From NCBI GenBank assembly GCA_026225555.1, contig JAMFSY010000151.1, positions 1 through 64,000 of the forward strand: DNA of 64,000 nucleotides. The letters run 5' to 3'. The notes beneath the pieces were generated by a model. That model saw nothing but the letters and a program-made list of their open reading frames with translations. It made no database searches and was not told the origin of the DNA. This DNA is from Methylacidiphilales bacterium (GTDB lineage Bacteria > Verrucomicrobiota > Verrucomicrobiia > Methylacidiphilales > UBA1321). Both the position numbers and the translations under genes were made by a program. Positions 1 through 64,000 of the stretch are shown here, one piece after another (the first letter of the stretch is position 1; the number at the start of each line of letters is the position of its first letter).

Positions 1-12
1 AAAAACCAGCCA

Positions 13-40
13 CGGACGCGAAGGGACTCGCGTCCCTACC
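13..40. repeat. CGCGTCCC palindromic repeat, copy 1
   Basis: GC-rich imperfect palindrome in which GGGACGCGAGTCCC (read on the minus strand) is followed by CGCGTCC. The same element lies in the opposite orientation at 8267-8297. It precedes tyrS and probably ends whatever gene lies to the left of the window. It looks like a REP or terminator-type element. The left edge is cut by the window, so its true extent is unknown. Confidence 0.55.
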
Positions 41-51
41 TTGGAAGAATC

Positions 52-80
52 TTGTCGGCGGGGCGGTTGCGCCGTTCAAT
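52..80 (+). promoter_or_regulatory. candidate tyrS promoter
   Basis: TTGTCG at 52-57 and TTCAAT at 75-80, separated by 17 nt, resemble -35 and -10 boxes. They would start transcription around 87, leaving a leader of only about 8 nt before the tyrS ATG at 95. No Shine-Dalgarno sequence is visible before that ATG. This is a by-eye match and could be chance. Confidence 0.25.
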
Positions 81-94
81 AGACCTCCTTCGAT

Positions 95-1408
95 ATGAGT
101 TCACTTTTACAGGATCTACAGGCGCGCGGATTGATTGCCGATATGGCGAACCGGGAGGAGCTGGAACGCTTGCTCGCGCCCGGTGCGCCCCCGCTGACGG
201 TCTATGTCGGGTTTGATCCGACGGCGGACAGCCTTCATCTCGGGCACCTGATCGGCCTGCTGATCCTGCGCCGTTTCCAATTGGCCGGGCATCGCCCCAT
301 CGCGCTGGCGGGCGGGGCGACGGGCATGATTGGCGACCCGAGCGGCAAGTCGGCGGAGCGCAACCTGCTTTCGGTCGAGGCACTGGAAGCGAACATCGCG
401 GGCATCCAGGCCCAGCTCAGCCGCCTGCTCGATTTCGAAAGCACAACGAATCCGGCGCTGCTGGTGAACAACGCCGACTGGATGCGGCCCATCAGCATCC
501 TCGATTTCCTGCGCGACATCGGAAAGCACTTTTCCGTCAACGCCATGATGGCGAAGGACAGCGTCCGTTCGCGCATGGAAGCGGCCAGCGGCATCAGCTT
601 CACCGAGTTCAGTTACTCGCTTTTGCAGGCCTACGATTTCCTGCACCTGAACGAGACCCACGGCTGCGTCCTCCAGGCTGGCGGCGCGGACCAGTGGGGC
701 AACATCACGGCGGGCATCGATCTCATCCGACGCAAAACCGAGCAGGTCGCCTGCGGGCTGACCACCCCGCTGTTGACCAAGACGGATGGCACGAAATTCG
801 GCAAGACGGAGGGCGGCGCGATCTGGCTGTCGCCGGAACGAACGAGCGTCTACCGCTTCTACCAGTTTCTCATCCAGGTGGAGGATGCGCAGGTCATCCA
901 ACTGCTGCGTTACTTCACTTTCCTTCCCCTCGAGGAAATCGCGGCTCTCGAAGCGCAGCACGCCGCCGGCCCCGAACGGCGTGAGGCGCACAAGCAGTTG
1001 GCGTTGGAATTGACGACGCTGATCCATGGCGAGGCCGCGACCGCAGACGCCGTGCGCGCGAGCGAAATTCTGTTCGGTGGCTCGCTGGAAGGGATCACCG
1101 AAAAGCAATTCCACGAGGTGGGCGCGGAAGTGCCCAACGTGACGCTCTCCCGCACCCTCCTCGGCCAGCCGGGCGCGGGTCTGTTGGAAGTCCTCGTGGC
1201 GGCGGGCCTGAGTCCTTCGAAAGGACAGGCGCGGAAAGACGTCGAAGCGGGCGGAGTGAACATCAATAACGTTCGCGCGACGGACGCGAAGCTGGTCCTT
1301 TCCCCGGAGCATCTGCTCTTCGGCGAATTCGTGCTGCTGCGCAAGGGAAAGCGGAATTACGCATTGGTGCGATTCGAGACGGAGCTGACGCCGACCGAAG
1401 GTTGGTAA
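95..1408 (+). CDS. tyrS: tyrosyl-tRNA synthetase
   Basis: Cytoplasmic enzyme that charges tRNA-Tyr with tyrosine using ATP. The 437-residue product is normal for bacterial TyrRS. The class I HIGH motif appears as HLGH at residues 48-51. The KMSKS-like loop is KFGKT at residues 234-238, the form typical of the E. coli-like TyrRS group. The C-terminal ~65 residues form an S4-type RNA-binding domain, with GQARKDVEAGGVNIN as its core. The ATG at 95 has no Shine-Dalgarno sequence; upstream is the unrelated string acctcctt. The gene is followed after about 75 nt by the Liv transporter operon on the same strand; no functional link to that operon is obvious. Confidence 0.97.
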   Translation: MSSLLQDLQARGLIADMANREELERLLAPGAPPLTVYVGFDPTADSLHLGHLIGLLILRRFQLAGHRPIALAGGATGMIGDPSGKSAERNLLSVEALEANIAGIQAQLSRLLDFESTTNPALLVNNADWMRPISILDFLRDIGKHFSVNAMMAKDSVRSRMEAASGISFTEFSYSLLQAYDFLHLNETHGCVLQAGGADQWGNITAGIDLIRRKTEQVACGLTTPLLTKTDGTKFGKTEGGAIWLSPERTSVYRFYQFLIQVEDAQVIQLLRYFTFLPLEEIAALEAQHAAGPERREAHKQLALELTTLIHGEAATADAVRASEILFGGSLEGITEKQFHEVGAEVPNVTLSRTLLGQPGAGLLEVLVAAGLSPSKGQARKDVEAGGVNINNVRATDAKLVLSPEHLLFGEFVLLRKGKRNYALVRFETELTPTEGW

Positions 1409-1448
1409 GTCCTTCCGTCCGCCCGAGTCACGCCGCTGTAACTTTTGG

Positions 1449-1476
1449 TTGACCCTGCGTGCGGGGGTGCCATAGA
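1449..1476 (+). promoter_or_regulatory. candidate livK promoter
   Basis: TTGACC at 1449-1454 and CATAGA at 1471-1476, with a 16-nt spacer. Transcription would begin near 1483, almost exactly on the GTG start of livK at 1484, implying a leaderless mRNA. The match is moderate and found by eye. Confidence 0.35.
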
Positions 1477-1483
1477 CAGAGGC

Positions 1484-2611
1484 GTGCGAAAGTTCTCCCT
1501 TCTCCTCTCCATGGCGGTGATCATTGCGGCCAGCGTCGCTTTCGTTGGCTGCCAGAAGAGCAGCAACACAATCAAGATCGGGCTGGCCGCGGTGCAGTCG
1601 GGCTCGGATGCCGCCATCGGCGCGACCATGCTGAACGGCGCGCAAATCGCCATCGACGAGTGGAACGCCAAGGGTGGCGTGCTCGGCAAGAAGATTGAGA
1701 CCATTTCGCTCGACGACGAGGCCAAGCCCGACAAGGCGGTCAACGTCGCGCAGACGCTGGTGGATGATGGCGTGGTCGCCGTCATCGGTCATTTGAACAG
1801 CAACTGCACCATCCCCGCCTCGCGCGTTTACAGCGACGGCAAGGTCATCCAGATCACCCCCGGCTCGACCAACCCGCAATATACCGAGCAGAGCTTTCCC
1901 TATGCCTTCCGCATCTGCGGCCGCGACGATCAGCAGGGTCCGGTTTCCGGCGCCTTTTTGCACGACGTGCTGAAGCTGAATAAAATCGCGATCCTGCATA
2001 ATAAATCCTCCTACGGCGAAGGCCTGGCCACGGAAGTGAAGAAGGCCTTCGAGGCCAAGGGCGGCACGGTCACGATGTTTCAGGGCATCGGGCAGGATGA
2101 GAGCGATTTCCGCGCGAATATTTCGGTCATCCAGGGCTCCGGCGCGGAGGGCTTTTTCTGGGGCGGCATGTATGGCCAGGGGGGACCTCTCCTGGTGCAG
2201 ATGCGGCAGGCGGGATTGAACGTCCCCTTCTCGACCGGTGATGGCTGCTTTGACCACGCTTTCATCGATACGGTCGGCGCGAACGCGGCCAACACCTATC
2301 TCTCCTTCGGCAAGGATTATCACGCCATTCCCGCCGCGCAGTCCTTCCTCCAAAAATACAAGGAGAAGTACCAGTCGGATGAAGGCGCTTATTCGGTTTA
2401 CGGCTACGATGCGGCGAACGTGCTGCTGACCGCGATTGCGCAGGCCGGGACGACTGATCCGGACAAGGTTTCCGCCATCATGAAAAGCCAACCCTTCGAT
2501 ACGATCCTGGGCAAGATCCAGTTCGACGCGAAGGGCGACGTGACGCAATCCGGCTATGTCATCTGGACGATCAAGGACGGCAAATTCCAGGTCGTGCCCG
2601 GCAACAGCTAG
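1484..2611 (+). CDS. livK: branched-chain amino acid ABC transporter substrate-binding lipoprotein
   Basis: Periplasmic solute-binding component of a Liv/HAAT-type importer (type I periplasmic-binding fold, ANF-receptor-like). I start it at GTG 1484 because this gives a clean lipoprotein signal: VRK, a hydrophobic stretch, then FVGC with the lipidated Cys at residue 23. An upstream TTG at 1445 would add 13 residues that do not look like a signal peptide. The mature part has the expected features: IKIGLAAVQSGSDAAIG at the start, a conserved NSNCTIPAS loop and a STNPQYTE segment. It has 375 residues, normal for the family. First gene of livK-H-M-G-F. The substrate could be another amino acid or an amide; sequence alone does not settle this. 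Confidence 0.93.
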   Translation: MRKFSLLLSMAVIIAASVAFVGCQKSSNTIKIGLAAVQSGSDAAIGATMLNGAQIAIDEWNAKGGVLGKKIETISLDDEAKPDKAVNVAQTLVDDGVVAVIGHLNSNCTIPASRVYSDGKVIQITPGSTNPQYTEQSFPYAFRICGRDDQQGPVSGAFLHDVLKLNKIAILHNKSSYGEGLATEVKKAFEAKGGTVTMFQGIGQDESDFRANISVIQGSGAEGFFWGGMYGQGGPLLVQMRQAGLNVPFSTGDGCFDHAFIDTVGANAANTYLSFGKDYHAIPAAQSFLQKYKEKYQSDEGAYSVYGYDAANVLLTAIAQAGTTDPDKVSAIMKSQPFDTILGKIQFDAKGDVTQSGYVIWTIKDGKFQVVPGNS

Positions 2612-2629
2612 GCGCGCGCCGTTTTTGCC

Positions 2630-3553
2630 ATGAGTTCCGGTTCAACCCTCACGGAAATCCTGATCAATGGCGTGTCGCGCGGCGCGGTCTATGCGCTGGT
2701 GGCGCTCGGCTACACGATGGTTTACGGCGTGCTGGGCATGATCAATTTCGCCCATGGCGAAGTCTTCATGATCGGCATGTTCGCGTGCGTCTATGCCATC
2801 GGAATCTTTTCCGTGGCGTGGGGGAATCATGTCCTGCTCAACCTCGGTCTGGGCCTGCTGGTCGCGATGATTTTCTCCGCAGGTTACGGTTACGCCAACG
2901 AACGGATCGCCTATCGCCGCCTGCGCAAGGCCCACGCTCTCGCGCCGCTGACCAGCGCGATCGGCATTTCGACTTTTCTCCAGTACTTCATCTTTCTCAC
3001 TGTCAGCAAACAGAATGTCGGCTTTCCCCGCTACTACAGCGACATGCTGACCTCGAATCATATTCATCTCGGCGGCGTGGATATCACCTACCTGCAAATC
3101 GCGATCCTGGGCCTGACCATCGTGATCATGACCGGGCTTTTTTACCTGATCCACTTCACCCGGTTCGGCATCGCCCTGCGCGCGACGGCGCAGGACCAGT
3201 TGATGGCGAGCCTGGTCGGGATTCCCGTGGATCGGATCATCGCCTTCACCTTCATTCTCGGCTCCGCCCTGGCGGCCATCGCGGGCGTGATGGTCTCGAT
3301 GTACGACAATGTGCTCGTCTTTGACGCCGGATATCGCGTCGGGTTGAAGGCCTTCACGGCGGCGATCCTGGGCGGCATCGGGAACATTCCCGGTGCGGTG
3401 CTGGGCGCGATGATCCTCGGCCTGACCGAGGCGCTGACGACCCTGGGATTCGGCAGCGAGTGGAACGATGTGAGCACGTTCGCCGTGCTAATGCTGGTGC
3501 TCCTTTTGCGCCCGCGCGGGCTGCTCGGTGAACGCGTGGCGGACAAGGTTTAA
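2630..3553 (+). CDS. livH: branched-chain amino acid ABC transporter permease LivH
   Basis: Inner-membrane permease subunit of the Liv-type importer. The 307-residue product is almost entirely hydrophobic with about eight membrane segments. It carries the family N-terminal signature (LINGVSRGAVYALVALGYTM and the following GMINFAHGEV) and a conserved GGIGNIPGAVLGA loop near the C terminus. It lies 18 nt after livK and 5 nt before livM, as expected for one transcript. It should pair with LivM to form the pore, driven by LivG and LivF. Confidence 0.95.
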   Translation: MSSGSTLTEILINGVSRGAVYALVALGYTMVYGVLGMINFAHGEVFMIGMFACVYAIGIFSVAWGNHVLLNLGLGLLVAMIFSAGYGYANERIAYRRLRKAHALAPLTSAIGISTFLQYFIFLTVSKQNVGFPRYYSDMLTSNHIHLGGVDITYLQIAILGLTIVIMTGLFYLIHFTRFGIALRATAQDQLMASLVGIPVDRIIAFTFILGSALAAIAGVMVSMYDNVLVFDAGYRVGLKAFTAAILGGIGNIPGAVLGAMILGLTEALTTLGFGSEWNDVSTFAVLMLVLLLRPRGLLGERVADKV

Positions 3554-3558
3554 CCGCG

Positions 3559-4833
3559 ATGAGCTCCCGCTGGCGTCCCTACCTGCTGGGCATTCTCGGC
3601 CTCGCGATCCTGACTTTCCCGTTTCTCTGGCTGCAACTGCGGCCTGACTTCACGGAGAACACCATGACGGTGACGTGGGCTCCGTGGCACGCGCTGCAAT
3701 TCTTTGGCAATCTTTCTCCCATCTTTCTGCTCGCGCTTTTGATCTGGGCGGGGAATTGGAGTAACCGCCGCTTCGGTTGGAGCCGGGCGTTGGCGCAAAC
3801 TCCGGCCTTTGAGAAGACGGCCCATCTTTGGCAGGGTTACTGGGCATGGGCCGCGATGCCGCTGGTGCTTTCCGGCGCGTTTTTCATGAGCGCTTCAGGC
3901 CTGAACATGTTCACCAACGTCGGCATCTACATGCTACTCGCCCTGGGTCTGAATATCACGGTGGGCATGACCGGATTGCTTGTGCTCGGCTATGCGGGGT
4001 TTTATGGCTTCGGCGCTTACTTCTTCGCCCTGGCGCAGGGCTACTTTTCTTTCTTCCCTTGGTGGCTCGCGGGACCGCTCGCCTTTTTTCTGGGTGGTGG
4101 CGTGGGCTATTTGCTGGGGCTGCCCTGCCTGCGCCTGCGCGGCGATTACCTCGCCATCGTCACGCTTGGTTTCGCGGAAGCGTTCCGGGTTCTCATCGGC
4201 AATCTCGATATCACCGGTGGCCAAAAAGGGATCATCCTGCATACCAGCGCCACCTTTCACGGGTTCGCCGGAATGCGGGGTGGGCAAATCGCCTTTATCG
4301 TGACGGCGCTGGTTTTGTTCCTCGCGGTGTTCCTCATTCAGCGGCTTTATCATTCCCCGGTGGGCCGCGCCTGGATCGCGATTCGCGAGAATGAAGTGGC
4401 CGCCGCCTCGGTCGGCGTGCCGGTCGTGCAGATGAAACTCCTCGCCTTTTCCCTAAGCGCCGCCATCGCCGCGGCGGCGGGCGTGATCTACGGCGCCATG
4501 GATGGCTTCATCAGTCCCGAGGTCTGCACCTTCCAGCAATCGATCATGGTCCTGGCCATGGTGATCCTCGGCGGGCTCGGCAACAGCTACGGCGCGATGC
4601 TCGGCGCGGCGCTGCTCTATTTGGTGCCGGAATATCTGCAGCTGCTCCCCTCGACCATTCAAAATAGCACGGCCCTGAGCGCGATCGTGCCGCCTTTCCT
4701 GAGCGGCGCATTCCAGCATCTCTCCGACTACCGCTGGCTGCTCTTTGGCATGGTGATGGTCATTATGATGCTCTACCGGCCGCAGGGCCTGCTCGGCAGC
4801 CGCCGCATTAAAACGGAGATGCGCGCCTCATGA
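3559..4833 (+). CDS. livM: branched-chain amino acid ABC transporter permease LivM
   Basis: Second pore-forming subunit of the importer. It has 424 residues, close to E. coli LivM. An extra hydrophobic N-terminal region (about residues 1-110) precedes the core domain. The core has the family motif NITVGMTGLLVLGYAGF, a CLRLRGDYLAIVTLGF segment and GGLGNSYGAMLGAALLY near the end. The start ATG is 5 nt after the livH stop. The end overlaps the livG start by 4 nt (ATGA), so translation of livG is probably coupled to it. Confidence 0.95.
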   Translation: MSSRWRPYLLGILGLAILTFPFLWLQLRPDFTENTMTVTWAPWHALQFFGNLSPIFLLALLIWAGNWSNRRFGWSRALAQTPAFEKTAHLWQGYWAWAAMPLVLSGAFFMSASGLNMFTNVGIYMLLALGLNITVGMTGLLVLGYAGFYGFGAYFFALAQGYFSFFPWWLAGPLAFFLGGGVGYLLGLPCLRLRGDYLAIVTLGFAEAFRVLIGNLDITGGQKGIILHTSATFHGFAGMRGGQIAFIVTALVLFLAVFLIQRLYHSPVGRAWIAIRENEVAAASVGVPVVQMKLLAFSLSAAIAAAAGVIYGAMDGFISPEVCTFQQSIMVLAMVILGGLGNSYGAMLGAALLYLVPEYLQLLPSTIQNSTALSAIVPPFLSGAFQHLSDYRWLLFGMVMVIMMLYRPQGLLGSRRIKTEMRAS

Positions 4834-5600
4834 CACCGCTGCTGGAAACGCGCGGCCTGAGCAAGACCTTTGGCGGATTGAAGGCGGTGCAGAATGTCGA
4901 TCTGCGCGTCGAGGCCAACCGCATCGTCAGCGTCATCGGCCCGAATGGCGCGGGCAAGACCACCTTCTTCAATTGCCTGAGCGGGATTTACCGGCCCGAT
5001 GGCGGCTCCATTTTATTGGACGGCCACAATATCGCCGGTCGCGCGCCGCATGAGATTTGCCGCAGGGGGTTGTCGCGGACGTTCCAGAACATCCGGCTTT
5101 TTCCCGAGATGTCCGTGCTCGAAAACATTCTGGTGGCGCAATTTCAGCGCAGTTCCAAGTCGCCCCTTTCACTGCTCCTTCGCTCCCGTTATTTTTGCGG
5201 GCAGGAAAAATCGCACCGCGAGGAAGCTTTCTCGTTTCTCGATTTCGTCGGGCTGGCCCAGCACGCCAACGCCATGTCCGGTAGCCTGGCCTACGGGTTG
5301 CAACGTCGGCTGGAAATCGCGCGGGCGCTGGCCACGAAGCCGCGCCTGCTGCTGCTCGATGAACCGGCGGCGGGAATGAATCCCCAGGAGACGGTCGAAA
5401 TGGTTCACCTCATCTCCCGCATTCGCGAACTCGGACTGGCCGTGCTGCTCATCGAACATCACATGAAAGTCGTCATGACCATCTCGGATGAGATTCTCGT
5501 GCTTGATCATGGCGTGCCTATTGCCCATGGCGCGCCGGAAAAAGTCCGCAACGATCCGCAGGTGATCAAGGCTTATCTCGGCGAAGAGGTCGCTCCCTAA
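4830..5600 (+). CDS. livG: branched-chain amino acid ABC transporter ATPase LivG
   Basis: One of two cytoplasmic ATPases that power the importer. The Walker A motif GPNGAGKT is at residues 37-44, and Walker B is LLLLDEPAAGMN. As usual for LivG, the signature is not LSGGQ but LAYG followed by LQRRLEIARAL. The C-terminal extension ending in HDPQ-like residues (RNDPQVIKAYLGEE) is typical of the family. It has 256 residues. Its ATG overlaps the livM stop, and livF starts 2 nt after it. Confidence 0.96.
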   Translation: MTPLLETRGLSKTFGGLKAVQNVDLRVEANRIVSVIGPNGAGKTTFFNCLSGIYRPDGGSILLDGHNIAGRAPHEICRRGLSRTFQNIRLFPEMSVLENILVAQFQRSSKSPLSLLLRSRYFCGQEKSHREEAFSFLDFVGLAQHANAMSGSLAYGLQRRLEIARALATKPRLLLLDEPAAGMNPQETVEMVHLISRIRELGLAVLLIEHHMKVVMTISDEILVLDHGVPIAHGAPEKVRNDPQVIKAYLGEEVAP

Positions 5601-5602
5601 CC

Positions 5603-6301
5603 ATGCTGACGCTCACGAATGTCCATGCCGGTTACGGCGCGATCGAGGTCCTCAAAAGCCTGACCCTCGAAGTGGGGCCGACCGAAATCGTCGCCCTGCT
5701 CGGCGCCAACGGCGCGGGTAAAAGCACCACGCTGCTGACCATTGCCGGCGTCGTGCCCGTGCGGAGCGGAGCGATCACATGGCAGGGCGCGCCGCTGGCC
5801 GGGAAGGCCGACGCCGTCCTGCGCCAGGGCATCTGCCTCTGCCCGGAAGGCCGACATATTTTCCCCCGCCTGACCGTGCTGGAAAATCTCATCAGTGGCA
5901 GCTTCCTCCTGCCCTTGAAGAGGAACCCGGCGAAGCTTGAGGAAATCTTCACTTACTTCCCCCTTCTCGCGGAGCGCCGCAAGCAGCTCGGGGGAACTCT
6001 TTCCGGCGGCGAGCAACAGATGCTGGCCATCGGTCGCGCGCTGATGGGCGAGCCGAAATTGCTCATGCTCGATGAGCCCTCTCTCGGGCTCGCGCCGCAG
6101 ATCGTGGCGAAGATTTTTGAGATCATCAAAGTGATCAACCGGAAGGGCGTGCCCATTCTTCTCGTGGAACAGAACGCCCAGCAGGCGTTGCGCATCGCCC
6201 AGCGCGGCTACGTCATCGTCACCGGCAGGAATCAGCTCACCGGCACCGGCGCGGAGTTGCTGGCCAGCGATGAAGTGCGTCAGGCGTATTTGGGCGAGTA
6301 G
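5603..6301 (+). CDS. livF: branched-chain amino acid ABC transporter ATPase LivF
   Basis: Second ATPase of the Liv-type importer, 232 residues. Walker A is GANGAGKS at residues 34-41, the signature is LSGGEQQMLAIGRAL and Walker B is LLMLDEPSLGLAP. The C terminus ends in AYLGE, characteristic of LivF. It is the last gene of the operon. A 27-nt repeat arm follows at 6321-6347, facing a convergent gene, and may end transcription. Confidence 0.96.
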   Translation: MLTLTNVHAGYGAIEVLKSLTLEVGPTEIVALLGANGAGKSTTLLTIAGVVPVRSGAITWQGAPLAGKADAVLRQGICLCPEGRHIFPRLTVLENLISGSFLLPLKRNPAKLEEIFTYFPLLAERRKQLGGTLSGGEQQMLAIGRALMGEPKLLMLDEPSLGLAPQIVAKIFEIIKVINRKGVPILLVEQNAQQALRIAQRGYVIVTGRNQLTGTGAELLASDEVRQAYLGE

Positions 6302-6320
6302 ATCCAGGAAGGCAACTGAA

Positions 6321-6347
6321 CTGATCCTTCGACAAGCTCAGGATGAC
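6321..6347. repeat. convergent-junction repeat arm, solitary copy
   Basis: A single 27-nt arm containing ATCCTTCGACAAGCTC, the same arm found in inverted pairs at 26050-26200, 33761-33895 and 46148-46302. The bases just before it (GGCAACTGAA) resemble the inner flank of the right arm at 33841-33848, so this looks like a half element that has lost its left arm. It sits between the 3' ends of livF and the convergent SDR gene. Confidence 0.8.
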
Positions 6348-6382
6348 TGAGAAAAAAGAGCAACTGGCTAATTAAAAACTGT

Positions 6383-7225
6383 TTAGTCGGGAGGAAAATC
6401 GGCCCGCAGGCCCTCGCGAAAACTGGGATGGAGCGGCTGCCAGCCACTCGCGCGGAGCCGGGCGTTGGCCACCCGCTTGTTGGTCAGGCCGCGTTTGCGC
6501 TGCAGGTTGACCGGCCCGAAAGGCGGCAACGGGCACTGTAAAAAGGCGGCGCACCAGGTGTAAAAGTCGAGATAGGTCACCGGTGTATCGTCCGTGGCGT
6601 TATAGACCTGCCCCTGCTCGCCGTGCTCCATGAGATGCGCGATGGCGGCAACGAGGTCCTGCTGATGGATCATGTTGATCCAGCGCGAGCCATCCCCTTC
6701 GATCACCGCTTCGCCGCGCCGAAGTTTCTCAAAGAGCACGCCGCGCTGCGGGCCGTAAATTCCGGACGAACGCATGACGATGGAGTTCGCCGCCAGCGCC
6801 ACCTGCTCGGCCTCGCGCAAAATCCGGCCGGTTTCCGTGGAAGGTTCAGCGGCCGATTCTTCCGTGACGATTTCGCCCTGCGCCTGGCCGTAGACAGAAG
6901 TGGACGAGACCAGCAAACGCCGCGCTCGGGGCTGGTAGGCAGCCATGTTCCGCGCCCCGGCGAGAAAGACTTCCCGGTAGGCATCGGCCCCGCCCCGCCC
7001 CGAAGAGGCGCAATGGATGACCCGATCATAGGCGCCCAACTTTTTCCATAGCGCTTCATCCGCCACGCTGCCGACGATCACCTGCCGAAAAGGATGTGAA
7101 ACGAGTTTATCGGCCGTGGGTTGGGAATGAACCCAGACGCTGACCTCCCGCCCTTCCTCCACGGCGCGCAGGGCCAGCGGAAGACCGATATAGCCGCACC
7201 CGACGATCAGCGTTTTCGCGGCCAT
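6383..7225 (-). CDS. NAD(P)-binding SDR-family protein, atypical
   Basis: Rossmann-fold protein of the extended short-chain dehydrogenase / epimerase group, 280 residues. The dinucleotide-binding glycine motif GCGYIG is at residues 9-14, and STSVYGQ and RSSGIYGP match the epimerase pattern. The usual catalytic YxxxK is not visible: where YG-SK is expected the protein reads TGRILREAE. It resembles the YeeZ-like branch of SDR proteins, whose substrate is unclear. Its ATG lies 5 nt after the stop of the small secreted protein at 7231-7647, so the two are probably co-transcribed. I cannot assign a substrate. Confidence 0.8.
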   Translation of the reverse strand: MAAKTLIVGCGYIGLPLALRAVEEGREVSVWVHSQPTADKLVSHPFRQVIVGSVADEALWKKLGAYDRVIHCASSGRGGADAYREVFLAGARNMAAYQPRARRLLVSSTSVYGQAQGEIVTEESAAEPSTETGRILREAEQVALAANSIVMRSSGIYGPQRGVLFEKLRRGEAVIEGDGSRWINMIHQQDLVAAIAHLMEHGEQGQVYNATDDTPVTYLDFYTWCAAFLQCPLPPFGPVNLQRKRGLTNKRVANARLRASGWQPLHPSFREGLRADFPPD

Positions 7226-7230
7226 GGATG

Positions 7231-7647
7231 CTAGCGGTCATTCACCATCACGGTCAGAATCTTCTCGTTGGTATTGAAGCGCGCGAGGACCTTGTTGTCG
7301 TGACGCATCCACATCGGCTGGCCGTTGGGCGTGTTGACGGCCCGCCAATCCTGGCCGGCGCCTTCGTTCTTGAGGATGGTGTCGATGTCCTCCTGCGTCA
7401 TGTCCGGCTTGGTGGGCACGCTGCCGTCGCGCAGGAAAATTTCCATCGCGGCCCGCGTGCCGTCGAAGGCAATCGCGATGGAATAGCCGTCGTGACGGAA
7501 CAGCATTTCATTGCCGACTTCCTTGGCGGAACCGTAGGCGGCCCGCAAGGTGGGAAGGTCGTCGCCAATCGTGGCGTGCGCCAGCGCGGGCGCGACGAAC
7601 AGGGCGAAGAGAAGGACGAGATGTCGCGCCGGAACCAGGGGGATCAC
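7231..7647 (-). CDS. small secreted protein of unknown function
   Basis: A 138-residue protein I do not recognise. It starts at GTG 7647 with an AAGGAA ribosome-binding sequence just upstream. Residues 1-25 form a signal peptide (hydrophobic stretch ending ALAHA), so it should be exported. The mature part is about 110 residues with no cysteine, which suggests a small soluble periplasmic or surface protein. It includes a DMTQEDIDTIL helix and a C-terminal RFNTNEKILTVMVNDR strand region. It is the first gene of a probable two-gene unit with the SDR protein downstream. Confidence 0.75.
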   Translation of the reverse strand: MIPLVPARHLVLLFALFVAPALAHATIGDDLPTLRAAYGSAKEVGNEMLFRHDGYSIAIAFDGTRAAMEIFLRDGSVPTKPDMTQEDIDTILKNEGAGQDWRAVNTPNGQPMWMRHDNKVLARFNTNEKILTVMVNDR

Positions 7648-7743
7648 GATTTCCTTATAGCAAAGGCATCCCGGTTTCGCCTAGCGCGAAGAGGCGATAA
7701 GACACCGGCTGGACAAAACGTCCCGGCGCGGGAAACTAAGAGA

Positions 7744-8271
7744 GTGGACCCTCTCGAACGCACCCGCTTTTTGTTTACCAAGCCCCAGATCGATCCCACG
7801 GCCTACGTGGCCGCGCAGGCGGTGATCATCGGCGACGTGCGTCTCGCGGCGAAGACCAGCGTCTGGCCGATGGCCGTGTTGCGCGGGGACATTAATTTCA
7901 TCGAGATCGGCGAGGGCTCGAATATCCAGGATGGCTGCGTCGTCCATCTCGCGGAGAATCTTCCCGTGCGCGTGGGTAAATGGGTGACGGTCGGCCATCG
8001 CGCCATTCTCCACGCCTGCACCGTGGAGGATAATTGCCTGATCGGCATGGGCGCGACGATCCTGGATGGTGCGGTCATCGGCGCCGGAAGCATTGTCGGC
8101 GCGCAGTCGCTGGTCACCGGGAACAAGAAGATTCCGCCCGGCTCACTGGTGATGGGTTCGCCCGCCAAAGTGGTGCGGGCCTTAAGCGCGGAGGAAATCG
8201 CCGGGATACGGACGTGGGCGGACCACTATATCGCGCTCGGCCCGATTCATCGGGAATTTTTCTCCAGGTAG
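7744..8271 (+). CDS. gamma carbonic anhydrase-like hexapeptide-repeat protein
   Basis: Left-handed beta-helix protein of the gamma-class carbonic anhydrase / YrdA / PaaY group, 175 residues. Hexapeptide repeats run through most of its length. The three metal-ligand histidines of the family are present at H68, H85 and H90 (CVVH, VGHRAILH), so metal binding is likely. Carbonic anhydrase activity is not certain, because many members lack it. I start at GTG 7744, since the family N terminus (RTRFLFTKPQIDPTAYVA) follows directly. The much longer upstream reading frame is antisense to the neighbouring gene. The stop codon lies inside a palindromic repeat. Confidence 0.9.
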   Translation: MDPLERTRFLFTKPQIDPTAYVAAQAVIIGDVRLAAKTSVWPMAVLRGDINFIEIGEGSNIQDGCVVHLAENLPVRVGKWVTVGHRAILHACTVEDNCLIGMGATILDGAVIGAGSIVGAQSLVTGNKKIPPGSLVMGSPAKVVRALSAEEIAGIRTWADHYIALGPIHREFFSR

Positions 8272-8297
8272 GGACGCGAGTCCCATCGCGTCCCTCG
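8267..8297. repeat. CGCGTCCC palindromic repeat, copy 2
   Basis: Same element as at 13-40 but inverted: GGTAGGGACGCGAGTCCC followed by ATCGCGTCCC. It covers the stop codon of the carbonic-anhydrase-like gene and ends just before the stop of convergent uvrA. It can fold from either strand, so it may act as a two-way terminator. Confidence 0.6.
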
Positions 8298-8301
8298 ATT
8301 A

Positions 8302-11169
8302 TTACGCGACCGGAAGCTTCGGCAACACCGTCTTCAAGAATCGTCCCGTCTCGCTCGCCGGTTGCATGGCCACGAACTCGGGCGTTCCCTTGGCCACGAT
8401 TTGACCGCCCCCCTCGCCGCCCTCGGGACCGAGATCGATGACGTAGTCGGCGCATTTGATGACGTCGAGTTGATGCTCGATGATCACCAGCGTATTGCCC
8501 GCGTTGCGCAGCTTGAAGAGGACCTGCATGAGCTGCTCGATATCGGCGAAGTGAAGACCGCTGGTCGGCTCATCGAGGATATAGATCGTCCGCCCGGTCG
8601 CCCGCTTGGCCAATTCCGCTGCGAGTTTGATGCGTTGCGCCTCCCCGCCCGAAAGCGTCGTGGCGTGCTGGCCCAGTTTCAAATAACCCAGTCCCACGGC
8701 GGCGAGCGCGTCAAGCTTGTCCGATGCCGCAGGCACGTTGCGGAAAAAGTGGAGACCATCATCGACCGTCATCTCGAGCACATCGGCGATGTTGAGCCCC
8801 TTGTAGGTGATCTCCAGCGTCTCGCGGTTGAAGCGGCGGCCCGCGCACGCCTCGCAGGTCACATAGACCGGCGGGAGAAAATTCATCTCGATTTTGATCA
8901 CGCCGTCGCCCTCGCAATGCTCGCAACGCCCGCCCTTCACGTTGAAACTGAACCGGCCCGGCCCGTAGCCGCGAACACGCGAGGAAGGCAGTTGCGCGAA
9001 GAGATCGCGGATCGAGTTGAACGCGCCCGTGTAGGTGAGCGGATTGGAGCGGGGCGTGCGGCCGATGGGCGTCTGGTCGATGACAATGGCCTTGTCGACC
9101 AAATCCATTCCATCGATGGCATCGTGCGCGCCAGGCGCTTCCTTCGAGTGATAAAAATGGCGGAAGAGCGCGCGGCAAAGCACGTCGTTCACCAGCGTGC
9201 TTTTGCCCGAGCCGCTCACGCCCGTGACGCAGGTCATCAGCCCGATGGGGAAGCCGACCGTGACGTTGCGCAGATTATTTTCCCGCGCGTTGATGATCCG
9301 GATCCAGCCCGATTGCGGTTGCAGGCGGACCTTGGGCACGCGGATCGACTGGGTGCCGTTGAGAAATTGTCCAGTCAAGGATTTGGGATTCGCCATGACT
9401 TCGGCGACTGTGCCCGCCGCGACGATCTGGCCGCCGCGCGAGCCGGCGTGAGGACCGAGATCGACGAGATAATCAGCCGCGCGGATGGTGTCCTCATCGT
9501 GCTCGACGACGATGACGGTGTTGCCCAGATCGCGCAATTCGCGGAGCGTCTCCAGCAGCCGCTCGTTGTCCCGCTGATGCAACCCGATGCTCGGCTCATC
9601 GAGGATATAAAGAACGCCGGTGAGCTTGGATCCGATCTGCGTGGCAAGCCGGATGCGCTGGGCTTCACCCCCGGAAAGCGTGCCACTTTCCCGATCCAGC
9701 GTGAGGTAGCCGAGACCAACCTGGTTGAGGAAACCAAGACGCTGGAGAATTTCACGCCGGACTTCACCACCGATTTTTTCCTCCTGTGGCGTGAGCGCCC
9801 AGACGAGCAGCCAGCGTTGGGCAGCGGCGATGGAAAGATGACTGAACTGCGCAAGGTTGAGCCCCGTGCCCGGCGGGCCGCCAATCGTGACGGCCAACAC
9901 TTCGGGCCGCAAGCGCGCGCCGTGGCAGGCGTGGCAAGTCACGCGGGTCATGTACTGGTTGAGACGATGGCGGGTGAGTTCGCTCTTGCTGTCCTGGTAG
10001 AGACGTTTGAGCTGTGCGATGAGCCCTTCAAAGGGACGCTCCGCCGTGACCGTTTTGCCGCCGCGCGTGCTGGTGAAACTGATCTTTTCCTCACCGGTTC
10101 CTTCGATCAGAGCCTTCTGGAAAGCATCGCCGCACTCAACATAGGGGCGGGACATCGGCTCGCCGTAAGCCGACGCGAGAGCCTCAAGCTGACCGCGATA
10201 AAGTTTCGCCAAAGCGGGCGCGCTGCGCCGCCAAGGACCGACCGGCATCTGATCCAGCGGCACGCTGCCATCAGGAATGAGCAGCGTGGGATCGAAGACC
10301 GATTCCGTTCCGAGGCCGTCGCAAACGGGACATGCGCCTTGCGGACTATTGAACGAAAAATGGCGCGGCGTGATTTCCGCATAGCGATAACCGGTTTCGG
10401 GATCGAAGTTTTGGTTGCTCAGCGTCAACTCCTCGGTCACCGCGTCGGGTGGCCCGAAGAGGACGGTGACGACACCGTGACCGGTCTTGAGCGCGAGTTC
10501 GAGGGAATCGGTCAGGCGCGTCTGCACGGCGTCGCTGACCTTGAGGCGATCGACCACCGCCTCAATCGTATGGGCACGGGATTTATCCAAACGGGGCGGT
10601 TGTTCCAGCTCGTGGATCCGGCCATCCATACGCGCGCGGACGAAGCCCTCGCGCCGCAGCTTTTCCACCACGTCGCGGAACTCACCCTTTTGCTTCTGGA
10701 TCACCGGGGCGAGGATCTGCACCGCGGTGCCTTCCTTCGCGGTGAGCACGCGATCGACCATTTGTTGCACCGACCAGCGGCGCAGCGGTTTGCCGGTGAC
10801 CGGATGATGCGGCTGACCGACATGGGCGAAGAGGAGGCGCAGGAAATCGTGAATCTCCGTGGTCGTTGCGATGGTGGAGCGCGGATTGCCGCCGGCCGTA
10901 CGCTGCTCGATCGCAATGGCCGGGGAGAGCCCCTCGATGAAATCGACATCGGGCTTTTCCATTTGTTCGAGATACTGCCGCGCGTAGGTCGACAGGCTTT
11001 CGACGTAGCGACGCTGGCCTTCAGCATAGATCGTATCGAAGGCGAGGGACGATTTGCCGGAGCCGCTGACCCCGGTCAAGACCACGAGGGCATTGCGCGG
11101 CAACGTCACGGAGACGTTCTTGAGATTGTGCTGACGCGCCCCGCCTATCCGGATTTCCTCCATGGCCAT
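8302..11169 (-). CDS. uvrA: excinuclease ABC subunit A
   Basis: DNA-damage recognition ATPase of nucleotide excision repair, working with UvrB and UvrC. The product has 955 residues, starting from the ATG at 11169 ([16 protein letters not shown]), where homology begins. The upstream frame to 11388 looks non-coding. Two ABC modules are visible: Walker A GVSGSGKS at residues 33-40 and again near residue 650, and signatures [12 protein letters not shown] and [12 protein letters not shown]. Zinc-finger cysteines occur as CPVC plus CHAC in the first half and CEHC plus CEAC in the second, the latter needed for damage binding in the family. It is divergent from the DHPS-like gene. No SOS-type operator is evident by eye upstream. 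Confidence 0.97.
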
Positions 11170-11265
11170 AACCGAACAGCTTAACACGACCAGCTGCGAT
11201 CTCAAATGAAGCTGATCTCCGCGAGCATTTTTCCGTCGGGTCGGGAGGCGAAAGACGGGGACGCA

Positions 11266-11294
11266 TTGCAGAACTTGGTCAGGACGCCTAAGTT
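11266..11294 (+). promoter_or_regulatory. candidate promoter of the DHPS-like gene
   Basis: TTGCAG at 11266-11271 and TAAGTT at 11289-11294, spaced 17 nt. Transcription would begin at about 11301, the A of the ATG, giving a leaderless mRNA. No Shine-Dalgarno sequence is present. Confidence 0.3.
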
Positions 11295-11300
11295 CCTTCC

Positions 11301-12215
11301 ATGCTCGATCTCGCCACCCTGGCTGCGCTCCATGAGAAATATCGCGAGGCTGCGACGTTGCCCGTGGCCGGTTTTTCGCTGGGACCACAGCGCTTCGACT
11401 TCGAGACGAGTTCGTACCTGATGGGCGTGGTGAATCTATCCGCCGATTCCTGGTATCGTGAGAGCGTGGCCTTGAGCACGGAGGCTGCGGTGCGCCGCGC
11501 GCGGGTGCTGCATGAACAGGGTGCGGCGGTAATCGATCTTGGCGCGGAATCGTCCCTCGCCCACGCGGCGGAAGTGGATGGCTCGACGCAGGAAAGCAGG
11601 CTCATTCCCGTCGTGCGCGAACTAGCCGCGGCGGGCCTTTGCGTTTCGGTGGAGACTTACCACGTGGACGTGGCAACCGCCTGCCTCAAAGCGGGAGCGA
11701 AGGTGCTGAATCTCACCGGGACGATGGATACCGCGCGTATTTTTCGCGAGGTCGCGGATCATGAGGCGGGGGTGATCATCTGTTTCGTGCAGGGAGAAAA
11801 TGTCCGAAAGGTCGGCGACCTGGACCTGGGTCGCGATCCAATCGCGGCCCTTTATGAATTCTTTGCACACCAGGTCGAAGCGGCCACCGATGCGGGAGTA
11901 ACGCGGATTTGGATCGATCCGGGTCTCGGCTTCTATTATCGGAATCTGCAAGACAGCGGGGCGAGGATCCGGCACCAGATACAGGTTTTTCTCAATGGCT
12001 TTCGCTTGCGTGCGTTGGGCTGGCCGGTGTGCCAGGCGCTACCTCACGCCTTCGAGTGTTTTGAGGAGGAGGTACGCTCGGCGGAACCCTTTTTCGCCGT
12101 GCTGGCGTTGCTGGGAAAGACCGATCTGCTCCGAACGCACGAGGTTGCCAAAGTGCGCGGTGTGCTGCGAACGCTTGAGTTGGTGCGCGGGGCGGAAGAT
12201 ATCGTGACCGGATAA
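11301..12215 (+). CDS. divergent dihydropteroate synthase-like (pterin-binding fold) protein
   Basis: A 304-residue protein that aligns by eye with dihydropteroate synthase along its length. GVVNLSADSW (N45) matches the GVLNVTPDSF strand, IDLGAES matches IDVGGES, SVETY matches SVDTY, LNLTG matches INDVSG, DPGLGF matches DPGFGF, and LLRTHEVAKV matches the C-terminal RVHDV. Several substrate residues differ. The TRPG loop after GGES is replaced by SLAHA, and the catalytic-site Asp of SVDT is Glu118. DPGLGF continues as YYRN rather than GKN. An extra ~30 N-terminal residues precede the barrel. It may be a true but divergent FolP, or a paralogue with another pterin-related or unrelated substrate. 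It is divergent from uvrA and not in a folate operon. Confidence 0.75.
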   Translation: MLDLATLAALHEKYREAATLPVAGFSLGPQRFDFETSSYLMGVVNLSADSWYRESVALSTEAAVRRARVLHEQGAAVIDLGAESSLAHAAEVDGSTQESRLIPVVRELAAAGLCVSVETYHVDVATACLKAGAKVLNLTGTMDTARIFREVADHEAGVIICFVQGENVRKVGDLDLGRDPIAALYEFFAHQVEAATDAGVTRIWIDPGLGFYYRNLQDSGARIRHQIQVFLNGFRLRALGWPVCQALPHAFECFEEEVRSAEPFFAVLALLGKTDLLRTHEVAKVRGVLRTLELVRGAEDIVTG

Positions 12216-12238
12216 TTCCGGTTCGAAGTCCTTGGAAA

Positions 12239-13645
12239 TTATTTCGCGCCCCAACCGAAGAGCACGACGGGCACGGTGCGCAGGAGGATTTTCAGATCGA
12301 GCCAGAGCGACCATTGGTCGATGTACTCGAGATCGAGGCGCACCCAATCCTTGAAGTCCGTGATCGTGTTGCGTCCCCTGACCTGCCAGAGACAGGTCAG
12401 ACCAGGACGGACACTCATGCGGCGGCGCTGGGTCACGTCGCCAAAGTTGGCCGTTTCGTAAAGGGGAAGCGGGCGCGGCCCGACCAGGCTCATCTCGCCC
12501 CGGATCACATTCCAGAGTTGGGGCAACTCGTCGAAGCTCGTGTGCCGGAGCAGGCGTCCGAGCGGCGTCACGCGCGGGTCATCCTTGACCTTGAAAACGG
12601 GGCCCTGCATCTCGTTGCGATCCTCCAGTTCCGCGCGCGCCTGCTCGGCATTGGTCACCATGGTCCGGAATTTGTACATGCGGAAGGCGCGCCCATGCCG
12701 GCCACTGCGGTTCTGCGAAAAGATGGCCGGCCCGCTGGAAGTCCAGCGAATGAGCAGAGCGATGAGCAGCATGAGCGGAAACGTCAGGATCAGAAGCACG
12801 CCCGCGCCGATGACATCGAGACAGCGCTTGGTGACCAACTCCCACGAAATGGCCGGCGCCGTCCGATAAATGAGCAGGGGTTGGCCGGCAAATTGATCGA
12901 ATTGCACGTGGGTAAAAAGCGTCTGGATGAAGTCGGCGGAAACCCAGGCCTCGACTCCCTCCGCCTCGCAGGCGAGCAGCGCCTCGCGCACTTGGGGGAC
13001 AATTCGTTCATCGAGACTGAACACCACGATATCGACGGTTTCGTCGTGGAGAGTTTCGATGAAACGGGCCAACCCTTCTTTGCGCAGGTCGAATTCCGCT
13101 TTGATCTCGAAGTGTTTGCCGGGCTGGGAAAGGAAGCGTTCCTTCCACCGAGACCGGTCTTCCGGAGCGCCGCAAAGGAGAATGTAATTGCGCAAATGCG
13201 CGTGGGTCCCTCTTTGCTGCAGCCAGATTTGAAACAACCAGATGCGGGCGGTCAGAAATGCGATGCCCATGAGGAAAAAGAGTCCGAGCGCCACGCGGCT
13301 GATGTTCGTTTGCGGGACGTGCACGATGATCACGCAGGTGAAGATGGCCAGCAGGACAAAGAAAAGGCCGCACGCAATTCGCCAGACCGATTGCATCAAG
13401 GGCACCGGCGGCTGGGTCTGGTAAATCCCCACGTATTGCAGGGCGAGAGGTCCGATCGGAATGGAGAGAAGCATCATCCAGTAACAGTTCGCGAACTGGG
13501 GTTGGACGGCATAGTCCTCAAATCCCTTGATGTCGTTCAGGATATAAAACCGCACGGCGTGCCCCAGCCAGATCGCCAAAGCGATCAGGCCGGCATCAAG
13601 TACCTGGAGAAACTGTTGATAAAAATTGTGCTGGCGGGAGAGCAT
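12239..13645 (-). CDS. exopolysaccharide priming glycosyltransferase (polyprenyl-phosphate sugar phosphotransferase)
   Basis: Membrane enzyme of the WcaJ/WbaP type that transfers a sugar-1-phosphate to undecaprenyl phosphate, the first step of capsule or exopolysaccharide assembly. It has 468 residues. There are about four N-terminal membrane segments in the first ~135 residues, a central soluble nucleotide-binding-like region, then a membrane hairpin (VIGAGVLLILTFPLMLLIAL) and the catalytic C-terminal domain. Diagnostic motifs there are KFRTMV, DPRVTPLGRLLR, SFDELPQLWNV and MSLVGPRP. It lies 53 nt downstream of fcl on the same strand, so GDP-fucose synthesis and polymer initiation are probably co-expressed. 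Confidence 0.93.
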   Translation of the reverse strand: MLSRQHNFYQQFLQVLDAGLIALAIWLGHAVRFYILNDIKGFEDYAVQPQFANCYWMMLLSIPIGPLALQYVGIYQTQPPVPLMQSVWRIACGLFFVLLAIFTCVIIVHVPQTNISRVALGLFFLMGIAFLTARIWLFQIWLQQRGTHAHLRNYILLCGAPEDRSRWKERFLSQPGKHFEIKAEFDLRKEGLARFIETLHDETVDIVVFSLDERIVPQVREALLACEAEGVEAWVSADFIQTLFTHVQFDQFAGQPLLIYRTAPAISWELVTKRCLDVIGAGVLLILTFPLMLLIALLIRWTSSGPAIFSQNRSGRHGRAFRMYKFRTMVTNAEQARAELEDRNEMQGPVFKVKDDPRVTPLGRLLRHTSFDELPQLWNVIRGEMSLVGPRPLPLYETANFGDVTQRRRMSVRPGLTCLWQVRGRNTITDFKDWVRLDLEYIDQWSLWLDLKILLRTVPVVLFGWGAK

Positions 13646-13698
13646 GCGGGAAAAGCACCCATCGCCATCTTAGCACCAAACATCCCCGGAGTGGGACG

Positions 13699-14643
13699 TT
13701 AAATTTTTGAAAGTTGGCGGCCATGGGCCAGCCACCATTGGTAGGTGTCCCGCAGGCCCTTTTCCAAGGGAATTTTGGCGTGCCAGCCCAATTCGGTCAG
13801 CTTCGTGACATCGAGCCATTTCCGGGGCGTACCGTCCGGTTTGGTCGTGTCCCATTCGATCTGGCCGGAAAAACCGATCACGCGGCTGATGAGGGCGGCC
13901 AGGTCGCGGATGGAAAGGTCCTCGCCACAGCCGACATTGACCAGTTCGGGCGAGTCGTAGCTCCCCATGAGAAAAAGACAGGCCTCGGCCAGGTCGTCCA
14001 CGTGAAGAAATTCCCGGTAAGCCGAGCCGGTTCCCCAAAGCATCACGCTTTTCTCGCCCTTCTCCTTGGCCAGGTGAAATTTATGCAATAACGCAGGTAA
14101 AACGTGCGAGGTCTTCAGGTCGAAATTATCTTCCGGCCCATAGAGGTTGGTCGGCATGGCCGAGATGAAATTCGCCCCGTATTGCCGGCTGTAGGCCTGG
14201 CAAAGTTTGATGCCGCAAATCTTAGCGAGAGCGTAGGCTTCATTCGTCGGTTCCAGCAGACCGGTAAGCAGCGCATCCTCGCGCAAGGGCTGTGGCGCGA
14301 ACTTGGGATAAATGCAGGAACTTCCGAGGAAAAGGAGCTTTTTGACGGAAACCGCATGGGCCCCGTTGATGAGGTTAAGTTCCACCTGCAGATTTTCGCT
14401 GAGAAATTCGACCGGCTGAGAGGCGTTGGCCATAATCCCACCCACTTTGGCGGCGGCGACGAAAACATAGGCAGGCCGCTCGTGCTCATAAAAGGCGCGA
14501 ACGGCGCGGGCGTCGCCAAGATCGAGTTCCGCGCGAGTACGCAGCAAAAGATTGGTGAAGCCCCGGGCGCGCAAAAGCCGCACCAGCGCGGAGCCGACCA
14601 TCCCGCGATGGCCCGCGACGAAGATGGAATCACCCGGGTTCAT
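13699..14643 (-). CDS. fcl: GDP-L-fucose synthase
   Basis: NADPH-dependent epimerase-reductase that converts GDP-4-keto-6-deoxy-mannose to GDP-L-fucose. It has 314 residues. The coenzyme motif GHRGMVG is at residues 11-17, [13 protein letters not shown] marks the serine region, and the catalytic Tyr and Lys lie in EAYALAK around residues 137-141. The motif [12 protein letters not shown] is typical of the enzyme. The ATG overlaps the gmd stop by 4 nt, giving a translationally coupled gmd-fcl pair. Confidence 0.96.
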
Positions 14644-15650
14644 CCGCGGATGTGCTGGCCGCTGAGTTGCTGATCGAGCAGGGCCCGATCAGCCGCGACC
14701 ATGATGCGGACGAGGTCCTTGAACGACGTCTTCGGCTGCCAGCCAAGAATGCGCTTCGCCTTGGCCGCGTCGCCGATCAGCAGGTCGACTTCGGCGGGAC
14801 GGAAGTACCGGGGATCGATTTTGACGAATTCCTTCCAGTCGAGATCGAGACAGCCGAAGGCCTCCTCCAGAAATTCACGAACAGAATGGGCCTCGCCGGT
14901 CGCAACCACGTAATCGTCGCCCTGCTCCTGCTGAAGCATCAGCCACATGGCCTCGACAAATTCGGGCGCATAGCCCCAGTCCCGCTGCGCGTCGAGATTA
15001 CCGAGATAGAGGTCCTTCTGAAGGCCCGCCTTGATCCGCGCGAGCGCCCGCGTGATCTTGCGCGTGACGAAGGTCTCGCCGCGCCGGGGCGATTCGTGGT
15101 TGAAGAGAATGCCGTTGCTGGCGTGCAGCTTGTAGCTCTCACGATAATTCACGGTCATCCAGTAGGCGTAGACCTTGGCCGCACCGTAGGGGCTGCGAGG
15201 ATAAAAGGGCGTGTCCTCCCGTTGCGGAACAGCCTGGACGAGCCCATACATTTCACTGCTCGAGGCTTGGTAAAAGCGTGCCTTGGGAGCGGTCTCGCGG
15301 ATCGCTTCCAGAATCCGCGTGGTGCCGAGACCGGTCACATCGCCGGTATACTCGGGGATTTCGAAACTCACGCGGACGTGGCTCTGCGCGCCGAGATGAT
15401 ACACTTCATCGGGCTGGAGATTGTGCAAAAACGTCATGATCGACGCGGAGTCGCTCAGATCGCCGTAGTGGAGAAAGAGCTTCACGCCGAGGACATGGGG
15501 ATCCTGGTAAAGATGATCGATCCGGTCGGTGTTGAACGAACTGGAGCGCCGGATGATCCCGTGAACCTCATAGCCCTTGGCAAGGAGGAATTCCGCCAGA
15601 TAGGAACCGTCCTGCCCCGTGATACCGGAGATGAGTGCTTTTTTGCTCAT
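14640..15650 (-). CDS. gmd: GDP-mannose 4,6-dehydratase
   Basis: First enzyme of GDP-fucose (and GDP-6-deoxysugar) synthesis: it turns GDP-mannose into GDP-4-keto-6-deoxy-mannose using bound NADP. It has 336 residues. [17 protein letters not shown] at the N terminus is the coenzyme site. SSSEMYG and [12 protein letters not shown] hold the catalytic residues, and [16 protein letters not shown] is a strongly conserved family block. Together with fcl and the priming transferase it forms a fucose-containing polysaccharide module. Confidence 0.97.
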
Positions 15651-15670
15651 GAAATATTTTCAGGCTCGGA

Positions 15671-15683
15671 ACGGCAATGCCGT
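15671..15683. terminator. short GC hairpin between jag and gmd
   Basis: Perfect palindrome ACGGCAATGCCGT in the 60-nt gap between the stop of the jag-like gene and the start of gmd. It could terminate or attenuate minus-strand transcription before gmd, but no T-run follows, so the function is uncertain. Confidence 0.35.
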
Positions 15684-15710
15684 GCCGACCGCGGGATTCA
15701 TTGCGGCGTT

Positions 15711-16175
15711 CTAGGCTTCCGCTTGCGAATGGCGCGGGACCAACGTGATCTGCTTCAATCGCGCCGTGCCCTCTTCGCTTTGCGTGGCGATATCAGGATC
15801 CTCCGCGAAGGCCTGATGCACGAGACGGCGATCGAAGGAATTCATCGGCGCGAGCGCCAGCGGACGCCCCGTGTGCCGGACCTGCTCGGCCAGTTCACGA
15901 ATACGACCGAGGAAATCCTGCTTCTCCTTCTGGCGATATCCTTCGACATCGATGATCACGTTGGGTGCGCTCTCATCATGGCGCAGCAGGATGCGGTTGA
16001 GGAGATACTGCAAATCCTCAAGGGTGTGGCCATCGCGGCCGATCAGCCTTCCGGCCTCGCGGGTATGGATGTTCAGGGCCGGACGCCCTCCCTGTTCGAC
16101 CTCCTCAACTTCGAAGACGAAGCCGAGATGTCCCAACATCAATTCGAGGGTTTCACGGGGGCTAGGCGATGGCAT
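15711..16175 (-). CDS. Jag/KhpB-type KH-R3H RNA-binding protein
   Basis: A 154-residue protein of the SpoIIIJ-associated Jag (KhpB) family, which binds RNA and in Gram-positives influences cell division and elongation. A KH-type domain covers about residues 1-80, with the GxxG loop as IGRDG in GRLIGRDGHTLEDLQ. A C-terminal R3H domain follows, with the FDRRLVHQAF core. The N-terminal Jag_N domain found in many members is missing. The usual neighbours yidC, rnpA and rpmH are not here; instead it lies upstream of gmd and downstream of an amidohydrolase. Confidence 0.88.
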   Translation of the reverse strand: MPSPSPRETLELMLGHLGFVFEVEEVEQGGRPALNIHTREAGRLIGRDGHTLEDLQYLLNRILLRHDESAPNVIIDVEGYRQKEKQDFLGRIRELAEQVRHTGRPLALAPMNSFDRRLVHQAFAEDPDIATQSEEGTARLKQITLVPRHSQAEA

Positions 16176-16257
16176 CCCGGAAGCATAAAAGATTGTGCGA
16201 TTGCGCCAACCCTTTTCGCTTCGGCCTTCAGGCAGAACGCAAAAAAAATGCCCGCCC

Positions 16258-17475
16258 CTACCCCGGGGCTTGCCCGTTCACGAGGAGCAAATTCGGCTTT
16301 CCGTAAGAGTACACGACACGATGGTAGGGGTTCGGCGCCACGGGGACTTCCACGTCATCGGGAAAGGCCACCAGATCGGCCACGCTGCCGGGAGAAATCT
16401 GCCCGAGCTTTCCGGCCTGCCCCAGGGCACGAGCACTGTTGAGCGTGCTCATTTCCACGGCCTCGCGGTCGGTCACAGGATGGAATTGCACGACCTCCCT
16501 CATTTCCGCGCGCATGTCGAGCGAGGTATTGCTGGCGAGGCTGTCGGTGCCGAGGCAAATGTTGACTCCGTGTTCGCGTAGCGTCTTCAGGGGAAACGGC
16601 GCATGGCCGAAGTAGGTATGGCACTTGGGGCAATGCACCACGGAGGCTCCGGTTTGCGCGACGAGATCGTAATCGTAATCCTGCAGATAATTGAGGTGGG
16701 CGATCAGGCAGTTGCCGCCGATGACGCCGTGCTCCACAAGATGGGAGAGGGCCGATCCATGCCCGCAATCGGAGTTATCGCGGCCCATGCCGCCGAGAAA
16801 CTCGAAGAGTGGCCCGCGGGCATGCGAAAACATCTCGTGCTCCTCGACTGATTCCGCGATGTGGGTGGTGGAAAGCATGCCGTACTTTTCCCCGCAGGTG
16901 CGGGCCAGGCGATAGAGATCGACCGAGGCGGTGTAGGGCGCGTGCGGAGAGAGGCCAAAGCCTCCGAGCCATTCGGGATGCTTCTCGAAAAAGCTGAGCG
17001 CGCCCATCAGGGTCTCGCCCTCATCCAGCCGGGCGCGGACGTCGATCAACTCCAGGAACCACCAGGTTCGCAACGGGGGTACGGGCAACTGGGGTAGCAA
17101 TTCGGGGAACGATTCGATGTTGGCGACGGTCGTGGTGCCGTTTTCGGCCAGCATTTCGAAGCCTTCCGCAATGGCCTCAATATAATCCTGCGAGGTGAAC
17201 GACCGGCGAAGACCGTTAATGTTCTTAATCCATTCCGTGAAGCCGTGCCGCGATTCAAGAGCACCGCGGAATCGGGTGTAATCGAGATGGCAATGGGCAT
17301 TGATGAGTCCGGGCAGAAGCGTGCTCGCCCCCAGTTCGACGATCTCCTCCCCGGGCTGCGGCGTCAGTTCCGCCGCCGGGCCGACCGCGAGGACATGCGA
17401 CCCTTCGACCCGCACCGCGCCGCAAGGCACCGGAGGGGTCGACATCGGGAGGACCATGTCGGCGCGATACAGCAT
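16258..17475 (-). CDS. amidohydrolase-family deaminase (possible aminodeoxyfutalosine deaminase)
   Basis: Metal-dependent hydrolase of the cytosine deaminase / ATZ-TRZ / MtaD group, 405 residues. Metal ligands visible are H61 and H63 in NAHCH, a His in TTHIAES, a His in IAHLNYL and an Asp in LGTDSLASN. The Glu of HIAES is the likely proton shuttle. The family includes S-adenosylhomocysteine/methylthioadenosine deaminases, guanine deaminases and aminodeoxyfutalosine deaminase of menaquinone synthesis. The sequence does not let me choose among these with confidence. It is part of a minus-strand run, 90 nt downstream of mazG. Confidence 0.85.
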   Translation of the reverse strand: MLYRADMVLPMSTPPVPCGAVRVEGSHVLAVGPAAELTPQPGEEIVELGASTLLPGLINAHCHLDYTRFRGALESRHGFTEWIKNINGLRRSFTSQDYIEAIAEGFEMLAENGTTTVANIESFPELLPQLPVPPLRTWWFLELIDVRARLDEGETLMGALSFFEKHPEWLGGFGLSPHAPYTASVDLYRLARTCGEKYGMLSTTHIAESVEEHEMFSHARGPLFEFLGGMGRDNSDCGHGSALSHLVEHGVIGGNCLIAHLNYLQDYDYDLVAQTGASVVHCPKCHTYFGHAPFPLKTLREHGVNICLGTDSLASNTSLDMRAEMREVVQFHPVTDREAVEMSTLNSARALGQAGKLGQISPGSVADLVAFPDDVEVPVAPNPYHRVVYSYGKPNLLLVNGQAPG

Positions 17476-17565
17476 TGGTCCAGAATAACGATGGTCGTAT
17501 TATCGGCGATGAAGATTTATGTTAATTTTCCGTAGGGACGATTTCTATCCGTCGCCCGCCGGGAA

Positions 17566-18411
17566 CTACTCTTTCCGCTTCGAGGCGGTCTCAGCCGCCT
17601 TGACCTCGTTCCAGGCCGCGTCGAGTTCCTCCAGCTTGCAGGCCTTCATCTCTTTGCCCTGGGCCTTGATCCGTTCCTCAACGGCACGAAAACGACGCGC
17701 GAACTTGTCATTGGCAGCGGTGAGCAGGTCCTCCGGGGCCAAGTGCAAATGGCGGGAAAGATTCACGATGGAGAAAAGAAGATCGCCGATTTCCTCCGCC
17801 AATGCGGGTGATGAGGCCTGTGGAAGATGCGGCTCGATTTCCGCGCGCACCTCGTTGATTTCCTCCGTGACCTTGTCGAGCGCTCCGCGAACGTCGGGCC
17901 AGTCGAAGCCGACCTTGCGCGCCTTTTTTTGCAACGCTTCCGCCCGCATCAGCGCGGGCAGCGTCCGGGGCACGCCATCGAGCACGCTTTCGCGTTCGGG
18001 CTTCTCCGCTTTTTTCAATTCGTCCCAGAGCGCAATGGTCGCCGTGGCGTCGGCGACTTTCTCCTCGCCGAAAACATGGGGATGACGCCGGACCAGTTTA
18101 TCGGCAATACCGGTCGCCACATCGGCGAAGGTGAAATCGCCCGCTTCCCGCGCGATTTGCGCCTGAAAAACGACATGAAGCAGGAGGTCTCCCAGTTCCT
18201 CGGTGAGATGGATCGGCGAGCCCGAGTCGATGGCTTCGAGCACCTCGTAACACTCTTCCAGCATCTGCGGCTTGAGCGTGGCGGGCGTCTGCTCGCGGTC
18301 CCAGGGGCAGCCTCCCGGCGCGCGCAACTGCTCCATCAAGCCGAGCAAACGGTCGATCGCCCTCGCGTCCGGGCTGCCCATCTGTCTGGAATCGGGCAAT
18401 GGCTCGGTCAT
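17566..18411 (-). CDS. mazG: nucleoside triphosphate pyrophosphohydrolase MazG
   Basis: House-cleaning enzyme that hydrolyses (d)NTPs to NMP and pyrophosphate. The 281-residue product has two tandem MazG domains. The first has GGCPWDREQT and the metal-binding EECYEVLEAI plus EELGDLLLHVVFQ. The second has EEINEVRAEI plus EEIGDLLFSIVNL. The linker between the domains and the C-terminal tail are of normal length. Its ATG overlaps the stop of the DUF362 gene by 4 nt, so the two genes are translationally coupled. Confidence 0.95.
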   Translation of the reverse strand: MTEPLPDSRQMGSPDARAIDRLLGLMEQLRAPGGCPWDREQTPATLKPQMLEECYEVLEAIDSGSPIHLTEELGDLLLHVVFQAQIAREAGDFTFADVATGIADKLVRRHPHVFGEEKVADATATIALWDELKKAEKPERESVLDGVPRTLPALMRAEALQKKARKVGFDWPDVRGALDKVTEEINEVRAEIEPHLPQASSPALAEEIGDLLFSIVNLSRHLHLAPEDLLTAANDKFARRFRAVEERIKAQGKEMKACKLEELDAAWNEVKAAETASKRKE

Positions 18412-19571
18412 GGCAGTTTCACCAATTGGATGCGGCTGGGATCGTCCGTGCCGAGATTATGGGCGGCGGCATCGCTGATGTGGCTGGCCATCTTACCGAT
18501 GGGATCGATCTTTCCCGCCCGGCGCCAGCGCTCCATGCGCGGCAGCACGAGCGAATCGATGGCGACCGGATCGCGGCTGACATAGATCGCGCCGATCGAC
18601 TGCGTAAACTGGGGATTGAAAAACGGACCGCCCGCATATTCCGAAACAAGCGCGTCGAGAATGTGAATGACGACCTTGTGACGCATGAAATCCTTGTCGA
18701 GGATTTCGCAAATGGCCGGGTCGCCATAGGTTGGATCGCCCTGAAAGCGCCGGTTGTTATCGACGCAGCCGAGAGCCAGGCTGCCCAGGCAGCCGTTGAT
18801 GCCGATGTAGGAGTTATCGGTCAGCACGGGAACGTTGATGATCTTCGTGCAGGTACGGGTGACGAGATTGGCGTAGTACGATTTGTCGCTGGACTGGATT
18901 CCCGAGTTTGCATCGAGCGGATCGACGGGGGCCGTGCCGATGCCTGGCCCGCCGTATCCGTTGGCATTGACTGCATTGCGGGCGGCATCGGCCAGGGCGT
19001 CCGCCGCATCGCGATGGATGAAATCGGAGTCGCCCCAGATCAGCGTGCCGATCTGTTCGTTCTTATAAAAGGTGGTGGAATCATAACCGGTCCCCGGAAA
19101 GATCGAGGCGATGCCGACATGATCGTCGGTCGCCCGGACAGGCGCGTAACCGGCGTGGATCATGTCATCCTGGAACTTGTCCCAGATGATGATATGCGAG
19201 GGCGAAAGTCCCGCCGCCTGCAAGCCGTCGCAGATGGCCTGGACGATGGGGCGATGCGTGGAGAGAGCCGGGCCGCCCATCGTGGTGATCTTGATCCCGA
19301 CGATATCGTTTGGTGTGATGCCGAGCCGGGTCCAGGCCGTGCCGAGATCGTTCGCGCTGGTGAGCTTGAGAATTGCGCGATCGACCATATCGCGGGCCAT
19401 CGCCCCGTTGACGGCGAAGCGTTGCACCACGTCGGGGTTCTCCACGAGGATGACCGGGGAAAGAGCGACGGAAGCGGGGGGAGAATCGGTCTGCGCCAAG
19501 GCGGCGATGCCTAGGATAGCCCAAAGGCCCATTCCCAGGAATCCGATTGGCGTGGTCGCGCGGGCTCTCAT
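18408..19571 (-). CDS. secreted DUF362-family protein
   Basis: A 387-residue protein from ATG 19571. This start gives a signal peptide (RARATTPIGFLGMGLWAILGIA, then AQ). Upstream TTG/GTG codons at 19613-19608 would spoil it. The mature part matches the DUF362 pattern: VGIKITTMGGPALSTHRP, then an aspartate-rich IIIWDKF strand, NVPVLTDNSYIGINGCLGSLALGCVDNN, and a late RDPVAIDSLVLPR block. Some DUF362 proteins carry ferredoxin domains; this one does not. Its biochemical role is unknown. It is coupled to mazG by a 4-nt overlap, although one product is exported and the other cytoplasmic. Confidence 0.82.
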   Translation of the reverse strand: MRARATTPIGFLGMGLWAILGIAALAQTDSPPASVALSPVILVENPDVVQRFAVNGAMARDMVDRAILKLTSANDLGTAWTRLGITPNDIVGIKITTMGGPALSTHRPIVQAICDGLQAAGLSPSHIIIWDKFQDDMIHAGYAPVRATDDHVGIASIFPGTGYDSTTFYKNEQIGTLIWGDSDFIHRDAADALADAARNAVNANGYGGPGIGTAPVDPLDANSGIQSSDKSYYANLVTRTCTKIINVPVLTDNSYIGINGCLGSLALGCVDNNRRFQGDPTYGDPAICEILDKDFMRHKVVIHILDALVSEYAGGPFFNPQFTQSIGAIYVSRDPVAIDSLVLPRMERWRRAGKIDPIGKMASHISDAAAHNLGTDDPSRIQLVKLP

Positions 19572-19652
19572 CAGTCGGGAGAAGCTACCTAGCCGCGGGC
19601 GGACATGCACCAAAATTTAAGGATGTGGGGCTGCCCATCCCGATGACGGGGC

Positions 19653-19681
19653 TTTTCATCAAATTTATCACCGGCTACAAT
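19653..19681 (+). promoter_or_regulatory. candidate folD promoter
   Basis: TTTTCA at 19653-19658 and TACAAT at 19676-19681 with a 17-nt spacer, the best -10 match seen in this part of the window. Transcription would start near 19688, two bases before the folD ATG at 19690, so the mRNA would be essentially leaderless. Confidence 0.45.
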
Positions 19682-19689
19682 GGGACGCT

Positions 19690-20583
19690 ATGTCCAGCGC
19701 ACGACTCATCGATGGCAAGGCGATCTCCGCCCAGATCCACTCCGAAACCCAGGCCCACGTTCGTACGCTTCAGGAAAAGTATGGCGTCACCCCGGGCATC
19801 ACCTTCGTTCGCGTCGGCGACGACCCCGCTTCCCAGGCCTACGTCCGGATGAAGGGCGTCAAGGCCGCCGAGCTGGGCATTCGATCGGACACCATCGTGC
19901 TGGACGCGGCCACCCCGCAGGCGGAACTGCTCGCGCTGATCGAAAAGCTGAACGGCGATTCGGCTGTCCACGGCATCCTCGTGCAGGCCCCCTTGCCGAA
20001 GCAGATCAAGGAAGACGAAATCTTCAGCGCCATCGATCCACGCAAGGACGTGGACGGTTTTCACCCGATAAACGTCGGCAAGCTTTTGCTTGGGCAGAAC
20101 CCGATGTTCAAGCCATGCACCCCCGCCGGAGTGCATGAACTCCTGATTCGCTGCGGGGTGCCTCTGAGCGGCGCCGAAGTCGTGATCCTGGGTCGGGGCA
20201 ATATCGTCGGCAAACCGATGGCGGCCATCCTCCTGCAAAAGGACAAGCATGCCGACGCAACCGTGACCCTGCTCCATTCGCGCAGCAAAAATATCGCGGA
20301 GCATTGCCGCCGCGCTGACATCCTCATTGCGGCGATGGGGCAGGCCCTTTTCGTCAAGGCGGACATGGTCAAGCCGGGTGCGGTCGTGATCGATGTCGGC
20401 GTGAATCGGGTCGATGACGCCACCGCTAAGAATGGTTACCGGTTGGTCGGCGATGTTGACTTTGCAGCCGTAAGCCAGGTGGCGGGAGCGATCACGCCCA
20501 ACCCCGGCGGCGTGGGGCCGATGACGATCGCCATGCTGTTGAGCAATACCGCCCGGGCGGCGGAAGCGGCCCTGTCCTTGTAA
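19690..20583 (+). CDS. folD: bifunctional methylenetetrahydrofolate dehydrogenase / cyclohydrolase
   Basis: Cytoplasmic one-carbon enzyme that interconverts methylene-, methenyl- and formyl-tetrahydrofolate. It has 297 residues, normal for FolD. The catalytic lysine lies in YVRMKGVKA, followed by the conserved GILVQAPLPKQI and DVDGFHPINVGKL blocks. The NADP site reads GRGNIVGKPMAAIL, where most homologues have GRS, a conservative change. The C-terminal PNPGGVGPMTIAMLL block is intact. It is a single gene with its own promoter candidate, convergent with cysH. Confidence 0.97.
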   Translation: MSSARLIDGKAISAQIHSETQAHVRTLQEKYGVTPGITFVRVGDDPASQAYVRMKGVKAAELGIRSDTIVLDAATPQAELLALIEKLNGDSAVHGILVQAPLPKQIKEDEIFSAIDPRKDVDGFHPINVGKLLLGQNPMFKPCTPAGVHELLIRCGVPLSGAEVVILGRGNIVGKPMAAILLQKDKHADATVTLLHSRSKNIAEHCRRADILIAAMGQALFVKADMVKPGAVVIDVGVNRVDDATAKNGYRLVGDVDFAAVSQVAGAITPNPGGVGPMTIAMLLSNTARAAEAALSL

Positions 20584-20607
20584 AGGCGTCGCCGAAAAAA
20601 GGAAAAA

Positions 20608-21348
20608 CTACAACCCGACGTCGGGCAACGTTTCGTGCAGGCCGCACTCACGCTTGAGACCGAAGAAACGGGTCTCCTCCTCAGTCATGCCGGCCGAAAG
20701 CGGACGCGTGGTGTGGACGTCGCCGATGGAGACGTAGCCCTTTTCCCAGAGCGGGTGATAGGGCAGGTCGTACTTGGTGAGATACTGGAAAACCTGGCGG
20801 TCGGTCCAATCGATGATCGGCTGGATTTTCACGATTCCGTTCTGAAGCCCCAGCACGCCCAGCGCCTCGCGGGACCGGGCCTGTTGCCGACGGAGACCGG
20901 TGATCCAACCGCGCGCACCGAGTTCGCGCAAGGCGCGCTGCATCGGCTCGACCTTATTGACTTGGTTGTACCGCTCGATGCCCTCGACGCCATTTTCCCA
21001 CAGCTTGCCCCAGCGCGCTTCCTGCCACGCCGGGCTGAGCGGGGATCGATAAATCTTGAGGTTGAGCTTCAACCGTTCCGTCAACTGGTCGGCGAATTGG
21101 TAGGTCTCGGGAAAGAGATAACCCGTATCGGCCAGCACCACCGGAATTTCCGGCCATTGTTGCGTGACGAGGTGCAGCGATACCGCCGATTGCGCGCCGA
21201 AGCTGGTTGAGAGCATGATCTCGGGACGAAAACGGTCCAGCGCCCAGCGTACCCGTTCCTCGGCGGATACCTTTTCCAGTTGGGAACTGATTTCTTTCAG
21301 CGGCCGTTCCTCTATGGGAACAACCGCGCCTTGAGTCGCATCGGTCAT
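20608..21348 (-). CDS. cysH: phosphoadenylyl-sulfate (PAPS) reductase
   Basis: Assimilatory sulfate reduction enzyme that reduces PAPS (or APS) to sulfite using thioredoxin. It has 246 residues. The PP-loop region is [10 protein letters not shown], followed by [21 protein letters not shown] and [11 protein letters not shown]. The catalytic cysteine is C235 in the C-terminal ECGLH motif. The paired cysteines that bind an Fe-S cluster in APS reductases are not seen, so PAPS is the more likely substrate. It starts 3 nt after the stop of the FIST gene, implying one transcript. No other cys genes are nearby. Confidence 0.94.
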
Positions 21349-21351
21349 GAT

Positions 21352-22539
21352 CTAAATCGCTTTCTTCGTCGGCGCAAAAAGGGCGAGCGAGGCGGTGTAG
21401 CCGTGCGCGAAGCTGCGATCCCCCACCGGGCCGATCTGCACGTTGGCGAAAAGACCGGCCACCGGCAGGCCGGGAAAGACTTGGTCGATCAGGCCCGCAT
21501 CGTGGTTGGCATCGCCAAAAAGACTGCGGCCCCGGCCGTGGCAGGTGCAAAGCAGTCCCGCGTAAGGCGTGGGCGAAAAATTGGCCGCCTCCTCGCGCAG
21601 CAGGCGTTGGAGTTCGTCATTGGCCACGCGCGAATCGCGCAACTGGTACTGTAGTGTCTGTCCGACACGTGGAACCGCGTTGATCGCCACCGCGCCGCTT
21701 TCGCGGTCGGCCCCGATGATATTGCGGACGAGGAAATCGCCACGCTTGTATTCCTCGAGATATTCGCTGACCGCAAGGCCCGCGAAGAGATGCCCCTTGG
21801 CCTGCTCGCGTTCGGCGTCGCTGAGCTCTTTGTAGACGTCGCTGAGCACCTCGTAAGCGGGCCGGGAGCCAAGGGTAAAAAGCACATTGCGGTCGGCCCG
21901 GGTGACTGTGAGCGGCTCGCCGATGGGCTTGCAGCCTTGGGAAACGACGGCATGCACCGCGATGTCGCCTTCGAGCGCGAGAGCCACGCCGCCGGAAATC
22001 ACGCGGTCATTGCATAGGACCCAGGCTTCGGGCTCGCCCGGAAAGCCGCCCGCATAGCCGCCGAAGATCGGCACGTGCGCGTAGGCCTGGTTCCATTGTT
22101 TCAGCCAGGCCTCGACGTTGATGGAAAAGGGATTCAGGAAAACAAGCCATGCCTTGGTGTCCGCCGCCTTGAGGTGCGTCTGGGCGTGCCAATATTCCGG
22201 GTCGGGCGACGATTCGATCATGTTTTGATCGAACGGAAAGGCCTTCGCCGTGACGCCGGGCAATGAGACGAGCAGCAGGGAAAAGCCGGAGCCTTCCTCC
22301 TGCTCCTTCGAGGAACCGACCAGACCGCTGCCGGTGCAACCGATGAGGGTCGGCACCTGCCCATAGATGCGAACGAGTTCTAGGAAGTCGGAAGCCTTCT
22401 CCGCGTAGTCAGGCGTAACGAAGGCGAGGCAAAATGTCGGCGGGCCGGACAATTGCGCGCGCAACTGGCTCGCCGTCTCACGTATCACGGCTTCATCGAA
22501 TGGGCCCGTGACGAGCCTTGAAGCCGCGTGCATTGACAT
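21352..22539 (-). CDS. FIST-domain protein (FIST_N + FIST_C)
   Basis: A 395-residue protein starting at ATG 22539 (MSMHAASR). Residues about 20-200 match the FIST N domain (SGFSLLLVSLPGV, IFGGYAGG) and about 210-390 the FIST C domain (VSQGCKPIGEPL, CHGRGRSLFG, HGYTASLALF). FIST proteins are predicted small-ligand sensors, often fused to signalling modules. This one has no fusion partner, signal peptide or membrane segment, so it should be cytoplasmic. It lies directly upstream of cysH with a 3-nt gap, which hints at a role tied to sulfur or amino-acid metabolism. That link is inference only. Confidence 0.88.
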   Translation of the reverse strand: MSMHAASRLVTGPFDEAVIRETASQLRAQLSGPPTFCLAFVTPDYAEKASDFLELVRIYGQVPTLIGCTGSGLVGSSKEQEEGSGFSLLLVSLPGVTAKAFPFDQNMIESSPDPEYWHAQTHLKAADTKAWLVFLNPFSINVEAWLKQWNQAYAHVPIFGGYAGGFPGEPEAWVLCNDRVISGGVALALEGDIAVHAVVSQGCKPIGEPLTVTRADRNVLFTLGSRPAYEVLSDVYKELSDAEREQAKGHLFAGLAVSEYLEEYKRGDFLVRNIIGADRESGAVAINAVPRVGQTLQYQLRDSRVANDELQRLLREEAANFSPTPYAGLLCTCHGRGRSLFGDANHDAGLIDQVFPGLPVAGLFANVQIGPVGDRSFAHGYTASLALFAPTKKAI

Positions 22540-22662
22540 ACCTAATGATCCGGCCCCGTGGCGAAAAGTCAATCCGGCTTAGGCGTTAAGACCATGAATA
22601 AACCGTAATTACCCCGGGCTTGACGACCGGACCGGTCCCCTTCGCCATCGCGGAGAAACCCG

Positions 22663-23679
22663 CTAGCCGGCCCGCGAAGTTTCCGTGGCGAAATCTGACG
22701 CCCAAATGTCCTGCGCCATCCGAAAACTTTCCGGCATGAGCGTGTAGCCGACGTGCCCCTGCGGGAAACAGGCGAAATGGGTGCCTCCCCATCGCCGGGA
22801 GAGCTCCTCGATTTCCTCAGGCGGCGCGATCCGATCGTACTGGCCCGCGATCATGAGGATGTGCTTGGGATCGATCATCGGCTTTTGATAGAGGGGGCAG
22901 ACCAGGCGCATGCTGCCTGCCGTATCTTCCGGAGTGAGTCCGACCCGGCGCAGGGCAGAGCGAATGGAAATCGAACTGGGCGAGCGCCAGATCGCGTTAT
23001 CGACGTCAAGAATTGGCTCGACCAGGATCATCCGTTGCAAAAGCGGCTCGAAGCAGCCGAGCAACGCCATGATCCAGCCGCCGTAACTGGTGCCCCAGCC
23101 ACCGAAAAGTTTCCCGCCTTTCTTCGCCAATTGCTGCAGGACAACGCGGCATTCCACGACGGACTGCTGAATCCCCGCCGCGCTGCGCAGCAACTCGCCG
23201 CCGACGCAAAATTCGCCGTGAAAATGTCCCGGTAACCGCCGCGAATAGTGGTAGGGCAGGTGGACGAAGACGGCATTCCAGCCGCGTGCGTTCAGCCGCC
23301 GGGCCCACAGCCGATAACCGATATCGCTGACCGACATGAGGCCGTGGGCGAGAAGCATGGTCGGCGCCGTCCAGCCTTGCTCGCAGGGGAAGAAATCGAA
23401 CGCCGCCATGTTGTTCTCGGAATGGTTGCCGGGATAGGGACTGGGGAAATGAAGACGCCCGTGATCGGGCAACTCCGGTGCCACGAAGTCCGGCGGAATG
23501 ACGTAGAAATCCTCCACCGGACGCCGCGCCCACTCGAGGGCAAAGTCATCCCATCGCGCGCGAAAATCGTCGGGCAAGGGATGCCGCGCCTGAAGCAGAT
23601 TGACGAAACCGAAGCTGACGAAATCGAGGGCCATCGCGCGCACTTGGTCCGCCCGGGAAAGAAGTGATCGCGATTTCAT
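22663..23679 (-). CDS. alpha/beta hydrolase-fold protein
   Basis: A 338-residue protein with an alpha/beta hydrolase core. HG in LLAHGLMSV is the likely oxyanion strand. GWGTSYGGW carries the nucleophile elbow (GTSYGG), an Asp in AGQYDRIAP suits the acid, and H in FPQGHVGY is the catalytic His. The order and spacing fit an active enzyme. A long N-terminal region of about 110 residues without a signal peptide precedes the core. It resembles the ABHD18-like group, whose substrates are unknown. It stands alone between the FIST gene and the divergent carotenoid genes. Confidence 0.8.
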   Translation of the reverse strand: MKSRSLLSRADQVRAMALDFVSFGFVNLLQARHPLPDDFRARWDDFALEWARRPVEDFYVIPPDFVAPELPDHGRLHFPSPYPGNHSENNMAAFDFFPCEQGWTAPTMLLAHGLMSVSDIGYRLWARRLNARGWNAVFVHLPYHYSRRLPGHFHGEFCVGGELLRSAAGIQQSVVECRVVLQQLAKKGGKLFGGWGTSYGGWIMALLGCFEPLLQRMILVEPILDVDNAIWRSPSSISIRSALRRVGLTPEDTAGSMRLVCPLYQKPMIDPKHILMIAGQYDRIAPPEEIEELSRRWGGTHFACFPQGHVGYTLMPESFRMAQDIWASDFATETSRAG

Positions 23680-23854
23680 TCGTGCATGGAAGCGGCGGAC
23701 AAAGGCATAAAGAGAAGGTGGACCATCCGACTAAAACATTCCCGGCTATCAGAACGGGTCTCGCGAATTTTGTCGAGCTCCCTGCGGACGGTCCCAAGCA
23801 CCATCAATTGTCGTTCGCTGACGTGAAAGCCTGCCATCCTGAGTCTCTCGCCTC

Positions 23855-25294
23855 GTGAAAAAAATCCTCGTCATCGGAGCCGGTCTGGGCGGTTTGGCCT
23901 CGGCCATTCGCCTGGCTCACGCCGGTCACGGCGTCGAGATCTGGGAAAAGAATGCGTCTGCCGGCGGCAAACTGAAGGAACTCCGCGCCGATGGTTTCAC
24001 CTGGGGGACCGGGCCCTCCCTGCTGACCATGCCGCACGTCCTGCGCGAGCTTTTCGCCAGCGTCGGCGAGCGGCTGGAGGACCATCTCGAATTGGTGCGA
24101 CTCGATTCGTGCTGCCGTTATTTTTGGATGGATGGCACCGTAATCGACGAAGACGCCGCGTTCTGGCAACGGCCCGAGGTGGTGAAATTTCTCCACTACG
24201 CGCGCGGGATTTACGAGCTCTCGGGCGAGGCTTATCTCCATCGTCCGCCCGGCGATTTCTGGCGCGCGTTCACGCCGCGCAATTGGCCGAAGCTGCGACA
24301 TCTCGGCAAGGTGGCCACGACCCGCACGCTGGCCCGCGAGGTGGAGCGGCGGATCGCCGATCCTTACCTGCGCCAGATCTTCTTGCGCTTCGCGACTTAT
24401 AATGGCTCCTCGCCTTATCTCACCCCGGCGACGTTCAACATCATCCCCTACGTGGAAGCCGAATTCGGCGCGTGGTACGTGCGCGGAGGAATGCCGCGCA
24501 TTGCCGAGGCGCTGGCCGCGCTCGCTGAACGCCAGGGCGCGACCCTCCACTATGGTCGAACGGCGACAGGGTGGAATGGCCGGGAAGCGACGGCGGCGGA
24601 TGGCACGCGTACCGGGGCCGATTTTCTCATCTGCAATGGCGACGCCTTGACGTCGCAGACCGGTTTTCTGTCCAACCTTTACGACGAGCGCGCGCGGTGG
24701 GAGATCCGCCGCCCCCCGCTTTCCACCTCGGGATTCATTCTCTTTCTGGGCGTGCGCGGGCGCGACCCGCGTCTGGGCCATCACAATATTTTCTTTTCGA
24801 ACAATTATCAGCGAGAGTTCGCCCAGATCCATCGGGCAAGAATTCACCCGGACGAACCGACCATTTACATTTCGATCAGCGCCCGCAGTGATTCCACCCA
24901 TGCGCCGGAGGGCCATGACAATTATTTCGTGCTGGTCAACGCCCCGGCGCGCAATCCCTTGCGGCCGTGGACGGAAGAAGAGATCGACCTTTACCGCGAG
25001 CTCATCGTGGCGCGGCTGGAAGCATTCGGCCTGACTGGTTTATCGGAACGGATTGTCAGCCAGCGAACTTTCACACCGACCGATTTCGCCACGCGCGATC
25101 TCGCCTATCACGGCGCCCTTTATGGCTGGGCTTCGCACTCGGTGCGCACCTCGCTTTTCCGGCCGCCGCTGCGCGCGCCCGGCACGCGGAATGTTTTTTT
25201 CGTAGGAGGAACCACCCATCCTGGCGGTGGAATTCCACTCGTGCTTTTGAGCGGCAAGATGGTCGCCGATCTCGTCCAGCGGGAGGCGGCATGA
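23855..25294 (+). CDS. CrtI-family phytoene/carotenoid desaturase
   Basis: FAD-dependent carotenoid desaturase or related carotenoid oxidoreductase, 479 residues. The FAD-binding motif is near the N terminus (VIGAGLGGLASAIRLAHAG, then the AGGKL segment). A C-terminal block (FFVGGTTHPGGGIPLVLLSGK) is diagnostic of the CrtI/CrtN/CrtD family. The start is GTG 23855, because MKKILVIGAG begins there exactly as expected. The stop overlaps the start of the next gene by 4 nt. Which desaturation or ketolation step it performs cannot be told from sequence. Phytoene synthase (crtB) is not in the window. Confidence 0.9.
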   Translation: MKKILVIGAGLGGLASAIRLAHAGHGVEIWEKNASAGGKLKELRADGFTWGTGPSLLTMPHVLRELFASVGERLEDHLELVRLDSCCRYFWMDGTVIDEDAAFWQRPEVVKFLHYARGIYELSGEAYLHRPPGDFWRAFTPRNWPKLRHLGKVATTRTLAREVERRIADPYLRQIFLRFATYNGSSPYLTPATFNIIPYVEAEFGAWYVRGGMPRIAEALAALAERQGATLHYGRTATGWNGREATAADGTRTGADFLICNGDALTSQTGFLSNLYDERARWEIRRPPLSTSGFILFLGVRGRDPRLGHHNIFFSNNYQREFAQIHRARIHPDEPTIYISISARSDSTHAPEGHDNYFVLVNAPARNPLRPWTEEEIDLYRELIVARLEAFGLTGLSERIVSQRTFTPTDFATRDLAYHGALYGWASHSVRTSLFRPPLRAPGTRNVFFVGGTTHPGGGIPLVLLSGKMVADLVQREAA

Positions 25295-25998
25295 ACCGCT
25301 GGCCGATGTGGGAAAGAGTTCTTTTCGGCGCGTTCCTTTTCTGGAGCGCGGCGGGCCTGATCTTCACGCTGGGACATCTCACTCCCGCGGTCGTCAGCGG
25401 CTGGCCGGTGGGGAAGGCTTTGCGCGCGTTCATCAATGGTTGCGTGCGCACGGGTGATCCGATCCTGATCCTGCTCGCGTTTGCCAACACGCATGTGCAT
25501 GCCTCGCGGCAGTGGACGCCGACCCTTGCGCGTCGTTGGGCGCTGATCGTTCTCGTTTGTTCGTTGGGAATCGAAACGATCGGCGCGCAAACCGGATTTC
25601 CCTTCGGCATCTACCACTATACGCATCGCTTCGGGCCGCTGATCGGAATCGTGCCGCTGACCATTCCGCTCGCCTGGCACGTGGTGGTGACGAATGCCCT
25701 CTTTATCGTGCGGAGATTTCTACCGCATCCCTCTCGGTTCTTACAGACGGCCACCACGGCGCTGCTGTGCACGCTTTATGATTTCATCCTGGAACCTTTC
25801 GCGACCGGGGCGAAGAGCTACTGGATTTGGCAGGGCGGAACCATTCCACCACAGAACTACGCGGCGTGGCTGGTGTTGAGCTTTCTGCTGGCGCTCATTT
25901 TTTCACCGAAAGTTGCCACGCGTTATCCCCGCGACCCGCGTCCGCTCGTTTTGCTTGGCGCGACGTTGTTGATTTTTATCGCCGGAGGCTGGCTTTAA
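25291..25998 (+). CDS. CruF-like carotenoid biosynthesis membrane protein
   Basis: Integral membrane protein of 235 residues with about six to seven hydrophobic segments. It matches the carotenoid-biosynthesis family that includes CruF (carotenoid 1',2'-hydratase). The typical conserved core is GFPFGIYHYTHRFGPLIG, then VPLTIPLAWH, with a later acidic DFILEPFAT segment. The ATG at 25291 is preceded by GGGAGG and overlaps the stop of the desaturase gene (ATGA). The longer upstream frame is antisense or overlapping noise. The pair would modify an acyclic or monocyclic carotenoid made elsewhere. Confidence 0.82.
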   Translation: MNRWPMWERVLFGAFLFWSAAGLIFTLGHLTPAVVSGWPVGKALRAFINGCVRTGDPILILLAFANTHVHASRQWTPTLARRWALIVLVCSLGIETIGAQTGFPFGIYHYTHRFGPLIGIVPLTIPLAWHVVVTNALFIVRRFLPHPSRFLQTATTALLCTLYDFILEPFATGAKSYWIWQGGTIPPQNYAAWLVLSFLLALIFSPKVATRYPRDPRPLVLLGATLLIFIAGGWL

Positions 25999-26049
25999 AG
26001 CACCGTCGCGCCAAAGGTGACGGCTCGACCCTTTTCCCATTAAATGATC

Positions 26050-26200
26050 GGGTCAAAATTCCTGTCATCCTGAGCTTGTCGAAGGATCAGCTTCCGGCAG
26101 GCACCTAAATTTAGCGGGAGAGTTGCCCTTGCGACAGTTGAAGTCAACGGAGGCTGATCCTTCGACAAGCTCAGGATGACTGACTTTGGAGCGACTATCT
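26050..26200. repeat. ~150-bp inverted-repeat element, copy A
   Basis: Two 27-nt inverted arms containing GAGCTTGTCGAAGGAT (26064-26090 and, inverted, 26154-26180) separated by about 63 nt. The inner spacer and both outer flanks match, as reverse complement, the element at 46148-46302; shared pieces are CTTCCGGCA, AAGTCAACGG, TTAGCG, GTCAAAAT and GTCGCTCC. It fills the gap between the 3' ends of the convergent CruF-like and OB-fold genes. It contains no ORF worth calling. It looks like a MITE- or REP-type element that can fold on either strand. Confidence 0.85.
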
Positions 26201-26220
26201 AAGTGGAATCGCTCTAGCGT

Positions 26221-26583
26221 TTATTTCGCCAGGTGCCACTGGGCGACATCGACCTCGAGATGGCCGAAGCCGAGGTAGGCCTGGTCGATGCGACCGCCCA
26301 AAACGATTTTCTTGCCGATCGGCAGGTCGAAATCCCCGCTATCGAGACGCACCGAGCCCGTGCCATCGGTGAACCAATATTCGTTGTCGCCGATGCGGCG
26401 GGTGACCTTTCCAATGAGAGTGACATAGCGATCATCAACATCGAGATTGTCGCGCGTGTTGACCACCCAGCGCACCGTCGTGGCATGGTAGGGGTGGGGA
26501 AGGGGCGCGGGTGCGGCATGCAGAGCCGTGGACAAAAGGCTAAGCAGCACGGCGGTCGCCAAAGAGGCTGATCTGATTTTCAT
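26221..26583 (-). CDS. secreted OB-fold (BOF / YgiW-YdeI-like) protein
   Basis: A 120-residue protein from ATG 26583, giving a signal peptide (MKIRSASLATAVLLSLLSTALHA). The longer frame to 26700 would hide that peptide. The mature domain matches the bacterial OB-fold family of periplasmic stress-tolerance proteins: a DDRYVTLIGKVTRRIGDNEYWFTDGTG core, then GKKIVLGGRIDQ. In E. coli relatives are linked to peroxide, metal or acid stress, but the ligand is unknown. It is divergent from the XRE/S24 repressor and shares a 188-nt control region with it, so it is a candidate target of that repressor. Confidence 0.82.
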   Translation of the reverse strand: MKIRSASLATAVLLSLLSTALHAAPAPLPHPYHATTVRWVVNTRDNLDVDDRYVTLIGKVTRRIGDNEYWFTDGTGSVRLDSGDFDLPIGKKIVLGGRIDQAYLGFGHLEVDVAQWHLAK

Positions 26584-26633
26584 AGGAACGTCCACTATGG
26601 AACCGTGGCGCAGAAATTCAATCACGTTACGCG

Positions 26634-26645
26634 ATCTCGCGAGAT
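26634..26645. promoter_or_regulatory. perfect 12-bp palindrome, candidate operator
   Basis: ATCTCGCGAGAT, a perfect palindrome in the shared control region between the secreted OB-fold gene and the XRE/S24 regulator, 51 bp from the former's start codon. It has the size and symmetry of a dimeric repressor site. A weaker inverted repeat (AAATG-TCTT-CATTT) lies at 26683-26696. Binding by the adjacent regulator is inference. Confidence 0.4.
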
Positions 26646-26708
26646 GAGGGAAAAGTGTCAGATTTACGCCTATCTTCGATCTAAATGTCTTCATTTCCAC
26701 TAATTTAG

Positions 26709-26738
26709 TTGACTTTTTCGTGAATTTTTTATTTTATA
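26709..26738 (+). promoter_or_regulatory. candidate promoter of the XRE/S24 regulator
   Basis: TTGACT at 26709-26714 and TTTATA at 26733-26738 with an 18-nt spacer, in a markedly AT-rich stretch (26696-26760) that contrasts with the GC-rich surroundings. Transcription would start near 26745. Confidence 0.45.
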
Positions 26739-26771
26739 CGTTTAGTTTTGTGTAATTAAGAGGTGACAGAT

Positions 26772-27398
26772 ATGGGTTTAACTTCTGGGGAGTCCACTGA
26801 TAATTTCGCCGAACGGGTCCGCTTCTGGCGGGTCAGTCAAAACCTCACCCAGGCGGAAGCGGCCCAGCGCCTGGATATCGATCGGAGCTACCTGTCTCAA
26901 GTCGAACGGGGTCGACCGCCGGGAAATGCCTTGCGGACCCGCTTCCTCCTGATCGAGAAGTCGTCGTCGATGAAGCTGCACGGCAATGTGATCTCAGCTT
27001 ACGGCTTGCGGAATTTGCCCGTGCTTTCCTGGGCGCAGGCGGGTGAGGCGCGGGACTTTGGCGAGATCCCGAGCGATTGGGACGAAGTGGTGCCAAGCGA
27101 CGTCACCGATGAGCATGCCTTCGGAGTGCGACTGCGGGGCGATTCGATGGAACCCCGGTTCTCCGACGGCGACATCGCCATCCTCCTGCCGAGCATTGCT
27201 GCGACCAACGGAGAGACCGTGGTGGCGAATCTCCGCGACGAGGGCGTCCTGTGCAAGATCATGCATGTGCAGCTCGACAAGAACCTGATCAAGCTCTCGA
27301 GCTACAATCCGGCCTATCCGCCCTTGGAACGGCATCGCGACCAGTTCCACTGGATCTATCCCGTCTCGTCGATTATCAAGCAACTGCGGCGGAGGTAA
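26772..27398 (+). CDS. XRE-family repressor with LexA-like S24 peptidase domain
   Basis: A 208-residue regulator. Residues about 10-60 form an XRE-type helix-turn-helix (NLTQAEAAQRLDIDRSYLSQVERG). Residues about 80-208 form an S24 self-cleavage domain: scissile Ala90-Gly91 in WAQAGEA, nucleophile Ser125 in RGDSMEP and general base Lys162 in VLCKIMH. The 34-residue gap from cleavage site to Ser and 37-residue gap from Ser to Lys equal those of E. coli LexA. I choose ATG 26772 over GTG 26763 because AAGAGG at 26758-26763 is a good ribosome-binding site for the ATG and overlaps the GTG. It resembles phage repressors, but no phage genes are near. Confidence 0.9.
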   Translation: MGLTSGESTDNFAERVRFWRVSQNLTQAEAAQRLDIDRSYLSQVERGRPPGNALRTRFLLIEKSSSMKLHGNVISAYGLRNLPVLSWAQAGEARDFGEIPSDWDEVVPSDVTDEHAFGVRLRGDSMEPRFSDGDIAILLPSIAATNGETVVANLRDEGVLCKIMHVQLDKNLIKLSSYNPAYPPLERHRDQFHWIYPVSSIIKQLRRR

Positions 27399-27441
27399 TC
27401 CTTCGGGTCGGGAGAAATGTCCCCTGCCCTACGAAGGATTA
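27396..27441. terminator. inverted repeat joining two convergent stop codons
   Basis: TAATCCTTCG at 27396-27405 and its exact complement at 27432-27441. Each arm contains a stop codon: the regulator's TAA on the left and the gltB TAA (minus strand) on the right. The 26-nt loop includes a GGGAGAAATGTCCC mini-hairpin. It is probably a two-way terminator. No long T-run is present on either side. Confidence 0.5.
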
Positions 27442-30400
27442 TGGCTTGGCGGGCTCGGCGACGGGCGTGCCCAGAGAAAGAGCCGGCGGCATCGGCACCA
27501 CCTTCCAGAAGAGCGGCTCGAAGCGGGTCCAGTCATCGAGAATTTCCTTGGCGCGCGCGCTGTCAGTCAGTTCCAGATGCTTGTAAATGAGGCCGCGGAG
27601 CGTCTTGATATCCTCGGGGCCGCCCAGCCGCTGGAGGGTGATCATGGCGCGGTTGCAGCGCTGTTCGAAGGTATTTTCCTCGTCGAGCACATAGGCGAGT
27701 CCGCCCGACATGCCCGCGCCGAAATTCTTGCCGGTCGCGCCGAGCACGACCACCTGGCCGTTGGTCATGTATTCGCAGCCGTGGTCGCCGATGCCTTCCA
27801 CCACCGTGGTGGCTCCGCTGTTGCGGACGGCGAAGCGTTCGCCCGCGCGGCCCCGGATGTAAAGCGCGCCGCCGGTCGCCCCGTAAAGCACGGTGTTGCC
27901 GCAAATGGAATTGTCCATCGGGTTGAACTTGGTGCCGGGCGTGGGGACGAGAATGATTTCGCCACCGCCCATGCCCTTGCCCACGTAATCGTTGCTTTCA
28001 CCGGTCAGGGTGATGCGCACGCCCTTGACGAGGAACGCGCCCAGGCTCTGTCCCGCGCTGCCGCTGAGGCCGAGTTCGAGCGTGCCTTCGGGCAGCCCTT
28101 CGTCGCCGAAGCGATAAGCAATTTCGCCGGAGAGCTGGGTGCCGATGCTGCGATAGGTGTTCTTCACCTTGTACTTCAGCTTCAGCTTGCGCTTGGTCTG
28201 GAGCGAGCTCTTGGCGTCCTGGAGAATGACGTCGTCGAGCGTGCGGTCCTCGAGTTTGTCGTTGCGTTCCCAGGTGTGGAAACGGGGCGTGATATCGTCG
28301 ATCTTCGGCATGGCGAGAAGCCGCGAGAGATCGAGCAGGTTCGCCTTGGGGTGATCCGGTACAACGCGCTGCTCGAGATAATCAGTCCGGCCGATGATCT
28401 CGTTCATGGTGCGCGCGCCGATGCTGGCGAGGTAGCGCCGCACTTCCTCGGCGACCGCGTTGAAGAAGAGGACGACGTTATCGGGCGTGCCCTTGTACTT
28501 GGCGCGGAATTTCTCGTCCTGGCTGGTGACGCCGACGGGACAGGTGTTGAGATGACATTTGCGGACGTAGACGCAGCCAGTGGCGACGAGCGCCGCCGTG
28601 CCGAAGTTGAATTCCTCCGCGCCGAGCATGGCGGCGATAAGAATATCGAGTCCGGTCTTCATGCCGCCATCGGTGCGCAGGGTGACGCGATTGCGCAGGC
28701 CATTAAGAAGAAGCACCTGGTGCGCCTCGGCAAGGCCAAGTTCCCAAGGTCCGCCCGCGTTCTTGACCGACGAGAGCGGCGATGCGCCCGTCCCGCCATC
28801 ATGCCCGGAGATGAGCACGATATCGGCGTAAGCCTTGGCCACGCCCGCCGCGATGGTACCGACGCCAGCTTCGGCGACGAGCTTGACGCAGACCTTGGCG
28901 CGCGGATTGACCTGCTTGAGATCGTAAATGAGCTGGGCCAGATCCTCGATGCTGTAAATGTCGTGATGCGGCGGCGGGGAGATCAGCATGACGCCGGGCG
29001 TGCTGTGCCGAAGTTTCGCGATCATCCCGGTGACTTTCGCGCCGGGAATCTGGCCGCCTTCGCCGGGCTTGGAGCCCTGCGCCATTTTGATTTCAATTTC
29101 CGTCGCGCTGGCGAGATATTCCGCCGTCACGCCGAAACGGCCGGAGGCCACCTGCTTGATGCGGCTGTTCTTCGAGTCGCCGTTTTCCATCGGCGTGAAC
29201 CGGGCGCGGTCCTCACCACCTTCGCCGGAATTCGATTTGCCGCCGATGCGGTTCATGGCGATGGCCAGCGTCTCGTGGGCCTCGGGTGAAAGCGCGCCGA
29301 GCGACATGCCCGCCGTGGTGAAGCGGCGGCGAATTTCCTCAATCGGCTCCACTTCCTCGATCGGAATGGCGTTGCCGTTTTTCTTCACGCTCAGGCAATG
29401 CCGCAGCGAGATCGGTTCGGCTTCCTCGACCGCGGTGACGTACTTCTCGTAGTCGTCCCACTTGCCGGCCTTGTCGGCGCCCTTGATGCCGACATAGGTA
29501 TGGAAACTCTGGATGACCGCTGGGGTGTAGGCATGCATTTCCCCTTCGCGGCGGAAGCGGTAAACACCCTCGTCGCTCAGTTTGGCGTCAGTAGCGAAGG
29601 CGCGCGTGTGCCGCGTCAGAGTCTCCTGCGCGATCTCGCGGAAATTGAGTCCCTTGACCTGCGACGCGGTGCCGGTGAAGGCGTAGTCAATCACGTCGGG
29701 ATGCAGGCCGATGGCCTGGAAAATCTGCGCCCCGCTGTAACTGGCCAGCGTGGAAATGCCCATCTTGGACATGATCTTGAGCAGGCCCTTCTCCAGTGCG
29801 GATCGGAAATTCTTCGCCGCCACGACGGGATCGGTGATCGTAATCGTTTCGTTCTTCAACTCCCCGCGAACGAGAAGATCGTTCAGCGTGGCGAAGGCCG
29901 CGTAGGGATTCACCGCCGCCGCGCCATAGCCGAGCAGGCAGGCGAGCTGGTGGACTTCGCGACACTCGGCCGTCTCGCAAATAAGTCCGGCCCGGCCGCG
30001 CTTATCGACCCGGAGCAGGTGATGATGCACCGCCGCAACGGCAAGCAGCATGGGAATCGGGGCATGCTGCGCATCGATGTCCCAGTCGCTCAGGATGATG
30101 ATGGACGCGCCGTCATCGACCGCCTTTTCGACCTCGGCGCAAATGCGGTCGAGATGGGGCTTGAGTCCGTCCGGCCCTTCGCTGATCGGGAAGCGGCAGA
30201 CGACCGTGGCCGAGCGGAAACAGCCTTCCTTCAGGGCGAGCAATTCCTGGATCTCGGGATTGGTCAGGATGGGCGAGGCGAGGCGCACCAGCTTGGCGTG
30301 CTCCGGCGTTTCCTCGAGCCAGTTGTGATGGCGGCCCGTCAGGACCTCGACCGACATGACCAGCTTTTCACGGATCGGGTCGATCGGCGGATTGGTCACC

Positions 30401-31995
30401 TGGGCGAAGAGCTGCTTGAAATAGGTATAGAGAAGGCGCGGGCGCTTCGAGAGAACGGCCAGCGGCGCGTCGTCGCCCATCGAGCCGATGGCTTCCTCAC
30501 CCGTCAGGCCCATCGTCTTGAGGATGGAAGGGAGAACGTTGATCTCCTCCTCGTTGTAACCGGCGGCGAGTTGCTGCTGCAGCAGCGTCGCGTTCGGCGC
30601 GGGCTGCGCGTCGAGCGAAGGCTGGCTGACGATGTCGCGGAGATTTTCTTTCAGCCACGCGCCGTAGGGCTGTTGCTTGGCATACTTCGCCTTGATCTCA
30701 TCGGTGCGGAGCAGTTGCCCCGTGACCGTGTCGATGGCGATCATTTCGCCCGGCCCGAGACGCCCTTTTTCCACGACGATCCGGTCGTCGATGGTGAGCA
30801 GGCCGACTTCGGAGCCGAGACAAATGAGGCCGTCCTCGGTGATTTTATAGCGGGCCGGGCGCAGTCCATTGCGATCGAGACACGCGCCGATGGTGCGGCC
30901 ATCGCTGAAGACGAGCGCGGCGGGACCATCCCATGGCTCGTTGAGCGTCTGGTGATACTCGTAGAAATCCTTCACGTCCTGCGGGACGGAGGTGTCGCCC
31001 TGCCAGGCGGCGGGGACGAGCATGAGCATGGCGTGGAGCGGATCGCGTCCGCCCATGACGAGCAGTTCCAGCGCGTTATCAAGGCTGGAGGAATCGCTGC
31101 CGCCCGGCTGGATGATCGGCCGCAATTTCTTGATCGCGTCGCCGAAGAGCGGGCTCTTCAATTCCGCTTCCCGCGCCAGGGTCCACATGCGGTTGCCCTG
31201 GACGGTGTTGATCTCGCCGTTGTGGCTGAGCATCCGGCACGATTGCGCCAGCGGCCAGGTGGGAAAGGTGTTCGTACTGTAGCGCTGATGGAAGACGGCC
31301 AGCGAGGTCTGGTAATTCGGATCGCGCAGATCGAGATAGAATTTCTCGAGCGTGGGCGCGGCGAGCAGCCCCTTGTAAACGATGGTGCGGCTGGAAAAGC
31401 TGGGGATATAGAAATCCTTGATTCCCTGGCTCTCCGCCATGTCCTCGATCTGGTTGCGACAGAGATAAAGCTTCCGCTCGAACTCATCATCATTCATCGC
31501 GGAGGGATCGGGCCGTCCGATCAGGACCTGCTCGATATCGGGACAGGTCCGAAGCGCCTTGTCCCCGAGGACGGAGGTATTCACCGGCACCACGCGCCAG
31601 CCGAAGATGAAGAGCTTGTGCTCGTTCAGGACGGTTTCGGTGATATGCCGACAACGGGCCTGGGTGTAGGGATCGTTCGGCAGGAACATCATGCCGATGC
31701 CGAGATCGGTATCCTGGAAAAGCTTGTGCCCCATCTTTTCCACTTCGTAGCGGAAAAGCCGGTGCGGGATCTGGGTGAGGATGCCTGCGCCATCGCCGGT
31801 CTTCGCATCGGCATCCATGGCGCCGCGATGGATGAGCGAGCAGACGCAGGTCAGGGCGTGCTTGAGAATCTTGTTCGATTTCTGTCCCTTGATACTGGCG
31901 ACGAAGCCGACGCCACAGGCGTCGTGCTCAAAAGCGGGATCATAGAGTCCGTGAAAGGACTCCGTGCGGTCGAGAATGGCTTGATTGAGGGACAT
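27439..31995 (-). CDS. gltB: glutamate synthase large (alpha) subunit
   Basis: Large enzyme that makes glutamate from glutamine and 2-oxoglutarate. It has 1518 residues, the normal size. A 26-residue propeptide precedes the catalytic Cys27 (HDACGVGF) of the N-terminal amidotransferase domain. The synthase domain follows, with FMN-site blocks (GGKSNSGEGGEDRARF, ISGHDGGTGASP), the 3Fe-4S cysteines in CVYVRKCHLNTCPVG near residue 1145, and a C-terminal beta-helix GXGXG domain. The small subunit gltD, which often follows, is not next to it or anywhere in the window. Electrons may come from a distant gltD or from ferredoxin. It is divergent from tlyA. Confidence 0.97.
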   Translation of the reverse strand: MSLNQAILDRTESFHGLYDPAFEHDACGVGFVASIKGQKSNKILKHALTCVCSLIHRGAMDADAKTGDGAGILTQIPHRLFRYEVEKMGHKLFQDTDLGIGMMFLPNDPYTQARCRHITETVLNEHKLFIFGWRVVPVNTSVLGDKALRTCPDIEQVLIGRPDPSAMNDDEFERKLYLCRNQIEDMAESQGIKDFYIPSFSSRTIVYKGLLAAPTLEKFYLDLRDPNYQTSLAVFHQRYSTNTFPTWPLAQSCRMLSHNGEINTVQGNRMWTLAREAELKSPLFGDAIKKLRPIIQPGGSDSSSLDNALELLVMGGRDPLHAMLMLVPAAWQGDTSVPQDVKDFYEYHQTLNEPWDGPAALVFSDGRTIGACLDRNGLRPARYKITEDGLICLGSEVGLLTIDDRIVVEKGRLGPGEMIAIDTVTGQLLRTDEIKAKYAKQQPYGAWLKENLRDIVSQPSLDAQPAPNATLLQQQLAAGYNEEEINVLPSILKTMGLTGEEAIGSMGDDAPLAVLSKRPRLLYTYFKQLFAQVTNPPIDPIREKLVMSVEVLTGRHHNWLEETPEHAKLVRLASPILTNPEIQELLALKEGCFRSATVVCRFPISEGPDGLKPHLDRICAEVEKAVDDGASIIILSDWDIDAQHAPIPMLLAVAAVHHHLLRVDKRGRAGLICETAECREVHQLACLLGYGAAAVNPYAAFATLNDLLVRGELKNETITITDPVVAAKNFRSALEKGLLKIMSKMGISTLASYSGAQIFQAIGLHPDVIDYAFTGTASQVKGLNFREIAQETLTRHTRAFATDAKLSDEGVYRFRREGEMHAYTPAVIQSFHTYVGIKGADKAGKWDDYEKYVTAVEEAEPISLRHCLSVKKNGNAIPIEEVEPIEEIRRRFTTAGMSLGALSPEAHETLAIAMNRIGGKSNSGEGGEDRARFTPMENGDSKNSRIKQVASGRFGVTAEYLASATEIEIKMAQGSKPGEGGQIPGAKVTGMIAKLRHSTPGVMLISPPPHHDIYSIEDLAQLIYDLKQVNPRAKVCVKLVAEAGVGTIAAGVAKAYADIVLISGHDGGTGASPLSSVKNAGGPWELGLAEAHQVLLLNGLRNRVTLRTDGGMKTGLDILIAAMLGAEEFNFGTAALVATGCVYVRKCHLNTCPVGVTSQDEKFRAKYKGTPDNVVLFFNAVAEEVRRYLASIGARTMNEIIGRTDYLEQRVVPDHPKANLLDLSRLLAMPKIDDITPRFHTWERNDKLEDRTLDDVILQDAKSSLQTKRKLKLKYKVKNTYRSIGTQLSGEIAYRFGDEGLPEGTLELGLSGSAGQSLGAFLVKGVRITLTGESNDYVGKGMGGGEIILVPTPGTKFNPMDNSICGNTVLYGATGGALYIRGRAGERFAVRNSGATTVVEGIGDHGCEYMTNGQVVVLGATGKNFGAGMSGGLAYVLDEENTFEQRCNRAMITLQRLGGPEDIKTLRGLIYKHLELTDSARAKEILDDWTRFEPLFWKVVPMPPALSLGTPVAEPAKP

Positions 31996-32113
31996 CGGGA
32001 TAGAAATTTAGAACGAAGGGAAAAAGGCACAAGGGTTATTTGAGGAAGACGCCGGAAAAAGTGCTCGGGAAGACATTTTTTTCTGCTTTCGCGGAAGGGC
32101 TTGTGGAAAATTT

Positions 32114-32150
32114 GATCGGATGTTTTCGCTCCACGCGGAATAATCCGATC
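32114..32150. promoter_or_regulatory. inverted repeat upstream of tlyA
   Basis: GATCGGAT at 32114-32121 and its exact complement ATCCGATC at 32143-32150, ending 4 nt before the tlyA ATG. It may be an operator or a leader hairpin that controls access to the start codon. No good -35/-10 pair stands out, so its role is open. Confidence 0.35.
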
Positions 32151-32154
32151 TGAC

Positions 32155-32895
32155 ATGAAATCCCGCCGACTCGATCTGGAAATAGTTTCGCGCGGCCTGG
32201 CGGAATCGCGCGAACAGGCCCAGCGTCTGATTTTGGCTGGAGAGGTTTGGGTGAATGATCAACGGTGGGACAAGGCTAGCAAGCCGTGTGCCGCGACCAC
32301 CGTAATCGAGGTGCGGGGTGGAGACCGCTACGTCAGCCGCGGCGGGCACAAGCTCGAGGGAGCACTGACTGGCTTCGGTCTCGACGTAACCGGGTGGCGT
32401 TGCCTCGACGTCGGCGCTTCGACCGGCGGCTTCACCGACTGCCTGTTGCAACACGGCGCGCGCGAAGTGGTCGCGGTCGATGTGGGCCACGGCCAGCTCC
32501 ACTGGCGCATTCGCCAGGACCCGCGTGTGGTTGTTTACGAAGGGCTCAACGCGCGCGATTTGTCCAAGCTGACCGAGGATGGCCATGCGGGGAACTTCGA
32601 CCTGGTCGTGGCCGATTGCTCCTTTATTTCCCTGCGCCGAGTCTTGCCTCCAGCCTTCGATCTGCTTAGCTCCGGCGGACGGGTTTGCGCGCTGATCAAG
32701 CCGCAATTCGAGGCCGGACGCGCGGACGTGGGCAAGGGCGGGATCGTCCGGGACGAGGAGGTACGGAAACGGGTGGTGGACGACCTCCGCCTCTGGGCCG
32801 AGAGTTACCCGGTGACGACGGTGGGAGTGATCCCCTCGCCGCTGCCGGGCCGGGATGGAAACGAGGAATTTTTATGGCTGCTCCAAAAAAGCTGA
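32155..32895 (+). CDS. tlyA: TlyA-family rRNA 2'-O-methyltransferase
   Basis: SAM-dependent methyltransferase annotated as hemolysin A / TlyA. In mycobacteria it methylates cytidines in 16S and 23S rRNA. It has 246 residues. An S4 RNA-binding domain spans residues 1-60 (RLDLEIVSRGLAESREQAQRLI), followed by an FtsJ-like domain with the SAM motif DVGASTGGFTDCLLQHGA and a later ALIKPQFEAGR block. The 3' end overlaps nadK by 22 nt. The tlyA-nadK arrangement is a common bacterial pair. The haemolysin name should not be read as function. Confidence 0.93.
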   Translation: MKSRRLDLEIVSRGLAESREQAQRLILAGEVWVNDQRWDKASKPCAATTVIEVRGGDRYVSRGGHKLEGALTGFGLDVTGWRCLDVGASTGGFTDCLLQHGAREVVAVDVGHGQLHWRIRQDPRVVVYEGLNARDLSKLTEDGHAGNFDLVVADCSFISLRRVLPPAFDLLSSGGRVCALIKPQFEAGRADVGKGGIVRDEEVRKRVVDDLRLWAESYPVTTVGVIPSPLPGRDGNEEFLWLLQKS

Positions 32896-33758
32896 ACATC
32901 GGCGTGGTGGTGAACTGTTCGAAACAGGGCGCGAAGGATGTATTGAATCAACTGCTCGAGTTTTCGCAGGGACATCCGAATCTCCAGCTCCGTTTCGAAA
33001 AGCGCACGGGCGGCCTGATCAAGAGTCCCGGTTTTGGGGAGGCCGAGCTGGCGAAAAAATCGGACCTGCTGCTCGTCGCGGGTGGAGACGGATCGCTCCT
33101 CGACGTGGTCGAGGCGGTCTTCCCGACCCAGGTACCGATCCTTGGGGTGAATATCGGAAGCCTCGGTTTTCTCACCGCCGTCTCGGAGGCGGAGGTCGAT
33201 ACGATTTTTCCCTACCTGGTTAAAAACGATCTGCGGCTGAGTCCGCGGCTGGCGCTGGAAACGCGGTTCCATCATCTGAATGGCAAGATCCAGCACATCC
33301 CCTGCGCGTTGAACGACGTGGTGATTTCCCGCGCGAACGTCTCGCGGCTGGTGCGGATTCGCGTCGAGGTCGGCGATTATCTCGTGACCGAATATGTCTG
33401 CGACGGATTGATCATCGCGACGCCGACTGGCTCGACCGCCTACTCGCTCGCGGCAGGCGGCCCGATCCTGAGTCCCGATGCCGATTCGATTGTGCTGACG
33501 CCGATCTGTCCGCACACCTTGACCAATCGCGCGCTGGTGGTCGGGACAGACCAGGTGATTCGCATCCGCATCGTGCCCCAGGCCGGCGTGCCCGCGCCCG
33601 CGGTGCAGTTCGACGGGCGTCCCGGCGGAAATCTTCGCTCTCACGAATGGCTGGAAATCGCCCCGGCGAAGAGCCGGGTGCAACTAGCCTACCTGCCTCA
33701 CTCGGATTTTTATCGCGTGCTGCGGCAGAAGCTGAAGTGGAGCGGGGCAAGCGTTTAG
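32874..33758 (+). CDS. nadK: NAD kinase
   Basis: Phosphorylates NAD to NADP using ATP or polyphosphate. It has 294 residues from ATG 32874, which is preceded by GAGGAA at the right distance. The longer frame from 32685 lies inside tlyA and has no family homology. The catalytic GGDG is at residues 70-73. The NAD-site blocks are ALNDVVISR and TPTGSTAYSLAAGGPI, followed by CPHTLTNRALV. Translation is probably coupled to tlyA through the 22-nt overlap. Confidence 0.95.
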   Translation: MAAPKKLNIGVVVNCSKQGAKDVLNQLLEFSQGHPNLQLRFEKRTGGLIKSPGFGEAELAKKSDLLLVAGGDGSLLDVVEAVFPTQVPILGVNIGSLGFLTAVSEAEVDTIFPYLVKNDLRLSPRLALETRFHHLNGKIQHIPCALNDVVISRANVSRLVRIRVEVGDYLVTEYVCDGLIIATPTGSTAYSLAAGGPILSPDADSIVLTPICPHTLTNRALVVGTDQVIRIRIVPQAGVPAPAVQFDGRPGGNLRSHEWLEIAPAKSRVQLAYLPHSDFYRVLRQKLKWSGASV

Positions 33759-33760
33759 AC

Positions 33761-33895
33761 GGAGCTTGCTGAAAAGACTTACTCTCAAAAACTTTGGTCA
33801 TCCTGAGCTTGTCGAAGGATCAGTTCTGACTTGGTAAAAGCAACCGAACTGATCCTTCGACAAGCTCAGGATGACTGACTTTTTCAGCAATCTCC
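33761..33895. repeat. 135-bp inverted-repeat element, short-loop type
   Basis: Nested inverted repeats that exactly fill the gap between the convergent nadK and lptG/lptF-type genes. The outer arms start GGAG-TTGCTGAAAA (33761-33778; complement at about 33876-33895). The inner 27-nt arms (33797-33823 and 33849-33875) carry GAGCTTGTCGAAGGAT. The loop is only 25 nt and differs from the loop of the ~150-bp copies at 26050 and 46148. It is a strong candidate for a two-way terminator. Confidence 0.85.
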
Positions 33896-35052
33896 TAAAG
33901 CGAGGCTTTCTCTTCCTCGACATCGTCCGCTTCGTACCATTGCTTCCAGAGCTCATGCAACTGCCACCACCAGCCGTTGGTGATCGCCAGTAAGTAGAGG
34001 CCGATGACTCCAAAGATCGCCTCTACGGCAATGGCCGCGACAAACGGCGGCAGCCGCCCGTGACGTCCCATCGCGAGGAAGCCGCCATTGAAAATGATGA
34101 AGCCCAAAAGCACCAGGATCGCCATACCTACTCCCGCCATCGCGCTGCGCCGGTCGCTGCGCGCCCCCTGCACCAACGGGAAAAGAATCAGGACAAGAAT
34201 ACTAAAAGGATAAAGCACCCGATACCACCATTCAGTCCGGTAATCGGCCATGCGCTCCGGACTTTGCGAACTGGTCTTGATGTACTGCGAAAGTTGGCTG
34301 AGCGTCAGTTGATCCGGCTGTGAAATGATCAATGAGAGTTGCTTGGGCGGAGTCGTGACATAAGGCAGTTCAAGCGTATCCATGATCTTTTGGTCCTGGA
34401 CGTTGCCATCGATGTCGTAAATGACCTTCTTCAAGCTGGTGAACTTCCAGAACTGGCCGTTCCATTCTCCTTCGCGGGCAAAGTATTGGACGAGGTCATG
34501 GCCCCGCGCGTCGCGCTGGATCAGTTGAACGTCCTTTGCCTTGCCTTGGGCGGCATCCAGGCTGCCGAACATCCAGACCAGATGGTTCACGCTATCGACG
34601 TAGATCAGGTTGAGAAACACGTTCTTGCCCGAGCTCTCACCTTTCACCTGTTTGAGCAGGCGCTCGCGGGTGACCTCCGACTCAGCCGCGGGGCCGCTCA
34701 GATCGTAGCCCAGGACACCGATCCAGATCGCGGCAAAAAGAAAGAAGGGCGAGAACATCCAGAGCGGCGCCATTCCCCCGGCCTGCAGTGCCACCAATTC
34801 GGAACGGCGATTCAGATTCAGCAGCGTGAAGAGCACCGAGAAAAGCATGGTCGCGGGCAGCACCTGCACCAGCATCTTGGGAATTTGCAGGCTGTAAAAG
34901 CGGATGATGAGCAGGAAATTGACCTTGTGGTCGAGGAACTCGTCCATGTTGCCGTATAGATCGGCCATGATCCAAATGATCGTGCAGCCCGCGAGGCAGA
35001 GAAAAAACGTCTGCAACAGCCGCATAAATAAGTAGCGAAAGAAAATCTTCAT
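33895..35052 (-). CDS. LptF/LptG-family LPS export permease
   Basis: Inner-membrane permease of the YjgP/YjgQ family, 385 residues, half of the LptB2FG machine that extracts lipopolysaccharide from the inner membrane. Three hydrophobic segments lie in the first ~125 residues, then a large periplasmic domain (~125-290), then three more segments at the C terminus, as in the family. Only one such gene is here, and sequence by eye does not decide between LptF and LptG. It is divergent from gmhA, which makes a precursor of the LPS core, so the neighbourhood fits envelope biogenesis. Confidence 0.88.
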   Translation of the reverse strand: MKIFFRYLFMRLLQTFFLCLAGCTIIWIMADLYGNMDEFLDHKVNFLLIIRFYSLQIPKMLVQVLPATMLFSVLFTLLNLNRRSELVALQAGGMAPLWMFSPFFLFAAIWIGVLGYDLSGPAAESEVTRERLLKQVKGESSGKNVFLNLIYVDSVNHLVWMFGSLDAAQGKAKDVQLIQRDARGHDLVQYFAREGEWNGQFWKFTSLKKVIYDIDGNVQDQKIMDTLELPYVTTPPKQLSLIISQPDQLTLSQLSQYIKTSSQSPERMADYRTEWWYRVLYPFSILVLILFPLVQGARSDRRSAMAGVGMAILVLLGFIIFNGGFLAMGRHGRLPPFVAAIAVEAIFGVIGLYLLAITNGWWWQLHELWKQWYEADDVEEEKASL

Positions 35053-35149
35053 GACAGCACTTCTCTACGGGCCTAATTAAAAGAACCGGGAGAGGCTTCA
35101 CCTTAGCACGCGCCGCCGTCCCGCCAATCTTTTCAACCATCTCATCTCC

Positions 35150-35716
35150 ATGCATCCTCTCATTCAGCAGCAATATACCGGCCTGGTTCGCGCGGTCGGC
35201 GAAGCGGAGGCGAGCCTGCCCCAACTGGATCGCTGCGCCCAAATCGTGGCCGACGCGCTCCTGGCGGGAAAGAAGGTGTTGACCGCCGGAAATGGCGGCA
35301 GTGCGGCCGATGCGCTTCATCTCTCGGAAGAGTTGGTGGGCCGCTACAAAGATAACCGCCGCGCCCTGCCCGCGATCGCCCTGGCCGCCGATGGCACGGC
35401 GTTGACCTGCATCGGGAACGACTTCGGCTTCGACCGGGTGTTTGCCCGGCAGATCGAGGCCCTTGGCCAGGCGGGAGACGTTCTCATCCTCTTCACCTCC
35501 AGCGGCAATTCTTCCAACCTTCTCTCCGCGTTGGAGATAGCTAAGACCAAAGGTGTGCAGACGGTGGCCCTGACCGGTCGTGGCGGCGGCAAGTTAAAGG
35601 GCTTGGCCGATGCCGAATGGATCGTGCCTTCCGATTCTGGCGCACGGGTGCAGGAACTGCATGGCTGGGCCATTCATGTCATCTTGGAAGTAGTTGAAGC
35701 ACGCCTTCTCACCTGA
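35150..35716 (+). CDS. gmhA: sedoheptulose-7-phosphate isomerase (SIS domain)
   Basis: First enzyme of ADP-heptose synthesis for the LPS core: it converts sedoheptulose 7-phosphate to D-glycero-manno-heptose 7-phosphate. It has 188 residues, close to E. coli GmhA (192). The SIS phosphosugar site is TAGNGGSAADALHLSEEL, followed by FTSSGNSSNLL and a late catalytic-region HGWAIHVILEVVEARLL. DiaA, a non-catalytic relative that binds DnaA, has a similar fold, but the context with an LPS permease favours GmhA. Confidence 0.88.
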   Translation: MHPLIQQQYTGLVRAVGEAEASLPQLDRCAQIVADALLAGKKVLTAGNGGSAADALHLSEELVGRYKDNRRALPAIALAADGTALTCIGNDFGFDRVFARQIEALGQAGDVLILFTSSGNSSNLLSALEIAKTKGVQTVALTGRGGGKLKGLADAEWIVPSDSGARVQELHGWAIHVILEVVEARLLT

Positions 35717-35722
35717 TAGAGT
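35694..35722 (+). promoter_or_regulatory. candidate promoter of the polysaccharide deacetylase gene
   Basis: TTGAAG at 35694-35699 and TAGAGT at 35717-35722 with a 17-nt spacer. The -35 box lies inside the end of gmhA. Transcription would start near 35729, about 4 nt before the ATG at 35733, where no Shine-Dalgarno sequence is visible. Confidence 0.3.
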
Positions 35723-35732
35723 TCTCCTCTTT

Positions 35733-37601
35733 ATGTTTCTCAAGCGTTCTCTCGTCCTGATGGTTGGCGTGCTCCTTTTCATCGGGGGCTTCCTGCTCAA
35801 GTTCCGCAATACCGACGCGGGCATCGAGGACACCTTCCGCCAGGCGCGCGTTAACTATGGCGTGGAGGGCACGGTCCTCACCTCGCCTGAGGTCGAGCCC
35901 TCGACCCTTTCGGTGCCTGGTCCCACTGCGACGATTACTCCGGCGGCGGCTGTTTCCGCCCCCGCTCCAGCGCCCTCCGATTCTTCCACGACGAGCTCTT
36001 CCACCTCTTCCACGCCCGATAACTCGGCTGTCCCGGCGGGCTCGGTCGCTCCGGATTCCAATGTGATCATTGGCCCGGTGGCCCCGGCTGGAGTTACGCC
36101 GGACAGCACGCCCAGCCCGTCCGCCCCTATGGCACCGGAGCCCGCTCCTTCCCCTGCTCCCGACACCAACAGCGGCCCGATGCCGCCGCCCTCCGCGCCC
36201 GCTCCCTCGACGATGAACTATCCGCGGGGAAGTCACCTTCCCTTCCTGGCTCTCGCCGCTTATCAGCTCGGTCAAACCTCCCCGGTGACCAATCCGGCAC
36301 CGGTTCCGGCGGCGGCTAATCCCGCGCCCGCCACCAACGCCCTCGAAGGCCCTGCGACGGCTCCGGCTCCCACCAATGCCGCCGCCTCGTATTCGAACCC
36401 TGTCACCACTAATGGCGCGCCCGTTCGTCCCCTGCCCGTGGAAGCCAGCGTGATTGTGCTCGGCTTTCACCAGTTTACCGGCCCCGGTGTGGCATCGAAG
36501 AACATCTATTCCATGAGCCAGGATGTTTTCGCGAGCGAGATGAAATATCTCCACGATAACGGCTATCACGTCGTCCCTCTTTCCGACGTGGTCCGCTTCA
36601 TCAAACACGAGATCGGCCTGCCACCCAACTCGGTCGCGATCTCCATCGACGATGGTTACAAAAGCGCGATCAACTTCGCCGCGCCGGTGCTGAAACAATA
36701 CAATTACCCTTGGACCTTCTTCGTCTATCCGCAGTTCATCACGCGGACCGAGGGCAAGGGCGCCGCGAGCTGGCCCGACCTCGTGGAGTTGCAAAAGGAA
36801 GGCGTCGATGTCGAGTGCCATTCGATGACCCATCCGATCCTGACCAGCCATACGCAGAAGTTCAAAGGTCCGCGTCACGCGCTGACCCCGGAGGAATACG
36901 ACGAATTTCTGACCGACGAGACGTTCACCGCCAAGGCGATCCTGGAAAAGGAGCTGAACAAGAAGATCGTTTATTTCGCTTATCCTTACGGCGCCTATAA
37001 TAAAGCGGTGCAGGCGAAGGTCCTCGCCGCCGGCTTCGAAGCCATCTTCACCGTGGCGGATAACCCGGTCCACACCACCACCAGTCTCGACAGCATCGGC
37101 CGTTATGTCATCACGAAGCCGGTTGAGCGCCTCTTTGCCAGTTACCTGCGGCAGGGCGCGCTGAGCGTGGCCGAAGCCGATCCCGCCCCCGGCGCGACGA
37201 CGAGCAATCCACGCCCCGTCATCACGGCGGTGCTCGGCTATACGGGTAATCTCGATGCGAAGTCGCTCGAGACGGACGTCCGCGATTACGGCGCGGTGCC
37301 GCACGATTTCGATCCGAAGACCTCCACCGTCCGGCTCCATCTTCCCCGCGACCTGATCCAGTCCGAAGTGTTGGTGAACATCCGCATCCGCGACGCGCAA
37401 TCGGGCCAGATGATGGTGGCCAATTGGCATTTCAATTATGAACCGGCCGGCGGAGCCCCCGCTCCCGTCCACCAGCCGATCGGCGAAGGCCCCGTACCGG
37501 CGGGCGAGACGGCTCCCGTTACCAATGCGACTCCAGCCGCGCCCGCTGCAGCCCCACTGGGCAAAGCATCCGCGCCCAAGGCTTCCGGCACGGCTCCCTA
37601 G
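35733..37601 (+). CDS. membrane-anchored polysaccharide deacetylase with Pro/Ala-rich linker
   Basis: A 622-residue envelope protein from ATG 35733. Residues about 5-22 form one membrane anchor. Residues about 60-235 are a low-complexity linker rich in Pro, Ala, Ser and Thr. The NodB-type deacetylase domain follows: ISIDDGY carries the Asp pair and ECHSMTHP the metal His-x3-His. FAYPYGAYN is the later conserved block. A C-terminal domain of about 150 residues precedes a second Pro/Ala-rich tail. It should act outside the inner membrane on an N-acetylated glycan such as peptidoglycan or exopolysaccharide. The linker length suggests it spans part of the cell wall. Confidence 0.88.
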   Translation: MFLKRSLVLMVGVLLFIGGFLLKFRNTDAGIEDTFRQARVNYGVEGTVLTSPEVEPSTLSVPGPTATITPAAAVSAPAPAPSDSSTTSSSTSSTPDNSAVPAGSVAPDSNVIIGPVAPAGVTPDSTPSPSAPMAPEPAPSPAPDTNSGPMPPPSAPAPSTMNYPRGSHLPFLALAAYQLGQTSPVTNPAPVPAAANPAPATNALEGPATAPAPTNAAASYSNPVTTNGAPVRPLPVEASVIVLGFHQFTGPGVASKNIYSMSQDVFASEMKYLHDNGYHVVPLSDVVRFIKHEIGLPPNSVAISIDDGYKSAINFAAPVLKQYNYPWTFFVYPQFITRTEGKGAASWPDLVELQKEGVDVECHSMTHPILTSHTQKFKGPRHALTPEEYDEFLTDETFTAKAILEKELNKKIVYFAYPYGAYNKAVQAKVLAAGFEAIFTVADNPVHTTTSLDSIGRYVITKPVERLFASYLRQGALSVAEADPAPGATTSNPRPVITAVLGYTGNLDAKSLETDVRDYGAVPHDFDPKTSTVRLHLPRDLIQSEVLVNIRIRDAQSGQMMVANWHFNYEPAGGAPAPVHQPIGEGPVPAGETAPVTNATPAAPAAAPLGKASAPKASGTAP

Positions 37602-37619
37602 GATTCGCCGCGCCGTCCT

Positions 37620-37640
37620 GCGGGAGGAATTGCTTCCCGC
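37620..37640. terminator. hairpin between deacetylase and PP2C genes
   Basis: GCGGGAGG and its near-complement GCTTCCCGC, an 8-bp stem (one G-T pair) with a 5-nt loop, followed by CCTACCT. It lies 19 nt after the deacetylase stop and before the next gene on the same strand. It could be a terminator or a copy of another short palindromic repeat; no T-run follows. Confidence 0.4.
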
Positions 37641-37664
37641 CCTACCTCAATTCCGCTCTTTCCC

Positions 37665-38903
37665 ATGGCCAAGATCGATCACCACTTGCTCATGGCCCTG
37701 ATGGATTCCATCCCGGATCGGATCTATTTCAAGGACCGCGAGGGACGCTTCCTTTCGGTCAACAAGGCGATGCGGGAATTCTTTCATCTGGCCGATGACG
37801 CGGTGATCGAGGGCCGAACCGATTTCGATTTCTTCCTGCCCGAACATGCCCGGGACGCCTTCGCGGACGAGCAGCAGGTCATGGCCACGGGCCTCCCCAT
37901 CATCGGCAAGCAGGAACGGGAAACTTTGCCTGACGGACGGGTTACCTGGGTCTCCACCACGAAGGTCGCGATGTGGGACGAAAACGGAAAGATCATTGGA
38001 ACCTGTGGCATCTCGCGCGACGTGACGGAGGAGCATCGCAAGTCGGAGCAACTGGCCGCCTACACCCGCGCCCTGGCGGAGAGCCAGGCCCAGATGGACG
38101 AGGAACTCGCCCTCGCCCGGCAGGTGCAACTGGCTCTTCTTCCGCAGACTTATCCTTCCTTTCCCCCCGGCACGGCTCCCGAGGCGAGCGCCCTTCACTT
38201 CGGCTATCGATATCTGCCGGAGGCGCTCGTCGGCGGCGACTTCTTCACGGTTACGCCAGTTTCCCCGACCCGCGTGGGCGTGCTGATTTGCGATGTCATG
38301 GGTCACGGCGTCCCCGCCGCGCTCATCACGGCGGTGCAGCGCGTTCTCATCGAAGAGTTGCAGGCTTATGCCGACGATCCCGGCGCTTTCCTGGAGGAGC
38401 TCAACCGTCGTCTGCACCACTTCTTCGCTCCGCTGCCGACCTCCATGTTCGTGACGGCGTTTTATCTCGTCATCGATACCGAAACCGGGGCCGTTCGCTT
38501 CGCCAATGCGAGCCATCCGCCGCCTTTGCATCTTTCGCGGAAGGATTCCAGTGTACGTCTGCTTGATGGCGAGGCATCTCCCAATCGGCCCTTCGCTCTT
38601 GGCGTGGTGGCGGATTCCGCCTATCCCGTCGCGGAGATGTTAGTCGAGCCGGGCGACCTGCTTTTCCTCTACACGGACGGTCTTTGCGATCTGGGCGAGG
38701 GCCACGAACTGACGCCGGACGATCCCGAATTTCTCTCGTTGGTTCGAAGCTGCGCCGATCTCCAGGGCGAGGCTTTTCTCGACGCGGTCCTGGACAAGGC
38801 GCGCCAGGTTTCCGGGGCCGAGTGTTTTGAGGATGATGTCTGTCTCGTGGGCATCGAAATCCAACAACTCTCCAAGTCAGCCCAGCCTGCGGAATCGACC
38901 TGA
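37665..38903 (+). CDS. PAS-domain PP2C-type (RsbU/SpoIIE) phosphatase
   Basis: Cytoplasmic signalling protein of 412 residues. A PAS sensor occupies about residues 5-125 ([31 protein letters not shown] at its end), then a short coiled-coil-like linker with [16 protein letters not shown]. The SpoIIE/RsbU serine phosphatase domain follows, with metal-binding [25 protein letters not shown] and LYTDG. Such proteins dephosphorylate anti-sigma-factor antagonists in partner-switching pathways. No STAS antagonist or anti-sigma kinase is adjacent, so its partners lie elsewhere. It has no membrane segment. Confidence 0.92.
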
Positions 38904-38909
38904 TCCGAA

Positions 38910-40097
38910 TTAATGGGGGTTGATCACGCCCTGATAAAATTCGAGTAGTTTTGCCGCCTGCTTTTCGATCCGATAAGTTTGCGCTTTCGCCCAAGCCGCT
39001 TGGCGAAATTTCAAACGCAGTTCCGGCTCCCGCAGCAACCTTTCCAGGGCGGGACGCATGAACTTCGAACCGGGTTGAACACAAAGTCCTTCCTCATCCG
39101 GCCCGACAAAATCGAGCGCGCCGTTGGGCTGGGCCGAATCGCTCACCACCAGCGCTCCGCAGCCCTGGGCCATGGCCTCCAGCGTCGCGATGGAGAAACC
39201 TTCGCGCGGCGAACTGAGGATGAAAATATCGCTCCGGGCGAACAGACTCCTCTTCTCCTCCTCCGATACTTCACCGTGAAAGTGAAACACATCTCCCGCC
39301 CCGGCATTGCGCACCATCTCCTCCAACCGGCCTCGCTCGCTCCCCTCCCCGATGATATCGAAGAAAAATGTGGCGCCTTCCCAACGCAAAGCCAGCAGCA
39401 TGGCCACGCTTTGCTCCACGCTTTTGATCGGCGTCAGGCGGCCGCAAAAGATAAATCGCGGCGGTTGGATTTCTTCCCGAGGTTCCGGCGCCTGGGGATG
39501 AAACGCCTCGGGTTCGAGTCCGAATTCCACCACGCCTTTCGCTGAATAATTTTCACGGGCCAGGGCCGCCGCCGTTCGTTGCGAGACCGCGAGGCGACAG
39601 GGAAACAGACCGGTGCCGAGACGATAAAGCCCGGCGAGCAGGCCTGCGAGGATGCGGCTCATCCACGGATGACGATGTCCCCTTTCGCGCACGTAAGCAG
39701 GCAGACCGGCGAGCAGCGCTTCGTGACAGGTCAGGACGACCGGAATTTTCTTCAACCGCGCGATCCAGGCCACGAGCGGCAGGTGCAGGAAGGGCGTGGC
39801 ACACACATCGAGCACATCCAGTTCGCGGGCCCGCAGCTTCCAGAAAAGCCGCGCGATGTTCAGGGTGAAAAGCAGGTCCGCCCAGCCATTGCGCACGCCG
39901 CGCTGGTTAAAGAAAGGCCGAAAGGCCCCGAGCCGCACGAAGCGGACACCCTCAATGACTTCGTCCCGGGGGCAGGACGTATAGACGCGAACGTCGTGCC
40001 CCTCCCGCGCCAACTCGCGCGCGAAGGCCCAGACGCGGCGCTCGTAACCGCCCCGGTAGAACGGCTCGCAGGTATTGATGAGAAATCCGATCGTCAT
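38910..40097 (-). CDS. group 4 (GT-B) glycosyltransferase
   Basis: A 395-residue glycosyltransferase of the GT4 type. The N-terminal acceptor half begins TIGFLINTCEPFYRGGYERR, with the Gly-rich loop near the start. The donor half has FCGRLTPIKSVEQ and the EX7E-like block SPREGFSIATLEAMAQG, where the nucleotide sugar binds. It has no membrane segments. It lies 18 nt downstream of the GT39-type gene on the same strand, so the two probably form one unit for a cell-surface glycan. The donor and acceptor sugars cannot be read from sequence. Confidence 0.9.
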   Translation of the reverse strand: MTIGFLINTCEPFYRGGYERRVWAFARELAREGHDVRVYTSCPRDEVIEGVRFVRLGAFRPFFNQRGVRNGWADLLFTLNIARLFWKLRARELDVLDVCATPFLHLPLVAWIARLKKIPVVLTCHEALLAGLPAYVRERGHRHPWMSRILAGLLAGLYRLGTGLFPCRLAVSQRTAAALARENYSAKGVVEFGLEPEAFHPQAPEPREEIQPPRFIFCGRLTPIKSVEQSVAMLLALRWEGATFFFDIIGEGSERGRLEEMVRNAGAGDVFHFHGEVSEEEKRSLFARSDIFILSSPREGFSIATLEAMAQGCGALVVSDSAQPNGALDFVGPDEEGLCVQPGSKFMRPALERLLREPELRLKFRQAAWAKAQTYRIEKQAAKLLEFYQGVINPH

Positions 40098-40115
40098 GCC
40101 CGCGCCAGAGTGACA

Positions 40116-41954
40116 TCAATGGTTGCAAAGGACGAGCCGCGTGCCGCTTTTATTCATCAGCCGCCAACCGGCAGGCAGCAGGCCTTGCCAGAAGGCCGCG
40201 CGGTTTTCCTCGATGATGAGATAGACCGGCGCGGGTGACATCCATGCCTGCTGCAGGTCGATGTTGTTCCAGTAGTAATTGCGTCCGAGACCGAGCACCT
40301 GTTGCGCGTATTGATTATCGAATGGCGCGTTGACCCAGTGGACCCGTGCGTCGAGGTAATAGAGCAGACTCGAGGCGGTGTTGGGCAGCGCCTCACACGC
40401 GACCACGGCATCGGGCCGGGCCGCGATTTCGTGGTTGATGCCGCGGGCATTTTCCGCGAGCGAGAAATAGGGACTCATCATCGTGAAGCCAATCGCGGCC
40501 AGACTGACCGGCACCGCCATCGCTCCGGCGAGTACGAGAAGCGCCGGGAAGAAGCGCCGCCGCCAAGTCAGCACGCAGGCCGTCGCCCCCGCGACTAAAG
40601 CTGCCGCGCCAAAAATCTCCAGAAGAAGGACAAACTTTCCCCAGAGCGCAGGCGAGATGCCCGCAATTGCATCCATAAAGGTGTCCCGAGTCTGGATCGG
40701 TGCGGCGGTCGCATCGCCCAGCCCAGCAAGATGAGGCCGCATCCATTCGGCGAAACCAAGCGAGCCAGCCCCGACCAGCGCGATCAGGAAGCAGGGCACG
40801 AAGAGATACCAGCGCGGCAGGCGCACGGAAGCATCCACGATCCACGGCAGCGCGAGAAAGGCGGCGACCGCGCCCCAGCAACTCATGCTGTAGTAATCCT
40901 GCCGGGTGGAAAAGGCGACCGAAACCAAGACGAGCGCCGTCCAGCACGCGAGCAATTTGACCAGATCGCTCGTGGTTTCAGAAAGCCGGGAACGCAGGCG
41001 TACCGCGGCATGAATCGCCCCAGGAAAGAGCAGCGTCCACGGCAGCCAAAAAAGGAGGTGCTGAAGATAAAACTGCGCGACCGAAAGCTGCTTGGCGTCG
41101 GGAGGGAAGCGGGTGTTCAGGCTCGCGCCAATCTGCTCGTTCACGAAATGCGCGGAAAGAAATCCGGGGAAGCGGATCGCCATAAAGGCGTACCAGGGGA
41201 ACACGATGAGCAGAAAGAGAAGCAAGCCGCGTCCGTTGAAGATCAACCGCAACCAAGGTCGCCAGCCCGGCGCGACCAGCGCGGTCAGGGCCACTGTGCC
41301 GAGCGGCCAAAGCGCGCCATGCAGGCCTTTGCTCATCGCGCCGAGGGCAAGAAAAACCCAGAACCGCACATACCAGGCGTTCGATTTTCCCGGTGGATCC
41401 GCCGCGACGCGCGCTTCGACCAGACACCACAAGCTCAGCGAAATGAAGCACGCGAGAAAGGGCTCCGGCTGCACCAGATGCGTGAAGACCCATACGCCCA
41501 ACATCGAAGCGAGCACGAGGGCCGAAGCGATGCCCGCCCGCTCGCCTCCCAGACGGCGCGCGATCAGGTAGGTCGCCACGATCCAGCCCCAGGTGGCGAG
41601 GGCATTCGGCAGGCGCAGGGCAAATTCATTTTCACCCAGGACGGAGGTGGAACCGAGCATCGTCCAGTAGACCAGCGGCGGCTTCTGCACGCGGGGAAAG
41701 CCGTTGCTCAGGGGCACCAGCCAGTCGCCGCTCTGGTGCATCTCGCGCACCGCTCCGGCGTAAAGACCTTCGTTATCGTCGAAAATCACCGGCGTGAAAC
41801 AGGTGCCGATGTAAAGCAGCGCGATGCAGCCGAGAATCAGCCAGGAAAGACGCGGCGAAAAAAAAGTTCCCGAGTGCGGGCGGGTTTCCGCCTGGGGCCC
41901 AGCGGCGAGAGAGGACTCCTCAATTAAAGTCGAGCGTGTGTTGATTGAAGCCAC
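40116..41954 (-). CDS. GT39/ArnT-like membrane glycosyltransferase
   Basis: A 612-residue integral membrane protein with about eleven to twelve hydrophobic segments. It belongs to the ArnT/PMT superfamily, which uses polyprenyl-phosphate sugars. The first periplasmic loop holds the family acidic motif (DDNEGLYAGAVREM), followed by RVQKPPLVYW, the classic QKPPL block. The start is GTG 41954; about 30 residues precede the first membrane segment. It could decorate lipid A, a polysaccharide or a protein. It is co-oriented with the GT4 gene just downstream. Confidence 0.9.
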   Translation of the reverse strand: MASINTRSTLIEESSLAAGPQAETRPHSGTFFSPRLSWLILGCIALLYIGTCFTPVIFDDNEGLYAGAVREMHQSGDWLVPLSNGFPRVQKPPLVYWTMLGSTSVLGENEFALRLPNALATWGWIVATYLIARRLGGERAGIASALVLASMLGVWVFTHLVQPEPFLACFISLSLWCLVEARVAADPPGKSNAWYVRFWVFLALGAMSKGLHGALWPLGTVALTALVAPGWRPWLRLIFNGRGLLLFLLIVFPWYAFMAIRFPGFLSAHFVNEQIGASLNTRFPPDAKQLSVAQFYLQHLLFWLPWTLLFPGAIHAAVRLRSRLSETTSDLVKLLACWTALVLVSVAFSTRQDYYSMSCWGAVAAFLALPWIVDASVRLPRWYLFVPCFLIALVGAGSLGFAEWMRPHLAGLGDATAAPIQTRDTFMDAIAGISPALWGKFVLLLEIFGAAALVAGATACVLTWRRRFFPALLVLAGAMAVPVSLAAIGFTMMSPYFSLAENARGINHEIAARPDAVVACEALPNTASSLLYYLDARVHWVNAPFDNQYAQQVLGLGRNYYWNNIDLQQAWMSPAPVYLIIEENRAAFWQGLLPAGWRLMNKSGTRLVLCNH

Positions 41955-42078
41955 CGAGCATCTCCAAGGCGGTTCGTTTTTTGAATCCGTCCCTGCCTTC
42001 CAGTAACTTTCTCCGGATCACTTGTCAATTGATGGGTGGAATATCCCATCCTACCTGAACAACGGAAGCCCGAACGCC

Positions 42079-43035
42079 TTAAGACTTCGAGGCGTGCCCG
42101 TTCAAATCCACGACCTGGCTTCGGGCGGCGGCGGGCCGGCCATTCCGGCGAGCGGAGGGAGGAAGGCTCGCGCGGGTCATCATATAGCCGAGCATCCGGG
42201 CCAGCTCGGCGCGCATTTGCAGGCGCGAAACGATGCGATCGACGAGGCCGCGCTCCAGAAGAAATTCCGAGGTTTGAAAGTCCTTGGGCAAATCCTGACG
42301 GGTTGTTTGCTTAAGCACGCGCGCGCCGGCAAAGCCGATCATCGCCTTGGGCTCGGCCAGGATCAGGTCGCCGAGCGTGGCGAAACTGGCCGTGACGCCA
42401 CCCATGGTCGGGTGGGTGAGAATCGAGATATAGGGCAGCTTGGCCGCCGCATGCCGGGAAAGCGCGCCGCTGGTCTTCGCCATCTGCATCAGGCTGAACA
42501 TGCCTTCATGCATGCGGGCACCGCCGGAGGCGGAAAAGATCAGGACGGGAATCTGGCGCTCCGTCGCGCGCTCAATCGCGCGGGTGATTTTTTCGCCTAT
42601 CACCGAGCCCATGGAACCGCCCAGGAACTGAAATTCCATCACCGCGAGCGAAACCTCATGGTCCTCGATCCGACCCGTTCCGCAGACCACGCCTTCCTTG
42701 AGGCCGGTCTTTTTCTGGTATTTCTTCAACTGGTCCGAATAGCTCGTCGTGCCGGTGAACTTGAGGATATCGACCGGCGAAACCTCGGCGTCATGTTCCA
42801 CCCATGAACCTTCATCGAGCAGGTGATGGATGCGTTGATGCGCCGGAATGTTGAAATGATGGCCGCATTCCTTGCAGACCATCTGCATCGATTCGAGTTC
42901 CTTGTTAAAGATATAAACGCCGCATTCCGGGCACTTCGTCCATAATCCCTCCGGCATCTCTTTTTTTCGGCTCGGCGTCTTTCCGTAATCGGGCTTGGGG
43001 AAGATGCTGTCGGAAGAGGGGGGGGGTTTGCTCAT
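42079..43035 (-). CDS. accD: acetyl-CoA carboxylase carboxyltransferase subunit beta
   Basis: Half of the carboxyltransferase that makes malonyl-CoA for fatty acid synthesis. It has 318 residues. The N-terminal zinc ribbon has CPECG and CKECG. The crotonase-like core carries the conserved FSASGGARMHEGMFSLMQM and SILTHPTMGGVTASFA blocks. The second to sixth codons include a run of nine C residues (G at 43018-43026). It is the last gene of a minus-strand group behind comF and a CPBP protease. Its partner accA lies 1.6 kb away on the opposite strand. Confidence 0.96.
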   Translation of the reverse strand: MSKPPPSSDSIFPKPDYGKTPSRKKEMPEGLWTKCPECGVYIFNKELESMQMVCKECGHHFNIPAHQRIHHLLDEGSWVEHDAEVSPVDILKFTGTTSYSDQLKKYQKKTGLKEGVVCGTGRIEDHEVSLAVMEFQFLGGSMGSVIGEKITRAIERATERQIPVLIFSASGGARMHEGMFSLMQMAKTSGALSRHAAAKLPYISILTHPTMGGVTASFATLGDLILAEPKAMIGFAGARVLKQTTRQDLPKDFQTSEFLLERGLVDRIVSRLQMRAELARMLGYMMTRASLPPSARRNGRPAAARSQVVDLNGHASKS

Positions 43036-43059
43036 GGATGGGAGGGGGGAGAGTAAGGC

Positions 43060-43761
43060 TCAGCTCCGGGCGACCGTTAATACGGCCAGTTGCGCCGCGC
43101 CTGCCTTGGCTAGGACGTGGGCGCAGGCATTGGTCGTCGCGCCTGTGGTAAATACGTCATCGATTAATAGCAAATTTCGCCCCTTAACGTCAAATCCGGG
43201 TTTCGCGCGGAACGCCGCCGTCACGTTGTCCCAACGCGCCGCCCTTTCAAGGCCCGTCTGCGCTGGAGTTTCACGATAACGGTAAAGGCAATCCCAAACC
43301 GGCAAATTTCGCTTGCCGCCAAGCCCATTGGCCAGTTCCAAGGCTTGGTTGAAACCGCGTTCCCGGCGGCGACGATGATAAAGCGGGACGGGTACCAGTG
43401 CGTCCCAAGGATCGCTTTCCGCATGACGATCGAAGGCCTCCGTAAGCCACGCGACCAGGCGGCCATGCTGGTAATATTGGTCGTTATATTTGAATCCCAC
43501 GATGGCTTCGCGCACCTGTCCTTCCGTTCGGCAGGCGGCGCGCGCCCATTGGAAATACCACGTCCGCTCCAGACAACGGGCGCAAGTAACGGCGCCGGTA
43601 TGTTCCTCGAGCGCGGGAAAAGGATAACCGCACTGCCGGCAAAAGGGCGACTCGATGCGAACAGGGGCGGCCTCGGTGGTTTCCGGCCAGGGAAAAGCTA
43701 AATTGAGGGCGCACTCTCCCCACTCTCGGGCGCGTCGGAGCGTGGTGGATAATAGCGCCAT
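43060..43761 (-). CDS. ComF-family phosphoribosyltransferase-like protein
   Basis: A 233-residue ComF-type protein. ComF is needed for natural transformation in several bacteria, but many species without known competence keep it. Four cysteines near the N terminus (CRQC and CARC, about residues 41-65) would bind zinc. The PRPP-binding motif LLIDDVFTTGATTNAC is intact in the C-terminal half. RRRRERGFNQALELA is another conserved family block. The start ATG lies inside the 3' end of the CPBP protease gene, a 64-nt overlap in another frame. Confidence 0.88.
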   Translation of the reverse strand: MALLSTTLRRAREWGECALNLAFPWPETTEAAPVRIESPFCRQCGYPFPALEEHTGAVTCARCLERTWYFQWARAACRTEGQVREAIVGFKYNDQYYQHGRLVAWLTEAFDRHAESDPWDALVPVPLYHRRRRERGFNQALELANGLGGKRNLPVWDCLYRYRETPAQTGLERAARWDNVTAAFRAKPGFDVKGRNLLLIDDVFTTGATTNACAHVLAKAGAAQLAVLTVARS

Positions 43762-44588
43762 AGCCAGCCTGCGAGCAGTATCAATACCAGTGAAGTGAGT
43801 GGGCTGGAAAGAATATCTCCACCACCCAGGTAGGGAATGTGAGGCGGATTGACCGGCCGGGTCAGTCCGGAAAAAAGGAGCATCACCAAAATCCAGCCAC
43901 TGTGCAGCCCCGCGTTCAGCCAGAGCGTCCCCACCCGCAGAAAGATCCCACCGAGGATCAAGCCGATGAGAAATAAATTCAACCCGCGTCCACCGAGAAA
44001 AGCACCCTGCAGCACGGGATGAAAGGCCGCACCGACCGCGCCGATTCCGCTCCAGAAATGGACCGGTTGATGGTCCAGGCTTTCCGGAGCCTTAAGAAAA
44101 TGGGCGAGCATGAAGATAATCGCCCCGAGTACACACGCCCAGGCGGGGCGCATCATTCGCGTCAATTGCGCGAGTAGAAAACCGCGAAAGAGGGTCTCCT
44201 CCAAAGGCGGGATCAGCAGCGCTGCGATGGTCGCCATCAACCAACGGACCGCGATTTGGCCGTCACTTAAATGAGAAGAGGTAAAGCCGCTGCAAGCGAG
44301 GTAAAGCCCGATCATTCCCTGCGCGGAAACGAACGCGATGCCATAACCCAGGGCGACCTCCTTCCAGATGCCTCGCCGTAGCGGCCAGATTTGCGTCCAA
44401 GAAATGCCGGGGCTCACCAGCCCCAATGCGGCGAGCGCCGAAAGGAGAAGAGCGCGGTCCATCGCCCGGTGAAAAGGTATCGGCGCGAAGAAACCGGCCA
44501 ACCCATAAAGCAAGGGTCCCAGCACCATGGCCCCGACAAACGTGGTCAGGAAGAAGATCGGCAGGACGTTTCTTTGCAGCGGGGCCAT
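43698..44588 (-). CDS. CPBP-family intramembrane metalloprotease
   Basis: Predicted membrane protease of the CPBP/CAAX (Abi) family, 296 residues from ATG 44588. The longer frame to 44798 runs antisense into accA and is not supported. About eight hydrophobic segments are present. The catalytic motifs are intact: EETLFRGFL (EExxxR), FMLAHFL (the first His motif) and LWLNAGLHSGW (Asn/His). The substrate is unknown. Its 3' end overlaps comF by 64 nt. The start is 109 nt from that of divergent accA. Confidence 0.88.
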   Translation of the reverse strand: MAPLQRNVLPIFFLTTFVGAMVLGPLLYGLAGFFAPIPFHRAMDRALLLSALAALGLVSPGISWTQIWPLRRGIWKEVALGYGIAFVSAQGMIGLYLACSGFTSSHLSDGQIAVRWLMATIAALLIPPLEETLFRGFLLAQLTRMMRPAWACVLGAIIFMLAHFLKAPESLDHQPVHFWSGIGAVGAAFHPVLQGAFLGGRGLNLFLIGLILGGIFLRVGTLWLNAGLHSGWILVMLLFSGLTRPVNPPHIPYLGGGDILSSPLTSLVLILLAGWLWRYYPPRSDAPESGESAPSI

Positions 44589-44639
44589 GCGGAGGATTCG
44601 TGTTTTGCTTGAACCTGCCGGACGTGGGAACCGCAGGAC

Positions 44640-44668
44640 TTGATCTTTCGTTCCAAGCTGGACAATAT
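44640..44668 (+). promoter_or_regulatory. candidate accA promoter
   Basis: TTGATC at 44640-44645 and CAATAT at 44663-44668 with a 17-nt spacer, in the 109-nt divergent control region shared with the CPBP gene. An AGAAG sequence just before the accA ATG may serve as ribosome-binding site. Confidence 0.3.
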
Positions 44669-44697
44669 GAATTTTCGCTCCAGACCCAAGCAAGAAG

Positions 44698-45660
44698 ATG
44701 AAACTGACCCCACTCGAGTTTGAAAAAGAAATCGTCGAACTCGAAAAGAGCATCGATGCCCTGAAGGTACGGGCCCAGGAACACGCGGTCGAAACCATGC
44801 CCGAAATCGAGGCATTGGAGAGGCGCCTGCAGGAATCGCGTCAGCGCATTTATTCGAACCTCACGCCCTGGCAGCGGGTGCAGATTGTACGCCACCCCGC
44901 GCGGCCTTACACGCTCGATTACCTCAAGCTCATCGCCACCGATTTCATGGAAATGAGCGGGGATCGTTGCTTCGGCAACGACCGCGCGCTGATCGGCGGC
45001 TTTGGCCAGATCGGTAACGAGAAAGTCATGATCATCGGCCACCAAAAAGGCCATGATACCAAGCAGAACATCCGCCACAATTTCGGCCTCGCTCATCCCG
45101 AAGGCTACCGCAAAGCGCTGCGCCTGATGCGACTCGCCGATAAATTCGGACTGCCCATTGTCACCTTTATCGACACACCGGGCGCCTATCCCGGTCTCGC
45201 CTCGGAAGAGCGGCACATTGCCGAAGCGATCGCCGTCAATTTGCGCGAGATGTTCGGACTAAGCGTGCCGATTGTCGCGGTTGTTCTCGGCGAAGGCGGC
45301 AGCGGCGGCGCCCTCGGTATCGGCGTGGCGGATCGTGTTCTCGTTTTGGAGAACGCCTACTACTCCGTCATCTCGCCCGAAGGCTGCGCGGCCATTCTTT
45401 GGAAAGACCAATCGCACGCGCCCAAAGCGGCGGCGGCGCTCAAGATGACCGCCCCCGATCTCCTGGCCCTGAAGCTGGTCGATGAAGTGATTCCCGAACC
45501 GCCCGGCGGTGCGCATCACTCTTGGGAAACGGCGGCAGAAGCGGTGAAGGCGGCGGTGCTCCGTCAGATCGCCGAGCTGAAGAAGCTCGATGAATTTGCC
45601 CTGAAGGATCAGCGTTACGCCAAGTTCCGCGCATTCGGCGAATTTGCCGAGGCCGTTTAA
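44698..45660 (+). CDS. accA: acetyl-CoA carboxylase carboxyltransferase subunit alpha
   Basis: Partner of AccD in the carboxyltransferase that forms malonyl-CoA. It has 320 residues, normal for AccA. The N-terminal helix (LEFEKEIVELEKSIDALK) is typical. The core has GHQKGHDT, FIDTPGAYPGLASEER, the oxyanion loops LGEGGSGGALGIGVAD and YSVISPEGCAAILWKD. It is followed by tadA after 17 nt on the same strand and is divergent from the CPBP-comF-accD group. Confidence 0.97.
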   Translation: MKLTPLEFEKEIVELEKSIDALKVRAQEHAVETMPEIEALERRLQESRQRIYSNLTPWQRVQIVRHPARPYTLDYLKLIATDFMEMSGDRCFGNDRALIGGFGQIGNEKVMIIGHQKGHDTKQNIRHNFGLAHPEGYRKALRLMRLADKFGLPIVTFIDTPGAYPGLASEERHIAEAIAVNLREMFGLSVPIVAVVLGEGGSGGALGIGVADRVLVLENAYYSVISPEGCAAILWKDQSHAPKAAAALKMTAPDLLALKLVDEVIPEPPGGAHHSWETAAEAVKAAVLRQIAELKKLDEFALKDQRYAKFRAFGEFAEAV

Positions 45661-45677
45661 TTTTACTGCGGCGGTCC

Positions 45678-46136
45678 ATGACCACCGACGAAATTTTCAT
45701 GCAGCGCGCGCTCGAGCTGGCGCGCGAGGCCCGCACCCATGACGAGGTGCCGATCGGCGCCGTGCTTGTGCGCGACGGAGCCATCCTGACCGAGGGCAAA
45801 AACGAGGTAGAGACGCGGCAGGATGCGACTGCCCATGCCGAGATGCTCGCCCTAGGCGAAGCGCAGTCGCTCCTCAAAAGCTGGCGGCTCAACGGCACGA
45901 CGCTCTACGTCACCAAGGAACCTTGCCCGATGTGCGCGGGCGCGCTGGCGCACGTGCGCGTCGATCGGATTGTCTTCGGTGTCAGCGATCCCAAGGCAGG
46001 CGCATGCGGCGGGGCCTTCAATCTTTTCGATTTGCCGGGCTTAAATCACCGCTGCGAGATCACCCGCGGCGTGCAGGCCGAGGAATCGCTATGCCTGTTG
46101 CAGGATTTTTTCCGCGCGAGACGATTGGAGAGCTAG
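45678..46136 (+). CDS. tadA: tRNA adenosine(34) deaminase
   Basis: Converts adenosine to inosine at the wobble position of tRNA-Arg(ACG). It has 152 residues. Zinc ligands are H53 in the HAE motif, with catalytic E55, plus C83 and C86 in EPCPMC. The conserved FGVSDPKAGACGGAF segment matches TadA rather than generic cytidine deaminases. It lies 17 nt after accA and is probably co-transcribed. Convergent with scpA across a repeat element. Confidence 0.93.
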   Translation: MTTDEIFMQRALELAREARTHDEVPIGAVLVRDGAILTEGKNEVETRQDATAHAEMLALGEAQSLLKSWRLNGTTLYVTKEPCPMCAGALAHVRVDRIVFGVSDPKAGACGGAFNLFDLPGLNHRCEITRGVQAEESLCLLQDFFRARRLES

Positions 46137-46147
46137 ACGGTTTAAGT

Positions 46148-46302
46148 AGATTGTCGCTCCTTCTACTCTGTCATCCTGAGCTTGTCGAAGGATCAGCTTC
46201 CGTTGACTTCCACCGTGGTCGCCACGACAGCTTTCTCGCTAATCCGAACACGTGCCGGAAGCTGATCCTTCGACAAGCTCAGGATGACGGCCATTTTGAC
46301 TC
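46148..46302. repeat. ~150-bp inverted-repeat element, copy B
   Basis: Same element as 26050-26200, inserted in the opposite orientation. The 27-nt arms lie at 46170-46196 and 46262-46288, with a ~65-nt spacer whose ends (CTTCCGTTGACTTCC and GTGCCGGAAG) mirror the other copy. The centre is more diverged than the arms and flanks. It fills the gap between the convergent tadA and scpA genes. Confidence 0.85.
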
Positions 46303-46322
46303 GACCCTTTATGGAAAAGTAG

Positions 46323-47405
46323 TCACTCCGCCTGCGGTTCCGACGGTTCCGTTGTCGTCTCGGGCTCGTGTGGTTCTTCATCGGGGGACGCGTCGGATTC
46401 TTCGACGGGCTCGCTTGGCTCCCCTTCAGGTTCATCAGGCGACTGATCCGGCGAGGATTGAGGTTTTTTCTCCGACTCAGCGGATTCTGGGAACTCCGTC
46501 GGCGGCGATTCGGATTCGCCCGGAGATTCATCCGATTCCAAACCGGACTCCACCGGCTCTTCGACCGCCTGAGCCTCGGATTCTCCTCCCGATTCGCTTA
46601 CTTCCGGTTGCGGCTCGTCCGGTAATGCCTCCCGCTTTTCCGGGACGACTCGAATCAGTTCGATGATGCCAAAGGGCCCCTCTTGCGCGACGCCGATTTG
46701 CCTGAGGCGGATCAATTCCAGCACCGCGAGAAAAGTCACCACGATCTCGGTCCGGCTCGCGCCATCGACGAAGAGCTCCTCGAAAACCAGACGGTGTCGT
46801 TCGCTTAAGCGCCCCTGGATAAATTGGATTTTATCGCTGACCGTGAAGCGGTCCTCGAAGATATCCCGCAGATCCTCATCCTTGCTCGCGCGGGAGAGAA
46901 TCTTTTGAAAGACCGAGAGAAGATCGAATAGCCCCACCTTGTCGAAGGGCAGGCTGCCATCGGCGCTGACATCGGGCACAAAGGTGCCGCCCCGGCCATG
47001 GACCTTTTCCTGCCGCACGAGACATTGCTGCAACTCGAACGCGGCGTCCTTGTACTTCTTGTACTCGACGAGCTGGCGCACCAGTTCCCAGCGGGGATCG
47101 TCCTCTTCCGCCTCATCTTCCGGCGGACGCTGATCGTGCGGCAGGATGGTGCGGCTCTTGATGTAAAGCAGGGTCGCGGCGACCACGAGATAATCGCCCG
47201 CGACCTCGAGATCGAGCATCTTGATGATGCGCAAATAATCGAGGTACTGGCTGGTGATCCGCTCGATGGGGATGTCGTAAATATCGACTTCGTCCTTTTT
47301 GATCAGATAAAGCAGCAGGTCGAGCGGGCCTTCGAAGACCGGCAGCTTGACGTGGGTGAGGTCCTTTTCACTCAACTCGGGAGAAATGATTTCCTCGGCG
47401 CTCAT
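46323..47405 (-). CDS. scpA: segregation and condensation protein A, with long acidic tail
   Basis: Kleisin subunit of the bacterial condensin (SMC-ScpA-ScpB), which organises and segregates the chromosome. It has 360 residues, about 100 more than usual. Residues 15-85 hold the N-terminal kleisin domain (FEGPLDLLLYLIKKDEVDIYDI). A winged-helix-like C-terminal kleisin segment ends near residue 255 (FLAVLELIRLRQIGV). Residues about 260-360 are an added low-complexity tail of Glu, Pro, Ser and Asp. Its ATG overlaps the trpS stop by 4 nt. scpB is not in the window. Confidence 0.93.
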   Translation of the reverse strand: MSAEEIISPELSEKDLTHVKLPVFEGPLDLLLYLIKKDEVDIYDIPIERITSQYLDYLRIIKMLDLEVAGDYLVVAATLLYIKSRTILPHDQRPPEDEAEEDDPRWELVRQLVEYKKYKDAAFELQQCLVRQEKVHGRGGTFVPDVSADGSLPFDKVGLFDLLSVFQKILSRASKDEDLRDIFEDRFTVSDKIQFIQGRLSERHRLVFEELFVDGASRTEIVVTFLAVLELIRLRQIGVAQEGPFGIIELIRVVPEKREALPDEPQPEVSESGGESEAQAVEEPVESGLESDESPGESESPPTEFPESAESEKKPQSSPDQSPDEPEGEPSEPVEESDASPDEEPHEPETTTEPSEPQAE

Positions 47406-48367
47406 GAGGAAAGTCCCGTCGCCCGGCGGGCCGCCTCAAGCACGGGCATCGCCAGGGCGCGGGCGCGGGCGGCGCCGTCATGGAGAATCGCATTCACCTC
47501 TTCGGGATGCGTCTGCAGGTAGCGGAATTTCTCTTGGAATGGTTTGAATCTCAGTTCGATTTCGGCGAGAAGTTTTTTCTTCAGGTCACCGTAGCCGACA
47601 CCGGGCGTCGCGCCCTGGACCACAAAATCCTTATAAGCTTCGGGACTGACCGCCTGCATCAACTGGCCGAGCACGCTGCCCTCAATCTGCTTCGGCTGTT
47701 CCATAGGAGTCGAGTCAGTCTTGATACCCATGACCTGCTTCCTGATTTCCTTTTCCTCGCCGAAGAGCGCGATGATATTGGCGTACGATTTCGACATCTT
47801 GCGCCCGTCCACCCCGGGCACGATGGCGGTCGCCTCGCGGATCACCGGCTCGGGCAACTTGAAGACGGAGCCGAAGCGGTCGTTGAATTTCTGCGCGATG
47901 TCGCGCGCGATTTCGAGATGCTGTTTCTGGTCTTTGCCGACCGGAACGAGATCGGAATTATAGAGGAGAATATCGGCCGCCATGAGCACCGGATACGCGA
48001 AAAGACCGTGATTCGTCTCGGCGCCCTGCGCGATCTTGTCCTTGTAACTGTGGGCCCGTTCCAGCAGCCCCATCGGCGTGACTACGGAAAGAAGCCAGGC
48101 CAACTCGTGCACTTGCGGCACATCGCTTTGGCGAAAAAGAATCGTCCGGGCGGGATCGAGGCCGCAGGCGAGAAAACCAGCCGCGACATCGAAGGTATAG
48201 CGGCGAAGATCCTCCGCCTTCGACACCGAAGTCAGCGCGTGATAGTCGGCAATGAAGTACACGGCCTGCCCCAGGCTCTGCATGTCGATGGCCGGCTGCA
48301 TCGCGCCGAAATAGTTGCCGAGATGCAGCGCACCCGAGGGCTGAATACCGGAAAGGATGATCTTCAT
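47402..48367 (-). CDS. trpS: tryptophanyl-tRNA synthetase
   Basis: Class I aminoacyl-tRNA synthetase that charges tRNA-Trp. It has 321 residues. The HIGH-type motif is in SGIQPSGALHLGNYFGAM near the N terminus, and the KMSKS motif is intact in GRKMSKSYAN. The conserved DYHALTS and LLSVVTPMG blocks are present. It is coupled to scpA by a 4-nt stop/start overlap. No T-box or trp leader is evident in the 82-nt gap before it. Its substrate tRNA-Trp is encoded about 12.6 kb away in the same window. Confidence 0.96.
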   Translation of the reverse strand: MKIILSGIQPSGALHLGNYFGAMQPAIDMQSLGQAVYFIADYHALTSVSKAEDLRRYTFDVAAGFLACGLDPARTILFRQSDVPQVHELAWLLSVVTPMGLLERAHSYKDKIAQGAETNHGLFAYPVLMAADILLYNSDLVPVGKDQKQHLEIARDIAQKFNDRFGSVFKLPEPVIREATAIVPGVDGRKMSKSYANIIALFGEEKEIRKQVMGIKTDSTPMEQPKQIEGSVLGQLMQAVSPEAYKDFVVQGATPGVGYGDLKKKLLAEIELRFKPFQEKFRYLQTHPEEVNAILHDGAARARALAMPVLEAARRATGLSS

Positions 48368-48449
48368 AAATGACGGATAACGGTATCAGAGAACGCCGAG
48401 GAAATGAAAGCGCGGGGGAGCCTTCGCCGCCGAAAATGCGCCGCGTCGC

Positions 48450-49220
48450 CTATTCCCTCTCAGGAACTTCCAACCGGGTCGTGACCGCCAGCGGACCCGT
48501 CGTGCGCTCCATCGCCGCCGCCGTGACCTTCTGGACCTTGAGCACGTCGTGCGAATGACAAAGATTCATCAGATAATTGGGCGTCGATTCCATGATCGTG
48601 CGGGGAGGGAAATTGGTCTCGTGATGGAAGTAGAAGAAGAGGCTCTGCTCGTGCGTTTGGCGGGTCAGCAATTCCGCCATGTCATCGCCGTCGGAGACGT
48701 GAATGATCTCTCCATCATGGAAGTAAATCCGGGGACCGGGATTCTGCCCCATCTCCAACAAGAGCAAACCGGATTGCTTTTCCTGCGAAAGAAACTGAAC
48801 GAGGGTGAGCAGGGAAAACTCATTTAATCCGCCAAAAAACTTCAGGCGCCGGTCAAGCGTGCGAGTCATTTTGGGACCACGGACAGACCGGGCTTCACCC
48901 GTGGGCGCAGGTATCTCGTTGGTCAGGCTCAGTTCGTGGCTGGTGATCTGGATTTTGTCCCCGAACTGGACTGGGGCACGATCGATCCGGGTACCATTGA
49001 CGTAAGTTCCGTGAGTGCTGGCGAGATCGACGAGCATGAACTCACTGCCCGAATACTTGAGCACCGCGTGTTCGCGACTGACCTTATAATCATCGAGCAC
49101 GACGTCGTTACTTTCGAGCCGCCCGATATTCATCACTGAGTTCGGCGCAATCTCATAGACAGTCTCGCCATCAAGGACGAGAAAGGCAGTCGAAGTCTGA
49201 TGATCAGCCGTCGTTTCCAC
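48450..49220 (-). CDS. FHA-domain protein with DUF4388 (PATAN-like) domain
   Basis: A 256-residue cytoplasmic signalling protein from GTG 49220; no ATG is available before the first domain. Residues about 10-100 form a forkhead-associated domain that binds phosphothreonine (IGRLESNDVVLDDYKVSREHA and STHGTYVNG). Residues about 125-225 match the DUF4388/PATAN family (EFSLLTLVQFLSQEKQSGLLLLE, RIYFHDGEIIH), seen in regulators of surface behaviour and in response-regulator outputs. It lies downstream of rpoC on the same strand but past a strong hairpin, so it is probably separately expressed. The phosphorylated partner is unknown. Confidence 0.85.
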   Translation of the reverse strand: METTADHQTSTAFLVLDGETVYEIAPNSVMNIGRLESNDVVLDDYKVSREHAVLKYSGSEFMLVDLASTHGTYVNGTRIDRAPVQFGDKIQITSHELSLTNEIPAPTGEARSVRGPKMTRTLDRRLKFFGGLNEFSLLTLVQFLSQEKQSGLLLLEMGQNPGPRIYFHDGEIIHVSDGDDMAELLTRQTHEQSLFFYFHHETNFPPRTIMESTPNYLMNLCHSHDVLKVQKVTAAAMERTTGPLAVTTRLEVPERE

Positions 49221-49297
49221 AGTCGTGAGCTAATAATTCAAGTTTATCGATCACGCACCGTCAAGAAAAAGTCCCGAGTGCTTCGTGCTGAGATACC

Positions 49298-49332
49298 GCA
49301 CCGGAAGGGGTCAATCTCGCCTCTTCCGGTGC
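49298..49332 (-). terminator. hairpin downstream of rpoC
   Basis: Perfect 10-bp inverted repeat GCACCGGAAG / CTTCCGGTGC (49298-49307 and 49323-49332), extendable to about 13 bp with a G-T pair. It begins 14 nt after the rpoC stop. A TTTTTCTT run follows further downstream on the minus strand, though not immediately. It is the likely end of the ribosomal protein/RNA polymerase transcript. Confidence 0.65.
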
Positions 49333-49346
49333 GCGCATCTTCCGCA

Positions 49347-53531
<4,185 letters not shown>

Positions 53532-53570
53532 AGTATGAGGGGATGAGTTGAGCAGTGTATCTTTAATATC

Positions 53571-57467
<3,897 letters not shown>

Positions 57468-57583
57468 GGGGTATCTGCCTTTCCTTACTGATGAAAATGT
57501 GAGGCCCGGAACTATCCCTGTCTGTCAGGTGGATTGCCCGCCGCCGGACCGCGACGGGCAACACCTTCTAAATCTGTCAGCGC

Positions 57584-57964
57584 TTACTTGACTTCGACCT
57601 TGGCGCCAGCCGCTTCAAGCTTCTTCTTGATCTCTTCGGCTTCTTCCTTGGTCACGCCTTCGCGGACAGTCTTCGGGGCACCTTCAACCAGAGCCTTGGC
57701 TTCCGCCAAGCCGAGGCCGGCGACCGCCGCCCGGACTTCCTTGATGACGCCGATCTTGTTCGCGCCCACTTCCTTGAGGATGACGTCAAAAGCCGTCTTC
57801 GCTTCCGCCGCCGGAGCCGCCGCGCCGCCAGCCGCCGGGGCTGCTGCCGCGACCGGAGCCGCCGCGCTTACGCCGAGCTTGGTCTCGAGGAGCTTTACGA
57901 GCTCGGAGGTTTCCAGAAGGGTCAAGCTGCTGATGTCGTTAACCAATGTGTCTAAGTTTGCCAT
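57584..57964 (-). CDS. rplL: 50S ribosomal protein L7/L12
   Basis: Ribosomal stalk protein that recruits GTPase translation factors, 126 residues. The N-terminal dimerisation segment ([24 protein letters not shown]) is followed by an Ala/Gly/Pro hinge at about residues 35-55. The C-terminal factor-binding domain has [10 protein letters not shown]-like and [16 protein letters not shown] segments. It is separated from rplJ by an unusual 145-nt spacer with two hairpins and from rpoB by 116 nt. Confidence 0.97.
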
Positions 57965-58018
57965 AATATAGTCTTTGTTTTTACTGTGTCCAATTAGTGC
58001 CCCGCACCCGCGTGATAA

Positions 58019-58044
58019 TTAACTTCGAAGGGCTTCGAAGCTAA
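58019..58044 (-). promoter_or_regulatory. hairpin in the rplJ-rplL spacer (distal)
   Basis: TTAGCTTCGAA and TTCGAAGTTAA arms around a GCCC loop, containing two copies of the palindrome CTTCGAAG (58023-58030 and 58033-58040). It lies about 55 nt before the rplL start. It may tune L12 expression by RNA processing or attenuation. No adjacent T-run is present. Confidence 0.35.
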
Positions 58045-58075
58045 CTGGACCTCTCGTTTTTTATTTGCCCTTAAC

Positions 58076-58095
58076 GGCCACGCCGAAGCGCGACC
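58076..58095 (-). promoter_or_regulatory. hairpin in the rplJ-rplL spacer (proximal)
   Basis: GGTCGCGC-TTCG-GCGTGGCC, an 8-bp stem with two G-T pairs closed by a stable TTCG tetraloop, 14 nt after the rplJ stop. An A-rich stretch, not a T-run, follows, so it is more likely an RNA stability or processing element than a simple terminator. Confidence 0.4.
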
Positions 58096-58109
58096 ACATT
58101 CATTTTTGA

Positions 58110-58775
58110 TTAAGCTGACGCTGCTTCGCCCGCCGGAGCGGACTCTGCCGCCGGAGTTGCAGGCACTTCGGCCGGTGCGGCTTCGGTCTTCGCTGCTTCC
58201 GGAGCGGCGGCTTCGGCCTGAGCCGGTTCCGCGGCTGCCGCGACCGGTTTCTCGGGGTTGATCGGTTCGCCCTTGTCGCTGTAGGCCTTGAGCACTTGCG
58301 CCACTTGCGAGGCGGGGGTGTTGATGAGGCGGACGAGCGTGGAGGCGGGAGCCAGAAGCAGGCCGAGGAGCTTGGCCTGGAGGACGTCCTTCGAGGGGAG
58401 GTCGGCCAGCGCCATGATCTCGGACACTTCGAGCACGGCCTTGTCGAGAATACCGATCTTGAGCTTCGGCTTCTGGAATTCGGCGGTGAAATTCTTCAGG
58501 ATCTTCGCGGCGGCGCTGATATCGGCCTCACCCATGACCACGGCTGACTGGCCGTGCAGGTATGACTCGAGGTCAGGCAGGTTGGAATCCTTAAGCGCGC
58601 GGCGCAGAAGCGTGTTCTTGACGACACGCAGTTCCGCGTTCGCACCGCTCAGCCGGTTGCGCAGTTCGTTGAACTGCGGCACCTGCATGCCGGTATAGTC
58701 GGTGAGGAGAACGTAGGGCGTCTTGTCGACGCGCGACTTGATCTCGTTGATGATTAAATTCTTTTCTGGTCTCAT
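58110..58775 (-). CDS. rplJ: 50S ribosomal protein L10, with long Ala/Glu/Pro tail
   Basis: Base of the ribosomal stalk; binds 23S rRNA and L12 dimers. It has 221 residues, about 45-50 more than usual. Residues 1-165 are standard L10 (KNLIINEIKSRVDKTPYVLLTDYTG, VVKNTLLRRAL). Residues about 173-221 are a low-complexity tail of Ala, Glu and Pro. The tail lies beyond the L12-binding helix and could be disordered. It starts 20 nt after rplA, so the long rplJ leader used for L10 autoregulation in other bacteria cannot fit here. Confidence 0.96.
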   Translation of the reverse strand: MRPEKNLIINEIKSRVDKTPYVLLTDYTGMQVPQFNELRNRLSGANAELRVVKNTLLRRALKDSNLPDLESYLHGQSAVVMGEADISAAAKILKNFTAEFQKPKLKIGILDKAVLEVSEIMALADLPSKDVLQAKLLGLLLAPASTLVRLINTPASQVAQVLKAYSDKGEPINPEKPVAAAAEPAQAEAAAPEAAKTEAAPAEVPATPAAESAPAGEAASA

Positions 58776-58795
58776 GGGAGTCTGTCTTTAAAAGT

Positions 58796-59497
58796 TTAGG
58801 CGCTGAGGAACGGCCCGAGGTCGATCTGGATGCCGGGGGAGAACGTGGACGAGAGCGTACACGACTCGATGAACCGGCCCTTCGCGGTAGCGGGGCGGGC
58901 GCGGATGATCGCTTCGATCACAGCGCGGCCATTGGCCTCGATGGATTCCGCCGGGAAGGAGAACTTGCCGCAGGGGACATGCAGATTCGCGGCCTTGTCG
59001 ATCTTGAACTCGACGCGACCGGCCTTGCATTCCTTGACCGCCTTGGCGGTGTCGTCCGTGACCGTACCGGTCTTCGGATTCGGCATCAGACCGCGCGGCC
59101 CGAGCACGCGGCCCAGCTTGCGGACTTCGCCCATGGCTTCCGGCGTGGCGACGGCGACGTCGAAATCCTGGAAGCCTTCCGTGACGCGCTTGATCAAATC
59201 CTCAAACCCAACGAATTCCGCGCCGGCGGCCTTCGCGGCTTCAGCGGCAGCGCCCTTGGCGAAGACGAGAACGCGGACGTTCTTGCCCGAGCCCATGGGG
59301 AGCGCGACGGTGCCGCGCACCATCTGGTCGCTCTGCTTGGGATCAACGCCGAGTTTAAAGGCGAGATCGATGGTCTGATCGCCTTTGGTGGCGGGGACGG
59401 TTTTAAGCAGTTTCACGGCCTCACTCCAGGAGTAGACCTTGTTTTTATCCACCAATTTGGCGGCTGCTTCGTATCGTTTGCTGCGTTTCTGGGCCAT
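58796..59497 (-). CDS. rplA: 50S ribosomal protein L1
   Basis: Ribosomal protein of the L1 stalk and translational repressor of its own operon in many bacteria. It has 233 residues from ATG 59497 (MAQKRSKRYEAAAKLV), which matches the family start. A longer frame to 59542 adds 15 non-homologous residues. The family block RKLGRVLGPRGLMPNPKTGTV is intact. It lies 75 nt after rplK. Confidence 0.97.
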   Translation of the reverse strand: MAQKRSKRYEAAAKLVDKNKVYSWSEAVKLLKTVPATKGDQTIDLAFKLGVDPKQSDQMVRGTVALPMGSGKNVRVLVFAKGAAAEAAKAAGAEFVGFEDLIKRVTEGFQDFDVAVATPEAMGEVRKLGRVLGPRGLMPNPKTGTVTDDTAKAVKECKAGRVEFKIDKAANLHVPCGKFSFPAESIEANGRAVIEAIIRARPATAKGRFIESCTLSSTFSPGIQIDLGPFLSA

Positions 59498-59572
59498 GTT
59501 TTTCTTTCTATGTGGTGCTAGCGAGTCCGGGGACTCTCCCACCGGGTTTGACTGCGAAAATCTGTGCTGAAA

Positions 59573-59998
59573 TTAATCGACGATCTCAATGCCGGCCTGG
59601 CGCGCCGTTCCGGCGATGACGCGGAAAGCCGCTTCGTCGCTCTTGGCGTTCAGGTCCTTGCGCTTGATCTTGACGATGTCCATTACCTGCTTCTTGGTCA
59701 CCTTGCCGACCTTGGTCCGATTCGGTTCCTTGGATCCACTGGCGATGTTGGCGGCTTTCTTGAGCAACACGGCCGCCGGGGGCGACTTGGTGATGAACGA
59801 GAAGGTCTTGTCCTTGTAAACGGTGATGACCACGGGCAGGATGTCGCCGGTCTGCTTCTGGGTGGCCGCGTTGAACTCCTTGCAGAAGGCCATGATGTTC
59901 ACGCCCTGTTGACCGAGCGCGGGACCTACCGGCGGGGCGGGGTTCGCCTGCCCGGCGGGAATCTGCAACCGAATGATGCCTGTGACTTCTTTTGCCAT
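59573..59998 (-). CDS. rplK: 50S ribosomal protein L11
   Basis: Ribosomal protein of the GTPase-associated centre, 141 residues, the standard length. The N-terminal [21 protein letters not shown] block is the classic L11 signature with the proline-rich factor-binding loop. The C-terminal rRNA-binding domain follows. It lies 38 nt after nusG. Confidence 0.98.
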
Positions 59999-60036
59999 AA
60001 TATTTAAAAGTTTTTGACGGAGTTAACGGACCAAAA

Positions 60037-60636
60037 TTAAGTTTTGTCGACCTGCCAGTACTCGAGTTCGAGGCTGGTGGAGCGGCCGAACATGTTGACG
60101 GAAACCTTGAGCTTGCCTCGATCCATATCGACGCCTTCGATGAGACCTTCCTGATTCTGGAAGGGCCCGTCGCCGACCTTGACCTTATCGCCGAGGTTGA
60201 AGGCGATCTTGGGCAGGACTTTCTCTTCCCTCTCGCGCATCTGGCCGAGCATGACGTTGACCTCGTCGGCGCGAATGGGCTGGGGATTATCGCCGTCGGC
60301 AAAGCCGATGACGCCGTTGGTTTCACGGACGAAATACCAAGTGCGCTCGACCAGCTTCTTTTCCTCGTCGCGCAGGAACATGTTCACGTAGACGTAGCCG
60401 GGATGCAGCTTCCGCTCGGACTCGATCTTCTTGCCGCGCTTGACCTCCGAGACGCGCTCGGTGGGAATGACCACCTCGCGAATGAGATCGCCCATTTCTT
60501 CCGTCTTGGCGCGGCGCTCCAGGCTGTCCTTCACTTTCTTTTCCTGACCGGAAAGGACGTGGAGGGCATACCATTGGGGCGGCAGCTCCTTGGCGGAATC
60601 TTCAGTCGTGCTGGTGATTTCGGTAACTTCGGACAT
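60037..60636 (-). CDS. nusG: transcription termination/antitermination protein NusG
   Basis: RNA polymerase-associated factor that links transcription to translation and Rho, 199 residues. I start at ATG 60636, 4 nt after the secE stop; a TTG at 60651 would overlap secE. The NGN domain begins at WYALHVLSGQEKKVKDSLERR. The C-terminal KOW domain is in LGDKVKVGDGPFQNQEGLIEGVD. An extra ~20 acidic/Thr-rich residues precede the NGN domain. Confidence 0.96.
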   Translation of the reverse strand: MSEVTEITSTTEDSAKELPPQWYALHVLSGQEKKVKDSLERRAKTEEMGDLIREVVIPTERVSEVKRGKKIESERKLHPGYVYVNMFLRDEEKKLVERTWYFVRETNGVIGFADGDNPQPIRADEVNVMLGQMREREEKVLPKIAFNLGDKVKVGDGPFQNQEGLIEGVDMDRGKLKVSVNMFGRSTSLELEYWQVDKT

Positions 60637-60640
60637 AAAT

Positions 60641-60931
60641 TTATTTGGCAACCGCGCTGCCGGTCAGCGCCCCGACCACATGGGCCAGGACGAGATCGGA
60701 CGTGGTGACGAATCCGGCAAGCAGGATCACGGAAATGATCACCACCGCGGTCGACTCGAACAATTCCTTGTACTTTTTCAGGCCGGTCTGGTTCGGGTCC
60801 CAGGGCCAGCTGCATTTATCGAGCTCCACCTTCACTTCGGCCACGAACTTGAGCAGACTGACGCGATAGCGCAGCAGCACGTAGGCGAGGATGATCGCCG
60901 CGAAGATGAGGAAATAGGTGCCGGAACTCAT
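60641..60931 (-). CDS. secE: preprotein translocase subunit SecE
   Basis: Small inner-membrane subunit of the SecYEG channel, 96 residues. One extra N-terminal hydrophobic segment (residues about 4-21) precedes the conserved amphipathic helix (LLKFVAEVKVELDKCSWPW), and the essential C-terminal membrane segment follows (AVVIISVILLAGFVTTSDLVLAHV). Its position between tRNA-Trp and nusG is typical and supports the call despite the low conservation of SecE. Confidence 0.92.
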   Translation of the reverse strand: MSSGTYFLIFAAIILAYVLLRYRVSLLKFVAEVKVELDKCSWPWDPNQTGLKKYKELFESTAVVIISVILLAGFVTTSDLVLAHVVGALTGSAVAK

Positions 60932-60968
60932 GTGAAGGTGACTCGATTGATCTAAAATTTACTTTACC

Positions 60969-61041
60969 CAGGGCAGGAGGGACTCGAACCCACAACCAAC
61001 GGTTTTGGAGACCGCTACTCTACCAATTGAGCTACTGCCCT
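60969..61041 (-). tRNA. tRNA-Trp (CCA anticodon)
   Basis: A 73-nt cloverleaf read on the minus strand. The acceptor stem AGGGCAG/CTGCCCT is perfect, with a G discriminator. The anticodon loop CTCCAAA gives CCA, and the TTCGAGT T-loop is standard. The T-stem has one T-T mismatch. The 3' CCA is not encoded. It lies between tuf and secE, a classic bacterial position. Confidence 0.97.
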
Positions 61042-61102
61042 AACTGGCGGGAAATGAAAATGTTGTTTAGTCTTATTTTGACGCCGAAACCGCCGCGCCT
61101 GC

Positions 61103-61123
61103 GGAGGCTTGAAATAGCCCTCC
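61103..61123 (-). terminator. weak hairpin between tuf and tRNA-Trp
   Basis: GGAGGGCT and AGCCTCC arms (one bulge) in the 117-nt spacer after tuf. It might reduce read-through from tuf or guide processing of the tRNA. No T-run follows, so it is not a strong terminator. Nothing else is seen in this spacer. Confidence 0.3.
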
Positions 61124-61158
61124 GAGACCCGACGGTTTAGCGCGATTCGTTCTACAGA

Positions 61159-62343
61159 TTACGCGATAATTTCAGAAACACGACCGGCGCCAACCGTCTT
61201 GCCGCCCTCGCGGATGGCGAAACGGATCTGCTTTTCCATCGCGATCGGGGAAATCAATTCAACTTCGATCTCAACGTTGTCTCCGGGCATGACCATCTCC
61301 ACGCCTTCCTTCAGCTTGACGCTGCCCGTCACGTCGGTCGTGCGGAAGAAGAACTGGGGACGATAGTTGTTGAAGAACGGCGTATGACGACCGCCTTCTT
61401 CCTTGCTCAGGACGTAGACCTGGCCCTTGAACTTCGTGTGGGGCTTGATCGAGCCGGGCTTGGCGAGAACTTGGCCGCGTTCGACGTCGTCCTTCTTGAT
61501 ACCACGGAGAAGAATACCGACGTTTTCGCCGGCTTCGGCGGTGTCGAGCAACTTCTTGAACATTTCGATGTCGGTGACGGTGGTCTTGGTCGTTTCCTTG
61601 AGGCCAACGATTTCGACTTCTTCCATCTTCTTGAGGACGCCACGTTCGACACGGCCGGTGGCGACAGTGCCGCGACCTTCAATGTTGAACACGTCTTCAA
61701 CCGGCATGAGGAAGGGCAGATCCTTCGGACGTTCCGGCAGCGGGATGTATTCATCCACCGCGTTCATGAGATTGAGAATTTCCTTCTCGTATTCAGGGTC
61801 GCCTTCGAGCGCCTTGAGGGCCGAGCCCTTGACGATGGGGATCTTGTCGCCGGGGAATTCGTACTGGGTGAGGAGTTCGCGAACTTCGAGCTCGACGAGC
61901 TCAAGGAGTTCCTTGTCATCAACCATATCGACCTTGTTCAGGAAGACAACGAGGGCAGGAACGCCGACCTGACGGGCGAGCAGGATGTGCTCACGGGTCT
62001 GAGGCATGGGGCCGTCCGCCGCGCTAACGACGAGAATGGCGCCGTCCATCTGGGCCGCGCCGGTAATCATGTTCTTGATGTAATCGGCGTGTCCGGGACA
62101 GTCGACATGCGCGTAGTGGCGCTTCTCGGTCTGGTACTCGACGTGCGTGGTGTTGATCGTGATGCCGCGCTCTTTTTCCTCGGGGGAGTTGTCGATTTCC
62201 GCGTAGTTCTTCGCGGTCGCCAGACCTTTTTTGGCCAGATAATTGGTGATAGCCGCAGTGAGCGTGGTCTTGCCGTGATCGACGTGGCCGATCGTGCCGA
62301 TATTCACGTGCGGTTTACTGCGATTGAATGCTTCCTTAGCCAT
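61159..62343 (-). CDS. tuf: elongation factor Tu
   Basis: GTPase that delivers aminoacyl-tRNA to the ribosome, 394 residues. The P-loop is GHVDHGKTT, with DCPGHADYI and NKVD as the other GTP-binding motifs. Domains 2 and 3 are complete. Unlike many genes in the window it has a textbook ribosome-binding site, AGGAGT at 62352-62357, 8 nt before the ATG. It lies between two tRNA genes. Whether a second tuf copy exists elsewhere cannot be seen here. Confidence 0.99.
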
Positions 62344-62477
62344 GTGTCTTTACTCCTGAGGGTTCGTATCTTATTTCGGCCGTCCCCCGCATGCTCGCGC
62401 ACCGCCAGGGCAGCCCTTCGTTTGTTAAATTCGTTCTTCTCCGACCAATCTCTCTCTACCTCTTCGCCAGTGGGGCA

Positions 62478-62550
62478 AGCCCATGACCGGGTTTGAACCG
62501 GTGACCTCATCCTTACCAAGGATGTGCTCTACCGACTGAGCTACATGGGC
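62478..62550 (-). tRNA. tRNA-Thr (GGT anticodon)
   Basis: A 73-nt cloverleaf read on the minus strand with perfect acceptor (GCCCATG/CATGGGC), D, anticodon and T stems. The anticodon loop TTGGTAA gives GGT for threonine ACC/ACU codons. The discriminator is T. It lies 134 nt upstream of tuf, matching the common tRNA-Thr-tuf linkage, and probably is the first gene of the long transcript. Confidence 0.97.
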
Positions 62551-62694
62551 ACTTGACCATCTACCGAGCAAGTGGCCGTGAAGCCGACTGTTCCCGATCC
62601 TTATCCTGTCCCCTCCCTGCGAATAAAGGCAAAAAGTCCACCCCCGAATCTAAAACTTGCGTCCTAAATTCAGGTGTGGCCTTGATCTTGCTTG

Positions 62695-62722
62695 AGCATG
62701 CCGTATCTGGCGAGGATGTCAA
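62695..62722 (-). promoter_or_regulatory. candidate promoter of the tRNA-Thr-tuf-rpoC array
   Basis: On the minus strand, a perfect TTGACA at 62717-62722 is followed after 16 nt by CATGCT at 62695-62700. Just upstream of the -35 box lies AAAATTTATTT, which resembles the UP elements of strong rRNA/tRNA promoters. The leader before tRNA-Thr would be roughly 140 nt. The -10 box is only a partial match. Confidence 0.45.
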
Positions 62723-62783
62723 AATAAATTTTGGGAAGGCAACCACTTTTCTTTCCCGGCTCGCCTTCGAGAAGTTTAGATTA

Positions 62784-62818
62784 ACCCTCTTTCTTGTTAA
62801 CGCAACATGAAAGAGGGT
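62784..62818. terminator. hairpin downstream of ppk2
   Basis: Perfect 9-bp inverted repeat ACCCTCTTT / AAAGAGGGT (62784-62792 and 62810-62818) with extra inner GTT/AAC pairing. It begins 31 nt after the ppk2 stop on the minus strand. It probably ends ppk2 transcription ahead of the tRNA-Thr/tuf promoter. Confidence 0.55.
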
Positions 62819-62849
62819 CCTGTTGAACCATGGGCGGCCGACGCTCCGC

Positions 62850-63956
62850 TCAATGATGCGCCGCTGAGTGCTTCGCTTCTCCGTGCTCGTAGATGGCCTT
62901 GGCGGAGCCGAGAACCAGCGGATCCGGGGCGGTCACGGTGTCGGCATCCTTCCCGGCATAGGGAATGGAGTGAAGGACATGCTTCATCGCGTTGAGCCGG
63001 GCGCGGTTCTTGTCATCGGAACGGACAATGGTCCAGGGAGCATCAGCCGTGTCGGTGTAGAAAAGCATGGCTTCCTTCGCCTTCGTGTAAGCCTCCCAAC
63101 GGCCGAGCGACTCGACGTCCATGGGACTCAATTTCCACTGCTTGAGAGGGTCCTGCGCGCGTCCCAGGAACCGGCGTAACTGCTCCTCACGACCGACGGA
63201 GAACCAAAATTTAAAGAGCCGGATACCGCTTCGCACCATCATCCGCTCAAACTCGGGCGCCTGGCGCATGAATTCCAGATATTCGTGCGGCGAGCAGAAG
63301 CCCATGACGTGCTCGACGCCAGCGCGATTGTACCAGGAGCGATCGAAGAAGACGATCTCGCCCTTGGTCGGCAGCTTCTCGATGTAGCGCTGGAAGTACC
63401 ATTGCCCGCGCTCGGTGTCCGAGGGCTTGGCGAGGGCGACGACTTTCGCGCCGCGCGGGTTCAGGTTCTCGGTGAATCGCTGGATGGTACCGCCCTTGCC
63501 CGCGGCGTCGCGACCCTCGAAAAGGAGGACGATGCGCTCCCCGCTTTCCTTCACCCAGGCCTGCATCTTCACCAACTCGATCTGAAGCAGCTCGATCTCC
63601 TCAAGGTAATCCTCCTTCTTCATCGTCTTCGGATAGGGATAGGTGCTGCTGATGATCTCCTTCTTGCTCTTGGCTCCCTTCACCCGGGTCACGAGTTCTT
63701 CCGGAATACTGGTCCGCACCTGCTCGTCGATCAGCTCGACCATGGGAAACGTTCCCGCCATCGCCTTGGTCGCGCCCTTCCGTTTCTTCAACTCCTTTTT
63801 CAAACGCTTCTTTTCCGCCTTCTTTTCGGCCTTGGTTTGTTCCACGTCGCCGGTCGGGCGGGGCGAAGGGGGCGCGAAATCGTTTTGGATTTCTTCCGTT
63901 TTTTCGTCGGAGACGGCGGTCATGGGAGCGGCTTCCAGCAGTGTATCAGTAGACAT
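62850..63956 (-). CDS. ppk2: polyphosphate kinase 2 family protein
   Basis: Kinase that transfers phosphate between polyphosphate and nucleotides, 368 residues. Walker A is FEGRDAAGKGG, followed by the lid and substrate blocks (RGQWYFQRY, EIVFFDRSWYNRAGVEHVMGF) typical of class I, one-domain PPK2. The first ~65 residues form a Lys/Glu-rich extension (KKAEKKRLKKELKKRK), probably disordered and basic, and not needed for the fold. The last residues are His/Ala rich. Direction (making polyphosphate or using it to make ATP/GTP) cannot be read from sequence. It stands alone upstream of the tRNA-Thr array. Confidence 0.94.
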   Translation of the reverse strand: MSTDTLLEAAPMTAVSDEKTEEIQNDFAPPSPRPTGDVEQTKAEKKAEKKRLKKELKKRKGATKAMAGTFPMVELIDEQVRTSIPEELVTRVKGAKSKKEIISSTYPYPKTMKKEDYLEEIELLQIELVKMQAWVKESGERIVLLFEGRDAAGKGGTIQRFTENLNPRGAKVVALAKPSDTERGQWYFQRYIEKLPTKGEIVFFDRSWYNRAGVEHVMGFCSPHEYLEFMRQAPEFERMMVRSGIRLFKFWFSVGREEQLRRFLGRAQDPLKQWKLSPMDVESLGRWEAYTKAKEAMLFYTDTADAPWTIVRSDDKNRARLNAMKHVLHSIPYAGKDADTVTAPDPLVLGSAKAIYEHGEAKHSAAHH

Positions 63957-64000
63957 GGCGGTATATTTTCATGGTGGGTTGATGGCGATCTTATGACCCG

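Follow-up and report, generated by a model that had tools for sequence, protein, structure and literature searches.

The window analyzed here is a stretch of 64,000 nucleotides, and at positions 11301 to 12215 of its plus strand lies an ATG-initiated open reading frame coding for a 304-residue protein resembling dihydropteroate synthase (DHPS), in the place where a preliminary description of this DNA had put it. Upstream is a divergent uvrA (8302-11169, minus strand, with its start near 11169), and downstream is a convergent gene that we named a sugar transferase by reading; as had been described, the DHPS-like gene is thus beside uvrA and outside any folate operon. The two features of first concern are:

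11170..11300, no strand: divergent intergenic region between uvrA and the DHPS-like gene, 131 bp between the starts

11301..12215, plus strand: DHPS-like paralog, a single TIM-barrel domain with a short N-terminal extension (open reading frame, PF00809, AlphaFold2 model, matches to DHPS)

The minus strand at 12239-15650 carries the sugar transferase gene and then two nucleotide-sugar epimerase/dehydratase genes, likewise named from reading, which resemble GDP-fucose synthase and GDP-mannose dehydratase. A 940-residue open frame on the plus strand (8362-11184), antisense to uvrA, is most likely a by-product of high-GC codon usage and not a gene.

Comparison with the Pterin_bind profile (PF00809), which the preliminary description had proposed, gives the window protein 110.8 bits (cut-off 25.5). 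Against the DHPS model TIGR01496 it scores 128.6 bits, below the equivalog cut-off of 162.6, and the canonical FolP of the same genome scores 269.4. An AlphaFold2 model, for which 50 sequences of the window and of fetched loci were aligned, has a pLDDT of 92.2 and a pTM of 0.91, with no extra domain in the 304 residues. All of the 50 Foldseek matches listed for the model are DHPS or Sul enzymes, and the best match in VIA-align 2 is Yersinia pestis DHPS 3tyz (Z 30.7, rmsd 2.4 over 264 residues, 24% identity). The modeled protein has the DHPS (FolP) fold, as first claimed, with the profile score and this structural match both bearing out the assignment; a common fold is no proof of a common function.

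Active-site residues were mapped in an alignment of E. coli FolP (L170), 33 members of the family, and 31 canonical FolPs of Verrucomicrobiota, and invariance was counted among 98 distinct orthologs of the window protein. The DHPS roles attached to the mapped residues are those that we presume from the structural literature, the pterin contacts of Sul1 excepted. The relevant segments, all on the plus strand, are:

11433..11435: N45, equivalent to E. coli N22 on the Mg/pyrophosphate side, kept (98/98; mapping)

11451..11465: loop 1, WYRES (51-55) for FSDGG; W51 in 33/33, WYRES nearly invariant, TYRET in Roseibium

11541..11570: loop 2, GAESSLAHAA (81-90), in which [ST]LAH replaces the DHPS TRPG (ortholog conservation, mapping)

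11652..11654: E118 in place of the pterin-contacting D96 (E in 98/98; D in 31/31 canonical FolPs)

11709..11711: N137, equivalent to N115 (pterin), kept (98/98)

11916..11933: DPGLGF (206-211), with D206 equivalent to D185 (33/33) and F211 to F190; P207, G208, G210, and F211 in 98/98

11934..11957: YYRNLQDS insertion (212-219) where DPGFGFGK has GK; Y212 and Y213 in 98/98, different in Roseibium

12036..12056: ALPHAFE (246-252) for GxSRKS, with the catalytic Lys gone; A246-L247-P248-H249 in 98/98 (mapping), QLTGAVY in Roseibium

12132..12143: RTHE (278-281), with R278/H280 equivalent to the anion-binding pair R255/H257, kept (98/98)

The framework that the preliminary description considered retained (N45, N137, DPGLGF, and LLRTHEV) holds up in this mapping: N22, N115, D185, F190, R255, and H257 of E. 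coli FolP correspond to N45, N137, D206, F211, R278, and H280, and the equivalents of Asn22, Asn115, Asp185, Arg255, and His257 are each present in 33/33 family members. Elsewhere, R63/P64/G65 of TRPG have become L86/A87/H88, D96 has become E118, and S219-R220 have become P248-H249. Where the gaps are placed decides whether FolP K221 aligns with A250 or with E252, and residues 246-254 include no Lys or Arg. The R63 position is Leu in 32 of the 33 family members and Ile in one, versus Arg in all 31 canonical FolPs, and the fixed Glu118 agrees with the earlier report of Glu for the Asp of SVDT. Two earlier statements need amending: TRPG is indeed replaced, by LAH, after a motif that reads GAES and not GGES, and the FGK-to-FYY substitution is real and comes with the eight-residue insertion. 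Loss of the SRK Lys and the change of loop 1 from SDGG to YRES add to the differences first listed.

Among the 98 orthologs, N45, S47, S50, G81, E83, S84, E118, N137, P207, G208, G210, F211-Y212-Y213, A246-L247-P248-H249, R278, T279, H280, and E281 never vary, and conservation is at least 99% at 66 positions. Because E118, N45, N137, F211-Y212-Y213, P248-H249, R278, and H280 are among these invariant residues, the substitutions are not chance, and the active-site changes, as read from the alignments, mark a subfamily and not a decaying copy. The loss of the catalytic Lys and the loop-2 Arg would also fit a FolP descendant that has no catalytic role and instead binds pterin or acts in regulation. 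We consider this improbable, as invariant replacing residues and retained anion-binding residues suggest a tailored active site more than a dead one.

The DHPS-like gene is present in 31/40 genomes of its own order (E below 1e-90) and in 110/116 of a second Verrucomicrobiota order, that of a Pedosphaera genome (G283; E below 1e-40). The best 80 of 195 named relatives mostly have Verrucomicrobiota names, with a few MAGs labeled otherwise (e.g., Proteobacteria, Bacteroidetes). Sampling 240 genomes of the phylum (E 1e-25) gave nine matches, six of which are orthologs, every one of them in the own order; this sample is no measure of distribution, having no match from the second order despite the frequent carriage there. 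The other three (L114-L116) are canonical FolPs and were rejected as family members. No relatives were found in the viral contigs searched; the phage matches, among those listed, have 26-28% identity and resemble ordinary FolP. In a quick tree of 48 proteins, 17 paralogs and 31 FolPs form distinct clades, each with SH-aLRT 100. The paralog is more conserved than the FolP of the same genomes in 377/378 genome pairs (mean identity 0.70 versus 0.58), a comparison drawn from 28 genomes with both genes, 27 of which were reached via paralog relatives and may favor close paralogs. Relative to five close relatives, dN (NG86) is 0.11-0.16 and dS is above 1.2, and dN/dS points to purifying selection, as a rough sign only because dS is saturated.

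The source genome (4.09 Mb in 180 contigs, 94% complete) has one FolB, one HPPK (folK), one DHFR, and metH (MetH domain) on contig C67. The search for a canonical folP that the preliminary description had suggested recovers one, on contig C167 (241 bits; the protein scored above on TIGR01496), with TRPG, SVDT, GFGK, SRK, and RVHD all present; the window protein is therefore not this genome's only FolP with altered drug binding, one of the two possibilities first raised. Canonical folP, metH, and the paralog occur together in 27/30 related genomes reached through their loci. The other three (G273, G292, and G299, with loci L008, L054, and L073) have metH and the paralog, and canonical folP was not found in them. 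Genome G009 (96% complete) has HPPK and DHFR and, when searched with the paralog at E <= 0.001, yielded no further DHPS match; G009 and G273 are possibly one genome, agreeing in contig number and place. In G009/G273, G292, and G299 the paralog might supply DHPS activity, unless folP lies in assembly gaps, and with the same proviso G009 counts against a paralog whose acceptor is something other than pABA, the reading developed below.

These genomes are one reason to consider a second true DHPS, an isozyme serving as a backup or tolerating sulfonamides, whose altered pocket would make dihydropteroate from 6-hydroxymethyl-dihydropterin pyrophosphate (DHPPP) and pABA, and the shared fold and the kept equivalents of N22, N115, D185, R255, and H257 are in keeping with it. 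We nonetheless think it rather unlikely: the TRPG loop and the SRK lysine are gone family-wide, the score is below the DHPS equivalog cut-off, nearly all carriers have a canonical folP, and conservation above that of FolP is not expected of a backup. Replacement of DHFR was rejected as a general role, as the source genome has DHFR, which in the own order occurs in 16/31 paralog carriers versus 3/9 non-carriers. Across this order a DHFR_1 match is missing in 21/40 genomes and HPPK is present in 36/40; the genomes without DHFR_1 probably use a different dihydrofolate reductase. Biopterin_H is found in 0/40 genomes, and a cofactor for an aromatic amino-acid hydroxylase is thus not needed here.

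The best functional hint comes from outside Verrucomicrobiota, from Roseibium porphyridii plasmid NZ_CP120864.1, where a protein annotated plainly as dihydropteroate synthase is 43% identical to the window protein over 95% of its length and falls inside the paralog clade of the quick tree, on a long branch. It has YRET, GAEST, SVETYH, NLTG, and RSHEV-like motifs in common with the window family, which it also resembles in having neither TRPG loop nor SRK lysine; YYRNLQDS and PHAF are missing, and the two groups may therefore not catalyze the same reaction. Its gene is the middle one of a one-strand operon (L117:19507-21663) of a FolB-like gene, the DHPS-like gene, and an SDR gene. The FolB-domain product scores 58.9 bits with Pfam FolB, over the cut-off, and below the cut-offs of the NCBIfam folB models; for the SDR, the second-best NCBIfam model is pteridine reductase, below its cut-off. 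The operon hints at a pterin pathway outside the folate operon. No specific ortholog of the Roseibium SDR was found in 40 genomes, with SDRs of 32-37% identity in 6/40 (E <= 1e-25). Next to the operon are genes whose annotations read proline racemase and hydroxyproline dehydratase.

Among 80 Verrucomicrobiota loci there is no conserved same-strand partner of the DHPS-like gene and no pterin operon, with genes called by a home-made codon-usage script that missed the DHPS-like gene in one locus (L076), and we rejected operon inference in this phylum for lack of such a partner. A UvrB/C-motif protein (c2) occurs in 11/80 loci, on the same strand every time, and a GlcD-like oxidase, named by reading, in 4/80. 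The commonest neighbor is a convergent PF10017 (EgtD-like) methyltransferase gene, in 18 loci by gene calls and 20 by HMM. It belongs to a methyltransferase family conserved across both of these Verrucomicrobiota orders, of which members include:

L045:8885-9874, minus strand: EgtD-like (PF10017) methyltransferase

L031:8916-9896, minus strand: EgtD-like (PF10017) methyltransferase

G000:C16:38968-39918, in the source genome: EgtD-like (PF10017) methyltransferase

This family is only distantly related to EgtD: it scores 51.6 bits on TIGR03438, against 290.9, and its best solved relative scores 53 bits. In the printed alignments it has Phe at a position where EgtD 7scf has Glu and 4pip has Ala; that Glu presumably binds imidazole, and with Phe in its place histidine may not be the substrate. 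In the own order, a family-specific profile finds the EgtD-like gene in 25/31 carriers of the DHPS-like gene versus 0/9 non-carriers, and the corresponding figures for the second order, where 34 of 110 carriers were tested, are 20/34 carriers versus 2/6 non-carriers (p = 0.38); the p-values for co-occurrence are not independent, because the genomes are related. The two genes are separated by 10-34 kb in six own-order genomes of family f9, by 23-259 bp in six second-order genomes, and by 176 kb in G319, and are on different contigs in many other genomes. The association is partial and loose, and it stays a lead and not proof, because genes in convergent orientation share no transcript and because related genomes were compared.

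A methyltransferase neighbor over part of the range is one reason to consider that the barrel might carry out a different pterin chemistry, for instance transfer of methyl or one-carbon groups or hydrolysis of a pterin ester, like the methyltetrahydrofolate-binding members of PF00809. This Pfam family also covers the MetH domain, including that of the source genome's metH, and the positions of N137 and D206 are ones that we take to be pterin ligands in DHPS and in methyltetrahydrofolate-type enzymes alike. Such chemistry seems unlikely to us, however, with the best structural and profile matches listed being DHPS and not methyltransferases, and the DHPS pyrophosphate set of R278, H280, and N45 invariant.

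The reading that we favor, at a little short of an even chance, is that the window protein is a neofunctionalized DHPS paralog that uses the pterin pyrophosphate with an acceptor other than pABA. The retention of the pterin-side Asn and Asp of DHPS and of its Mg-pyrophosphate Asn/Arg/His set supports this reading, and the YYRNLQDS insertion falls where, in DHPS, the helix lining the pABA site begins. The separate paralog clade of the quick tree and the co-occurrence with canonical folP in the source genome and in 27/30 others also speak for it, and FolB and HPPK of the source genome could supply the pterin donor. We predict that DHPPP from the FolB/FolK route would serve as donor, held through N137, D206, and E118, with its Mg-pyrophosphate held by N45, R278, and H280, and that it would ionize as in DHPS (SN1-like) to yield a pterin-methyl cation. 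Loop 2 (SLAHA), YYRNLQDS, and PHAF would bind the acceptor in place of pABA, and attack on the cation by this other nucleophile would give a non-folate pterin conjugate. Beyond this, the conjugate might be reduced by the SDR in Roseibium, and in Verrucomicrobiota might be tied to the EgtD-like methyltransferase. Against this reading, no pterin operon accompanies the gene in Verrucomicrobiota, and pterin binding could just as well be weakened by the loss of the Lys and the replacement of Asp by Glu. The preliminary description's other possibility, an enzyme with a new reaction, is thus favored by the fixed family-wide changes, by conservation exceeding that of FolP, and by the Roseibium pterin operon, with the reaction itself standing as a prediction.

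More broadly, and more tentatively, we see some prospect that the paralogs form a new pterin-conjugating family, part of the core gene set in two Verrucomicrobiota orders and of sporadic occurrence in Alphaproteobacteria, that makes a non-folate pterin cofactor, maybe in one pathway with the EgtD-like protein as an amino-acid N-methyltransferase. A rebuilt acceptor site that is near-universal in two orders and conserved beyond FolP would point, for a large lineage of bacteria, to a pterin metabolite that is so far missing, and naming such relatives "dihydropteroate synthase" misleads the prediction of folate pathways and sulfonamide targets.

A search of the open-access literature, mostly at listing level, found no paper on the window protein's family, and the closest known systems are other DHPS-like proteins. 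FolP itself (EC 2.5.1.15, TIGR01496; E. coli, Yersinia pestis 3tyz, Thermus 2dqw) shares the whole fold and the equivalents of Asn22, Asn115, Asp185, Phe190, Arg255, and His257. The window family differs from FolP by the loss of the TRPG loop and SRK lysine, by D96E, and by WYRES in loop 1, and the window protein has eight extra residues after DPGxGF. The window protein probably works like a DHPS yet should not be filed as one, because several defining residues are absent and its score is below the TIGR01496 equivalog cut-off. The Sul1/Sul2/Sul3/Sul4 enzymes are likewise divergent DHPSs altered on the pABA side, whereas the window protein scores 44-78 bits on their NCBIfam models, whose cut-offs are 475-600. 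According to an excerpt of PMC10328974, Sul1 hydrogen-bonds pterin through Asn101, Asp173, and Lys212; Lys212 is without a counterpart in the window protein.

Actinobacterial FolP2 ("DHPS 2", 2vp8) is also a second DHPS-like paralog beside FolP, and 2vp8, the only FolP2 compared, seems not to be especially close to our family, scoring with its profile well under ordinary DHPS (107 bits, versus 162 for Thermus DHPS). According to excerpts of PMC1971073, folP2 of M. leprae fails to complement an E. coli folP mutant, the gene lies among cell-wall genes in high-GC Gram-positives, and paralogs of this kind may act elsewhere; part of PMC8222631 discusses a Nocardia FolP2 described as "inactive". For an added reductase activity that would replace DHFR, as in the H. 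pylori-type bifunctional DHPS/dihydropteroate reductase, the DHFR counts above give no sign, and the window protein has no extra domain. In Methylacidiphilum fumariolicum SolV, folP1 and folP2 are both transcribed (folP2 RPKM 163, 236, and 133), according to an excerpt of PMC3404531, which cites Hou et al. (PMC2474590) for the idea that an alternative FolP could replace DHFR in Methylacidiphilum. Family f9, which we read as the Methylacidiphilum-type family, has one paralog and one further DHPS match in 6/6 genomes. In contrast to what the DHFR-replacement idea envisages, the genome containing the window has both the paralog and DHFR.
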